Shown here: positions 1 to 47,177 of the stretch, piece by piece
Numbering within the stretch: position 1 is the stretch's first letter
How the letters are laid out: each line of letters starts with the position of its first letter
Assembly: GCA_944386635.1 (NCBI GenBank)
Contig: CALXBV010000090.1
Location: 1-47,177, forward strand
Source: an uncultured Clostridia bacterium
GTDB taxonomy: Bacteria > Bacillota > Clostridia > TANB77 > CAG-465
DNA: 47,177 bases
Direction of reading: 5' to 3'
Notes under the pieces: model-generated
What the model was told of the DNA's origin: nothing
What the model saw: only the letters and a program-made list of their open reading frames with translations
Database searches by the model: none
Made by a program: the position numbers and the translations under genes

Positions 1-97
1 CAAAGCTATGAATATCTTCAACACCAGTAATAACTGCCTTTTCTCTATTTTGAATCACAATATTTTGCTCTTTGAATGTTTTATTTTTATCTTCCAT
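1..97 (-). CDS. yabP: YabP-type sporulation protein, N-terminal 32 codons (runs off the left edge)
   Basis: Only the first 32 codons are in the window, reading MEDKNKTFKEQNIVIQNREK and then AVITGVEDIHSF. The stretch IxNRExxxITGVxxxxSF matches the start of YabP, the small protein of the YabP/YqfC family needed for spore coat or forespore envelope assembly in Bacillus and Clostridia. The start ATG follows a good AGGTGAT site. The gene sits downstream of a strong terminator (142-192), so it should have its own promoter; a CATATATAAT-like element lies just upstream but I cannot assign a sigma factor. In other Firmicutes yabP is paired with yabQ, which would lie outside the window. Confidence 0.72.
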   Translation of the reverse strand, partial: MEDKNKTFKEQNIVIQNREKAVITGVEDIHSF

Positions 98-141
98 GTT
101 CAATCACCTAATATTATATATGCAAAACATTCATATTTATG

Positions 142-192
142 AAAAAAAAGCAGTATGCAAAGTGAATTATTTAATATCACTTTACACCCTGC
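142..192 (-). terminator. intrinsic terminator after the uvrB/HAD operon
   Basis: Read on the minus strand, a 16-position stem (GCAGGGTGTAAAGTGA against TCACTTTGCATACTGC, one mismatch and two G-T pairs) is followed directly by eight T. It begins right after the stop codon of the HAD-like gene and separates that transcript from yabP. Confidence 0.8.
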
Positions 193-657
193 TTAGTATA
201 ACTTCACATTGTCTATTCCTTCAAACTCTTTTACCTTTATTATTTTTATTTTACTCTTTAAATCTTCGCTTAATTTCGAAGAGCACATATAATCTTCTCC
301 ACCAATACTTTTACAATCATCTTCTATTAAAATATCTGGTAATTCTTCTTTTATTAAAGTTGTATAATCTTGATATCTTTGTCTATACCCAACCATCGAA
401 CCTACAAATCCAAGCTCATCTAAATGCTGTGCCATTTTCATTGCTCTTCTTCCAGTCTGAGAAGTAAGATATATTATCTCATAACCTTGTTCTTGCCAGT
501 TTTTTAAAGTATCTATTGCATTTCCTATAGGAACATAGCCATTCATGTTTATTCTCGAGAAAAAATTATTATGCTTAGGCTTTAAAATTGTACCTTCCAC
601 AAAAATCATAATTTTTTTATTATTATTTTTTATTTTATCTATTATTATATATCCCAC
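193..657 (-). CDS. HAD-like protein lacking the catalytic aspartate
   Basis: A 154-residue protein with a HAD-superfamily outline: a first strand IMIFVEGTIL near residues 16-25, a motif II-like LTSQTG followed by a helix (residues 64-85), and a late acidic IEDDCKSIGGED loop. In active HAD phosphatases motif I reads DxDGT; here the nucleophile position is Phe and the second Asp is Glu, so ordinary phosphatase activity is doubtful. The GTG start is preceded by AGGTGATC, which overlaps the uvrB stop codon, so translation is probably coupled to uvrB; an internal ATG at 609 has no ribosome-binding site. Function unknown. Confidence 0.6.
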   Translation of the reverse strand: MGYIIIDKIKNNNKKIMIFVEGTILKPKHNNFFSRINMNGYVPIGNAIDTLKNWQEQGYEIIYLTSQTGRRAMKMAQHLDELGFVGSMVGYRQRYQDYTTLIKEELPDILIEDDCKSIGGEDYMCSSKLSEDLKSKIKIIKVKEFEGIDNVKLY

Positions 658-665
658 ATGATCAC

Positions 666-2621
666 CTACTTCATATTTTTTAATTCCTGAATAAAATCCC
701 TTATTGTTGCTGCCTTCTCAAATTCATATTTTCTAGCATAATTCATCATTTCTTCTGTTAATCTTTCTATAGACTGTTCAATTGTTTCTCCTTGTTTTAC
801 CTTAATTTCTTTTTCTTCATCTTCCTCTTTAAATGTTGCCTTTACACTCTCTCTGATGTCTTTTATTATAGTATGAGGTACAATATTATGTTCTTTATTA
901 TATTGCATCTGTATTTTTCTTCTTCTATTAGTTTCATGTATTGCTTTTTCCATTGATTCTGTTAACTCATCAGCATACCTTATAACTTTTCCATTTGCAT
1001 TTCTTGCAGCCCTACCAATCGTTTGAATAAGAGATCTTTCACTACGTAAGAATCCTTCTTTGTCTGCATCTAGTATTGCTACAAGTGATACTTCAGGAAT
1101 ATCTAATCCTTCTCTTAGCAAGTTTATACCAACTAAAACATCAAATTTTCCAAGTCTTAGGTCTCTTATAATTTCAAGTCTATCTAAAGCTTCAATATCC
1201 GAATGCATATATCTTACCTTTAAATCCTTGTCTGATAAATATGCGGTTAATTCTTCTGCCATTTTTTTGGTTAAAGTAGTAACAAGTACTCTTTCATTAT
1301 TTGCAATAACCTCTTTAATGTTTTTAGTTAAATCTTCAATCTGACCATCAATTGGTTTTACTATAATTTCAGGATCAAGCAATCCTGTTGGGCGTATTAT
1401 TTGCTCTGCTATTATATCAGAATGTTCTTTTTCGTATTCTGCTGGTGTTGCACTTACAAATATAACTTGGTGTATCTTCTTTTCCCACTCATCAAATCTA
1501 AGTGGTCTATTATCAAAAGCTGAAGGAAGCCTAAATCCATTTTCTACTAATGATTCTTTTCTTGCTCTATCTCCATTATACATTCCCCTAATTTGCGGAA
1601 TTGTAACATGAGATTCATCTACAACAACTAAAAAATCATCGCCCATATAATCAAATAAAGTGTATGGTGTAGATCCTCTTCCTCTACCAGACAATACTGC
1701 CGAATAATTTTCTATTCCTTGACAAAATCCAGTCTCTTTTAGCATTTCTATATCAAAATTAGTTCTTTGTTCTATTCTATAAGCCTCGACAATTTTATCT
1801 CTATCTTTAAAATACTTTATTCTATCTTGTAGTTCTTCCTTGATTTTTACTATAGCACTATCAATCTTATCTTTTTGTATTACATAATGAGATTTAGGAT
1901 ATATAAACTCATGCTTAGATGTCGCTTTAACCTTTCCAGTAAGTGCTTCTATTAAGCATACTCTATCTATTTCATCTCCGAAAAATTCTAGTCTTATAGC
2001 CTCTTCATTATTTCCTGCTGGAAAAATATCTAGTACATCTCCTTTTACTCTAAATTCTCCTCTTTTAAAATCCATCTCACTTCTAGTATACTGCATTTCC
2101 ACAAGTCTATTTAATACCTCATCTCTAGATATTTTCATTCCCGGTCTTACAGAAAGTACCATACTGTTATAGTCTTCTGGTGAACCTAAAGAATAAATTG
2201 ACGATACTGATGCAACTATAATTACATCTTTTCTTTCAAAAAGTGCTGCTGTAGCACTATGCCTTAATTTATCTATTTCATCATTTATCTGACTTTCTTT
2301 TTCTATATATGTATCAGTTGAAGCTATATATGCTTCAGGCTGATAATAATCATAATACGAGATAAAATATTCAACCGCATTTTCTGGAAAGAATTCTTTA
2401 AGCTCACTATAAAGTTGACCTGCAAGTGTTTTATTATGTGCCATTACAATTGTTGGCTTATTTACTTGTGCTATAACATTTGCTATAGTAAATGTTTTTC
2501 CAGAACCAGTTACTCCAAGTAAAGTTTCACCCTTGTATCCTTTTTTTATTCCATCTACTAATTTTTCTATTGCTTCAGGTTGATCTCCTGTTGGTTTATA
2601 TTTTGAATGTAACTTAAACAT
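666..2621 (-). CDS. uvrB: excinuclease ABC subunit B
   Basis: UvrB (651 residues, normal length), the damage-verifying helicase-like subunit of nucleotide excision repair, which receives DNA from UvrA and recruits UvrC. Visible are the N-terminal GDQPEAI motif, Walker [10 protein letters not shown] (about residues 37-45), the beta-hairpin tyrosine cluster [10 protein letters not shown] (about 92-101), the DEXX-type VVDESH box, the helicase motif VI region QTIGRAARN and a C-terminal UVR domain ([20 protein letters not shown]) that contacts UvrC. TAGGAGGAAAA precedes the ATG. uvrA and uvrC are not adjacent; the gene instead follows an MBL-fold gene and precedes the HAD-like gene. Confidence 0.97.
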
Positions 2622-2714
2622 TTTTCCTCCTATACTATTTTTTAATTTCGAATAATTTAAATCTTTCTAAAAATACTCTTCATAATTAAATTTTATGTAT
2701 ATTATAAATATCTT

Positions 2715-3524
2715 TTAATCAATACTAATTTCAAGTCCAACTCCTACTTCATTTATTTTTAACTTTTTTCCAATTTCAATTTTAGCACCTAAAGAAATAC
2801 AATGACAAGGATATATATATTGAGGATTAATTGTTTTAAAATACTGAATTGTTTTATTTAATCTTTCATTTACATCAAGCAAATGAAATCCTCCAATAAC
2901 TCCGCATATTCTATTTTCATTACATACACGTTTTGCATATTCTATAATATTACATATTCCACTATGAGAACATCCTGTTATTATAAATAACCCACTTTTA
3001 CTCTTATATACTATAGCCGTATCATCTTTAAGAATATCATCTATCATTTCTCCAGATTTATCACATTTTCCAATACTTTCTCTTTTTTCAAAATCATTAA
3101 TTTGTGGAATTTCTCCTAAAAATATAATGTTTTTACTTATTCTTAAACTATTATTTTCAAGCTTCAAATTGCAAACTTTTTCTAATTCTTCCTTGCTCAT
3201 AGGAGTTCCTATATATTCATTATCACACACCTTCTTGTTAAAACAATCTGGATGTGCAATAAGTTCTATATTTCTATTATTAATATTTTTAAATAAATAT
3301 TTCAATCCACCTGTATGATCATTATGTCCATGTGATATAATTATTTTATCTATTAAGTTCAAATTAATATTCATACTCTTTGCATTTTTAATAAAAGCAT
3401 CAGAATATCCTGTATCAAATAATATTCTTGTACCTTCATCTTCTATATAATAGCTTACAGCAGGTTCTCCTAAATAATACTCATCTATAAAAGTATTATT
3501 ATCTTCTAAAACTTTTAATTTCAT
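2715..3524 (-). CDS. MBL-fold metallohydrolase, COG1237 type
   Basis: A 269-residue metallo-beta-lactamase-fold protein. The zinc motif SHGHNDHTGG gives HxHxDH at residues 65-70, preceded by LFDTGYSD, with a later ITGCSHSGI loop and a C-terminal IGGFHLL histidine. The GCSHSG loop and length fit the COG1237 group often named dihydropterin-6-yl-methyl-aminobenzene phosphate synthase after an archaeal member; that reaction is unlikely to be the role here, and the substrate is unknown. GGAGTGAT precedes the start. It probably heads the transcript that continues into uvrB, with a 93-base gap. Confidence 0.8.
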   Translation of the reverse strand: MKLKVLEDNNTFIDEYYLGEPAVSYYIEDEGTRILFDTGYSDAFIKNAKSMNINLNLIDKIIISHGHNDHTGGLKYLFKNINNRNIELIAHPDCFNKKVCDNEYIGTPMSKEELEKVCNLKLENNSLRISKNIIFLGEIPQINDFEKRESIGKCDKSGEMIDDILKDDTAIVYKSKSGLFIITGCSHSGICNIIEYAKRVCNENRICGVIGGFHLLDVNERLNKTIQYFKTINPQYIYPCHCISLGAKIEIGKKLKINEVGVGLEISID

Positions 3525-3563
3525 CTATTACATCACTCCAAGTCTCTTTAATTTTAAATATTT

Positions 3564-3593
3564 ATTATATATATCAAATAAATTGTGTAGCAA
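3564..3593 (-). promoter_or_regulatory. candidate promoter for the MBL/uvrB/HAD transcript
   Basis: On the minus strand TTGCTA (3588-3593), an 18-base spacer and TATAAT (3564-3569) lie about 40 bases before the MBL gene start, in the 176-base gap left after the S41 protease terminator. The -35 box is only a partial match. Confidence 0.42.
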
Positions 3594-3666
3594 TATTTTT
3601 CTATAATTATATATATATATTATATAAATACGTACTATATTTTATCATTTTTTTACATAAAATACA

Positions 3667-3696
3667 ATAAAAATAGTACCATAATATATGGTACTA
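3667..3696 (-). terminator. intrinsic terminator after the S41 protease gene
   Basis: A perfect 10-bp stem (TAGTACCATA and its complement) with a 3-base loop, followed on the minus strand by TTTTTATT. It starts 4 bases after the protease stop codon. Confidence 0.75.
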
Positions 3697-3700
3697 AATA

Positions 3701-4426
3701 TTATTTTAAAGATTTTATATATTCCTTTGCTTTTTGTAATTGAAAATCATTATTATTAGAGTTCTCAACATAAATATCTGGAGTAATACCAACATTATTT
3801 ATTGATATACCAGAAGGACTAGTCCAAAATTGTGATGTAAATTTATACGAATAGTCTTTAGTATAATAGACAGATTGTCCTACACCCTTACCATAAGTCT
3901 GTGTCCCAATAAATTTAGCATCACATCCTTCCATTAAAGCTAACATTAAAATTTCTGAGCAAGAAGCAGTATTACTATTTCCTAAAATAACAATTGGGTA
4001 AGTTATAGTATTATCTCCCTTAGAATATATAACTTTTTCATTATTTCTTGTTTGCTTTTTAAAGATTATCTTATCTTTAGATAAAAATAAGCTAGCAATA
4101 TTAATCATATTTTTTTCCTCACCACCAGGATTATCTCTTAAATCCAAAATTAAAGATGTTATATTGTTTTTATTTAATTCTTCAAATTTTTCCTTAAAAT
4201 CATCATATGAATCAAATGTAAATCCGCTTAACCTTATATATCCAATTTTAAAATCGTCTTCTTCATAAATACTCGTTATAACATTTTCCATTTTAAAAGT
4301 TTGCACATCTAAATCAAAACTTAATACTTCTCCATCTCTTTCTACTTCAATAGTATAATTTGAATTAATACTATTTAAATAATCACTTAATTCATCTTCA
4401 GATTTACCGCGAAACATCAACACCAT
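3701..4426 (-). CDS. S41 peptidase, C-terminal protease part, downstream of a frameshift
   Basis: The catalytic half of a carboxy-terminal processing (CtpA/Prc, S41) protease. It carries the S41 core IGYIRLSGF, the LILDLRDNPGG strand-turn, the serine motif NTASCSEI and the lysine motif TQTYGKGVGQ, together the expected Ser-Lys dyad region, and the usual C-terminal GITPDIYV. The first six residues before GKSEDEL are out-of-frame sequence and the apparent ATG at 4426 has no ribosome-binding site, so this is not an independent gene. It joins the N-terminal half (4404-4931) in the +1 frame; rejoined, the protein would be about 409 residues, normal for the family. Either a recent pseudogene, a sequencing error, or recoding. 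Confidence 0.72.
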   Translation of the reverse strand: MVLMFRGKSEDELSDYLNSINSNYTIEVERDGEVLSFDLDVQTFKMENVITSIYEEDDFKIGYIRLSGFTFDSYDDFKEKFEELNKNNITSLILDLRDNPGGEEKNMINIASLFLSKDKIIFKKQTRNNEKVIYSKGDNTITYPIVILGNSNTASCSEILMLALMEGCDAKFIGTQTYGKGVGQSVYYTKDYSYKFTSQFWTSPSGISINNVGITPDIYVENSNNNDFQLQKAKEYIKSLK

Positions 4427-4931
4427 TTACAGAAATGATTTTATCACCATCTTTAATTGTGCCTTGATCGTTTAATTCTTCAATTACACTTGAAATATAT
4501 ACACCATCATTTTTTGAGTTTAATCCATATCCAAAGGTATCATCCTTATTATAAAAAAAGTCCATATCTTTTTCCTGTAAAATTTCAGCATAAGGATCAT
4601 CTAATTCGTTTAATACTGATTCAAAAGCTGATTCTAGTAATTCATTTTTATCTACTTCTTTATAATAATTATTTGCAACAGTATTTAAATTTCTTATAAA
4701 AATAAAAGAGTTATTATATTTGAGTAGAAAATACATAAGAATAATTATTACCATAATATTTGTGAGCAAAATAATATAGGCAAAGGTTATTTTTACTTTT
4801 CTTTTAACTTTTTTCAATTCTTCTGGCTTTGCATTTCTAAACTTAAAAAGCAATTTTTCTATTAATTTGAAAACAAAGATTAAAAATAAAATAGCTAAAA
4901 CTACTAATAAAACATCAAAAACTACAAACAT
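4404..4931 (-). CDS. S41 peptidase, N-terminal membrane and PDZ part, upstream of a frameshift
   Basis: The N-terminal half of the same protease. Two hydrophobic segments (about residues 2-24 and 48-70) are followed by the helical NELLESAFESVLNELDDPYAE lead-in typical of CtpA proteins and a PDZ-like domain ending DGDKIISVNGVDVSR, where a TAA stops it. In intact homologues the text continues VDVSGKS, which is exactly what the overlapping frame encodes. The ATG is preceded by AAAGGAG at good spacing and a consensus promoter (5009-5037). If translated alone it would be a membrane-bound piece with no protease site. Confidence 0.7.
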   Translation of the reverse strand: MFVVFDVLLVVLAILFLIFVFKLIEKLLFKFRNAKPEELKKVKRKVKITFAYIILLTNIMVIIILMYFLLKYNNSFIFIRNLNTVANNYYKEVDKNELLESAFESVLNELDDPYAEILQEKDMDFFYNKDDTFGYGLNSKNDGVYISSVIEELNDQGTIKDGDKIISVNGVDVSR

Positions 4932-5008
4932 ATAAATCTCTCCTTTTTAATAAAAAATTTTTAAAAGAAAATTTAATTAAATTATCTTTATCTTTTTTCA
5001 ATAATAAA

Positions 5009-5037
5009 ATTATATCATTTTAGAAATTTTATGTCAA
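5009..5037 (-). promoter_or_regulatory. sigma-A type promoter of the S41 protease gene
   Basis: Minus strand TTGACA (5032-5037), 17-base spacer, TATAAT (5009-5014): a full consensus match about 80 bases before the protease ATG. The rest of the 164-base gap to ogt is AT-rich with nothing else recognised. Confidence 0.8.
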
Positions 5038-5095
5038 TAATATGCTTATTATATACTATTTTTAAAATACTTTTATAATTATTTGAATTTTATAT

Positions 5096-5641
5096 TTACA
5101 ATACTTTTCTTTCTTTAGGTATAAAAAAATTATTAGTATTAACATTTTCAATCTTAAGTAATTTAATTTTTTTATCTATTCCACCTGCATATCCTGTAAG
5201 ACTTCCATTTTTACCAACAACTCTATGACAAGGAATAATTATAGATATAGGATTATGTCCAACTGCATTTCCAACAGCTTGCGCAGACATACTTTTTCTA
5301 TTCATTTTTTTAGCTATCCTTTTTGCAATATCACCATAAGTAATAGTTTCACCATAAGGTATTTGACAAAGTATTTTCCATACATTTTTTCTAAACTCAT
5401 TTCCAATCGGACAAAGCCTTATTTCATTAATATCAGGCTTTTTTCCTTTAAAATATCTATTTAACCATTCTTTTGCATTTTTAAATATTTCTAAATTATC
5501 TTCTTTTTTTATATTATCATTCTTTATTGTATCTAAAAAATATTTTTGTCCTTCAATCCATAATCCAATTATATTGTCTCCATCACTTGCTATAGTTAAT
5601 TTTCCAATTGGGGAATTATAATTTGTTAAATAAATACTCAT
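5096..5641 (-). CDS. ogt: methylated-DNA--protein-cysteine S-methyltransferase
   Basis: O6-alkylguanine-DNA alkyltransferase (181 residues), a suicide repair protein that takes the alkyl group from O6-alkylguanine onto its own cysteine. The active site IIPCHRVVG puts the acceptor at Cys138; the helix-turn-helix lead TYGDIAKRIAKKMN and the AVGNAVGHNPISI arginine/asparagine hinge region are in place, followed by GSLTGYAGG. The N-terminal domain is the short type seen in Ogt. The ribosome-binding site is weak (AAGAG), and the gene starts 14 bases after the upstream acetyltransferase gene ends, so the two are probably cotranscribed. Confidence 0.93.
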   Translation of the reverse strand: MSIYLTNYNSPIGKLTIASDGDNIIGLWIEGQKYFLDTIKNDNIKKEDNLEIFKNAKEWLNRYFKGKKPDINEIRLCPIGNEFRKNVWKILCQIPYGETITYGDIAKRIAKKMNRKSMSAQAVGNAVGHNPISIIIPCHRVVGKNGSLTGYAGGIDKKIKLLKIENVNTNNFFIPKERKVL

Positions 5642-5655
5642 ATTTACTCTTTTTC

Positions 5656-7344
5656 CTAACTCTTTTTCAAATTTTTAATTACCTTACATGGATTTCCGAC
5701 AGCTACAACATTATCTGGTATATCTTTAGTAACCACACTTCCTGCACCAATAACCGAATTCTCCCCAATACTTACACCCGGTAAAATAGTGCATCCACCG
5801 CCTATCCATACATTTTTGCCAATAATAATTGGTTTACCATATTCTTTTCCTGCTATTCTATCTTTATACTCTATAGGATGACATGCTGTATAAATTCCTG
5901 TATTTGGTCCTATAAGGGTATTATTTCCTATTTCTATTCTACATACATCAAGTAATGTACAGTTATAATTTAACATTACATTTTTACCAATATAAATATT
6001 AAATCCATAATCGCAATAAAAAGGCGGTTTGATACAAAAATTACCATTTATATTAAGAAGATTTTTTAAAATACTATTTTGTATATCTGTCTCATGATAA
6101 CAACTATTATTAAATTTAAATAGCTCTTCTGCAGCCTTGTCTCTTAAAGTTATCAATTCTGGATCTATAGGTTCATATATTTTCCCATTTTTCATATTTT
6201 CTAATTCACTCATTATATCCTCATAATTTTTATCTACTATATATTTTTCATATAAACTATAGTTTTCTGCTATATTTTTATCTACATCTATCCAATATAC
6301 TTGCTCCCTTTCTTTTAATTCATCGTGAAAATATTCTCTTTCAAGCTCACCACCAAGTGAGATTATAGTCTTAGCTGAAGCCAAATTTGATTTCTCACAA
6401 TCTAACATTACTTTATCAAGATTATATTTTTTACATTCACATAAGCCTAAATATAAATTTATTTTATTATATCCTTTTCCTCTTTGAGTTGGTCTTATAG
6501 AATAACCTATATTTCCATTACGTTTTCTTAATTTTTCATTTAATGCAAGTCTTATATTAATTGTACCTACTAGCATATTATCATTTTCTCGTATTAAAAA
6601 CATAGTTTTAGTTGGTACTTTTTGCTCTGTTACTTTTCTTTTTAAATCATTATCTATTTTTATTAGCCATTCTTCATAAGTAGAATCTTTTAAATATCTA
6701 TCCAATCCACCAACACCATTTATATTTGAATTATATTCATAAAATTCTTCTATATATTCTTCTGCTTGCTCTTTATACTCTATAGTGGGATCAATTAATC
6801 TAAATTTAAAATCTATACCTTCCTTTAAAATATAATAGACATAAACAAGTTTATTATTAAACATTACCTTCCTATCTAATTTACCTTCATTTTTTAATAT
6901 AACTTTTTGCGATGCAATGTTATCACTATAACATGATACCATAATACAATTTATTCCTAAATTATATAGGTACTCTTTTGCCATACTTAATATTTGAGTA
7001 GCGTATCCTTTCTTTCTTTGAGTTGGTCTTACACTATAACCTACATGTCCACCATATCTTCTAGTAATCTCATTACCAAGTTCCAATCTTAAGTCTACAA
7101 TTCCTATAATATAATCATCTGATTTTCTTACTACAAAAAATGTATGTGATAGGACGCATCCATCCTTTAATGTTTCTTTATTCCAATTGTCATTTACCCT
7201 ATTTAGCCAATCTTCATATTCCAATTCATCTAAAAGAGCTGAACCATCAATTACTTTTTCATTATATTTAAAATGTTCATCTCTATATTCTAAACCTTTC
7301 TTCTTAAGTTCCATAGTAGGTCTTACAAAAACAATTTCTTCCAT
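5656..7344 (-). CDS. three-domain acetyltransferase: GNAT-GNAT-hexapeptide (maltose O-acetyltransferase-like)
   Basis: A 562-residue fusion. Residues about 1-172 and 178-352 are two related GNAT domains, each with an acetyl-CoA loop of the form GYSVRPTQRKKGY or GYSIRPTQRGKGY, so they look like a tandem duplication. Residues about 377-562 are a Mac/NodL-type maltose O-acetyltransferase: the helical lead around RDKAAEELFKFN, then left-handed beta-helix hexapeptides (IGKNV, IGNNTLIGPN, IGKNVWIGGG, IGENSVIGAGSVV) with the TACHP catalytic histidine. The ATG at 7344 sits 5-6 bases after AGGTGA; the GTG nine bases upstream is part of that site. Substrates unknown. The two GNATs resemble those acting on small molecules or antibiotics, but I cannot be specific. 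Confidence 0.85.
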   Translation of the reverse strand: MEEIVFVRPTMELKKKGLEYRDEHFKYNEKVIDGSALLDELEYEDWLNRVNDNWNKETLKDGCVLSHTFFVVRKSDDYIIGIVDLRLELGNEITRRYGGHVGYSVRPTQRKKGYATQILSMAKEYLYNLGINCIMVSCYSDNIASQKVILKNEGKLDRKVMFNNKLVYVYYILKEGIDFKFRLIDPTIEYKEQAEEYIEEFYEYNSNINGVGGLDRYLKDSTYEEWLIKIDNDLKRKVTEQKVPTKTMFLIRENDNMLVGTINIRLALNEKLRKRNGNIGYSIRPTQRGKGYNKINLYLGLCECKKYNLDKVMLDCEKSNLASAKTIISLGGELEREYFHDELKEREQVYWIDVDKNIAENYSLYEKYIVDKNYEDIMSELENMKNGKIYEPIDPELITLRDKAAEELFKFNNSCYHETDIQNSILKNLLNINGNFCIKPPFYCDYGFNIYIGKNVMLNYNCTLLDVCRIEIGNNTLIGPNTGIYTACHPIEYKDRIAGKEYGKPIIIGKNVWIGGGCTILPGVSIGENSVIGAGSVVTKDIPDNVVAVGNPCKVIKNLKKS

Positions 7345-7380
7345 TAAAATCACCTAAAATTATTTTACCATAAATACACG

Positions 7381-7417
7381 TAAAAAAATAGTTAAAAAGC
7401 TCAGCTTTTTAACTATT
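7381..7417 (-). terminator. strong intrinsic terminator after the GT51 gene
   Basis: A perfect 14-bp stem (7387-7400 with 7404-7417) and 3-base loop, followed on the minus strand by a T tract. It abuts the stop codon of the glycosyltransferase gene. Confidence 0.88.
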
Positions 7418-8113
7418 CTACATTCCATTTATTATATCATCTGCTTCCTCTTGAGTTAAATAACCATATTCAATCATTTTATTTATAACTTGTTTTTGTC
7501 TTTGTTTTGCCAAATCTGGATTTTCAGTTGGTGCATATACAGATGGTGCGTTAGGAATTCCTGCAAGCATTATACACTCACTATCTGTAAGTTCGTTTGG
7601 TAATTTATTAAAATATCCTAAAGATGCCTCTTTTACTGTATAATACCCATTTCCAAAATAACTTGTATTTAAATATAATTCTAATATCTCATCTTTATCA
7701 CACTGTTTTTCAACTTCAAATGCCATAAACACTTCTGCAATTTTTCTTTCTATTTTTTTCTCTTGAGTAAAATACATGTTTTTACATAATTGTTGTGTAA
7801 GAGTACTTCCACCTTCCACAAAACTCATTGCTTTTATATCATTTATTATAGCTCGTCCAATAGATATAATGTCTATTGCACCATGCGAATAAAATCTATG
7901 ATCTTCTACTGCAATTACAGCATTTATATACATTTGTGGTAATTCGGATAACTTAGTATAATTTTCTTTAGACTTTATTTCTTCTATTTTTTCTTGTAAT
8001 GGAACTTCTTCTATTGCCTCTTTATACATATTATATCCACTTTTTACATATGGATATGCTATAAATCCCACAATAGCAATTACAAGAAATAATATTACAA
8101 AAAACTTTCTCAT
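7418..8113 (-). CDS. stand-alone peptidoglycan glycosyltransferase (GT51)
   Basis: A 231-residue membrane-anchored GT51 enzyme that would polymerise lipid II into glycan strands outside the membrane. One N-terminal transmembrane segment (about residues 3-22) precedes the catalytic motifs: AVIAVEDHRFYSHGAID with Glu70, GGSTLTQQLCKN, ERKIAEVFMAFEVE and the YLNTSYFGNGYY motif. There is no transpeptidase domain, so it is monofunctional, unlike class A penicillin-binding proteins. A good AGGAG site precedes the ATG. It is last in a run from EamA and the ABC-F gene, separated from the GNAT gene by 87 bases that include a TATAAT box, so it may also have its own promoter. Confidence 0.88.
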   Translation of the reverse strand: MRKFFVILFLVIAIVGFIAYPYVKSGYNMYKEAIEEVPLQEKIEEIKSKENYTKLSELPQMYINAVIAVEDHRFYSHGAIDIISIGRAIINDIKAMSFVEGGSTLTQQLCKNMYFTQEKKIERKIAEVFMAFEVEKQCDKDEILELYLNTSYFGNGYYTVKEASLGYFNKLPNELTDSECIMLAGIPNAPSVYAPTENPDLAKQRQKQVINKMIEYGYLTQEEADDIINGM

Positions 8114-8200
8114 ATTCTAACTCCTATCTTCATTATATATTATATAACGAATTAACTGTTTTTTCGATAACAAAACAATTACATTTTCGTAAGATAGAAA

Positions 8201-8629
8201 TTATCTATCATAATTCCACACCATTTTATATTCTATTTCATTAGTTTCATTATCTATTGTCTCTTCTTCTATTTTAAACTTTTCTCTAATATAAAATTTT
8301 AGTGCTCTTTTATTTTTTTTATATACGTTAAGACTTAGTATATTATTTTTCTGTTTGCAAAAATCTATTAATTTTTTTCCTATGCCCTTTGAACGATTAT
8401 TTCTACTGACAAACAATCCTTCAATAAATCCATCATTTATTCCAACAAATCCGTATATTATTTCATTTTCTTCATAAATATAAATTTTAGACTTTTTCAT
8501 TTCTTCCTCAACAAATTTATAATTATTTATATAATAATATTTATTTATAAAATTATGCACATCCAAATTAGATTCCAACCATATTTTCATAATACATTCT
8601 ATATCATTTAAATTAAACAATCTAATCAT
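8201..8629 (-). CDS. GNAT family N-acetyltransferase
   Basis: A 142-residue single-domain GNAT protein. Strand beta4 GLFVSRNNRSKGIGKKLID carries the acetyl-CoA-binding R/Q-x-x-G-x-G/A signature (RSKGIG, about residues 77-82), followed by LNVYKKNKRALKFYIREKF, the usual NxxAxxFYxxxGF helix. Resembles YjaB-like proteins, whose substrates are not settled. AAAGGA precedes the ATG. Followed by the GT51 gene. Confidence 0.82.
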   Translation of the reverse strand: MIRLFNLNDIECIMKIWLESNLDVHNFINKYYYINNYKFVEEEMKKSKIYIYEENEIIYGFVGINDGFIEGLFVSRNNRSKGIGKKLIDFCKQKNNILSLNVYKKNKRALKFYIREKFKIEEETIDNETNEIEYKMVWNYDR

Positions 8630-8677
8630 ACAATATTCCTTTCGTTATTAAAATGCATATGTAAATAATTACTTATT

Positions 8678-9175
8678 TTAAATTTCATATAAAAATATAT
8701 TTTCATTTATTTTAAAATTAAACTTTTCAATTTGAGTTTGTCCAATAATTTTACCACCCATATGTTTATAAAATTCTTCTGATGGATTTCCTATTAAACA
8801 TTTAACAATAAACTTATCAAATCCTTTTTCTTTAAAATAAGCTATTGCTAAATCAAAAAATTTTCTTCCTAAACCTTCTCCCTGAAATCCCTCAAGCAAA
8901 TAAAGAGCATAAATTTCTCCATATTCTTTATATTTTTCATCTCTACTTTCACCAAAACTACAAAATCCAATAATACAATTTTCTTCTTCTACTACATAAT
9001 ATTTTGTTCCATTTTTAATTCTATTTTTTATTTTATCTGAATTTTGCTTAATTTCTCTTATTCTCAAATCAATTAATTCATCAGGTAAAAGCCCTGTATA
9101 TTGAGTCTTCCAAGTATAAACATTAACTATTGTAATACCCAATGCATCAGTAGATACAGCTTTTCTTATTTGCAT
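8678..9175 (-). CDS. GNAT family N-acetyltransferase
   Basis: A 165-residue GNAT protein: N-terminal MQIRKAVSTDALGITIVNVYTWK helix, EIYALYLLEGFQGEGLGRKF with the acetyl-CoA loop FQGEGLG (about residues 95-101), and a PSEEFYKHMGGKIIGQ C-terminal helix-strand. The shape is of the PaiA/YhfO or RimI-like small acetyltransferase class; substrate unknown. It starts 10 bases after the ABC-F gene stop with an AGGAGGT site, so it is almost certainly cotranscribed with the ABC-F gene. Confidence 0.85.
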   Translation of the reverse strand: MQIRKAVSTDALGITIVNVYTWKTQYTGLLPDELIDLRIREIKQNSDKIKNRIKNGTKYYVVEEENCIIGFCSFGESRDEKYKEYGEIYALYLLEGFQGEGLGRKFFDLAIAYFKEKGFDKFIVKCLIGNPSEEFYKHMGGKIIGQTQIEKFNFKINENIFLYEI

Positions 9176-9185
9176 AATATACCTC

Positions 9186-10676
9186 CTAAAATTCTTTTTT
9201 TATATTTATAATTTTATTCGCTATTTTTTTTACAAATCTTTCATCATGTTCAACAAATATAATTGTAGGGTTATATTTTAAAATCATATCTTCTATTTGT
9301 TCCCTTGAAATAATATCTATATAATTTAGTGGTTCATCCCATATATATAGATCTGCTGATTCACTTATACTCTTTGCAATTAATACTTTTTTCTTCTGAC
9401 CATCACTCATATTTGAAATATCTATATCAAAATCTTCTCTTTTTACACCAAGCTTATATAACATAGCTTTAAAAATAGCTTCATCTATTTTATTATCTTC
9501 ACAATATTTTTTTAAATTTCCCTTTAAATTATCTGTACTCTGTGAGATATATGATATTTTCATTTCATTTGCAATTTGTATTTTTCCTGTATATTTTAAA
9601 TCTTCTCCTAAAATTAACTTTAATATACTAGATTTTCCACTTCCATTTTTTCCGGTTAATGCTATTCTATCTCCAACACAAATAGTAAAACTAATCTTTT
9701 TAAATATTTTTTTATTATTATATTCTATTTGCAAATCTTTAGCTATTACTAACTCTCTTTTATTGAATCTTAATGGTTTCATAATAAGTGAATCTTCTCT
9801 ATCTATATCTTTTAATAAATTTTTCTTTTGTGCAATTTGTTCTTCTTTTCTTCTTTCAATATTTTTTGATGCTTGCATCATTTTAGCAGATTTATGACCC
9901 ACATATCCTTTATCTACTTTTGAGCCAGAATTAGTAGAATTATTTTTTGACTTTTCTACTGCAAACGACCAATCTTCTGTCTGCTTTTGCGAGACTTCTA
10001 GTCTTTTTATATCTTTCTTAAGTCTTTCATTTTTATTTAACTCAAATTTATCTATTCTCTGCTTATTTTCTTTCCAAGATGAATAATTACCAGATTGTAT
10101 CTGTATACTATTATTATTTATTGATATAATATGATCCACAACATTATCTAATAATTCCCTATCATGAGATACAATTATAAATCCTTGCTTAGACTTAAGA
10201 TACCTTTCAACTTCTACTTTTGCCTCATAATCTAAATGGTTCGTAGGCTCATCAATCAATAAAAAATCGTTTTCTCTTAAGAACAAACTTACAAGTAAAA
10301 CCTTTACTTTTTCTCCACCACTAATATATTTATATATACTATACATAATATTAGAATCTAGTTTTATTAAGCTGAATTCTTTTTTTATTTTCCATTCCTC
10401 TACATTAGGAACAATTGTATTTATTATATCTATTACATACATATCTTCATCTGACACTTCAAAAGGAAAATAATCACAATTTACATTCTTATTTATATAT
10501 CCAAAATATTTTAACTTTCCAGCCATCAACTTCAAAAATGTAGTTTTTCCCTTACCGTTTTTTCCTATCAATCCTAATTTCCAATTAGTATCAATATTAA
10601 ATGATACATTTTCAAATACATTTTCATAACTTCCATCATATGAAAATGTTAAATTCTTAATTTCTATTAAAGACAT
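9186..10676 (-). CDS. ABC-F protein, Lsa/CplR-like (possible ribosomal protection)
   Basis: A 496-residue protein with two ABC ATPase domains and no membrane segment, so an ABC-F protein acting on ribosomes. First site: GKNGKGKT (38-45), ISGGE (118-122), FLLIDEPTNHLD (138-149). Second: GKNGSGKS (342-349), MSDGQ (423-427), LYIWDEPLNYID. Between them a charged coiled-coil linker (about 205-300) with KQTEDWSFAVEKSKN and KGYVGHKSAKMM. The opening FSYDG, DTNWKLGLIGKNGKGKT and this linker closely resemble Lsa-type proteins that protect ribosomes from lincosamide, pleuromutilin and streptogramin A drugs. Resistance here is an inference; housekeeping ABC-F roles cannot be excluded. Sits between EamA and GNAT genes. 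Confidence 0.87.
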   Translation of the reverse strand: MSLIEIKNLTFSYDGSYENVFENVSFNIDTNWKLGLIGKNGKGKTTFLKLMAGKLKYFGYINKNVNCDYFPFEVSDEDMYVIDIINTIVPNVEEWKIKKEFSLIKLDSNIMYSIYKYISGGEKVKVLLVSLFLRENDFLLIDEPTNHLDYEAKVEVERYLKSKQGFIIVSHDRELLDNVVDHIISINNNSIQIQSGNYSSWKENKQRIDKFELNKNERLKKDIKRLEVSQKQTEDWSFAVEKSKNNSTNSGSKVDKGYVGHKSAKMMQASKNIERRKEEQIAQKKNLLKDIDREDSLIMKPLRFNKRELVIAKDLQIEYNNKKIFKKISFTICVGDRIALTGKNGSGKSSILKLILGEDLKYTGKIQIANEMKISYISQSTDNLKGNLKKYCEDNKIDEAIFKAMLYKLGVKREDFDIDISNMSDGQKKKVLIAKSISESADLYIWDEPLNYIDIISREQIEDMILKYNPTIIFVEHDERFVKKIANKIINIKKEF

Positions 10677-10691
10677 TATTCCTCCTTAATA

Positions 10692-11573
10692 TTATTCAAA
10701 AGATAAAATAAACATTGCCACCATTACAACAGCAATTATTCCATATTGTAGTTTAGATAATTTTTCTTTTAAGAATATTCTAGAAAGTATAACTGACACA
10801 ACACTATATGTAGCAATTATTGGTGCTGCAATTGCAGGAGACTCTGACAGTGCAAAAACATATGTTATTTGTCCTACTGCCTCTCCAATAGATTGAAAGC
10901 AAAACCATTTATTACTAAAAATATTATATATCTTCTTAGATCTAATACTAACATATATCCATGATATTATACCTACAACAAAAAATGTAAGAAAATAACA
11001 TACAGTAACTTCATTTTCACTCATTATACTATCATCTAAATACATAGCATCTAAAAATGTTCCAAGTCCATCTAAAATACAATATAATAATGGAAAGCTT
11101 AAAGCTATTAAACTCTTAGTATATTTTTTATCACTACTTTTTTGTGATTCTTTATCTACAAATGTATATCCTAAAAATATTATTCCAGCAACAATTGTAA
11201 CAACTGCTAAAACTTGTAATGGTGATAATACTTGATTTAAAAATATAACACATAAAATAGACGTTACACCACATGAAGCATTAGAGACTGGTGAAGATAT
11301 AGATAACATTATATATCTAAGTCCGACATATCCAAATATCATAGAAACAATATAACATAAAGATATTGGTGCATAAGAAATAATATTTTTTAAAGAAACA
11401 TCTGTATTTAAAAATACTATATATATTAATGCTAATAACCCCATTGCAATACCAACAGTTGCAGTAATTTTAAACTCGCTTAATTTATCATCTTTATCTT
11501 TCGAACCAATTTTACCAAAAAGCTCAGTAGATGCCCACGCTATAACTGTAAAAAGACAAAAAAATGTCCACAT
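10692..11573 (-). CDS. EamA/DMT superfamily transporter
   Basis: A 293-residue, very hydrophobic protein with about ten predicted transmembrane segments in two EamA-like halves: WAxTELFGKIG at the start, ISSPVSNASCGVTSILCVIF in the first half and ESPAIAAPIIATYSVVSVIL in the second, each followed by a short basic segment and a final hairpin. The drug/metabolite transporter superfamily exports or imports amino acids, nucleobases and other small molecules; substrate unknown. AAGGAGGAATT precedes the ATG, and a TTGCTA-17-TATAAT promoter lies upstream. It heads the run EamA, ABC-F, GNAT, GNAT, GT51, ending 16 bases before the ABC-F gene. Confidence 0.86.
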   Translation of the reverse strand: MWTFFCLFTVIAWASTELFGKIGSKDKDDKLSEFKITATVGIAMGLLALIYIVFLNTDVSLKNIISYAPISLCYIVSMIFGYVGLRYIMLSISSPVSNASCGVTSILCVIFLNQVLSPLQVLAVVTIVAGIIFLGYTFVDKESQKSSDKKYTKSLIALSFPLLYCILDGLGTFLDAMYLDDSIMSENEVTVCYFLTFFVVGIISWIYVSIRSKKIYNIFSNKWFCFQSIGEAVGQITYVFALSESPAIAAPIIATYSVVSVILSRIFLKEKLSKLQYGIIAVVMVAMFILSFE

Positions 11574-11602
11574 AAAACAATTCCTCCTTACTTAGTCATT
11601 TT

Positions 11603-11631
11603 ATTATAACATTATTGACAAATTTTAGCAA
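11603..11631 (-). promoter_or_regulatory. promoter of the EamA/ABC-F run
   Basis: Minus strand TTGCTA (11626-11631), 17-base spacer, TATAAT (11603-11608), about 30 bases before the EamA start. It lies in the 136-base divergent region; on the plus strand a TATAAT at 11683-11688 may serve the transglutaminase-like gene but has no clear -35 box. Confidence 0.6.
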
Positions 11632-11709
11632 ATTAATAAAAATAATTTACAATATAAATATTTTATGTTAGAATAAATTTCCTATAATATAAAAAAGGAA
11701 GTGATACTA

Positions 11710-12195
11710 ATGATACCTTCTAAAAAATTAAGGAGATTAATATCCAAAAAGAATAAAATACAATTAGAAAACCTCGCATGGGAAAAAGCATTAGAAAATA
11801 AAATATTCAAATTAACTTTTATAGATAATAAGCAAAAAATGTCTTTAAAAAATATTTTTGAATATGGATACAACATAGGAAATTGCCTGCTAACTTCTTA
11901 TTATGTTTTTCCTATTTTTATTAATGCTTCTATTTGTTCAGGAAGAGTTGAAATACTTAAAGGTACAAAAAACTCAATTAATGGAGACCATATATGGATT
12001 GAAGATGAAGATTTTATAATTGATACTACTTTAATGATAAAAATACCTCAAAGTAACTTATACTCTAGCTATTATAAAAAAGACTACACTTTAACCCCAA
12101 CATTTTCTTCAAATGATCTAGACTATCAAAAAGAAATATATGCCAGACAAACTAATCCATTTAAATATTATTCAGATCTTTTTTATATAAATTAA
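11710..12195 (+). CDS. transglutaminase-like (papain-fold) small protein
   Basis: A 161-residue protein with a plausible transglutaminase-like catalytic triad: GNCLLTS (Cys59), GDHIWIEDE (His94) and DFIIDTTL (Asp105), the spacing and context matching the C...H(A/I)W(V/I)E...DxT pattern of the family. No signal peptide or membrane segment, so probably cytoplasmic. Function unknown. The ATG at 11710 is placed six bases after AAGGAAGTGAT; the GTG at 11701 belongs to that site. One of only three plus-strand genes in the window, flanked by the EamA run and convergent with folD across a shared terminator. Confidence 0.68.
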   Translation: MIPSKKLRRLISKKNKIQLENLAWEKALENKIFKLTFIDNKQKMSLKNIFEYGYNIGNCLLTSYYVFPIFINASICSGRVEILKGTKNSINGDHIWIEDEDFIIDTTLMIKIPQSNLYSSYYKKDYTLTPTFSSNDLDYQKEIYARQTNPFKYYSDLFYIN

Positions 12196-12223
12196 AACCT
12201 TAAAGAAAATTCTTTAAGGTTTT
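12194..12223. terminator. bidirectional terminator between the transglutaminase-like gene and folD
   Basis: A perfect 14-bp stem (12194-12207 with 12210-12223) ending in AAAA/TTTT on both sides; it overlaps the folD stop codon and follows the plus-strand stop at once, so it can serve both convergent genes. Confidence 0.82.
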
Positions 12224-13074
12224 ATTATATTATTTTGCTCACTTGCGGCTTGTACTACATTTTCAAGTAAAGATAATACAGTAGTAAGTCCTACTCCACC
12301 CGGAACTGGAGTTATTTTGCTACAAACATCAAGTACATTTTCTGTATCAACATCTCCTATAACCTTACCATTAACCCTATTTATTCCAACATCTACTACT
12401 ATTGCACCTTTCTTTACCATATCTTTTGTAACAATATGTGGTTTTCCCACAGCTACTACCAATATATCTGCTTGTTTTGTAAAATTAGAAATATCATTTG
12501 TCTTTGAATGACATATTGTAACTGTTGCACCTCTTTTTAATAATATTTGTGATATAGGTTTTCCTACTATTCTACTTCTTCCGACTATCACTGCATGCTT
12601 ACCTTCATATTCAGTTCCTATATCATCTAAAATAGTCATTATTCCTTTAGGTGTACACGGTACAAATGTCTCTTGCTCTCCTATAAATAATTTACCAAGT
12701 GTTAAAGGATGAAATCCGTCAACATCTTTTTTATCTGATATAGAATCTAATATCTTGTCCATATCTAAATGCCTAAATAAAGGCAGCTGTACAAGTATAC
12801 CATGTACACTGCTATCATTATTTAGTTTATTAATTATATTCACTATTTTCTCAGTAGTTACACTTTGATCTAATATATATTCTTGTTGTAATATTCCTAA
12901 TTCTTCACACATTTTTCTTTTTTTACCAACATATATCTTAGATGCTTCATCCTCACTTGCTAATATAACAGCAAGTTTTGGAATTATATTTTTTTCTTTT
13001 AGAAATTCAACTTTTTTCTTTAAGTCTTCCTTTTTTCTTTTTACAATATCTTTTACGTTTATTTTTTCTCCCAT
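12214..13074 (-). CDS. folD: bifunctional methylenetetrahydrofolate dehydrogenase/cyclohydrolase
   Basis: FolD (286 residues), interconverting 5,10-methylene-, 5,10-methenyl- and 10-formyl-tetrahydrofolate with NADP. Family motifs are all visible: IYVGKKRKMCEELGI with the catalytic Lys (about residues 47-61), LVQLPLFRHLD, KKDVDGFHPLTLGKL, PCTPKGIM, the Rossmann loop VGRSRIVGKP (about 164-173) and PVPGGVGLTTV near the C-terminus, where the more usual proline-methionine is leucine-threonine. The start is 5 bases after the dpaA stop, so folD is translated from the dpaA transcript. Confidence 0.96.
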   Translation of the reverse strand: MGEKINVKDIVKRKKEDLKKKVEFLKEKNIIPKLAVILASEDEASKIYVGKKRKMCEELGILQQEYILDQSVTTEKIVNIINKLNNDSSVHGILVQLPLFRHLDMDKILDSISDKKDVDGFHPLTLGKLFIGEQETFVPCTPKGIMTILDDIGTEYEGKHAVIVGRSRIVGKPISQILLKRGATVTICHSKTNDISNFTKQADILVVAVGKPHIVTKDMVKKGAIVVDVGINRVNGKVIGDVDTENVLDVCSKITPVPGGVGLTTVLSLLENVVQAASEQNNIIKP

Positions 13075-13079
13075 ATATT

Positions 13080-13853
13080 TTACTCTCCTAAAATATCACA
13101 TATCATATCTTTTATATATATTGCTGCTGTATATGGACTATCTTTTGATGGGATTGCAAGATACCAACTAACATTTAAATTCTTTGATGAAGCATATTCA
13201 AAGTCCACTCCACCAGGTATTGATGCTAAATCTATAATACATACTTTTTCTTTTAATAAATCAAGTCTTTTTTTATCTAACATCATATAAGGTACAGTAT
13301 TAAATATGATGTCCATATTAGGCAAAAATATATCTAAATCTTTTAAATCTATTTCATTATATCCCATACTCTTAATTAATGCAATATCCTTTTTCTTTCT
13401 TGCCTCACAATATATTTTAGCCCCAAATCCACTTAAATTATTTGCTAAAATCTTACCAATTCTACCATACCCAAGTATTAATATATTAGAATTATTAAGT
13501 GTAAAATTTGTCATCTCTATTGCTTTTTTTATTGCCCCTTCACTTGTTGCAATTGCATTCATAATACTAAACTCTTCATATTTCATCAAATCATAAAATT
13601 TAATATTTTTTTCTTTTAATTTTTCACAAATATTACTATTAATAGAACCACTTATTAAAATTTTATTACTTTTTGATATCATATCTATTAAGTCATTAAT
13701 TTTTATTCTCTCGCCATTTATATATTCATTATCCTTAGTAAAAGGTATTGGTGTAACAATAACATCAGCATCATTAATATCCACCTGTTCATCTAAAAAC
13801 AATTCTCTAAGATTTACACTTCTTTTATCTTCACCTATCACACAAATTTTCAT
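13080..13853 (-). CDS. dpaA: dipicolinate synthase subunit A
   Basis: A 257-residue DpaA/SpoVFA-type protein: an N-terminal alpha/beta domain (VIVTPIPFT, ISGSINSN) and a dehydrogenase-like Rossmann domain ILILGYGRIGKILANNL (about residues 145-161), with FNTVPYMMLD, IDLASIPGGVDF and SPYTAAIYI near the end. With DpaB it makes dipicolinic acid from dihydrodipicolinate in the mother cell for loading into the spore core. The usual partner gene dpaB is not next to it; folD follows instead. Upstream on the minus strand CATAATATA (13886-13894) fits a sigma-K -10 consensus, but no -35 was found at the right spacing. Length is a little shorter than Bacillus SpoVFA. Confidence 0.85.
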   Translation of the reverse strand: MKICVIGEDKRSVNLRELFLDEQVDINDADVIVTPIPFTKDNEYINGERIKINDLIDMISKSNKILISGSINSNICEKLKEKNIKFYDLMKYEEFSIMNAIATSEGAIKKAIEMTNFTLNNSNILILGYGRIGKILANNLSGFGAKIYCEARKKKDIALIKSMGYNEIDLKDLDIFLPNMDIIFNTVPYMMLDKKRLDLLKEKVCIIDLASIPGGVDFEYASSKNLNVSWYLAIPSKDSPYTAAIYIKDMICDILGE

Positions 13854-13894
13854 AATATCACCAATACATTTTATGCATATATAATTATATTATG

Positions 13895-13923
13895 AAAAAA
13901 GTGTCTATTAATTAGACACTTTT
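13895..13923 (-). terminator. intrinsic terminator after the queA-to-GNAT run
   Basis: An 11-bp perfect stem (13897-13907 with 13913-13923), minus-strand T run TTTTTTC. It overlaps the GNAT stop codon and insulates dpaA-folD from the long upstream transcript. Confidence 0.8.
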
Positions 13924-14398
13924 AATTTTTAAAATAAAATATATATCTTTTTTCATCATTATCCTGCTCATTTTTATAATTTCCATTAGTATATTTATTC
14001 ACTACATTTTTCCAATATCTACATGCATTTATATTATTTAATAATACAGATATTTTCCACTTTCCCTTAAGCATATCAAAAATAATAACAGACATACTTA
14101 TTCCAATTTTTTTTCTTCTGTATTTTGGCAATATATAAAACTCTTCCATACTATATGCTTTTGACTTGCACTCTTTAACAAATGCAAACCCTACAGGAAC
14201 ATCGTCTACAATAAACAAAAAAGAAAGTTTATCATTATCACTTAAATATTTTTCTAAATATTTTAAATATTTTATATCATTTATATCAACTGTAGATTCT
14301 TCGCTCTTAAATACATTTAATTCATGTACATATTGTTTAAACATATCATATACTATATTTTTATCTTCTAAATTTAATCTTTTTACTTCATATTTCAT
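13922..14398 (-). CDS. GNAT family N-acetyltransferase
   Basis: A 158-residue GNAT protein. The core is FLFIVDDVPVGFAFV, then EEFYILPKYRRKKIGISM, whose RRKKIG replaces the usual Q/RxxGxG acetyl-CoA loop (second glycine present, first replaced by Lys), and NNINACRYWKNVVNK as the terminal NxxAxxFW helix. Substrate unknown. It starts 10 bases after the patatin stop; last gene of a run that includes cls and tgt. Confidence 0.78.
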   Translation of the reverse strand: MKYEVKRLNLEDKNIVYDMFKQYVHELNVFKSEESTVDINDIKYLKYLEKYLSDNDKLSFLFIVDDVPVGFAFVKECKSKAYSMEEFYILPKYRRKKIGISMSVIIFDMLKGKWKISVLLNNINACRYWKNVVNKYTNGNYKNEQDNDEKRYIFYFKN

Positions 14399-14408
14399 AA
14401 TAATTTCC

Positions 14409-15572
14409 TTATATATTCTTTATAAAATAATATATAGCTTTATCTGCATCATTTTTTACATCTTTATTTTTTATTTTATCTTTTAATAATTTTATAAATT
14501 CATCTAAATTATATATTTTATTGAACTCTATATTTTCATTTTTTGCAACATACTCAACTATATTAATAAATTGCCTCTTTAATACAACACTTTTTCTTTG
14601 AGATACATATTTATTCATCTTAGGAATAGCTTTTTTTATTGCAATATCAACAATATTTTGACCAGCTCTAAATTTAATGTTAAGCATCTTAACAAGTTCT
14701 AATGAGATTTGAGGATTCAAATTTTTTATATATTTTTGAATATTCTCATCTGATATATTATTAAAAGTATAATAAAATCCATCTAATCCATCAAGTTGCT
14801 TTACAGTATCAAAATATCCATACTCTAGTAGTCTATTTAAATTATTTGTCTCAAAATTTAGTATATATGGCAATTCAACACTAGGGACAAACATTTTAAG
14901 ATGTAGATCTTTATTTTTTATTAGTGTAGAATAATTTCTTATTCTATTTTTAGTAAAGAGTCTTAACGCTATTATGTCTTTGTAACCAGCTTCGTATAAC
15001 ATTTCCACAGGACAATTGTCAAAAGCACCACCATCTAAAAAACTCTTATCCTCTATCTTAGCTCTTTTAAACACTGGCAAATTAGATGAAGCAAGTAAAT
15101 AGTCTATAAGTTCTCCTTTTGGTATATCTTCTATGAATACTTTTTGAGGCTTCATATTACTCAAACAAAAAGTAACAAGGCCAAATCTTATTCCACTATT
15201 TCTTATTTTATCTTCATCAATGTATTTTTTAAATATGTCACGCATTAGAGACGTATCTATTCCTCTATCCTTTAAAGTTTTATTTATTTTTCTTCTAATC
15301 TCATTTACAATAGATAAATTAATTTTTTTATCCATTACGCTTTGTACAAATTCGTTTTCGATATCTACTATATCACTAAAAGATAAAGTCTTCCATAAAT
15401 TTTCGATAACTTGTATATCGCCTTGACATAAAAAAGCGGCATTGATAGCACCTATAGATGTACCAATTATAACATTAAACTTATATCCTCTCTCATATAA
15501 AGCTTTTACAGCTCCAATCTGGTAAGCTCCTTTGGCTCCACCACCTTCTAATACTAAAGCATACTCTTTCAT
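14409..15572 (-). CDS. patatin-like phospholipase
   Basis: A 387-residue patatin-family serine lipase, probably cleaving acyl chains from phospholipids at the inner membrane face. The oxyanion loop LEGGGAKGAYQIG (about residues 8-20), the nucleophile elbow GTSIG (Ser39) and the second dyad residue in FLDGGAFDN (Asp180) are present, as is the NLPVFKRAKI segment. The C-terminal 150 residues are a helical extension with no recognised motif. GGGGGATTTT precedes the ATG. Directly follows cardiolipin synthase in the same run, which supports a role in phospholipid turnover. Confidence 0.9.
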   Translation of the reverse strand: MKEYALVLEGGGAKGAYQIGAVKALYERGYKFNVIIGTSIGAINAAFLCQGDIQVIENLWKTLSFSDIVDIENEFVQSVMDKKINLSIVNEIRRKINKTLKDRGIDTSLMRDIFKKYIDEDKIRNSGIRFGLVTFCLSNMKPQKVFIEDIPKGELIDYLLASSNLPVFKRAKIEDKSFLDGGAFDNCPVEMLYEAGYKDIIALRLFTKNRIRNYSTLIKNKDLHLKMFVPSVELPYILNFETNNLNRLLEYGYFDTVKQLDGLDGFYYTFNNISDENIQKYIKNLNPQISLELVKMLNIKFRAGQNIVDIAIKKAIPKMNKYVSQRKSVVLKRQFINIVEYVAKNENIEFNKIYNLDEFIKLLKDKIKNKDVKNDADKAIYYFIKNI

Positions 15573-15581
15573 AAAATCCCC

Positions 15582-17168
15582 CTAAAACATTGTAGAAAAA
15601 GCAGTAAGTATTGATTCAAAAACCTTTTTTAAAAATGGTCTTCTTATCCAATCTTTAAGTTCTACTTCTATACAGCAATTAGATATCATATTCAAAAAGT
15701 CTTGCTTTACATCTAATTCTGTACCTGTTTTATATATCATACTGATGCACTCATAATCTAGATTCATACTTCTGTAATCCATGTTTGCACTTCCTACAAC
15801 TGCAAGTTTATCATCCGATACAAAAGTCTTAGAATGAATAAATCCAGGTTTATACTCATACACTTTTATTCCAGCAGATAATAGCACCTCATAATATGAC
15901 CTTGTTGCCATTTGCACCACTTTTTTATCTGGAATATGTGGCAATATTATTCTTATATCAACACCGCTTCGTGATGCATTAAGAAGACTTGTAAGCATTG
16001 GCTCTGATATTGCAAAATATGGAGTTGTTATATAAACATAATCTGAAGCTGTGTTTATAATTTGCATATATATAGTCTCAATTGGATTCTTTCTATTATT
16101 AGGGCCATCAGACAAAGCAATAGCAATACCTTTTCCCTCTTTTTTTTCTATCTGCTCACGGCTTACTTTTTTATATTTATCATAATCTATTTTTCCTTTT
16201 TTAGTTATAAAATCTAAATCTCTTAAAAACATAAGAGTAAAATTCCATGAGACTTCTCCCTCAAATCTTATTCCTACATCTTTCCAATGTCCAAATCTTT
16301 CTTTTATATTTGCATATTCATCTGCTAAATTTATACCTCCAGTATAAGATATGTTACCATCAATTGCTATTATTTTTCTATGCAATCTATTATTTAAATA
16401 TGAGTTTATAAGTACAGACAATGGATTAAATACACGTACTTCTATTCCAGAATTTATAAGATCATCTCTCATTTTCTTTTTAAATTTTCCTAAACATCCA
16501 AAAGAGTCATATATTATTTTTACTTCTACTCCTTCTTTTACTTTCTGCTTTAATATATCAAATACCTCATCAGAAAGCTTTCCTTTATCTATAATAAAAA
16601 ATTCCATAAAAATATATTTTTTAGCATTTTTTAAATCTTGTATTAAATCTTTAAACAATTTTTCTCCTAAGTCATAATACTTACTTGATACATTACCACA
16701 AACAGGATAAGACGTAATATTTTGAATATATTGTAACATATTGTATACCAGTTTATCATTATTTTTTATTTTGTTATCTATTTCAAAAGAGTCATCAAAT
16801 AAATAATTTGTATTATTTTCTATCTCTTTTATCTCCATTTGTTTTCTTCTTCTAATCCTATTATTTCCCCAAAATACATAAACACAAATCCCTAGCACTG
16901 GTATAAACATTATAAATAAAATCCATGGTATTTTATATTGTGCTGTATCATGTCTACATAGTAAGTAAATAATTGCTACTACTCTTATTAAATTATATAT
17001 GAAAAATCTATATTGATATGCAAGTCCAGTAGCTGTGTATAATGCGAAAAATACAGCAATTTGTAAAGCTAAGGCAAGTATTACAAATATAGATTTAAAC
17101 ACAACTCTTTTTATTAAATTTTCAGATTTTCTTACTTCTCTTTTTAGTTTTCTTGACTCTTTATCCAT
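15582..17168 (-). CDS. cls: cardiolipin synthase
   Basis: Cls-type phospholipase D enzyme, 528 residues from the chosen start. Hydrophobic segments near residues 30-55, 60-78 and 85-105 anchor it. Two HKD motifs follow: HRKIIAIDG with GGINLADEY, and HSKTFVSDD with GSANMDYRS. It would join two phosphatidylglycerol molecules into cardiolipin and glycerol. The ATG at 17168 is six bases after AGGTGA; the GTG upstream is inside that site. Lies 19 bases after tgt and 9 before the patatin gene. A second Cls paralogue elsewhere is common in such genomes. Confidence 0.94.
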   Translation of the reverse strand: MDKESRKLKREVRKSENLIKRVVFKSIFVILALALQIAVFFALYTATGLAYQYRFFIYNLIRVVAIIYLLCRHDTAQYKIPWILFIMFIPVLGICVYVFWGNNRIRRRKQMEIKEIENNTNYLFDDSFEIDNKIKNNDKLVYNMLQYIQNITSYPVCGNVSSKYYDLGEKLFKDLIQDLKNAKKYIFMEFFIIDKGKLSDEVFDILKQKVKEGVEVKIIYDSFGCLGKFKKKMRDDLINSGIEVRVFNPLSVLINSYLNNRLHRKIIAIDGNISYTGGINLADEYANIKERFGHWKDVGIRFEGEVSWNFTLMFLRDLDFITKKGKIDYDKYKKVSREQIEKKEGKGIAIALSDGPNNRKNPIETIYMQIINTASDYVYITTPYFAISEPMLTSLLNASRSGVDIRIILPHIPDKKVVQMATRSYYEVLLSAGIKVYEYKPGFIHSKTFVSDDKLAVVGSANMDYRSMNLDYECISMIYKTGTELDVKQDFLNMISNCCIEVELKDWIRRPFLKKVFESILTAFSTMF

Positions 17169-17187
17169 AAAATTCACCTAACCTATA

Positions 17188-18339
<1,152 letters not shown>

Positions 18340-18343
18340 TTAA

Positions 18344-20590
18344 CTACATAATAGATAATACCTTTTCAATTGCTATAAATAATGTAGCTGATAATATAAC
18401 TGTTACTAAAAATGTATAATCTTTAAATACAAACATATTTTCAACTATATTAAGCTTTATTTTTCTATAATCTAATTGTTCTTTAAATTTTTGTATACTA
18501 TCTTTATCTTTAAGCTCCATAAATTTATTATATGCCATATATATTAATAAACAAAATCCAACAGCATTTAATAGTATATTAAAATATGTAAATATTTGCA
18601 TAAATATCATATGATCATAAAATAAAGCCTCAACAACTGCAAACCCATTATTTATAAAGTGAAGTATCATAGTAGGATACATTCTATTTGTCTTTAATCT
18701 TATTATTGCAAATAAAATACCAACTAAAAATGCAAATATAAATTGAGATAAATTCATATGTATAGTTGCAAATATCAAACTAGATACTATTACAGTAAAT
18801 ATAGCACCTTTTTTCTTTAATATTCCAACAATTCCTTTTCTTACAAATAACTCTTCAAATATAGCGGGAAGTATTGCTACCTGTAAGAATATTAAGACTG
18901 TAGAAAGCTTACCAGTATAATTAAACAGACCTAATGTTTCTGTTACATCTACACCCACACCCATTTTTTCAATAGCAAATGAACATATCATTTGTATTAC
19001 ACTAATTATAGGAATACCTATAATTATATATTTTATACATTTTATTATATCTTCTTTACCTTTATTTTCTTTTTTCTCTTCTTTTGGTATATATGATTTT
19101 AAAAGTAAATATGGTATATATATTGATATCACAAATACAATACATGATAGTATTAAATAAATATTTGATTGTGATATAAATGTAATACTACTACTTATAC
19201 TGTCTAAAAATACACTTACTATAATCCCACCAAATATTTGCAATATAAGTAAAAGAATAACTGCCATACCGATAACAAGTCCTATCTTTCCACTACTTTT
19301 TCTTTCAATCATTCTCTCTTGATATTCTCTTGTAGAAAGTATTTTTTCAATTCCATCTATTCTTTTATTTTTCTTAGGTGAAAAATCTAATATTGCATTT
19401 TTAAATGGTTTTTGTGCCAAAATCAAAGATAATGGTATTGATGCTAAAAGTATAACTAAAGCTATTACTATTTGTACCCAATTTGCTTGCCCTAATATAA
19501 ACATAGAAGGTATAAAATACATTGATGCAAGTGGTATAACCGATATTATGTATGTTAATATATGTGATCCAGCTGAAAATGCATTAACTACCATATATAA
19601 TACCAAATTTATAGTTATAAGTAGGAATGTAGCATTTCCAGCTTCTTGTATACTAGTTGTTTTAGCAGACATAACACATTGTATTACCCCTTGTAAGAAT
19701 ACTGTCAAGCACATAAATACCAATGTAATCAAAAAATATATAATAACATCAGAATTTATAATATTACCAATGCTTATGTCATTTGTATAAGTATAGTTAC
19801 CATTAATACTAAAAATACCAGATATCATTAATGCAATAACTATATATGCAAGCATAAATATAAATTGCACTAATACTGTTAAACATACACTCAATACTTT
19901 AGATATTATATATTGTTTAGCAGTAATAGAAGTTAATATATATTCTATACTTTTTGACATTTTCTCTTGTGATATAGTATTAGCAATCTTACTTAAACAC
20001 AAAAGTAAAATAAAGAAAATTAGATAATTTGATATAATATACAAACCATTCTGACTTGTATTACCATGTTCATTAGCTATTACAGTCATTTCTACTGTTG
20101 CCTGTTGTTTTATTTGCTCAATTTCTTGTAATGTAAGATTCTTATTTTCGGATATCATTCTATCCTTTATACTATTTAATGTAGATTCAATTAAATTTAT
20201 ATACTTGTTATCTGTTCCATCCTTAAACATAATTGAAGCTTTTATATACTCTGTATCATCAGGCTGTACATCTATCAAAATTATATTAGCATCTAATTGC
20301 TCATTATTATAATTTTGTATATTATCAGTTTTTTCAACATCAACATTTATATCATTAATAAATGCTTGTACTATCTGTTCATATGCTAAATTTTGAGCAT
20401 CTTGAACATAAATAGTAACACTATCATCAGCATAATTTTCTTCATCTTTAAACATTGATTTTATATTATTAAAATTCAATACTACAATTGTCACTATTAA
20501 TAATAAAAGATTTAATATAACAAACCATTTATTCTTTATGCTTCTTTCGACATCATTTTTTATTATAGCTACTATCTTATTACTCTTCAT
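18344..20590 (-). CDS. ABC-2 type permease fused to a CPBP intramembrane protease
   Basis: A 748-residue polytopic membrane protein. The first half is an ABC-2/NatB-like permease: one N-terminal membrane segment, a large extracytoplasmic domain (about residues 45-180), then a cluster of membrane segments with ISQEKMSKSIEYILTSI. The C-terminal part is a CPBP (Abi) glutamic protease domain with EELFVRKG (Glu579-Glu580, Arg584), FATIH (His611) and HFINN (His644), the three expected motifs. Such fusions are known in Firmicutes beside a NatA-like ATPase. It overlaps that ATPase gene by 11 bases, so the two form one exporter. Substrate unknown; the protease part may process exported peptides or act in membrane quality control. 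Confidence 0.88.
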   Translation of the reverse strand: MKSNKIVAIIKNDVERSIKNKWFVILNLLLLIVTIVVLNFNNIKSMFKDEENYADDSVTIYVQDAQNLAYEQIVQAFINDINVDVEKTDNIQNYNNEQLDANIILIDVQPDDTEYIKASIMFKDGTDNKYINLIESTLNSIKDRMISENKNLTLQEIEQIKQQATVEMTVIANEHGNTSQNGLYIISNYLIFFILLLCLSKIANTISQEKMSKSIEYILTSITAKQYIISKVLSVCLTVLVQFIFMLAYIVIALMISGIFSINGNYTYTNDISIGNIINSDVIIYFLITLVFMCLTVFLQGVIQCVMSAKTTSIQEAGNATFLLITINLVLYMVVNAFSAGSHILTYIISVIPLASMYFIPSMFILGQANWVQIVIALVILLASIPLSLILAQKPFKNAILDFSPKKNKRIDGIEKILSTREYQERMIERKSSGKIGLVIGMAVILLLILQIFGGIIVSVFLDSISSSITFISQSNIYLILSCIVFVISIYIPYLLLKSYIPKEEKKENKGKEDIIKCIKYIIIGIPIISVIQMICSFAIEKMGVGVDVTETLGLFNYTGKLSTVLIFLQVAILPAIFEELFVRKGIVGILKKKGAIFTVIVSSLIFATIHMNLSQFIFAFLVGILFAIIRLKTNRMYPTMILHFINNGFAVVEALFYDHMIFMQIFTYFNILLNAVGFCLLIYMAYNKFMELKDKDSIQKFKEQLDYRKIKLNIVENMFVFKDYTFLVTVILSATLFIAIEKVLSIM

Positions 20591-21479
20591 ATTTTGTACC
20601 TACCTTATCCAAAAATATGTCATTTAAAGATACATTTAGAACTGAAAATTTAGTTATTTCACTTGAATATAAAAGTCTAAACACATCATTTATTCTCTCT
20701 TTATTGGCTAATTTTACTATATATCTATTATTTGGCTTTTCTTCTATTTTTCCAAATACTGATATTTGATTTAAAACAGGTTTTGAAATTTTTCCTGTTA
20801 TATCAAGAGTTTTACTAGAATATTCCTGTTTTATATCATTTAAATTACAATTTAATATTACTCTTCCATTATCTATTATTAATACATCTTCACAAAGCAT
20901 TTCAACTTGGCTCATAATATGTGATGAGAATATTATAGTTTTTCCTTTTTCCTTTAATTCAAGTATTATATTTTTAAAGTACTCTACACTTACAGGATCT
21001 AGCCCTGAAAATGGTTCATCTAAAATAATCAGTTCTGGATCATGTAATATTGCTATAATAAATTGTATTTTTTGCTTGTTTCCTTTAGATAGCTCTTTAA
21101 TCTTCATATTAGCATATTCTACTATAGAAAATCTCTCTAATAAATCAAACATGTTCTTTTTAATTTCTTCTTCACTCATTGATTTCATCTTTCCATAATA
21201 TAAACACTGCTCATATACAGTATAAGAATCAATTAAAGATCCTACCTCTGGTAAATATCCTATTTTATCTGATACTTTAGAATCTATTTTTTCACCATTA
21301 TATAATATTTCTCCTTCATCTGGCTCCAAAATATTAAGTATCATTCTAAAAGTAGTAGATTTTCCTGCTCCGTTTTTTCCTAAAACGCCCAATATTTTTC
21401 CATTTTCTACCGAAAAAGAAACATTATCTACTACTTTTTTTATTCCAAAAAATTTGCTTAAATTTTTTACTTCTAACAT
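20580..21479 (-). CDS. ABC transporter ATP-binding protein (NatA-like)
   Basis: A 299-residue ABC ATPase with Walker A GKNGAGKS (34-41), signature ELSKGNKQK in place of LSGGQ, and Walker B LIILDEPFSGLDP followed by the switch histidine in FSSHIMSQ. A C-terminal extension of about 80 residues (ending NVSLNDIFLDKVG) is typical of NatA and bacitracin-type exporters of the ABC-2 class. AAAGGAATT precedes the ATG. It starts 12 bases after queA and overlaps the permease-CPBP gene. Confidence 0.93.
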   Translation of the reverse strand: MLEVKNLSKFFGIKKVVDNVSFSVENGKILGVLGKNGAGKSTTFRMILNILEPDEGEILYNGEKIDSKVSDKIGYLPEVGSLIDSYTVYEQCLYYGKMKSMSEEEIKKNMFDLLERFSIVEYANMKIKELSKGNKQKIQFIIAILHDPELIILDEPFSGLDPVSVEYFKNIILELKEKGKTIIFSSHIMSQVEMLCEDVLIIDNGRVILNCNLNDIKQEYSSKTLDITGKISKPVLNQISVFGKIEEKPNNRYIVKLANKERINDVFRLLYSSEITKFSVLNVSLNDIFLDKVGTKYEE

Positions 21480-21491
21480 CTTAATTCCTTT

Positions 21492-22514
21492 CTATAATAT
21501 AAGCATACAATCTCCAAAACTAAAGAATCTATATTTTTCTTCTACAGCTATTTTATATGCTTTCATTATTTTATCTTTTGTTGCAAGTGCTGAAACTAAC
21601 ATAATTAAAGTTGATTCAGGAAGATGGAAGTTTGTAAGCAATCCATCAATCATTTTAAACTTATATCCTGGATAAATAAATATACTTGTCTCCTCTGCAT
21701 GTGGATGAATTACTCCATTATCATCAGTAGCACTCTCTAATACTCTACATGACGTAGTTCCTACAGCTATTACTCGTTTATGATTTTTCTTTGTCTCATT
21801 TATAATATCACATGCTTCTTTTGTAATAATATAATACTCACTATGCATTTGATGCTTTGTAACATCATCTACCTTTACCGGTCTAAATGTTCCAAGCCCT
21901 ACATGTAAAGTTACATATACTAAATTTACACCTTTATCCTCTAATTTTTTTAATACTTCTTTGGTAAAATGTAAACCTGCTGTTGGAGCAGCTGCACTTC
22001 CTTCATGCTTACTATATACTGTTTGATACCTATCTGGATCATCTAGTTTTTCTGTTATATATGGTGGAAGAGGCATTGTTCCAAGTCTATCTAATATCTC
22101 ATTAAAAATTCCATCATACATAAATTTAACTACTCTTTGTCCATCTTCTAATATATCTATAATTTTTAGACTTAACGTATCATCGAATTCTATTATATCA
22201 TTAATCTTACATTTTTTTCCAGGTTTTACTAAAGTTTGCCATTTATCATCTTCGAGTTGTTTTAAAAGTAATATTTCTATTTTCTCTTCTTTGCCAACTC
22301 TATGTCCAAAAAGTCTTGCAGGTATTACTTTAGTATCATTTAAAACTAAAGTATCTCCCGGATTTATATATTCTACAATATCTTCAAAAACTCTATGCTC
22401 TACATAATCTTTACTTCTATCTAATACCATCATTCTAGATTTCTGCCTATCTTTTAGTGGTGTTTGAGCAATAAGTTCATGTGGTAAATCATAATAAAAA
22501 TCACTTGTCTTCAT
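21492..22514 (-). CDS. queA: S-adenosylmethionine:tRNA ribosyltransferase-isomerase
   Basis: QueA (340 residues, normal length), which transfers and isomerises the ribose of SAM onto preQ1-tRNA to give epoxyqueuosine. The N-terminal [45 protein letters not shown] and [19 protein letters not shown] motifs are characteristic. AAAAAAGGAGAA precedes the ATG. It follows a terminator (22561-22590), so a new transcript begins here; a TATAAT box lies about 30 bases upstream without a convincing -35. Confidence 0.97.
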
Positions 22515-22560
22515 TTTTTATTCTCCTTTTTTAGCCATTTCATTATATCATAAAATGTAG

Positions 22561-22590
22561 AAAAAAGATAGATTACGTAATCTATCTTTT
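22561..22590 (-). terminator. intrinsic terminator after the recJ-relA-MBL-ung operon
   Basis: A 28-base perfect palindrome (22563-22590) able to form a stem of about 12 bp, minus-strand tail TTTTTTCTAC, ten bases past the ung stop. Confidence 0.78.
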
Positions 22591-22599
22591 AAAATATCA

Positions 22600-23262
22600 T
22601 TAAATATTTGGTATTTGCCAATCTATAGGCTCTATACCATTTGCTTTTAAAAATTCATTTGCTTTTTTAAAATGGTTACAGCCAAAAAATCCGTACCTAG
22701 CAGAAAAAGGACTAGGATGTGCAGCTGTAAGTACTAAATGCTTAGGATTTGTAATTAAAGATGCCTTTGATTTTGCAAAGTTTCCCCATAGCATAAATAC
22801 AACTGGCTGTTCTTTTTTATTAACTTCTTCTATTATTCTATCTGTAAATGTCTCCCAACCAATACCTCTATGTGAAGCCGGCATATCTTTTTGTACTGTC
22901 AATACCGAATTTAACAACAATACCCCTTGCCTTGACCATTTCATTAAATAGCCATTATTGGGAATATAGCATCCTAATTCTTGGTGTAATTCTTTGTATA
23001 TGTTTTGTAAAGATGGTGGCACCTTAATTCCAGGACACACAGAAAAAGCCATTCCATGTGCTTCTCCAAGTCCATGATATGGATCTTGTCCTAAAATTAC
23101 CACCTTCACATTTTCATATGGAGTATATTTTAAAGCAGCAAATATATTCTTTTTATCTGGAAAAATAGTATGTTCTTCGTATGCTTTATATACAAATTCA
23201 TGTAGTTTTTTATAATAATCTTTTTTACTTTCTTCTTCTATTATATCTTTAAAATGATTCAT
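22600..23262 (-). CDS. ung: uracil-DNA glycosylase
   Basis: Family 1 UDG (220 residues), removing uracil from DNA. The water-activating loop VVILGQDPYHGLGEAHGMAFS with the catalytic Asp, the SLQNIYKEL minor-groove loop, the FMLWGNFAKSK uracil strand and the leucine/histidine loop TAAHPSPFSARYGFFGCNHF are all present. Last gene of the recJ-relA-MBL run, nine bases after the MBL stop. Confidence 0.97.
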   Translation of the reverse strand: MNHFKDIIEEESKKDYYKKLHEFVYKAYEEHTIFPDKKNIFAALKYTPYENVKVVILGQDPYHGLGEAHGMAFSVCPGIKVPPSLQNIYKELHQELGCYIPNNGYLMKWSRQGVLLLNSVLTVQKDMPASHRGIGWETFTDRIIEEVNKKEQPVVFMLWGNFAKSKASLITNPKHLVLTAAHPSPFSARYGFFGCNHFKKANEFLKANGIEPIDWQIPNI

Positions 23263-23271
23263 TTTTTCCTC

Positions 23272-23946
23272 CTATATTAGCTTTTGTAAGTCTAAATTAA
23301 AATAAACTTTTACACATCTATTAATCCTATCAAAGATATCAGATAATTTTACATTAGATGCTCCATGACCAGGATATATTAGACAATTGCTATAATGTCT
23401 AAATAAATATACAATAGAGTTAATCATATCTTCACTACTTCCTGTAGGCAAATCAGTTCTTCCAAAAGAAGTTGTAAATATAGTATCACCAGTAAAGAGT
23501 ACTTTTTCATCTTCTATATAATAGCAACTACTACCCACAGTATGACCTGGTGTACTTATAGCCTTTATATTAATACCATCAAAATCTATACAATCACCGT
23601 CATCTACAAATATAAATTTTTCTAAATTAAAAGGTTGTTGTTTTAAAGCAAATATACTAGCACAATTATTTACCTTTGCTTCTAACATATCTTTTTCTTT
23701 TTTATTTACTATTACTCTTACATCGTACTCTTTTAATATTTCATATAATGCCAATATATGATCCACATGTGCATGAGTTAATAAAACATATTCTAAGTTT
23801 AGCTTCTCATCTTCTATCTTTTTTTTGAAAATATTAAATTTATCAGCTGGATCAATGATAACTATATTTTTATCATTATACAAAATATACGAATTTGTAA
23901 TATGTCCACTACTAGATATCTCTATTTCAAGTTTTTCAATGTTCAT
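23272..23946 (-). CDS. MBL-fold hydrolase, glyoxalase II-like
   Basis: A 224-residue single-domain metallo-beta-lactamase protein. The metal motif LTHAHVDHI (HxHxDH), then STPGHTVGSSCY, FTGDTIFTTSFGRTDLPTGS and YPGHGASNV supply the dinuclear zinc ligands. This GDTLF...GRTDLPTG form is the common bacterial hydroxyacylglutathione-hydrolase-like group found beside relA in many Clostridia; thiol substrate unknown. Abuts relA (one base between stop and start). Confidence 0.9.
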   Translation of the reverse strand: MNIEKLEIEISSSGHITNSYILYNDKNIVIIDPADKFNIFKKKIEDEKLNLEYVLLTHAHVDHILALYEILKEYDVRVIVNKKEKDMLEAKVNNCASIFALKQQPFNLEKFIFVDDGDCIDFDGINIKAISTPGHTVGSSCYYIEDEKVLFTGDTIFTTSFGRTDLPTGSSEDMINSIVYLFRHYSNCLIYPGHGASNVKLSDIFDRINRCVKVYFNLDLQKLI

Positions 23947-23947
23947 A

Positions 23948-26107
23948 TTATTTAATTCTCCTTACATCAAATACACTATCAATTTTTCTTAAAGCTTTCA
24001 TAATAGTCTGTAATGTATTTATATCTTTAATGTTTACACAAAGATTTGTAATGTTTTCTCTTTCTGGTGTAACTTTAGTACTTATCTGCGTAATTTCAAC
24101 TTTCATTTCTTTCATTGTTTTTAAAATATCTGCTAATACACCATCTCTATCATTAGCTTTTACAACAAGTCTTGCTGTAAACTCTGCATGAACTTGTTCT
24201 TTCCATGATACTTTTATAGTTCTTGCCTCTATATCTAAATTTTTTAAGTTTTTACAATCACGTCTATGAATAGATATACCATTTGCAAAAGTTATATAAC
24301 CCACAATATCATCGCCTGGTATTGGAGAACAACACTTTGCAAATTTTACTAAGCAGTTATCTATTCCTTCTACCTCTACTAAATCATTGCTGTTATTTTT
24401 TTTCTTCTTTGATACGACTTTAAGCTTGACATCTTCATCTGTAGGTGTAATACTCTCTTCATAAAGCTCAACTATTTTATTTACGACCTTAACTGGTGAA
24501 ATACTTCCAAAGCCAATATTTTCATAGCAATCGTCTAGTGTCTTACAATTAAATCTCTTTAAAGCAGGTTCTATAAACTCATCCTTCATAATCTCATCAC
24601 GTGAATATTTTTGCTTTCTTAATATTTTATCAAAAGCCTCTTTACCATTTTGAATATTTATCTCTCTTCCTTCTTTTTTCAAGAAACTAGTTATCTTATT
24701 TTTTGCACTAGTAGTCTTTACATTTTTAAGCCAATCTCTATTTGGTCCTTTAGCATTTTTACTTGTTACAATTTCTACTACATCTTTATTTTCAAGCTTA
24801 GTATTAAGTGGAACCATTCTACCATTTATTTTTGCTCCAACCATTTGCTCTGCTACCTTTTGATGTATAGCATAAGCAAAGTCTATTGGTGTAGAACCTT
24901 TAGGCATTGACTTTATTTCTCCTTTAGGTGTAAATACAAAAACTTCTTCTCCGAATATTTCTGATTTTATCTTATCCATATTCTCTGTATTATCTGCTAA
25001 TTCTTTTTGTATTTCTAGAGTTTTTCTAAGCCATATTATTTTTTTATCTGCCTCTGATATTTTTTTGCTTTTTTCTTTATATGAAAAGTGAGCAGCAATA
25101 CCACGTTCTGCAACATTATGCATATCCCATGTTCTTATCTGAATTTCAAATGGTCTACCTCCTTCACCAAATACTGTAGTATGCAATGATTGATACATAT
25201 TTGTCTTTGGCACAGCAATATAGTCTTTAAATCTTCCCGGCATTGGCTTATACATATCATGTACTATTCCAAGAACACTATAGCAATCTTTTATAGAATT
25301 TACAATAACACGAATTGCTATTAAATCAAAAAGATCTTCTGCTTTACATGATTTAGCTTTCATTTTCTTATATATACTATAGAAATGTTTTGGTCTACCA
25401 TATATTGTAGCCTCTATTCCTTCCTCTTTTAATTTATCTGATACTTCTTTTATTCTTGCATCAATATAAGCTTCTCTTTCTTCTTTTTTCTCATCAATTT
25501 GTTCTTTTATGCTATGATATTCATCTGGTAATAATACTCTAAATGATATATCTTCAAGTTCGGATTTTACTTTAGACATACCAAGTCTATGTGCTATAGG
25601 TGCATATATTTCTAAGCACTCTTTAGCAATCTGCTCTTTTATGGCATTGTCCAAACTGCTCATTCTTCTCATATATGATAAACGTTCCGCAATCTTTATT
25701 ATAACTACCCTTATGTCCTTAGCAATAGCCATGAACATATTTCTTAAAGTCTCAGGATTAGTTGTTATATTTATCTTATCATCTTTTTTATAATCTTCTT
25801 CTAACTTTTTTAATAGAAGTATTAAATCTAATGTTTCTTTTCCTGCTGCATTTTCGGTTTCTTTTTCATCAAAATCTTCATAATCTACTATAGGATATAA
25901 TAAAGCAGCATATACTGATTTATCATCTAATCTTAAAGTTGCCACCTCGCTTGCTACCTCTGTTACAAAATCAATTGCATTATCATCTAAGATTTTCTTA
26001 TCTTTATATTTTTCTAAAGCATAATTTATAACATTTTTAAGTTCTTCCTCATTATACTTTATATTTTCTTTTTCTAACATATTTTTTATTTTATCTATAT
26101 ATTCCAT
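23948..26107 (-). CDS. relA: RelA/SpoT-type (p)ppGpp synthetase with a degenerate hydrolase domain
   Basis: Long RSH protein (719 residues). The synthetase domain is intact: GRPKHFYSIYKKM, LFDLIAIRV, PGRFKDYIAVPK, YQSLHTTVFG and the catalytic EIQIRT; then a TGS domain (VFVFTPKGEIKSMPKG), a zinc-finger/RIS region (VKFAKCCSPIPGDDIVGY) and a C-terminal ACT domain. The hydrolase site is not: the HD pair of the LLHDVVED motif is YP (residues 71-72, LLYPIVDY), the KLADRLHNMR helix reads KIAERLSYMR, losing the Asp and Asn, and the first His is missing. So it should make but not degrade ppGpp. Second in the recJ operon. Confidence 0.9.
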   Translation of the reverse strand: MEYIDKIKNMLEKENIKYNEEELKNVINYALEKYKDKKILDDNAIDFVTEVASEVATLRLDDKSVYAALLYPIVDYEDFDEKETENAAGKETLDLILLLKKLEEDYKKDDKINITTNPETLRNMFMAIAKDIRVVIIKIAERLSYMRRMSSLDNAIKEQIAKECLEIYAPIAHRLGMSKVKSELEDISFRVLLPDEYHSIKEQIDEKKEEREAYIDARIKEVSDKLKEEGIEATIYGRPKHFYSIYKKMKAKSCKAEDLFDLIAIRVIVNSIKDCYSVLGIVHDMYKPMPGRFKDYIAVPKTNMYQSLHTTVFGEGGRPFEIQIRTWDMHNVAERGIAAHFSYKEKSKKISEADKKIIWLRKTLEIQKELADNTENMDKIKSEIFGEEVFVFTPKGEIKSMPKGSTPIDFAYAIHQKVAEQMVGAKINGRMVPLNTKLENKDVVEIVTSKNAKGPNRDWLKNVKTTSAKNKITSFLKKEGREINIQNGKEAFDKILRKQKYSRDEIMKDEFIEPALKRFNCKTLDDCYENIGFGSISPVKVVNKIVELYEESITPTDEDVKLKVVSKKKKNNSNDLVEVEGIDNCLVKFAKCCSPIPGDDIVGYITFANGISIHRRDCKNLKNLDIEARTIKVSWKEQVHAEFTARLVVKANDRDGVLADILKTMKEMKVEITQISTKVTPERENITNLCVNIKDINTLQTIMKALRKIDSVFDVRRIK

Positions 26108-26126
26108 ATCTTAATCTCCTATTTTA

Positions 26127-27812
26127 TTAAACTGATTTTTTAAAATCTTGAATTATTATCTGTATAGTCTTTGGAGTATTATAGCTATTTAATTCTATAT
26201 TTCCAACAACATCAATTTTATCTCCTATTCTTATTTCATCTCTTCTTGAGCCTAGAGAAAATCCAACAGCATCAATTAAACTTTTATCATCTTTTAAGAC
26301 TAACTTTAAATGTTTATCATCTTTTATTGTTCTTATAGCTGCAACCTTTAGGCCTTTATATAAAAATACAGGAACCTGATTTGATTGTCCATATGGTTTT
26401 AAAGCTCTAATGTCTTTAATTAACTGAGCATTTAAATCTTTTCTTTGAATAGTCGCATCAATGTTTATTATTTGCTCAGATATAGTATCTTTTCTACTTT
26501 CAACTACCTCTTCAAATCTATTTATAAACTCATCTATTTTATCTTCTTCAATAGTAAGTCCTGCTGCAAGCTCATGACCTCCAAATTGTATTAATAAATC
26601 TTTGCACTCACTTAAAGCATCATATAAAGAAAATCCATTAGGACATCTTCCTGATCCTCTTATAAATCCATGCTCTTTTGTAAGTAATATTACAGGCTTA
26701 CAATACATATTAACAAGTCTTGATGCCACTATTCCTATAACTCCATTATGCCATGAACTATTATATAATACTATACTATTTTTATTTTCTAATTTTTTAC
26801 TGCTTATAATCTCTAATGCTTGTTTAAATATTATTGACTCTACATTTTTCCTTTCCTGATTTAATTCATCCAACTCAAATGCTATTTTTTCTGCTTTTTG
26901 ACTATCAGGCTCAAGTAACAGCTTTACTGCTGCAGCTGCATTTCCCATTCTTCCACAGGCATTTATTCTTGGAGCCATTCCAAATGATATCATTAAGCTG
27001 TCAATATCTTTATAGTTTACAATTTTAAGTAACTCTTTTAATCCAACATTTTCTGTTTTTTGCATACTTTTTAATCCGTATTTAGATATAATTCTATTTT
27101 CACCAACAAGTGGAACTATATCTGATATTGTACCTATAGAAACTATATCTATATATTTTAAATACTCATCTTTTGGTAAATTATACTTTTTAGCAATCGC
27201 CATCAAGCACTTAAATGCTACTCCTACTCCAGCTAGCATTTTGCATTTAGAATCATCATCCTTCCTTTTAGGGTTTATTATTGCATATGCATTAGGTAGT
27301 TCTTGTGTACATTCATGATGATCTGTTATACATACATCAATTCCAATACTATTTGCATATTCAACTTCTTCTATAGCTGTTATTCCACAATCCACAGTAA
27401 TTATTAAAGATACTCCATTTGCTTTTATTTCATCTAATGCTTTATTATTTATTCCATACCCTTCTACTAATCTATCAGGTAAATAATACATAATATCAAG
27501 TCCAAGCTTTGTTAAGAACTTATACATTATTGTAATACTTGTAATACCATCAACATCATAGTCACCATATATACATACTTTTTCATGATTTTTTATAGCA
27601 ATATCTATTCTTTTAACAATTTTTTCCATGTCTTTTATCTCATATGGATCAGATAAATCATCTATTGTTCCATTTAAAAAAGTATATATATCATTAAACT
27701 GTATATTTCTAGATACTAAAAGCTTTGCCATAATCTCTGATACATTATATGTTGATTTTATTTTTTCTAATAGCTTTTCGTCATATTTTGTCACACACCA
27801 TGTTTTTGGCAT
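26127..27812 (-). CDS. recJ: single-stranded-DNA-specific exonuclease
   Basis: RecJ (561 residues), the 5'-3' ssDNA exonuclease of RecF-type recombination and mismatch/base-excision repair. DHH-family motifs: ICIYGDYDVDGITS, LIITVDCG, CITDHHE (the DHH motif), VGVAFKCL, IGTISDIVPL, and the DHHA1 domain with SGRCPNGFSLYDAL and FGGHELAAGLTIE. A C-terminal OB-fold (about residues 470-555) ends it. AAAAGGAGGTAAAA precedes the ATG. First gene of the run recJ, relA, MBL, ung; the recJ-relA pairing is common in Clostridia. Confidence 0.95.
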   Translation of the reverse strand: MPKTWCVTKYDEKLLEKIKSTYNVSEIMAKLLVSRNIQFNDIYTFLNGTIDDLSDPYEIKDMEKIVKRIDIAIKNHEKVCIYGDYDVDGITSITIMYKFLTKLGLDIMYYLPDRLVEGYGINNKALDEIKANGVSLIITVDCGITAIEEVEYANSIGIDVCITDHHECTQELPNAYAIINPKRKDDDSKCKMLAGVGVAFKCLMAIAKKYNLPKDEYLKYIDIVSIGTISDIVPLVGENRIISKYGLKSMQKTENVGLKELLKIVNYKDIDSLMISFGMAPRINACGRMGNAAAAVKLLLEPDSQKAEKIAFELDELNQERKNVESIIFKQALEIISSKKLENKNSIVLYNSSWHNGVIGIVASRLVNMYCKPVILLTKEHGFIRGSGRCPNGFSLYDALSECKDLLIQFGGHELAAGLTIEEDKIDEFINRFEEVVESRKDTISEQIINIDATIQRKDLNAQLIKDIRALKPYGQSNQVPVFLYKGLKVAAIRTIKDDKHLKLVLKDDKSLIDAVGFSLGSRRDEIRIGDKIDVVGNIELNSYNTPKTIQIIIQDFKKSV

Positions 27813-27900
27813 TTTTACCTCCTTTTTTTAATATATTTACTTACACCTATATTTTACTACAAATATTAACAAATTGGAAGATAAAACAATGATATAGCTA

Positions 27901-27929
27901 AAAAATAAAGAGTTTAAAATAAACTCTTT
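27901..27929 (-). terminator. intrinsic terminator after the PlsC/GT8 operon
   Basis: A 10-bp stem (27907-27916 with 27920-27929), 3-base loop, minus-strand ATTTTT tail; it begins inside the acyltransferase stop codon. Confidence 0.75.
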
Positions 27930-28782
27930 ACCAACCAGCAATATCTTCTTTTTCATTAAATTTATAATCTAATTTTTTATTATATGCTGTCTCATATGCT
28001 TTAACTTTTAATTCATAATCTTTTTTCATCATTTCTTCCTTATTTGATCTTAAGTCTTTATTCTTATCTGGGTATATTGGAGGCATCACGTATAGTGTAT
28101 ACTTTGATTTTTTGAAGCCATCTTCCCCAACTTTATCTAAATCATCTATTTTTACAAAACATGGTATTATTGGAACATTGTATTTAGCTGCATAATGATA
28201 TGCTCCCGGCTTTAGTGGTCTTGGCTTTTTATAGTTAAACCACATTTCTTCTTCAGGATATATTAAAATAAAATTCTTTTTTTCCAGTAATTCTTTTATA
28301 GTAGGAATAAAGTTTTTTGACATATACTTATGATCCATACTAAGTGGAATAGTCTTATTATTTCTAACAAGCCATCCTAAGCCTCCCGGCATAAAGAAAT
28401 TAGTCTCTTGTACAACAATTCCAAAATCTTTTGCCTTATTTATTTTTTGCATCATATACCTAATTATTGTATTATCTACTTTACTGAAATGATTACTTGT
28501 TATAATAGCACCTGTATTAATATCTTTTATATTTTCAATTCCTACTATTTCAGTCTGCTTATTAATCTCACATGTTATTTTATCAGTTATATTTCTAGCT
28601 ACTATGTATTCCATTTTATTTTTTAGTTTTCTTTTTTTAGAGTCATAATTTAATATTACCCTTTGTCTATCCTCAAAAGTAACAACATGATCATTTTCTT
28701 CTACTTTGTTATTAAATTTTCCATCTAATACAGATTTTTTTATATTTTTAATTACTCTTAATCTATCTTCACTTTTTTTCAT
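27928..28782 (-). CDS. PlsC-like acyltransferase (HX4D intact)
   Basis: A 284-residue 1-acylglycerol-3-phosphate O-acyltransferase-like protein. The catalytic HX4D reads NHFSKVD (His98, Asp103), followed by IVVQETNFFMPGGLGWLVRNNKTIPL and the YPEEEMWF substrate motif, with YNVPIIPCFV beyond. There is an unusual basic, charged 60-residue N-terminal extension before the domain and no clear membrane segment. Acts on lipid acceptors at the membrane, exact acceptor unknown. Last gene of the TetR-headed run, 15 bases after the GT8 stop; the first acyltransferase of the run is at 30587. Confidence 0.82.
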   Translation of the reverse strand: MKKSEDRLRVIKNIKKSVLDGKFNNKVEENDHVVTFEDRQRVILNYDSKKRKLKNKMEYIVARNITDKITCEINKQTEIVGIENIKDINTGAIITSNHFSKVDNTIIRYMMQKINKAKDFGIVVQETNFFMPGGLGWLVRNNKTIPLSMDHKYMSKNFIPTIKELLEKKNFILIYPEEEMWFNYKKPRPLKPGAYHYAAKYNVPIIPCFVKIDDLDKVGEDGFKKSKYTLYVMPPIYPDKNKDLRSNKEEMMKKDYELKVKAYETAYNKKLDYKFNEKEDIAGW

Positions 28783-28796
28783 ATATATTCCTTATC

Positions 28797-29753
28797 CTAT
28801 AAAATATTAAAATAGTTATCTTTTAATACATTCTTAAAAGTATTCTCTGATTGTATAATTCTATCACTTTGCTTAATCATATTTTCTACACCAATTTCAT
28901 CGTTTTTTCTATCTTCTTTTGTATAATTATCTTTCATCTTGCTTATACCTTCATAGAAATCTGTTTTTGCAGCATACTTCCAAAAATACTCTTCATATAA
29001 TACGTTAGAATAATTCCATGGCTTTTTAAACATATTAAAATGAATAAGATGAAGTTCGGAATCATCAAAACTATCATCTACATTAGGCATTCTATCCCAA
29101 CCTCTATTTATATACTTTACTTTTCCCTTACATAAAACATTCAAATAATCCTGATCTGGAGCAATAACATCAAAATTATATTTATTTAATAAATGTAAGA
29201 ATTTTTCCTCTATTTTTTCTTTTCTAAACATTTCTAAATTCATAAGTAAAACTCCAGAATTAAAATATTTATTAGGCTCTAAATCTAAAGCATCCTTTGT
29301 ATATTGCTGAAACACTTCACTTCCAGCTATAACCTCATCTGGAACCGCACCTAATAAATAATTATCTATATTCTCAAAATATAGCTTAGATATATCATCA
29401 ACTACAACAACATCTGAATCTAAATATATTCCTTTTTTATATTTTGGAAACAATGATGGTATAAACATTCTATAGTATATAGAAATCGAATAATAATCTC
29501 TAAGTCTTAGTGATAATTGATTTGCAATATTATATATCTTATCATTTATATCTTCAAAACTTACTTCAAAATTTTCATTTTCCATCTGCTTTAATTTTTT
29601 CATATTTTGATTGCTAAGACCTGAATTTAATATAATTACTTTATATTTATATGATTTATTACAATTTTCAATTAAAGATTTTATTGCAACTGATAAAAAA
29701 GGTACATAATTATCATCTGATGCAAAAAAAATAGGTATCTCTTCTCTATTCAT
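28797..29753 (-). CDS. GT8 family glycosyltransferase
   Basis: A 318-residue GT-A fold glycosyltransferase of family GT8. IPIFFASDDNYVPFLSVAIKSL opens the nucleotide-sugar fold, YLDSDVVVV is the metal-binding DxD, YFNSGVLLMNLEMFR, APDQDYLNVLCKGK and HFNMFKKPW are the further GT8 signatures (the last the metal-binding HxxxxKPW). Sugar donor and acceptor unknown; homologues build lipooligosaccharides or other surface glycans. No proper ribosome-binding site precedes the ATG; instead a 9-bp inverted repeat (29760-29781) fills the space after the upstream GT8 gene. Confidence 0.88.
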   Translation of the reverse strand: MNREEIPIFFASDDNYVPFLSVAIKSLIENCNKSYKYKVIILNSGLSNQNMKKLKQMENENFEVSFEDINDKIYNIANQLSLRLRDYYSISIYYRMFIPSLFPKYKKGIYLDSDVVVVDDISKLYFENIDNYLLGAVPDEVIAGSEVFQQYTKDALDLEPNKYFNSGVLLMNLEMFRKEKIEEKFLHLLNKYNFDVIAPDQDYLNVLCKGKVKYINRGWDRMPNVDDSFDDSELHLIHFNMFKKPWNYSNVLYEEYFWKYAAKTDFYEGISKMKDNYTKEDRKNDEIGVENMIKQSDRIIQSENTFKNVLKDNYFNIL

Positions 29754-29759
29754 ACTTTA

Positions 29760-29781
29760 TAATACATTTAATAATGTATTA
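29760..29781 (-). repeat. inverted repeat between the two GT8 genes
   Basis: A perfect 9-bp inverted repeat (29760-29768 with 29773-29781) and 4-base loop spans the gap between the GT8 genes, with no T tract. It covers the place where the downstream gene's ribosome-binding site should be, so it may limit or couple translation; it could equally be an mRNA-processing hairpin. Confidence 0.5.
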
Positions 29782-30597
29782 CTTCTCTCCTTTCTTTATC
29801 TTTAAATATTTATCAATTATATCGTCAAAATCATGTATTTTATATATATTATGTATTTTATCTATATGCCATGGTTTTATATTTAAAAACCTAAAGTACG
29901 GGAGAAATCTAATAGTCATACTAAAATGTCTTATCACAGTATCAGGCATTTTTTCTTTTTGCTCATTAAACTTTCTTTCTAAATATAGTTTATCTTTGCA
30001 TATTCTATTTAAGGCAGTCTGATCTGGTAAAAGCATCTTTTTAGTATTACACATTTTTCTACATTTTTCTAATAAATTTTCTTGCCTCATTTTTTTTAAG
30101 TTCATAAGAAGAACTCCTGAATTTATATATTTTTTACTAATAAAAAACTGTCCTAAATAATCTATACATGCTGCAAAATCATAATTATCAATCTTTCTAT
30201 TATATAATTGCTCTATATTTTTATAACATATAATATCAGTATCTAAATACAATATCTTATCTGGCAACTCTTTTACTTTATCAGAAAACAATCTAATAAA
30301 TATATATGGTGTATAGTGTGTTTTTATATTCTTACCATTCAACATTTCTGATTTAAATATATCGGTAATATCAATTAAATTTATTTTGCTTTCATTATTT
30401 ACATCTTTTATTATACTTTCTAATATAATTGCTTGTCTTTTATTTATAGGTAAATACTCTTTATTTATATCACTTAAATCCATAGTAAGTATATAAATAT
30501 TTAATGGTTTTTTGGTGTGCTTTACTATTGAAAGTATAGCTATCATCATACCATCATATACTTTATAGTTTCCACAAAACATTAAGTTAATCATCAT
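29779..30597 (-). CDS. GT8 family glycosyltransferase
   Basis: A second GT8 enzyme, 272 residues from the chosen start. NLMFCGNYKVYDGMMIAILS replaces the usual opening, ILYLDTDIICY gives the DxD, and YINSGVLLMNLKKMR, LLPDQTALNRIC and IRHFSMTIRFLPYFRF...KPWH follow. Several ATG codons cluster at the start; the one at 30597 lies six bases after AAGG, while 30603 abuts it, so 30597 is preferred. It overlaps the end of the PlsC-like gene by about 11 bases, implying coupling. Less alike to the neighbouring GT8 than a recent duplicate would be; probably a second sugar-adding step. Confidence 0.84.
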   Translation of the reverse strand: MMINLMFCGNYKVYDGMMIAILSIVKHTKKPLNIYILTMDLSDINKEYLPINKRQAIILESIIKDVNNESKINLIDITDIFKSEMLNGKNIKTHYTPYIFIRLFSDKVKELPDKILYLDTDIICYKNIEQLYNRKIDNYDFAACIDYLGQFFISKKYINSGVLLMNLKKMRQENLLEKCRKMCNTKKMLLPDQTALNRICKDKLYLERKFNEQKEKMPDTVIRHFSMTIRFLPYFRFLNIKPWHIDKIHNIYKIHDFDDIIDKYLKIKKGEK

Positions 30598-31378
30598 TAT
30601 CATCCTTAACTTTTATATACTTTATATATTCTATATTACTATTTTTACTTCTGTTATTCATACATTTATATATTCTATCTCTTAATTCTTTTTGTCTTTT
30701 TTTTAAATTTAATTTATTATTAGGAAAAAATGGCCCATCAATATATACAACAATTCTAGGTATTTTTCTTTTTCTTTTCAAATATGTAATTGTAAACACA
30801 AATGAAGGTGAATCTAGCTTGCATGGATATTTAAAAGAAGTATCTTTATAATCTCGTATTTTTGTATAATATGGCCATACATGTGCCTCTGGATAAATTG
30901 CTATAACATTTCTTTTATCTTTTATAATACTTTCTATTGAATTACAAAAGTTCTTCATAGTATCAATATCAGATGGAACAGGTAAAGCTCCCATCATTCT
31001 ATTTATCCTTCCTAAAATTGGAATTGATATATTATCCGGATGAGCTATAATGTAGCTTTTTTTAGGAAAGTTGCCAAGTGTAGGAATAAGTGTATCTAAT
31101 ATTTCTTGAGTATGATTTATATACACAAAATATCCAGATTTTTTATAATTTTTTAATATCTCTTTATTTTCAAATTTTATACCATACTTTATTTTTGCAT
31201 ATATATACGCAATTGGAGTAGCAATAATTCTATAAAAAACAAATGAAAAGAAGTTCCAAAAGATATTGGTATGAATATACTTATAATTTGATGATATTTT
31301 TACTGTATCTATATTATTTTTAACAAAATCATCATTTAACTCATCTTTATAATATAAAATTCTTTTCATATCACACAT
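30587..31378 (-). CDS. PlsC-like acyltransferase with HX5D-like motif
   Basis: A 263-residue acyltransferase relative. The catalytic region reads INHTQEILD (His89, Asp95), that is HX5D rather than HX4D, followed by IAHPDNISIPILGRINRMMG and the substrate motif IYPEAHVWPYY; a hydrophobic segment near residues 40-62 should anchor it. Overall layout matches the other acyltransferase of this operon. Two starts are possible: ATG 31378, two bases after GAGG, and ATG 31369, about eleven bases after it. Overlaps the tetR stop, so the two are translationally coupled. Confidence 0.76.
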   Translation of the reverse strand: MCDMKRILYYKDELNDDFVKNNIDTVKISSNYKYIHTNIFWNFFSFVFYRIIATPIAYIYAKIKYGIKFENKEILKNYKKSGYFVYINHTQEILDTLIPTLGNFPKKSYIIAHPDNISIPILGRINRMMGALPVPSDIDTMKNFCNSIESIIKDKRNVIAIYPEAHVWPYYTKIRDYKDTSFKYPCKLDSPSFVFTITYLKRKRKIPRIVVYIDGPFFPNNKLNLKKRQKELRDRIYKCMNNRSKNSNIEYIKYIKVKDDNDD

Positions 31379-31931
31379 TTCCTCTATGACCTAAATATTT
31401 ATATAAAGGTACTTCATATTTAATAGAAAGTATATTTTCCATAGTAGATTCAAATAGAGTCCCGATAAGTATTCGAGCTTCAATATATGCTTGCTCTTGT
31501 GTCATATCATTATTAGCTATATATATATCTTTTATATAATCTATAGTATCAATCAAAAACTTAGAAATTAAACCTTTCAGTTTTTCATTCCAAATAGATT
31601 GTGAAACTAAATTAACTAATATTTTTATCGTTGAATTATCTTCTATTATTAGTTTATCAAAATAAAGCTTAATACCATTAATTTTATCATCAGATTTATC
31701 TATACTTTCTTTAAATTCGCTAAAGAATATTTCTAATGCTTCATTTACTACAGATAAAATTAGTTTTTCTTTAGTTTGGTAATAATATGTCAACTGTCCA
31801 AGTGCAACATTTGCCTCTTTAGCTATTATTCTCATAGAAATTGCATCATATCCGTTTTTAGCAAGTAAATTTAATGTGGCTTCTTTTATTTGTTCTAGTG
31901 TATTTCGTTTTTTACAAAAATATAAATGCAT
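31371..31931 (-). CDS. TetR/AcrR family transcriptional regulator
   Basis: A 186-residue one-domain TetR repressor. The N-terminal HTH is ATLNLLAKNGYDAISMRIIAKEANVALGQLTYYYQTKEKLI (about residues 18-58), with the usual YYxxKExL end; the C-terminal ligand domain is helical and unassignable. GGAGAATAAT precedes the ATG. It is first in the operon with two PlsC-like and two GT8 genes, so it probably controls its own operon through the repeats at 31948-31983; a lipid or acyl-chain signal is a guess from context. Confidence 0.88.
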   Translation of the reverse strand: MHLYFCKKRNTLEQIKEATLNLLAKNGYDAISMRIIAKEANVALGQLTYYYQTKEKLILSVVNEALEIFFSEFKESIDKSDDKINGIKLYFDKLIIEDNSTIKILVNLVSQSIWNEKLKGLISKFLIDTIDYIKDIYIANNDMTQEQAYIEARILIGTLFESTMENILSIKYEVPLYKYLGHRGNV

Positions 31932-31947
31932 ATTATTCTCCTACTTT

Positions 31948-31993
31948 TCATACAACTGTACTAATTTTAGCACAATCGTACTAAATTTGTCAA
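31948..31993 (-). promoter_or_regulatory. tetR operon promoter with two candidate operator repeats
   Basis: Minus strand TTGACA (31988-31993), 18-base spacer, TAAAAT (31964-31969). Two related 16-base elements (31968-31983 and 31948-31963, 11 of 16 bases alike, both ending GTACTA on the plus strand) sit 20 bases, about two helix turns, apart; the first, TAGCACAATCGTACTA, is an imperfect palindrome in the spacer. This is what an autoregulatory TetR operator would look like. Confidence 0.65.
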
Positions 31994-31994
31994 T

Positions 31995-32028
31995 AAAAAA
32001 GACACACCTCATAAAAAGGTATGTCTTT
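31995..32028 (-). terminator. intrinsic terminator after the 402-residue anchored protein gene
   Basis: A 12-bp stem with one wobble pair (31998-32009 with 32017-32028), followed on the minus strand by a T run; separates the upstream gene from the tetR promoter. Confidence 0.78.
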
Positions 32029-32035
32029 CTCTGAT

Positions 32036-33244
32036 TTATCTAGCAACTTTTATTAAAATTGCTACAACTTTTGAATTTTCTTCAGGTTTTGATAAATCAT
32101 CATTTCTAAACTTAAGTTGTATTGTAACATCTTCTATTTGATATATATTAGTCAATGTTGACTCATCATCAGAATAATATTGCTTAGAAGGACTTCCTAA
32201 CAATTCTTCAACTCTTGAATATAATGTTCCTATTTCTATTCCTTTATATATTCTTATGTTTCCACCTCTATTTATATCGGTAGAAAGTGCAGTAACATAT
32301 CCATCTCCTATTTCACTTACACTAGCTTTAGCATTATATATATACGCACTATATTTTGAAACTTGCATCTCATATAAAGATACAATTGTAAAATAGTTTG
32401 GATTTATTTTTTGAGTCGCATATTTGGAATCTATTGTTAATCCTTCAATATTAGCTACTTTTATTGGTAATGTATATTCTTTGTCATTAATTACCACTGT
32501 ATTTAAATCATCCTTTTCTATATCATCTATTCTGCCTATAAATTCAAAGCTTTCAAATACTTTCTCTTCATCTGTATAACTGTATTCATCAGGATTTGCT
32601 TTGTATGTTAAAGAATAAAACATATCATTTTTAATTGTCAAAATTCTAACAGCAGTCATTCCGTTTTCTGTATATGAAAATTTAACTGCAAGCTGTCCCC
32701 CAAATAAAGAATAAGATTCTGCAATATCTGAAACTTTTTCTGGAACTATGGTTTGTTGTACTATTTTACCATTTTCTTCAACTTCTATTACTTTAGTTTC
32801 TGCTTCTATTAGCTCTTGAGTTAAAGCATCTTTTTGTTTTTGAATTTGATCAGCATCTGGCTGTGATAAATCTATTTTACCTACTCTTAAAACTATAGTA
32901 TTAGATTTTGATGAGTCCTTTATAGTTGAGATATATGTTCCATCTTCACTCTCTTCGTCTACTGGTATAGACATATTTGTTAAATAGCCAAATCTTACTC
33001 CTAGTTCATCATTTCTATATTCTTTTAGTCCGTTTGCAAGTGGTGTCATCTCTTCTCCAGTAGAATCTTCATCAACAAAAGCTTCACCTTCTGTATAATC
33101 TTCATATAATTGGACCTCTACAGGTTGATTATTATTTTTTTGAATAAGCCATATTGTTAAAAAAGTACCTACTGCTATAACAATTAAAACAGCAAATACT
33201 ATTAAAATTATAGCTATCTTAGAAATTCCCTTTTTACTTTCCAT
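32036..33244 (-). CDS. membrane-anchored protein of unknown function
   Basis: A 402-residue protein I do not recognise. One N-terminal transmembrane segment (about residues 9-34) is followed by an acidic linker and a long extracytoplasmic part. The last 100 residues (IRIYKGIEIGTLYSRVEELLGSPS, then a strand-rich tail) resemble the SmpA/OmlA-like or copper-amine-oxidase-like fold in which a short helix sets a LG(S/E)P turn; this similarity is only by eye. A YDELGVRFGYLTNMSIP stretch before it resembles PsbP-like domains. AATATGGAGGGAATGT precedes the ATG. Lies downstream of rdgB, 61 bases of A/T-only sequence between. Confidence 0.6.
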   Translation of the reverse strand: MESKKGISKIAIILIVFAVLIVIAVGTFLTIWLIQKNNNQPVEVQLYEDYTEGEAFVDEDSTGEEMTPLANGLKEYRNDELGVRFGYLTNMSIPVDEESEDGTYISTIKDSSKSNTIVLRVGKIDLSQPDADQIQKQKDALTQELIEAETKVIEVEENGKIVQQTIVPEKVSDIAESYSLFGGQLAVKFSYTENGMTAVRILTIKNDMFYSLTYKANPDEYSYTDEEKVFESFEFIGRIDDIEKDDLNTVVINDKEYTLPIKVANIEGLTIDSKYATQKINPNYFTIVSLYEMQVSKYSAYIYNAKASVSEIGDGYVTALSTDINRGGNIRIYKGIEIGTLYSRVEELLGSPSKQYYSDDESTLTNIYQIEDVTIQLKFRNDDLSKPEENSKVVAILIKVAR

Positions 33245-33305
33245 ACATTCCCTCCATATTTATATATTTTTAGTATATCATAAATAAATAAAAATAAAAA
33301 TATTT

Positions 33306-33905
33306 TTATTTATTTTTTAAATAATCATTTAATTTATCTACAGCAATTTTTCTTGCACTATATTTTTCCTTTTCTTCAAAGCTCATCTGAGCCAAAGTCT
33401 TATTTTCACTTGGTATATAAAATATTGGATCAAATCCAAATCCATTATTTCCTAAAGCTTTTTGTGGTATTTCTCCATTTACTTTTCCACAAAAAGTAGT
33501 CAGCTTTCCATCATCTTCTATTAACGCAATAACTGTTTGCCATACAACATTTCTATTATTATTCTTTTCCATTTTTTGCAATATAAAACTATTTCTCTCT
33601 TCATCACTAATATTTCTTTTTAATTCTTCTTGTGCTGCCCTTTTAGTCTTAGTTCCCGGATATCCACCAAGTGATTCAATGCAAATTCCAGAGTCCTCAG
33701 CTATAATATATGAATTATCTTTTATATATTTTTTTATAGATTTAGCTTTAATTATAGCATTTTCTTCAAATGTATCTCCATTTTCATCTACATTTAAGTC
33801 CTGTATTCCAGCTTCTTGTTGTGATAATATTTCATAACCTTTTATTAGTTTTTTTAGCTCTAATATTTTTCCTTTATTGTTTGTAGCCATTATTATCTTT
33901 TTCAT
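33306..33905 (-). CDS. rdgB: XTP/dITP diphosphatase (non-canonical purine NTP pyrophosphatase)
   Basis: RdgB/HAM1 (199 residues from the chosen start), hydrolysing dITP, XTP and ITP to monophosphates to keep deaminated purines out of DNA. MATNNKGKILELKKL is the N-terminal substrate motif, IIAEDSGICIESLGGYPG the metal/active-site strand, and GNNGFGFDPIFYIP with TLAQMSFEEKEKYSARKIA the C-terminal signature. The ATG at 33905 follows AGAGGTGAT; a longer upstream reading has no such site. Confidence 0.95.
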   Translation of the reverse strand: MKKIIMATNNKGKILELKKLIKGYEILSQQEAGIQDLNVDENGDTFEENAIIKAKSIKKYIKDNSYIIAEDSGICIESLGGYPGTKTKRAAQEELKRNISDEERNSFILQKMEKNNNRNVVWQTVIALIEDDGKLTTFCGKVNGEIPQKALGNNGFGFDPIFYIPSENKTLAQMSFEEKEKYSARKIAVDKLNDYLKNK

Positions 33906-33930
33906 TTTTATCACCTCTTTTATTATAACA

Positions 33931-33958
33931 CAAAAGGTAAGATTATTCATCTTACCTT
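33931..33958 (-). terminator. intrinsic terminator after the FAD-dependent oxidoreductase gene
   Basis: A 10-bp perfect stem (33934-33943 with 33949-33958) and minus-strand TTTTGTGTT tail, starting ten bases past the oxidoreductase stop. The T tract is short, so some read-through into rdgB is likely. Confidence 0.62.
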
Positions 33959-33967
33959 AATTTTTAT

Positions 33968-35410
33968 CTAACTTTTTTCTTCTAAAATTCTCGCCATTTG
34001 TACACCAGAACAAGATGCCATCATAAGTCCCCTTGTTATTCCTCCACCATCACCTATAGAATATAAATTATCAACACTAGTTTGAAATTCATTATTGATT
34101 TTTACTTTGTTACTATAAAACTTAATTTCTGGTCCATACAAAAGATTATCTGGTGCACCAAACCCTTCAACTATCTTATCCATAGACTGTATAAATTCAA
34201 GTATATTAGTCATAGTTCTATATCCAATAGCAAATGTCAAGTCACCTGCCTCTACGTTCTTAAGTGTTGGAACAACAGTATTTTTATCTAATTCATCTTT
34301 CCATGTCCTTTTCCCTCTATATATATCTCCAAGTCTTTGAACTACTATTTTTCCAGCACCAAGCTCATTTAGATTTTTAGCAATGTTTCTACCATAATCT
34401 ATTGGCTTATTAAATGGGTAATTAAAATTATGAGATACTAAAATTGCAAGATTTGTGTTAGTGCTTTTCTTTTCTTTATATGAATGACCATTAACTAAAG
34501 TTATGTTATCATCATACACCTCTGTTGATACAAATCCACTAGGATTTTGGCAAAAAGTTCTTACTTTGTCCTTATATTTTCCTACACGTCCTATAAATTT
34601 TCCTTCATACATATACTTGTTGATATCCTTCATAACATCATCTGGTAGTTCATATCTTATTCCTATATCAACTGTTCCAGCCTCAGTTTGTATATTATAT
34701 TTGTCGCACATATCAACTAACCAATTAGCACCTTTTCTTCCAACAGCTAATACTACACAAGTAGCATATATTTCTTTGCAATTATCTTTATTTTCAATAT
34801 ATTGAGCAGATGACTCTATTTTTACTCCTTTTACAATGTTATTTTCTACAATTAAATCTCTTACTACTGTATCAAACATTATATCTATTCCGTTTTTAAG
34901 TAAATATTCTTGAATTCTATGATATATCTCATGACTCTTTTCTGTTCCTAAATGTCTTATAGGAATATTTATAAGTGTAATATTTTCTTTTTTAGCTTTT
35001 TCATAAATTTTCTTTACTTCGTTTTTATATCCAGTTCCTTCTAACTTTTTGTCCGCTCCAAATTTTAAATAAATTTTATCTGTATAATTTATAAGCTCTT
35101 TAGTTTTCTCTACACCTATATATTCATGCAATATTCCTCCGACATGAATATCATCATCTTCTTTATTATATAATGAAAGTTTTCCATCAGAAAATGCACC
35201 TGCTCCAGAAAAGCCACATGTAATATTGCACATTGGTTTGCAATGCACACATTCACCAGTTTTTTCAATAGGACAGTATCTATTTTCAACTCTTTTTCCT
35301 TGTTCTATTAATAACACTTTTTTATTGCTATTTTTAGCAATAAGCTCATAAGCCAAAAAAATTGCACTAGGTCCTGCACCTACTACTACCACGTCATAAT
35401 AATTATTCAT
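33968..35410 (-). CDS. FAD-dependent oxidoreductase, COG2509 type
   Basis: A 480-residue FAD protein. The dinucleotide fold DVVVVGAGPSAIFLAYEL opens it; a cysteine cluster C-x8-C-x2-C-x3-C-x3-C (CPIEKTGECVHCKPMCNITC) precedes GFSGAGAFSDGKLSL, and the C-terminus has LYSIGDGGGITRGLMMASCSG. This is the conserved family often labelled NAD(P)/FAD-dependent dehydrogenase; its reaction is not established. The ATG at 35410 is chosen for GGAGGTTGATAG upstream. Own promoter (35440-35468) and terminator. Confidence 0.88.
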   Translation of the reverse strand: MNNYYDVVVVGAGPSAIFLAYELIAKNSNKKVLLIEQGKRVENRYCPIEKTGECVHCKPMCNITCGFSGAGAFSDGKLSLYNKEDDDIHVGGILHEYIGVEKTKELINYTDKIYLKFGADKKLEGTGYKNEVKKIYEKAKKENITLINIPIRHLGTEKSHEIYHRIQEYLLKNGIDIMFDTVVRDLIVENNIVKGVKIESSAQYIENKDNCKEIYATCVVLAVGRKGANWLVDMCDKYNIQTEAGTVDIGIRYELPDDVMKDINKYMYEGKFIGRVGKYKDKVRTFCQNPSGFVSTEVYDDNITLVNGHSYKEKKSTNTNLAILVSHNFNYPFNKPIDYGRNIAKNLNELGAGKIVVQRLGDIYRGKRTWKDELDKNTVVPTLKNVEAGDLTFAIGYRTMTNILEFIQSMDKIVEGFGAPDNLLYGPEIKFYSNKVKINNEFQTSVDNLYSIGDGGGITRGLMMASCSGVQMARILEEKS

Positions 35411-35439
35411 GACTATCAACCTCCTTTTTTTACATCGGT

Positions 35440-35468
35440 AATATATCATAATTTTTAATAAAAATCAA
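35440..35468 (-). promoter_or_regulatory. candidate promoter of the FAD oxidoreductase gene
   Basis: Minus strand TTGATT (35463-35468), 17-base spacer, TATATT (35440-35445), 30 bases before the ATG and just past the preceding terminator. Confidence 0.58.
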
Positions 35469-35506
35469 TAAAAAATGAATTCTAATAAATAAATATTAGA
35501 ATTCAT
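35468..35506 (-). terminator. intrinsic terminator after the 183-residue anchored protein gene
   Basis: A perfect 12-bp stem (35475-35486 with 35495-35506), 8-base loop, minus-strand TTTTTATTG tail. Confidence 0.82.
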
Positions 35507-35520
35507 GTATATCACTTTTA

Positions 35521-36072
35521 TCAGTTACTACTAATTCTTTGACTAGATAATATTACTTTTGACATTTCATTATTGTATCTAGAATATACAATACCAAAAT
35601 AAATATCATCATCATTATCTATATATTTTGAAATTTTCCAGTAATTATTCTCATCAGGCTTATAATTTTCATTCTTATAATTGCCACCTAATATACTCCA
35701 GACCTCATTTACTTTTTTCATTCTTTCTCCAGTATCTTCTTGTCCAACATATAAATCAATATCTGAAAAGTCCGCTATTATGTATTCAATAACTCCTTTT
35801 GTATTTGTTCTAATACTAAGTCCTTCAAAATTATAATTACATTCTTCTACCTCACTATCTATCGGAACATATTTAGATAAATCTACACTATTAATATTCA
35901 TACCTACTTTAATATCATCAATAGACACCATGGTAAGATCTGTATTTTTTACAGAATAATCACTATCATAAAAATAAAATTTTGTAAAAAATATAGTGCT
36001 AAAAAATATAGCAACTAATATAAAAATATAAATAATTGTTTTAAAAAGGAATTTACTTTTTTTATTTTTCAT
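35521..36072 (-). CDS. small membrane-anchored protein of unknown function
   Basis: A 183-residue protein not recognised. A basic start and one transmembrane segment (about residues 9-33) lead to an extracytoplasmic domain that opens with the turn VSIDDIKVGMNINSVDLSKYVP, similar in outline to the SmpA/OmlA-like (BLIP-like) fold, then strand-rich sequence with no cysteines beyond one. AAGGAAAGGGATAATAT precedes the ATG, and a good promoter lies at 36098-36126; a terminator follows, so it is monocistronic. It shares its general plan with the anchored protein at 32036. Confidence 0.6.
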   Translation of the reverse strand: MKNKKSKFLFKTIIYIFILVAIFFSTIFFTKFYFYDSDYSVKNTDLTMVSIDDIKVGMNINSVDLSKYVPIDSEVEECNYNFEGLSIRTNTKGVIEYIIADFSDIDLYVGQEDTGERMKKVNEVWSILGGNYKNENYKPDENNYWKISKYIDNDDDIYFGIVYSRYNNEMSKVILSSQRISSN

Positions 36073-36097
36073 ATATTATCCCTTTCCTTATAATTAA

Positions 36098-36126
36098 ATT
36101 ATATATCATTGTACACTTTTTATCAA
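36098..36126 (-). promoter_or_regulatory. promoter of the 183-residue anchored protein gene
   Basis: Minus strand TTGATA (36121-36126), 17-base spacer, TATAAT (36098-36103), a near-consensus sigma-A promoter 25 bases before the start. Confidence 0.75.
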
Positions 36127-36146
36127 CAAAAAATAAACACTTTATA

Positions 36147-36680
36147 TTAAAACTTTAATATATCTATCTTCGATATATCTATATTATAAAATTTTTCATA
36201 GACACTTTGTACATCTAATGCTGTAACTTTTTTATCCTCTATTCCTAATTTTTTTATCATATTAACTACACTTTCTTCATTTTTTCCTTCAATTTCAACA
36301 TATGTAGGGATTAGTGGCCAAGTATCTATATCTATTTCTACACCATCTAAAACATACTGGGTTCTTTTATTTTCCTGATACCCTTTATTTTTAATTCCTG
36401 CAAGTTCTAATAAGTTATTTGTCTTTTCAAAGTCTTCTACTTTTATCTCCAACTCCTTTGTTCCATCAATAGAATTTTTTTCAACACTTTTATAAGCAAG
36501 AGTTGTATTTTTTCCATTCGTTCTAAGTCTTAGCCATTTGCCATCACATTTTGGTATGATATTATATACATATCTTTTTTGCTCAAAGTCTCCTTTAAAT
36601 GTTGCATTTAACTCTTTTAGTCTCTTTTCAAGCTTTTCTTTATCAATTTCTAATACTCTAACTTCATATTCAATATTCAT
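36147..36680 (-). CDS. CYTH-domain protein (class IV adenylate cyclase-like)
   Basis: A 177-residue CYTH fold protein. The amino-terminal ExExK signature is IEYEVR (ExExR), followed by KWLRLRTNGKNTTLAYK, KELEIKVEDF and VEIDIDTWPLIPTYVEIEG, the charged strands that line the triphosphate tunnel. Family members include CyaB cyclases, thiamine triphosphatases and inorganic triphosphatases; which applies here is open. The ATG at 36680 overlaps the space after GGAGGAGAAATAATT, which itself lies in the end of the DUF1836 gene, so the two are coupled. Confidence 0.84.
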   Translation of the reverse strand: MNIEYEVRVLEIDKEKLEKRLKELNATFKGDFEQKRYVYNIIPKCDGKWLRLRTNGKNTTLAYKSVEKNSIDGTKELEIKVEDFEKTNNLLELAGIKNKGYQENKRTQYVLDGVEIDIDTWPLIPTYVEIEGKNEESVVNMIKKLGIEDKKVTALDVQSVYEKFYNIDISKIDILKF

Positions 36681-36682
36681 AA

Positions 36683-37276
36683 TTATTTCTCCTCCCATTC
36701 ATTTTTTGTATTTAATGCTGTTACAGCTACCACTTTACTTGTATTAGCAATTATCCCCATAGTCATTGCTAAAGATGTAAATGCTAAAGAAGAATTTCCA
36801 TCAACTTTAAGTAATGATTCTACTTTTAAAGCTACTTTATTTATAAAAAAGTCTGAACTCAATTCCAATATATTATATACCAGGTTTAATATCTCTTTTG
36901 CATCTCTATATTCATTTTGACATTTTAAAATTTCTTTTATATTAGACATAGATAATATCGGTTTAAGCAATCCAATTACTAGTAAATATGCTATATGATC
37001 TCTACTATACAGTTTTTTTTCAGGTTTAGGTATAAGTCCATTTTTTACATAATTATTTATCATAGCCCTTGTTATTAACATATCTTCATTATCCTCATTA
37101 TAAATACTTAAATATTTATTTAATAACTTTACAAGCTGATCCATATATAACCCTATATCTGGTAATTCTTCCCACTTTGGCAACTTATTTTGAACTAGAA
37201 CTTTACAATTTTTCTTAAATTCTGTCTCTATTGTATAATCTCTATTCTTATCCAGAATAACCACCTCTTTTTTCAT
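36683..37276 (-). CDS. DUF1836 protein with MerR-like helix-turn-helix
   Basis: A 197-residue DUF1836 member. Residues about 67-110 read like a MerR-type winged helix (MLITRAMINNYVKNGLI, then LYSRDHIAYLLVIGLLKPILSMSNIKEIL), and the C-terminal third is hydrophobic (SLAFTSLAMTMGIIANTS). Probably a DNA-binding regulator. The ATG at 37276 has no ribosome-binding site upstream; AAAGAGGTGG occurs inside the reading frame, before a CTG at codon 8 (37255), so the true start is uncertain. Divergent from the acyl-CoA synthetase gene with two palindromes between. Confidence 0.74.
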   Translation of the reverse strand: MKKEVVILDKNRDYTIETEFKKNCKVLVQNKLPKWEELPDIGLYMDQLVKLLNKYLSIYNEDNEDMLITRAMINNYVKNGLIPKPEKKLYSRDHIAYLLVIGLLKPILSMSNIKEILKCQNEYRDAKEILNLVYNILELSSDFFINKVALKVESLLKVDGNSSLAFTSLAMTMGIIANTSKVVAVTALNTKNEWEEK

Positions 37277-37295
37277 TTATGATATAATATCATAA
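37277..37295. repeat. 19-bp perfect palindrome next to the DUF1836 start
   Basis: Arms of 9 bases around a single central base (37277-37295), immediately before the DUF1836 ATG and in the untranslated leader of that gene. A candidate operator or a hairpin in the leader. Confidence 0.6.
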
Positions 37296-37306
37296 TTAAA
37301 TGTATT

Positions 37307-37327
37307 ATACAACAATATTTGTTGTAT
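37307..37327. repeat. 21-bp inverted repeat in the divergent promoter region
   Basis: Arms ATACAACA and TGTTGTAT (37307-37314, 37320-37327) with a 5-base spacer. It ends four bases before the -35 box of the acyl-CoA synthetase promoter and overlaps a minus-strand TATAAT (37304-37309) for the DUF1836 gene, so a protein bound here could control both. Confidence 0.62.
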
Positions 37328-37330
37328 TCA

Positions 37331-37359
37331 TTGACATTATTTTTTGTTTCAGCTATAAT
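37331..37359 (+). promoter_or_regulatory. promoter of the acyl-CoA synthetase gene
   Basis: TTGACA (37331-37336), 17-base spacer, TATAAT (37354-37359): a perfect consensus match. Confidence 0.85.
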
Positions 37360-37393
37360 AGTTTTGAAAACTAGATTGAAAGAGGTGTATATT

Positions 37394-39127
37394 TTGAAAA
37401 ATGATGTAATATTATATAAAAATGCAAAAAAACTTAATTCTTTTAGAGAATTAATAGAAGACTCTGTAAATAAATTTAAAGACAAAAATGCATTTATTAT
37501 TAAAGAAAAAATAGAAAAAAATCCAAAATACAAATATATCTCATATTCAGATTTTAAAAATGATGTAGATAATTTTGCACAAGGATTAATAACTTTAGGA
37601 CTACAGTATAAAAGAATAGCTATAATAGGAAAAAATAGTTACAATTGGGCTGTTGCATATGTGAGTGTCTTATCATCTGTTGGAATTGTAGTTCCATTAG
37701 ATAAAGGACTAAAGCCTGATGAAATAGAATCACTTTTAATTAGAAGTAAAGCTGACTGTATTGTATTTGATTCTAATTACATAGAAACAATGGACAAAAT
37801 AAAAGAAAATAATACAACAAATCTTACAAAATACATTTGTATGAGAGAAAATAACAGTGGATATTTAACTATGGATGCAGTAATATCAAACGGTAAAAAA
37901 GAAATAGAAAATGGTAAAAAAGATATATTTAATTATAAAGTAAATACTAAAGAAATGAGTATTATACTATTTACATCTGGTACAACTTCAATATCTAAAG
38001 CAGTTATGTTATCTCAAGATAATATATTATCTAACATATATTCTTTAGACTGTATGATTGAACTCTTAGATAGTGATGTATCTTTGGCTTTCCTACCTTT
38101 TCACCATACATTTGGATCTACTGCACTATTATTTTTCTTACATAACGGTGTATGTACTACATTTTGTGACGGACTTAAATATGTTCAAAAAAATTTAGAG
38201 GAATACAAGGTATCAGTTTTTGTATGTGTACCTTTAATACTCGAGGCAATGTATAAAAAAATAATGGTTGAAGTAAAAAAACAAAACAAAGAGAATCTAA
38301 TAAAAACTGGCACAAAAATATGTAATTTCTTATTAAAGTTTCACATAGACATAAGAAGAAAAGTATTCAAACAAATCTTAGATCAACTTGGTGGACATAT
38401 AAGATTTGTAATAAGTGGTGCTGCTGCACTAGACAAGGATGTAGCAGAAGGTTTTAAGAACTTTGGTATTACTACACTACAAGGATATGGTCTCACAGAG
38501 ACTTCTCCTGTTCTCGCAGCAGAAAACATAAAAAATTTAAAAGCAGGAACTGTTGGAAAGCCTCTATATAGCATAGACATAGAAATAGATAGCCCTGATG
38601 AAAAAGGAATTGGGGAAATTAAAGCTAAAGGCCCAAATGTAATGCTTGGATATTATGAAAACAAAGAAGCTACGGATGAAGTATTAAAAGACGGCTGGTT
38701 CTATACTGGAGATTTAGGATATTTTGATGAAGATAACTTTTTAGTAATAAGTGGTAGAAAGAAAAATGTTATAGTTCTTAAAAATGGTAAAAAAATATTC
38801 CCTGAAGAACTAGAAATATTAATAAATAATCTTCCATATGTATCAGAATCAATGGTATTTGGATACCCAAAAGATGACGACTTAGTAGTATCAGTAGAAA
38901 TCGTTTATAATAAAGATTATGTAAAAGATCATATGAATAATATATCATATGACGAACTACATGATAAAATTTGGAATGATATAAAACAAATAAATAAAAC
39001 TCTTCCTACGTACAAATATATAAAGAAATTATTTTTAACAGATGAAGAAATGATAAAAACAACAACAGCAAAAGTTAAAAGATTTAAAGAAATAGAAAAG
39101 ATACTAAACAATGAAAAGAAGGCTTAA
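37394..39127 (+). CDS. AMP-forming acyl-CoA synthetase/ligase
   Basis: A 577-residue ANL-superfamily enzyme, by its size and N-terminus a long-chain fatty acid:CoA ligase. The P-loop ILFTSGTTSISKAVML (about residues 192-207) has Ser and Ala where Gly is usual, keeping the Lys; LPFHHTFGSTAL, the A5 motif GYGLTETSP, the A7 motif GWFYTGDLGYFDEDNFLVI, the hinge SGRKKNVI and a C-terminal Lys (TTTAKVKR) are present. It would activate a fatty acid to its adenylate and load it on CoA or a carrier protein. The TTG start at 37394 follows AAAGAGGTG at good spacing; the reading frame is open further upstream but overlaps the promoter. A candidate target of the divergent DUF1836 regulator. Confidence 0.88.
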   Translation: MKNDVILYKNAKKLNSFRELIEDSVNKFKDKNAFIIKEKIEKNPKYKYISYSDFKNDVDNFAQGLITLGLQYKRIAIIGKNSYNWAVAYVSVLSSVGIVVPLDKGLKPDEIESLLIRSKADCIVFDSNYIETMDKIKENNTTNLTKYICMRENNSGYLTMDAVISNGKKEIENGKKDIFNYKVNTKEMSIILFTSGTTSISKAVMLSQDNILSNIYSLDCMIELLDSDVSLAFLPFHHTFGSTALLFFLHNGVCTTFCDGLKYVQKNLEEYKVSVFVCVPLILEAMYKKIMVEVKKQNKENLIKTGTKICNFLLKFHIDIRRKVFKQILDQLGGHIRFVISGAAALDKDVAEGFKNFGITTLQGYGLTETSPVLAAENIKNLKAGTVGKPLYSIDIEIDSPDEKGIGEIKAKGPNVMLGYYENKEATDEVLKDGWFYTGDLGYFDEDNFLVISGRKKNVIVLKNGKKIFPEELEILINNLPYVSESMVFGYPKDDDLVVSVEIVYNKDYVKDHMNNISYDELHDKIWNDIKQINKTLPTYKYIKKLFLTDEEMIKTTTAKVKRFKEIEKILNNEKKA

Positions 39128-39140
39128 AAAGCCTTCTTTT
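39114..39140. terminator. bidirectional terminator after the acyl-CoA synthetase gene
   Basis: A perfect 11-bp stem (39114-39124 with 39130-39140) with T run CTTTTT on the plus strand and A/T ends on both; it contains the ligase stop codon in its loop and abuts the convergent stop. Confidence 0.85.
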
Positions 39141-39520
39141 TAGTTAAATTGTAAAAACTCATCAAGTGAATCTTCTAATATATTCACATAATCGTATGTA
39201 ACTTTGTTTATAAGTATCATTTCAACAATCTTACTATTATCTGTAACACCTATATCAAATTCGTATTTTCCACCCATATCATATGTATAAATAGTAATTC
39301 CATTTTCCTCCACTTTATTATCAACTTTAAAATCTTTAAAATAGCTAATATTTACATTTTCATTTGCCTTTATTTTATTATCAATATCAATAACATCATC
39401 TATTGTCAAAACAACTTCGTGATATGTTAGATTCTTGTATATAAATATAGCCGATATAACAACTATTAACAATATAAATACGAAAATAATTGTTATAAAA
39501 ATTTTATTATTTTTCTTCAC
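39140..39520 (-). CDS. small single-pass membrane protein of unknown function
   Basis: A protein of about 126 residues with a basic N-terminus and one transmembrane segment (about residues 7-30), then an acidic extracytoplasmic part (LTIDDVIDIDNKIKAN, then a strand-rich tail). Not recognised. The GTG at 39520 lies eight bases after AAAGGAG; the TTG two codons upstream is too close to that site. It overlaps the end of the HD gene by 14 bases, so the pair is probably translated together. Confidence 0.58.
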   Translation of the reverse strand: MKKNNKIFITIIFVFILLIVVISAIFIYKNLTYHEVVLTIDDVIDIDNKIKANENVNISYFKDFKVDNKVEENGITIYTYDMGGKYEFDIGVTDNSKIVEMILINKVTYDYVNILEDSLDEFLQFN

Positions 39521-40298
39521 TTGCAAGTCTCCTTTCTATATAATCATTAACAAAATTATATATTTGCCTTGATCTTGGCGTATCTTGCATTTTTTCAAAC
39601 ATTTTAGTAGTATAATTATTTTCCTTTATTAATCTTAAAGTTGTATTAAAATTAATATCTGAAGTTATATATCCAAGTGATACAACTTGACTTTCTAGTA
39701 TTGTTTTTAAATTATATTTATACACAGATTTATGATTCATTATGTTATTATATACTTCATCTGAAATTATTGGATCATCAGACTTATTTTTAAAATATGC
39801 TAAATTCTTATTTGCTCTTTCATATACACTAATAGACCTAAATCCATCAAGCTTATCTGCATCTCTTAAAAGTGCTGAATATAAATACATTTTTTTATCA
39901 TCTAACTTAGGTAAATCCTTCATATTATGCATAAGAATCGGATCTATTATATATTTTCTTAAATCATAATCTATCATTTGTATTATCCCTTCATCTTCTA
40001 AAACTTTTATACTTAATTTTCCATGATTATCTGATTCGGCATCATTAAAAGTCTCATATCTATCATATTGGTAAAATCTACCAATATCATGAAATAGCCC
40101 AATAAATTCAACAATAAACATATCTACATCTAATTTTTCTTCTTTTGCTATTTGTAATATGTTATCTCTTACATTATATGAATGTATCTTCTTATTCATA
40201 AAGTTTAATGTCCTAGCTTCATCACCTTTTGCTTTTTCTAAAAATTTATTTACATATTTTTCAAATATGTCTTCATATATTTTAAAGTCTCTCTCCAT
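39507..40298 (-). CDS. HD-domain phosphohydrolase
   Basis: A 263-residue HD-superfamily protein. The metal ligands His39 (HSYNV), the HD pair at His70-Asp71 (GLFHDIGRFYQYDR), a downstream His in NHGKLSI and MHNMK, and the closing Asp in LLRDADKLDGFR match the pattern of COG1418-like hydrolases that cleave nucleotides or phosphate esters. Substrate unknown. It does not look like a Mesh1-type ppGpp hydrolase. AGTGGAGGAATAG precedes the ATG. Confidence 0.84.
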   Translation of the reverse strand: MERDFKIYEDIFEKYVNKFLEKAKGDEARTLNFMNKKIHSYNVRDNILQIAKEEKLDVDMFIVEFIGLFHDIGRFYQYDRYETFNDAESDNHGKLSIKVLEDEGIIQMIDYDLRKYIIDPILMHNMKDLPKLDDKKMYLYSALLRDADKLDGFRSISVYERANKNLAYFKNKSDDPIISDEVYNNIMNHKSVYKYNLKTILESQVVSLGYITSDINFNTTLRLIKENNYTTKMFEKMQDTPRSRQIYNFVNDYIERRLASEEK

Positions 40299-40313
40299 GA
40301 TTCTATTCCTCCA

Positions 40314-41135
40314 CTATTTATTTAATTCTTCTAACATTTTTAGTTCTTTTAATTGGTCAACTCTTAAATCATAGTTATCTTCACTTACTTCTGTTATATA
40401 ATTACATTTGTCCATATTATATTTTTTTAATAAATCTAAATCATATTTTAGCTTTTCTATATTATCATGAACTCTTCCATGCGTTTTTCTTTCTATATAT
40501 CCATCATTATTTGCTGTATATGAAAAGTGAACTTGATAAATATATTTTTTACATAGTTGAGAATTTAAATATTTATTTGCAAAACTTTCTATGTCTGTTT
40601 TATATATATTAGCCTTACAATACATATGACATATATCAAAACAAACTTTTAAATTAGGATGATTAATATATTCAGCAAGTTTAAATACAGTACATTCTTT
40701 TTCATCAAACATAAATAAATTTTCTAATAATAATATTACATTTTCTCCTTCTATTATTTTTAATAATTCTTTTATTTTTTCTATAGTAAGTTCTTTATGT
40801 TTTATAATATCAATCTCTGTATGATATAATAAATTTATTTTTATATTATATTTTCTAGATAATTCTACTACTGTATCTAATTGTTCTTTTATTATATTTA
40901 TATCTTTAAATATTATATGCTCAATATCATAATTACATAAAGGTGGATGTATTGTTATCTCCTTAATATATGGTACTTTTTTTATTAATTTTTCTACTGG
41001 AGTTTTTATATCAATTTGCTCCATAATCCCTTTTTCATCAAAAAATTGTAATTCTATTCCTTTATATTTTTCAACATAATTAATCAATTTATCTAAGCCT
41101 TCAAAATTCAAATTAATTTTAGGATATATATTCAT
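40314..41135 (-). CDS. xylose isomerase-like TIM barrel / AP endonuclease family 2-like protein
   Basis: A 273-residue TIM-barrel protein. ITIHPP, INLLYHTE, VILLLENLFMF, VCFDICHMYC and VHFSYTAN give the strand-end metal ligands (Glu, Asp-His, His) expected in this superfamily, which includes endonuclease IV and sugar isomerases. The HSxxN type sites of true Nfo enzymes are only partly matched, so a sugar-phosphate or unknown role is as likely. The ATG at 41135 follows TTGGAGGTAAATAAA; the TTG inside that site is not the start. Followed closely by the HD gene. Confidence 0.72.
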   Translation of the reverse strand: MNIYPKINLNFEGLDKLINYVEKYKGIELQFFDEKGIMEQIDIKTPVEKLIKKVPYIKEITIHPPLCNYDIEHIIFKDINIIKEQLDTVVELSRKYNIKINLLYHTEIDIIKHKELTIEKIKELLKIIEGENVILLLENLFMFDEKECTVFKLAEYINHPNLKVCFDICHMYCKANIYKTDIESFANKYLNSQLCKKYIYQVHFSYTANNDGYIERKTHGRVHDNIEKLKYDLDLLKKYNMDKCNYITEVSEDNYDLRVDQLKELKMLEELNK

Positions 41136-41184
41136 TTTATTTACCTCCAAGCTAATTATATATTATTAATCTTCATTATTCAAC

Positions 41185-41217
41185 AAAAAAATAAGGAGAA
41201 TTTTTATTTCTCCTTAT
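41185..41217 (-). terminator. intrinsic terminator after the ATP-cone gene
   Basis: A perfect 10-bp stem (41191-41200 with 41208-41217) and minus-strand TTTTTTG tail, ten bases past the stop. Confidence 0.85.
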
Positions 41218-41226
41218 AAATATTTA

Positions 41227-41592
41227 TTATATTTTTTCTGCAAACATAATTTTATTACTAGATTCTGTAAATTTTTTACTTTCGACATCAAAAACTGACT
41301 CATCAGTAATATCTGAATTCATTACTATTGTTTTTTCATATCTATAATCAACATACCTTTTAGCCAATTCATATTTTTGAAGTTCTATTAATTTTTGCTC
41401 AACTATGTCTTGTATGTCCTCAACTAATATTCTATTTCTATCCATATCTTCTATATATTTCATTATTGATTTTATATTATCTCTATTAGCTCTTTCTTCT
41501 AACTCTACCTCTTTATTTGCATTTTGTATCGTAGTAGCTATTTTTTCCCTATCATAATCTACGACTCTTCCATCTCTTTTTATTACTTTCAT
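41227..41592 (-). CDS. stand-alone ATP-cone domain protein, NrdD N-terminus-like
   Basis: A 121-residue protein made of one ATP-cone: KVIKRDGRVVDYDREKIATTIQNA, then VEDIQDIVEQKLIE and LAKRYVDYRYEKTIV, the standard nucleotide-binding cone of class III ribonucleotide reductase (NrdD) and NrdR. The tail DITDESVFDVESKKFTESSNK resembles the linker between the cone and the catalytic barrel of NrdD, then it stops. No zinc ribbon, so it is not NrdR, and a terminator follows, so it is not a simple reading-frame break in a larger gene here. Likely a nucleotide-sensing regulator or a decayed reductase copy. The ATG at 41592 follows AGAGGGGGAATTGTA. Promoter evidence suggests control by the divergent Crp/Fnr protein. 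Confidence 0.75.
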   Translation of the reverse strand: MKVIKRDGRVVDYDREKIATTIQNANKEVELEERANRDNIKSIMKYIEDMDRNRILVEDIQDIVEQKLIELQKYELAKRYVDYRYEKTIVMNSDITDESVFDVESKKFTESSNKIMFAEKI

Positions 41593-41626
41593 TACAATTC
41601 CCCCTCTTGATTTTAAACACATCTAT

Positions 41627-41668
41627 ATTATACAATCATTTTTCTAAAATTCTGTTGCAATTGCAACA
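41627..41668 (-). promoter_or_regulatory. ATP-cone gene promoter with a 16-bp palindrome at about -41
   Basis: Minus strand TATAAT (41627-41632) has no good -35 box 16-18 bases upstream, but a perfect palindrome TGTTGCAATTGCAACA (41653-41668) is centred about 40-41 bases before the expected transcription start, the class II activator position of Crp/Fnr regulators. The encoded Crp/Fnr protein starts 143 bases away on the other strand. Confidence 0.62.
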
Positions 41669-41810
41669 AAAAAATAAAAAAGATTTTTGTCGATTCGTAT
41701 AACTAACTATTTGCAAGGAATTTAAAATTTATATCATTTACATTACAAAAATGTAGTATTTATTTTTTGAAAATTTTATAGTATAATGTAGAAAAATTGA
41801 GGTGATACCT

Positions 41811-42440
41811 TTGTATGACGATTTTAATGTATCTGAGTTTACACAACAATTACAAAATAATTGTTTAAAAATTCAAGTAAAAAAAATTAAAAAGAATGAA
41901 ATAATAACAAATTATATAAATGATAAAAATCAGATTTGTATCTTAAAAAAAGGTATTGCTGATCTTATACGATATGATAAAAATGGAAATAAAACTATAC
42001 TGGAGACATTTAAGCAAAATGATATATTTGGTGAAATTTTCTTTCCAATAAGAATAAATAATGAGTTATTTACTATTGCAAAAGAAAATTGTGAAATTTT
42101 ATATTTTACATATGATGATATATCAGTAAAGTGTACACAAAATTGTAAATTTCATGAATCACTAAATAATAACTTATTAAAATTATTTTTATATAAAATA
42201 AGGAAACAAAATTTAAGAGTAGAACTGCTTACTAAAAGAACTATTAGAGAAAAACTTGAATCTTACTTTTCCTTTCTAGAAACAAACAATGCTAAAAAAA
42301 GTTTTACAATTCCATTTTCATATACTGACCTCGCTGATTATCTTAGCATTGATAGAAGTGCTATGATGAGAGAATTAAAATCATTACAACAAGAAGGGCT
42401 AATTTCAAGAGATGGAAATAACATTACATTAAAGTATTAA
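41811..42440 (+). CDS. Crp/Fnr family transcriptional regulator
   Basis: A 209-residue Crp/Fnr protein: an N-terminal cyclic-nucleotide-binding-like beta-roll (IKKNEIITNYINDKNQICILKKGIA, then GEIFF), the long dimer helix (about residues 110-138) and a C-terminal winged helix SYTDLADYLSIDRSAMMRELKSLQQEGLI, the recognition helix being DRSAMMREL. The N-terminal cysteine cluster of FNR is absent, so an iron-sulphur oxygen sensor is not indicated, though two cysteines occur at CTQNC. The TTG at 41811 follows GAGGTGAT at good spacing; a GTG inside that site is discarded. A TATAAT at 41782 lies upstream with no clear -35. Confidence 0.85.
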   Translation: MYDDFNVSEFTQQLQNNCLKIQVKKIKKNEIITNYINDKNQICILKKGIADLIRYDKNGNKTILETFKQNDIFGEIFFPIRINNELFTIAKENCEILYFTYDDISVKCTQNCKFHESLNNNLLKLFLYKIRKQNLRVELLTKRTIREKLESYFSFLETNNAKKSFTIPFSYTDLADYLSIDRSAMMRELKSLQQEGLISRDGNNITLKY

Positions 42441-42467
42441 AAGTGCTTGGATACCAAGCACTTTTAA
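42437..42467. terminator. bidirectional terminator between the Crp/Fnr and SseB-like genes
   Basis: A perfect 14-bp stem (42437-42450 with 42454-42467), 3-base loop, shared by the two convergent stop codons. Confidence 0.82.
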
Positions 42468-43214
42468 CTATTCATTCACTTCATAAAATGGTTTAAATTG
42501 TTGTATTGCTTTTGTGCCAAACTCTGTATTTATAGGTAATAAATTTAATGGTATTCCATTTAAAAACGGAATTGCAGCACTAGCAATAGTATTAAAATAC
42601 TGTTTTTCATTTCCATTTGCATCAATTATTAATAAATAACTTTTTTCATCTTCTTTTAGCATATTTAAAAAGTAAGCTTTTTTTATCTCTTTTATATTAG
42701 AGAATACATCTTTTAATTTACTTTCAAGATCATCAGTTAAATCTTTTGGAATACTTAACTCTACTTGTGTATCTTTTTTTACCACGCTTTCTCTTGTAAT
42801 ACTATTTTTTATTTGTCTTATCATATTTTTTGTAAATACTAAATTGCATCCTTTTGGATCTATTATAAATCCCTCTAAATTATCATTTTTTTCAGCAATC
42901 ATCGAATAATCTTCAAAAGTATATATTATTGACTGCTGCGTTTTATTTTTTTGCCATTTATGTACTTCTTCCTCACTAGTAAATGCAATCAAAAAGTTTT
43001 TATCATTTGTAGTTTTTATAATAGAAAATTGGATTTTTGTGTCTTTATTAATATTTATTTTTCCACCACCTTTAGGTGCATTTTCTAATATTACAGGGCA
43101 CATAAATTTAGCCTTTAAAACTTCAGCTATAACTTTATTTTGAGACTCTGCATTTTTTTCTTGTTGCATTTTTTCTATAGCATCTATTAATTCTTTATTA
43201 TTAATTGTATCCAT
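42468..43214 (-). CDS. SseB-like protein
   Basis: A 248-residue protein similar to the SseB family (enhanced serine sensitivity B). N-terminal SseB domain: FMCPVILENAPKGGGKININKDTKIQFSIIKTTNDKNFLIAFTSEEEVHKW, then FEDYSMIAEKNDNLEGFIIDPKG; C-terminal SseB-type domain: IPKDLTDDLESKLKDVFSNIKEIKKAYFLNML with strand pairs. Soluble, role unknown. The ATG at 43214 follows TAGGAGGATTATA. It is the gene after the CDF-like transporter and may share its riboswitch-controlled transcript. Confidence 0.78.
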   Translation of the reverse strand: MDTINNKELIDAIEKMQQEKNAESQNKVIAEVLKAKFMCPVILENAPKGGGKININKDTKIQFSIIKTTNDKNFLIAFTSEEEVHKWQKNKTQQSIIYTFEDYSMIAEKNDNLEGFIIDPKGCNLVFTKNMIRQIKNSITRESVVKKDTQVELSIPKDLTDDLESKLKDVFSNIKEIKKAYFLNMLKEDEKSYLLIIDANGNEKQYFNTIASAAIPFLNGIPLNLLPINTEFGTKAIQQFKPFYEVNE

Positions 43215-43289
43215 TATAATCCTCCTATGCCTATATAATATCATAAAGAAATATAAAAATCTATATTTATAACTCTTATTTAGCTATTT

Positions 43290-44180
43290 TTATAATTCTG
43301 GTGTAAATTCAACATAAATCTCACCGAATTCTTCTTTTAATTTACCTTCTATTTCAGATTTAGCTGCTTTTAATTCTTTTATATTTATTTGTTGACTACT
43401 ACTCTTAATATAAAGCTCTACCCACATTTTTCTACCAGTTTTTACTACATCATAAAAAGTAACTTTAAAAGAATATTTCTTTACTCTTTTATCCACTATA
43501 CATTTAATTTCTTCTACTGTTTCCTTTTCTGGAGCAAATAATATTAAATTCTTAAAAGATTCTATTACCATTTTTATTGGCTCTCTAATCATTATTACTG
43601 ATATAATTATTGCGACTACTGAATCTATATATGAAGATATAAAATATAAAGGTGTAAATTTAATTAAAAATTGAACTAAAAATGATAAAAACATACCAAG
43701 CATAGTAAATACATCTATTTTCCATGCAATTAGATCTGCCTCAATTACTGGTGTGGTAAACTTTTTACATTTCATTTTTAAATATACATATGCCAGTATA
43801 CAAAAGGCTTCTAATAATAATTGACATATAACTATCCAAGATAAATCTAATTCACTTCCACCACTTAATAAAACTTCTATATTATCTATAATTAAGAATA
43901 ATGTTATTATAAATACAGATACTCCTTTTAATATAATTAATACAGATTCAACTTGAGAATATCCGTATGGCCTTTTTTCTGTTACGGGCTTATATATAAG
44001 TGGTAATAAAAAAGAAATAATTAATATAATTATCAAATCTGCACTTCCAAACATACAGTCCATAAGTAATGCTTTAGATTTACTAAAAATAGCCATTAAA
44101 ATTTCTGCAAATAAAAATAAAGCACTAAGAAATACCGAGAGCTTTATTATATTTGACTCTTTTTCCATTTTTTCTTTCAC
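43290..44180 (-). CDS. CDF (cation diffusion facilitator)-like transporter, metal site degenerate
   Basis: A 296-residue protein with six predicted membrane segments and a C-terminal CDF cytoplasmic domain. RPYGYSQVESVLIILKGV is the conserved loop after TM2. Of the usual TM2 and TM5 metal motifs (H/DxxxD), the first ligand is lost in both: FGSAD (Phe44, Asp48) and AWKID (Ala152, Asp156). The C-terminal domain ends EEFGEIYVEFTPEL and lacks the usual metal histidines. So transport of a divalent metal is doubtful. A GTG at 44180 eight bases after GTAGGAG is the likely start. Directly downstream of a glycine riboswitch and terminator. Confidence 0.8.
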   Translation of the reverse strand: MKEKMEKESNIIKLSVFLSALFLFAEILMAIFSKSKALLMDCMFGSADLIIILIISFLLPLIYKPVTEKRPYGYSQVESVLIILKGVSVFIITLFLIIDNIEVLLSGGSELDLSWIVICQLLLEAFCILAYVYLKMKCKKFTTPVIEADLIAWKIDVFTMLGMFLSFLVQFLIKFTPLYFISSYIDSVVAIIISVIMIREPIKMVIESFKNLILFAPEKETVEEIKCIVDKRVKKYSFKVTFYDVVKTGRKMWVELYIKSSSQQINIKELKAAKSEIEGKLKEEFGEIYVEFTPEL

Positions 44181-44223
44181 TATAACATCTCCTACTTTAA
44201 ATTTGTCTACCAAATATAAATTC

Positions 44224-44267
44224 CAAAAAAGGACGTAAAATGATCAATTATTATCATCTTACGTCCT
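44224..44267 (-). terminator. riboswitch expression-platform terminator
   Basis: A 15-bp stem (44230-44244 with 44253-44267, one wobble pair), followed on the minus strand by TTTTTT. Its 5' arm begins at the end of the aptamer P1 strand (GGACAGAG), so ligand binding can decide whether it forms. It lies about 45 bases before the CDF-like start. Confidence 0.88.
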
Positions 44268-44431
44268 CTGTCCTTTTGCCAGTTGGTTATATCCTCGTAG
44301 GCGACGTTTTTATTACACGTTCTCTCCAAAGTATCGTCAAATAACCTTCCTTTTGCCTGATAGTTTCAATTTCTAGTAGACTTACCTAAAAATCTTGCTT
44401 CTTCGGCTCTACATTAAAGTAGTCTCTAGGG
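44266..44431 (-). ncRNA. glycine riboswitch, one full aptamer plus a degenerate second one
   Basis: Minus strand, read 5'-3'. The first aptamer (44431 to about 44345) has CTAGAGAC, a hairpin, GCCGAAGAAGCAAG, a P3 hairpin and GAAACTATCAGGCAAAAGGA, which match the gcvT consensus (GCCGAAGGAGCAA and CTCTCAGGCAAAAGG). The second (44331 to 44266) keeps CTTTGGAGAGA, GTCGCC and GGCAAAAGGACAGAG with P1 CTTTG/CAGAG, but lacks the long P3b arm and the AAACTCTCAGG strand, reading AACCAACTGG instead: a ghost aptamer. A consensus promoter starts it and a terminator ends it. Expected to sense glycine and gate the gene(s) at 44180 and 43214. Confidence 0.84.
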
Positions 44432-44465
44432 TTTTTATCATCCGAATATATTTGCTTACATTAAT

Positions 44466-44494
44466 ATTATACTATAGCTTTAAATTCGTGTCAA
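44466..44494 (-). promoter_or_regulatory. promoter of the glycine riboswitch transcript
   Basis: Minus strand TTGACA (44489-44494), 17-base spacer, TATAAT (44466-44471), a perfect consensus, about 35 bases before the first aptamer. The 319-base gap between the CDF and NUDIX genes is filled by this promoter, the riboswitch and its terminator. Confidence 0.88.
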
Positions 44495-44499
44495 ACTTT

Positions 44500-45495
44500 T
44501 TATACTGACTTTTCTTTAATGCATTTTAATAGCTCTTTATAATAATTATAATGTGTTTTTTTGAACTTCCCAGCTTTATATAAGTCTTCTATTTCTTTAT
44601 TTGTCATCCATTTTACATCATCTACTTCTTCTTTTTGTAAATTCAATTCCTTTATATTTAAGTCTTTGTCTAAATAATATATATCTGCAAATTTCTCTTT
44701 TCTATCTACAGTAGTAATAAACTTTAATTCGCTATCCTTAACATCAACACCTAATTCTTCTTTAATTTCGGTAATCATTCCTTGAATGCTACTTTGACCG
44801 CTAACAGGATGTCCAGAAGTAGTTGCCCATTTTGAGCCCTTATCCTTGCTCCTTTTTTGCATAAGCCATTCATTAGTATATTTATTATATATAAAAACTA
44901 CTACTGTAACATACTTTAGTCCCTTAGGTACTTTTTCATCTCGAACTATTTTTTTATTTACTGGCTTCCTATTTTCATCATATAAATCTCTATATTCTAC
45001 AAATTTACTATAATATATTTTATATGATACATATATATTACTGATGCTAAATAATATAGATGAAATTATTAAATATATATTTTTTGACCAAATACCTGTA
45101 AAGATTAATCCACCACTTATACATATTACAATTGGAACTTTAACATACATAAATGGCTTATATAATTCTTTTTCCTTTCTTCCTCTTACAATATATCTTA
45201 TAAAAAGCTCATAATACAAAATGTAGAAAAACAACATTATACCAAACCATATATTTGTATTTTTTATATCATAGTCGTTTTTAAATATACAAAGTACTAT
45301 AATACACATAATAAAAGATATAATTCTAATAATATTAGAAATAATATATACTTTATTTTTTTTGATTTTTTTATTATTTTTATATTTAGGCTTTAAAAAG
45401 GTATTTAAAAGTATTATAGGTAAAACTATAGCTATGGCTATTATTATACCAAAATATGGTGAACTTACCTGATTATAAAGGTTAAAGTTATCCAT
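44500..45495 (-). CDS. membrane domain fused to a NUDIX hydrolase
   Basis: A 331-residue protein with about five N-terminal transmembrane segments (roughly residues 14-34, 50-70, 85-108, 120-140, 143-162) followed by a cytoplasmic NUDIX domain (about 195-325). The NUDIX box reads GHPVSGQSSIQGMITEIKEE and continues LGVDV: relative to GX5EX7REUXEEXGU, Glu is Gln and Arg is Thr, with the EExG metal helix kept. A VVVFIYNKYTNEWLMQKRSKDKG lead and ADIYYLDKDL resemble isopentenyl-diphosphate isomerase-like NUDIX proteins. A membrane-tethered diphosphate hydrolase is possible. The ATG at 45495 follows TAGGAGATGAGATA. The stop lies five bases before the riboswitch promoter. Confidence 0.82.
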   Translation of the reverse strand: MDNFNLYNQVSSPYFGIIIAIAIVLPIILLNTFLKPKYKNNKKIKKNKVYIISNIIRIISFIMCIIVLCIFKNDYDIKNTNIWFGIMLFFYILYYELFIRYIVRGRKEKELYKPFMYVKVPIVICISGGLIFTGIWSKNIYLIISSILFSISNIYVSYKIYYSKFVEYRDLYDENRKPVNKKIVRDEKVPKGLKYVTVVVFIYNKYTNEWLMQKRSKDKGSKWATTSGHPVSGQSSIQGMITEIKEELGVDVKDSELKFITTVDRKEKFADIYYLDKDLNIKELNLQKEEVDDVKWMTNKEIEDLYKAGKFKKTHYNYYKELLKCIKEKSV

Positions 45496-45579
45496 TATCT
45501 CATCTCCTATGCGCAATATTATATCACATAATATAAAAAATAATAAAGAAAAATGATAAAGGGAATTTTAAATAGTTTT

Positions 45580-46275
45580 TTACTTTAATAGCTCTTGTAA
45601 AAATCTAGCACCCCTTTTAGATGCAATTTCTAAATAAGTATCAAAATCAATGTTATTATTTCCATTTGGACTGTCTGAAATACTTCTTATAATAATAAAA
45701 GGAATATTATCTAAATAACATACCTGACCTATTGCAGCGCCTTCCATTTCAACACAAGACGAATTAAATTCATTAGATATATTATTGGCAAGCTCTCTAC
45801 TAGTACAAAATATATCTCCTGAAGCTATTGATCCAACTTTAACTTTATAACTATTATCTTTATCTAATTTTTGCATTATATCTTTACATTTGTTTACTAA
45901 ATTCTTATTTGAATATACATATTTTCCAATTCCAGTAATATATCCCTTTTCATGTCCAAAAGCAGTTATATCAAAGTCATGCTGAGCTATTTTATCACCA
46001 ATTACTACATCAGTAACATTTAAATCTTCATCTATTGCTCCAGCAGTTCCAATATTTACTATATATTCTATTTCATAATTATCAATCATAATCTGAGTAG
46101 TTCTTGCAGCATTTACTTTACCAATTCCACATTCTACAAGAACACATTCTTTATTTTCTATTTTTCCCTCAAAGAATTTCAAATTATAAATATTTTTTTC
46201 AACTATATTTTTCATAATATTTTTTATTTGTTGCATTTCTTCATTCATTGCAGCAATAATTCCTATTTTCTTCAT
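45580..46275 (-). CDS. mtnN: 5'-methylthioadenosine/S-adenosylhomocysteine nucleosidase
   Basis: MtnN/Pfs (231 residues), splitting methylthioadenosine and S-adenosylhomocysteine to adenine and the thioribose. Motifs: IGIIAAMNEEM, NIGTAGAID, GDKIAQHDFDITAFG, SGDIFC, the VEMEGAAIGQVCY nucleoside loop and the catalytic Asp in RSISDSPNG. The start lies after GGAGAATAAA formed by the end of apt, whose stop codon overlaps the region; the two are coupled. Confidence 0.96.
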   Translation of the reverse strand: MKKIGIIAAMNEEMQQIKNIMKNIVEKNIYNLKFFEGKIENKECVLVECGIGKVNAARTTQIMIDNYEIEYIVNIGTAGAIDEDLNVTDVVIGDKIAQHDFDITAFGHEKGYITGIGKYVYSNKNLVNKCKDIMQKLDKDNSYKVKVGSIASGDIFCTSRELANNISNEFNSSCVEMEGAAIGQVCYLDNIPFIIIRSISDSPNGNNNIDFDTYLEIASKRGARFLQELLK

Positions 46276-46276
46276 T

Positions 46277-46801
46277 TTATTCTCCTTTATATTTTACACA
46301 CGATACTATGTTATAATCCATCAATAGTTTTCTTGCTTTCAAATCTACAAGTTCTATTAAAGAACATACACCTACAACTTTACCACCTAATTTTTCAACT
46401 AATTTTATAATCGCTTGCGTTGTTCCACCAGTTGCTATCAAATCATCAACTACAACTATTTTTTGTCCTTTTTTTTTTTTTTTTTTATGAATCTGAAGTA
46501 TAGAACTTCCATATTCTAAGTCGTATTCTTGACTTATAGTCTCTCTTGGTAACTTACCTGGTTTTCTTACAGGAACAAAAGATTTTTTTAAATTATATGC
46601 TATTGGCATTCCAAAAATAAATCCTCTAGATTCAGGTGCCACTACAACATCAAAGTCTAAATCTTTTATTAAATCTTGCATACTATTTATTGCAAGTTGT
46701 AATCCTTCTTTACTTTCTAAAACGGATGTTATATCCCTATAAATTATTCCTTTTTTTGGAAAATCATTTATACTAATTATATATTCTTCTAATTTTTTCA
46801 T
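46277..46801 (-). CDS. apt: adenine phosphoribosyltransferase
   Basis: Apt (174 residues), making AMP from adenine and PRPP, so with mtnN it recycles adenine. N-terminal DFPKKGIIYRDIT, APESRGFIFG, VPVRKPGKLPRET and the PRPP loop VVVDDLIATGGTT are all present. At LQIHKKKKKKGQK, homologues usually read HKDAIKKG; length matches exactly but six lysines are encoded by an 18-base adenine run. The ATG at 46801 follows AAGGAGGAAAAT; the longer upstream frame lacks such a site. Near-consensus promoter at 46824-46852. Confidence 0.95.
   Translation of the reverse strand: MKKLEEYIISINDFPKKGIIYRDITSVLESKEGLQLAINSMQDLIKDLDFDVVVAPESRGFIFGMPIAYNLKKSFVPVRKPGKLPRETISQEYDLEYGSSILQIHKKKKKKGQKIVVVDDLIATGGTTQAIIKLVEKLGGKVVGVCSLIELVDLKARKLLMDYNIVSCVKYKGE
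46469..46486 (-). repeat. 18-base homopolymer inside apt
   Basis: Eighteen T on the plus strand (A on the coding strand) encode six consecutive lysines between a conserved histidine and GQK. Such a run is prone to replication and transcription slippage. Confidence 0.95.
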
Positions 46802-46823
46802 ATTTTCCTCCTTAACAAAAATA

Positions 46824-46852
46824 ATTATACTATACATTATGTCAATTTTCAA
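46824..46852 (-). promoter_or_regulatory. promoter of apt-mtnN
   Basis: Minus strand TTGAAA (46847-46852), 17-base spacer, TATAAT (46824-46829), 22 bases before the apt start. An overlapping TTGACA closer in has the wrong spacing. Confidence 0.72.
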
Positions 46853-46892
46853 CTTTATATTACACATATAAAACTTAAATACTTAGTATTAT

Positions 46893-46930
46893 AAAAGATA
46901 GTAAGTTAATGTTTTAACTTACTATCTTTT
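46893..46930 (-). terminator. intrinsic terminator after the LPXTG protein gene
   Basis: A perfect 17-bp stem (46893-46909 with 46914-46930), 4-base loop, short minus-strand TTTT tail; ten bases past the stop. Confidence 0.82.
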
Positions 46931-46939
46931 CATTTGATT

Positions 46940-47177
46940 CTATGTCTTTTTCTCTCTATATTTTTTACTTAATACAACTGATAATAATATTGCTACAACT
47001 CCAATAGCAGAAATTATAATTGCGTAATTTGTTCTTCCTGTTTCTGGTAATTCTAATTTCAATTCATTTTCTGCTATAAGTTTTATATCTCTATTTTCTC
47101 CTGTTATCTCTACATCTTTACTATTTCTTAGTAATTCATATCCTTCTGGTGCTTTTGTTTCTGTTACCCTATATTTT
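46940..47177 (-). CDS. LPXTG cell-wall-anchored protein with SpaA-like domain, C-terminal 78 residues (runs off the right edge)
   Basis: Only the end of the gene is in the window. It reads YRVTETKAPEGYELL, the closing E-box-like strand of a SpaA/Cna-B (isopeptide) domain, then an acidic linker, the sorting signal LELPETGRTN, a hydrophobic segment AIIISAIGVVAILLSVVL and a basic tail KKYREKK, and stops at TAG. A class A or housekeeping sortase would cleave LPETG and link the protein to peptidoglycan. Such domains occur in pilins and adhesins; how large the rest is cannot be seen. Confidence 0.86.
   Translation of the reverse strand, partial: KYRVTETKAPEGYELLRNSKDVEITGENRDIKLIAENELKLELPETGRTNYAIIISAIGVVAILLSVVLSKKYREKKT

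Follow-up and report, generated by a model that had tools for sequence, protein, structure and literature searches.

Ribonucleotide reductase (RNR) supplies all DNA precursors, and nrdD encodes the class III enzyme. Fnr in E. coli and Dnr in P. aeruginosa activate nrdDG (PMC5645315), with Fnr at nrdDG also documented elsewhere (PMC12176259), and NrdR is described as a regulator of RNR genes in most bacteria (PMC9110341). Activation of nrdD by Fnr or Dnr is already known; what would be new in the locus described here is a dedicated, linked regulator with a motif of its own. Our search of the open-licence literature found no published description of a dedicated regulator/nrdD pair, and PADLOC gave no match.

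The window, i.e., the whole stretch of 47,177 nucleotides from an uncultured Clostridia bacterium that we analyzed, contains a gene encoding a Crp/Fnr-superfamily regulator and, divergent from it, a gene encoding an ATP-cone protein. The sequence-only reading of this stretch had proposed that the regulator activates the ATP-cone gene from a perfect palindrome in the class II activator position, at a promoter with no -35 box. We verified in the sequence both the perfect 16-bp palindrome, TGTTGCAATTGCAACA (GTTGC-N4-GCAAC; 41653-41668, unstranded), and the minus-strand TATAAT at 41627-41632, the -10 box of the ATP-cone gene. With the start taken 7-8 nt past this -10 box, i.e., a predicted transcription start at 41619-41620 on the minus strand, the palindrome is centred at -40.5 to -41.5, and the hexamer found at 17-bp spacing, ACAGAA, bears out the missing -35 box. 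A site near -41.5, a -10 box and no -35 box make up the geometry of a class II activator-dependent promoter, and it occurs in the window as well as in 59 of 71 relatives. Perfect 16-bp palindromes are not in themselves rare, the window having five of them, and this one owes its significance to conservation and not to the palindrome as such. The exact 16-mer occurs once in the 1.46-Mb assembly of the window's own genome, where GTTGC-N4-GCAAC occurs twice, compared with no occurrence of a reversed control pattern.

Absence of the palindrome from relatives having both genes had been named as evidence against this proposal, and we observe that the palindrome is kept in them. An exact GTTGC-N4-GCAAC is present, with a divergent ATP-cone partner, in 25 of the 26 loci with an orthologous regulator (the window included). 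In a partly overlapping set of 80 loci from gut Clostridia assemblies, 73 have the regulator/ATP-cone pair in divergent layout, and the motif occurs in 71 of these 73 intergenes, with two copies in 42. Toward the ATP-cone gene, the site is followed at exactly 20 bp by a perfect TATAAT in 59 of 71, and every other offset is found at most twice. Comparison of these 59 promoters showed arms that are ~95% identical and a spacer that is ~50% identical, which argues that the 20-bp spacing is held by selection and not by recent descent, and over 10 same-genus intergenes the arms are invariant. The class II activator-target layout, i.e., the site, its constant 20-bp interval before TATAAT and the lack of a -35 box, is kept across families. 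The conservation of the site is far beyond chance. Perfect palindromes of this length do turn up in the window, as its count of five indicates, but arms conserved at exact spacing in ~70 relatives, and invariant within the genus, make it exceedingly improbable that this one is a chance feature of AT-rich DNA and no operator.

The geometry on the two sides of the intergenic region predicts two different effects, class II activation on the ATP-cone side and autorepression on the regulator side. A second copy of the site on the regulator side lies 9 bp from the regulator gene's -10 box in 55 of 55 cases, over its -35 box, with the left half of this copy (TTGCAn) forming the -35 box at a 17-bp spacer. 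This copy is present in most relatives outside the window's genus and is missing in the genus, so no autoregulation is predicted for the window. The place of the second operator is occupied in the genus by a near-invariant 60-bp block upstream of the regulator gene (41728-41787, plus strand), containing an inverted repeat, TACATT-N5-AATGTA (41737-41753), and the regulator gene's -10 box, TATAAT (41782-41787, plus strand; invariant in 10 same-genus genomes); this block may serve as operator for another factor. The sign of regulation could also be the reverse, with the regulator binding the palindrome and repressing the ATP-cone/nrdD promoter, e.g., when nucleotides suffice, and so taking the repressor role of NrdR. 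Genomes bearing the regulator do lack NrdR, and Crp/Fnr proteins can repress, also from a -41 site. We nevertheless consider repression unlikely, since these promoters have no -35 box and hold the fixed class II spacing seen in activator-dependent promoters, and since at the regulator's own gene, where repression is expected, the same site is found in another position, covering the -35 box.

Our preferred reading, which we hold with good confidence, makes the palindrome the operator for the Crp/Fnr-type regulator encoded next to it. This protein would be dedicated to the control of class III RNR, acting by class II activation on nrdD-nrdG in most relatives and on a stub of nrdD in the window. 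A regulator dimer would bind TGTTGC-N4-GCAACA centred near -41 and bring in RNA polymerase at a promoter whose -10 box is good and whose -35 box is missing, and the activated promoter would drive nrdD-nrdG in most relatives, with the second copy, over the regulator's own -35 box, repressing the regulator gene in most of those outside the genus. In the window's species, nrdD would have shrunk to its ATP-cone, and the activated product would be a stand-alone nucleotide-binding domain under selection. Comparison across relatives supports well the predicted activation of the ATP-cone/nrdD promoter by the regulator.

The regulator gene (41811-42440, plus strand) encodes 209 aa, with its start better set at the TTG at 41811, behind the ribosome-binding site TGAGGTGAT (41798-41806), and a hairpin search placed a terminator-like hairpin after it (42437-42467, plus strand). 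Its earlier identification as a Crp/Fnr regulator was upheld by matches to PF00027 (34.5 bits, cut-off 27.5) and PF13545 (36.8 bits, cut-off 27), and its orthologues are divergent from nrdD or the cone. The model of the protein matches CooA, CprK and FNR at Z 14-15, fold matches that fail to separate FNR, CprK, CooA and NtcA. It does not belong to FNR proper (NCBIfam Fnr subfamily, 22.7 bits, cut-off 228), to the cAMP receptors (NCBIfam CRP equivalog, 29.4 bits, cut-off 266) or to NrdR, with no match to TIGR00244 (Zn-ribbon and ATP-cone). Set against HcpR/HcpR2, which control hcp/frdX through GTAAC-N4-GTTAC or a variant of it, its motif differs (GTTGC) and its predicted target is nrdD, and no curated HcpR model is over threshold. 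The recognition helix, DRSAMMRE, does not vary among the orthologues compared (81 of 81), nor do C18, C43, C108, C112 and H115, with C94 invariant in 74, and R182 and S183 of the regulator correspond to CRP positions R180 and E181. Of these positions, Arg180 correlates with base G3, and the Glu181 position with A6 (PMC1274295); the half-site studied here retains G3 and departs from A6, in agreement with R182 and S183 of the regulator. The invariant cysteines and H115 suggest a sensor of redox, Fe-S or NO, and the signal is probably one of these, acting via the cysteines.

In one relative (G035), a Crp/Fnr regulator related to this one adjoins a ferredoxin gene and has the same palindrome (L332:1166-2631), and the palindrome also lies upstream of a RIC (Fe-S repair) gene, 21 bp from a TATAAT (L333:2687-3478). 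The ferredoxin and RIC sites would form an HcpR-like regulon with the GTTGC motif, and this setting, in a relative with the same motif, lends plausibility to redox, Fe-S or NO as the signal. The genomes contain other Crp/Fnr paralogues, some of them beside similar motifs as in G035, and these raise the question of whether a factor other than the adjacent regulator binds the palindrome. We regard this as very unlikely, given that the site tracks orthologues of this regulator across families, that two copies of it lie between many regulator/partner pairs, that it is absent from nrdD promoters in genomes without the regulator, and that half-site and conserved recognition-helix Arg agree (PMC1274295). 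On this evidence, the neighbouring regulator very probably binds at the palindrome.

The partner gene in most loci is a full-length nrdD, usually of 708 aa and often followed by nrdG, and nearly all these genomes have no RNR other than class III (class I/II in 3 of 57). The same promoter precedes unlinked or second nrdD/nrdG genes (G045:C8; G054:C27, at 21 bp), with tandem copies in G017 and G026, and precedes the gene for pyruvate formate-lyase, another glycyl-radical enzyme, in G045. The palindrome had been proposed as a candidate motif for a regulon; in relatives it is found at nrdD/nrdG and, once, at pyruvate formate-lyase, and in the window's own genome the regulon looks like a single promoter. 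A search of that genome with the -10 spacing imposed identified the window site, one site with one mismatch and nothing further. We rejected a broad regulon there, the near-matches on contigs C43, C68, C72 and C81 all being inside coding sequence; targets may have been missed, because the assembly is 77% complete.

The ATP-cone gene of the window (41227-41595, minus strand) encodes a stand-alone protein of 122 aa, an N-terminal nrdD stub, with full nrdD in the same place in relatives. It contains the ATP-cone PF03477 (70 bits) alone and lacks the catalytic NRDD domain PF13597 with its glycyl radical, i.e., it is not an NrdD, and no catalytic remnant is detectable downstream. The stub is probably monocistronic, since an intrinsic-terminator-like hairpin directly follows it (41191-41217, minus strand; 4 such hairpins found, compared with 0.2 expected in shuffles). 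Six genomes of the window's genus have the cone alone at this locus (G000, G005, G007, G012, G015 and G020), and each of these also encodes crp2, a second regulator located next to another full nrdD; five others (G004, G010, G013, G017 and G026) keep a full nrdD at the locus and have no crp2 match. A related C-terminal tail of the xMFAxNI type, not found in full NrdD, ends five of the six stubs, which indicates a single truncation event, and dN/dS of 0.04-0.20 among the six demonstrates purifying selection. These values, together with the lack of a catalytic remnant, indicate that the cone is probably retained as a working protein. A decaying pseudogene was rejected for now on the basis of the same dN/dS and the tail common to the stubs. 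One possible role of the stand-alone cone is to bind nucleotides and influence NrdD in trans; work on NrdR reportedly used an isolated ATP-cone mutant.

The crp2 proteins do not have the conserved cysteines of the regulator. In G000 (C11:4931-5506 and 6012-7841; L299), the region between crp2 and its divergent full nrdD contains an imperfect palindrome, AGGTGCAAGTGCAACT, related to the one studied here. The same genome contains a split second nrdD (C83:50352-52876; L298:2353-4877), in which a catalytic ORF of 748 aa that lacks the glycyl-radical end is followed by a separate 90-aa ORF with the glycyl-radical motif and then by nrdG. Small separate glycyl-radical ORFs are seen throughout the same-genus genomes examined.

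Our survey also showed that the regulator and NrdR do not occur together in the 57 relatives: 29 contain the regulator without NrdR, 20 contain NrdR without a close regulator, 8 contain neither, and none contains both. Across the order (386 genomes), there are 270 regulator matches, 18 true NrdR and ~100 genomes with neither, and the only two overlaps involve weak regulator matches of 25-30% identity. No true NrdR was found in the window's own assembly, and its absence from this species rests on the more complete relatives, because this assembly is 77% complete. Most NrdR-bearing genomes have an NrdR box ~53 bp before nrdD, and none has the regulator's site there; same-genus genomes without NrdR have lost the NrdR box too. 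When placed on an rpoB tree, the regulator/NrdR pattern reflects only 4-5 changes, with one informative independent pair. Replacement of NrdR as many independent events is unsupported by this tree, and replacement is therefore a reasonable hypothesis and not a demonstrated rule, for which the distribution is suggestive. We offer only tentatively, as the less probable side of an even balance, the wider proposal that a cysteine-based Crp/Fnr activator displaced the near-universal repressor NrdR at an essential class III RNR across a large group of gut Clostridia, with the window's lineage keeping the ATP-cone alone, under this activator, as a separate regulatory nucleotide sensor.

If true, a class III-only lineage without NrdR, with nrdD tied to a dedicated Crp/Fnr switch, would illustrate how the essential RNR pathway can pass from control by nucleotide sensing to control by a different signal. 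An exact motif and spacing open to test are supplied by the palindrome, and a stand-alone ATP-cone under selection poses the question of whether the nucleotide-sensing domain of RNR can work in trans.

Compared with Fnr and Dnr at nrdDG, the system in the window is alike in that a Crp/Fnr-family protein would activate class III RNR from an upstream box. Fnr and Dnr, however, are global regulators of anaerobiosis or NO that use TTGAT-type boxes, whereas here a dedicated, divergently linked regulator is paired with GTTGC-N4-GCAAC, and its genomes depend on class III RNR and have no NrdR. Class II CRP-dependent promoters likewise have a site near -41.5, a good -10 box and no -35 box, but their half-site differs, and inspection of the window regulator by eye shows no evident cAMP-binding Arg-Ser pair. 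HcpR/HcpR2, which regulate hcp and frdX in anaerobes, share the divergent layout and the GT..C-N4-G..AC half-site geometry (HcpR2, GTAACnnnnGTTAC), and HcpR2 of C. difficile has Ser in place of Glu181, as does the window regulator (PMC1274295), yet the predicted target here is nrdD/nrdG and not hcp-frdX, and the half-site is GTTGC. Finally, NrdR is also a dedicated regulator of RNR genes and is usually linked to them; it belongs to a different protein family, and the window regulator, unlike NrdR, has no ATP-cone and is predicted to act with the opposite sign, i.e., by activation.
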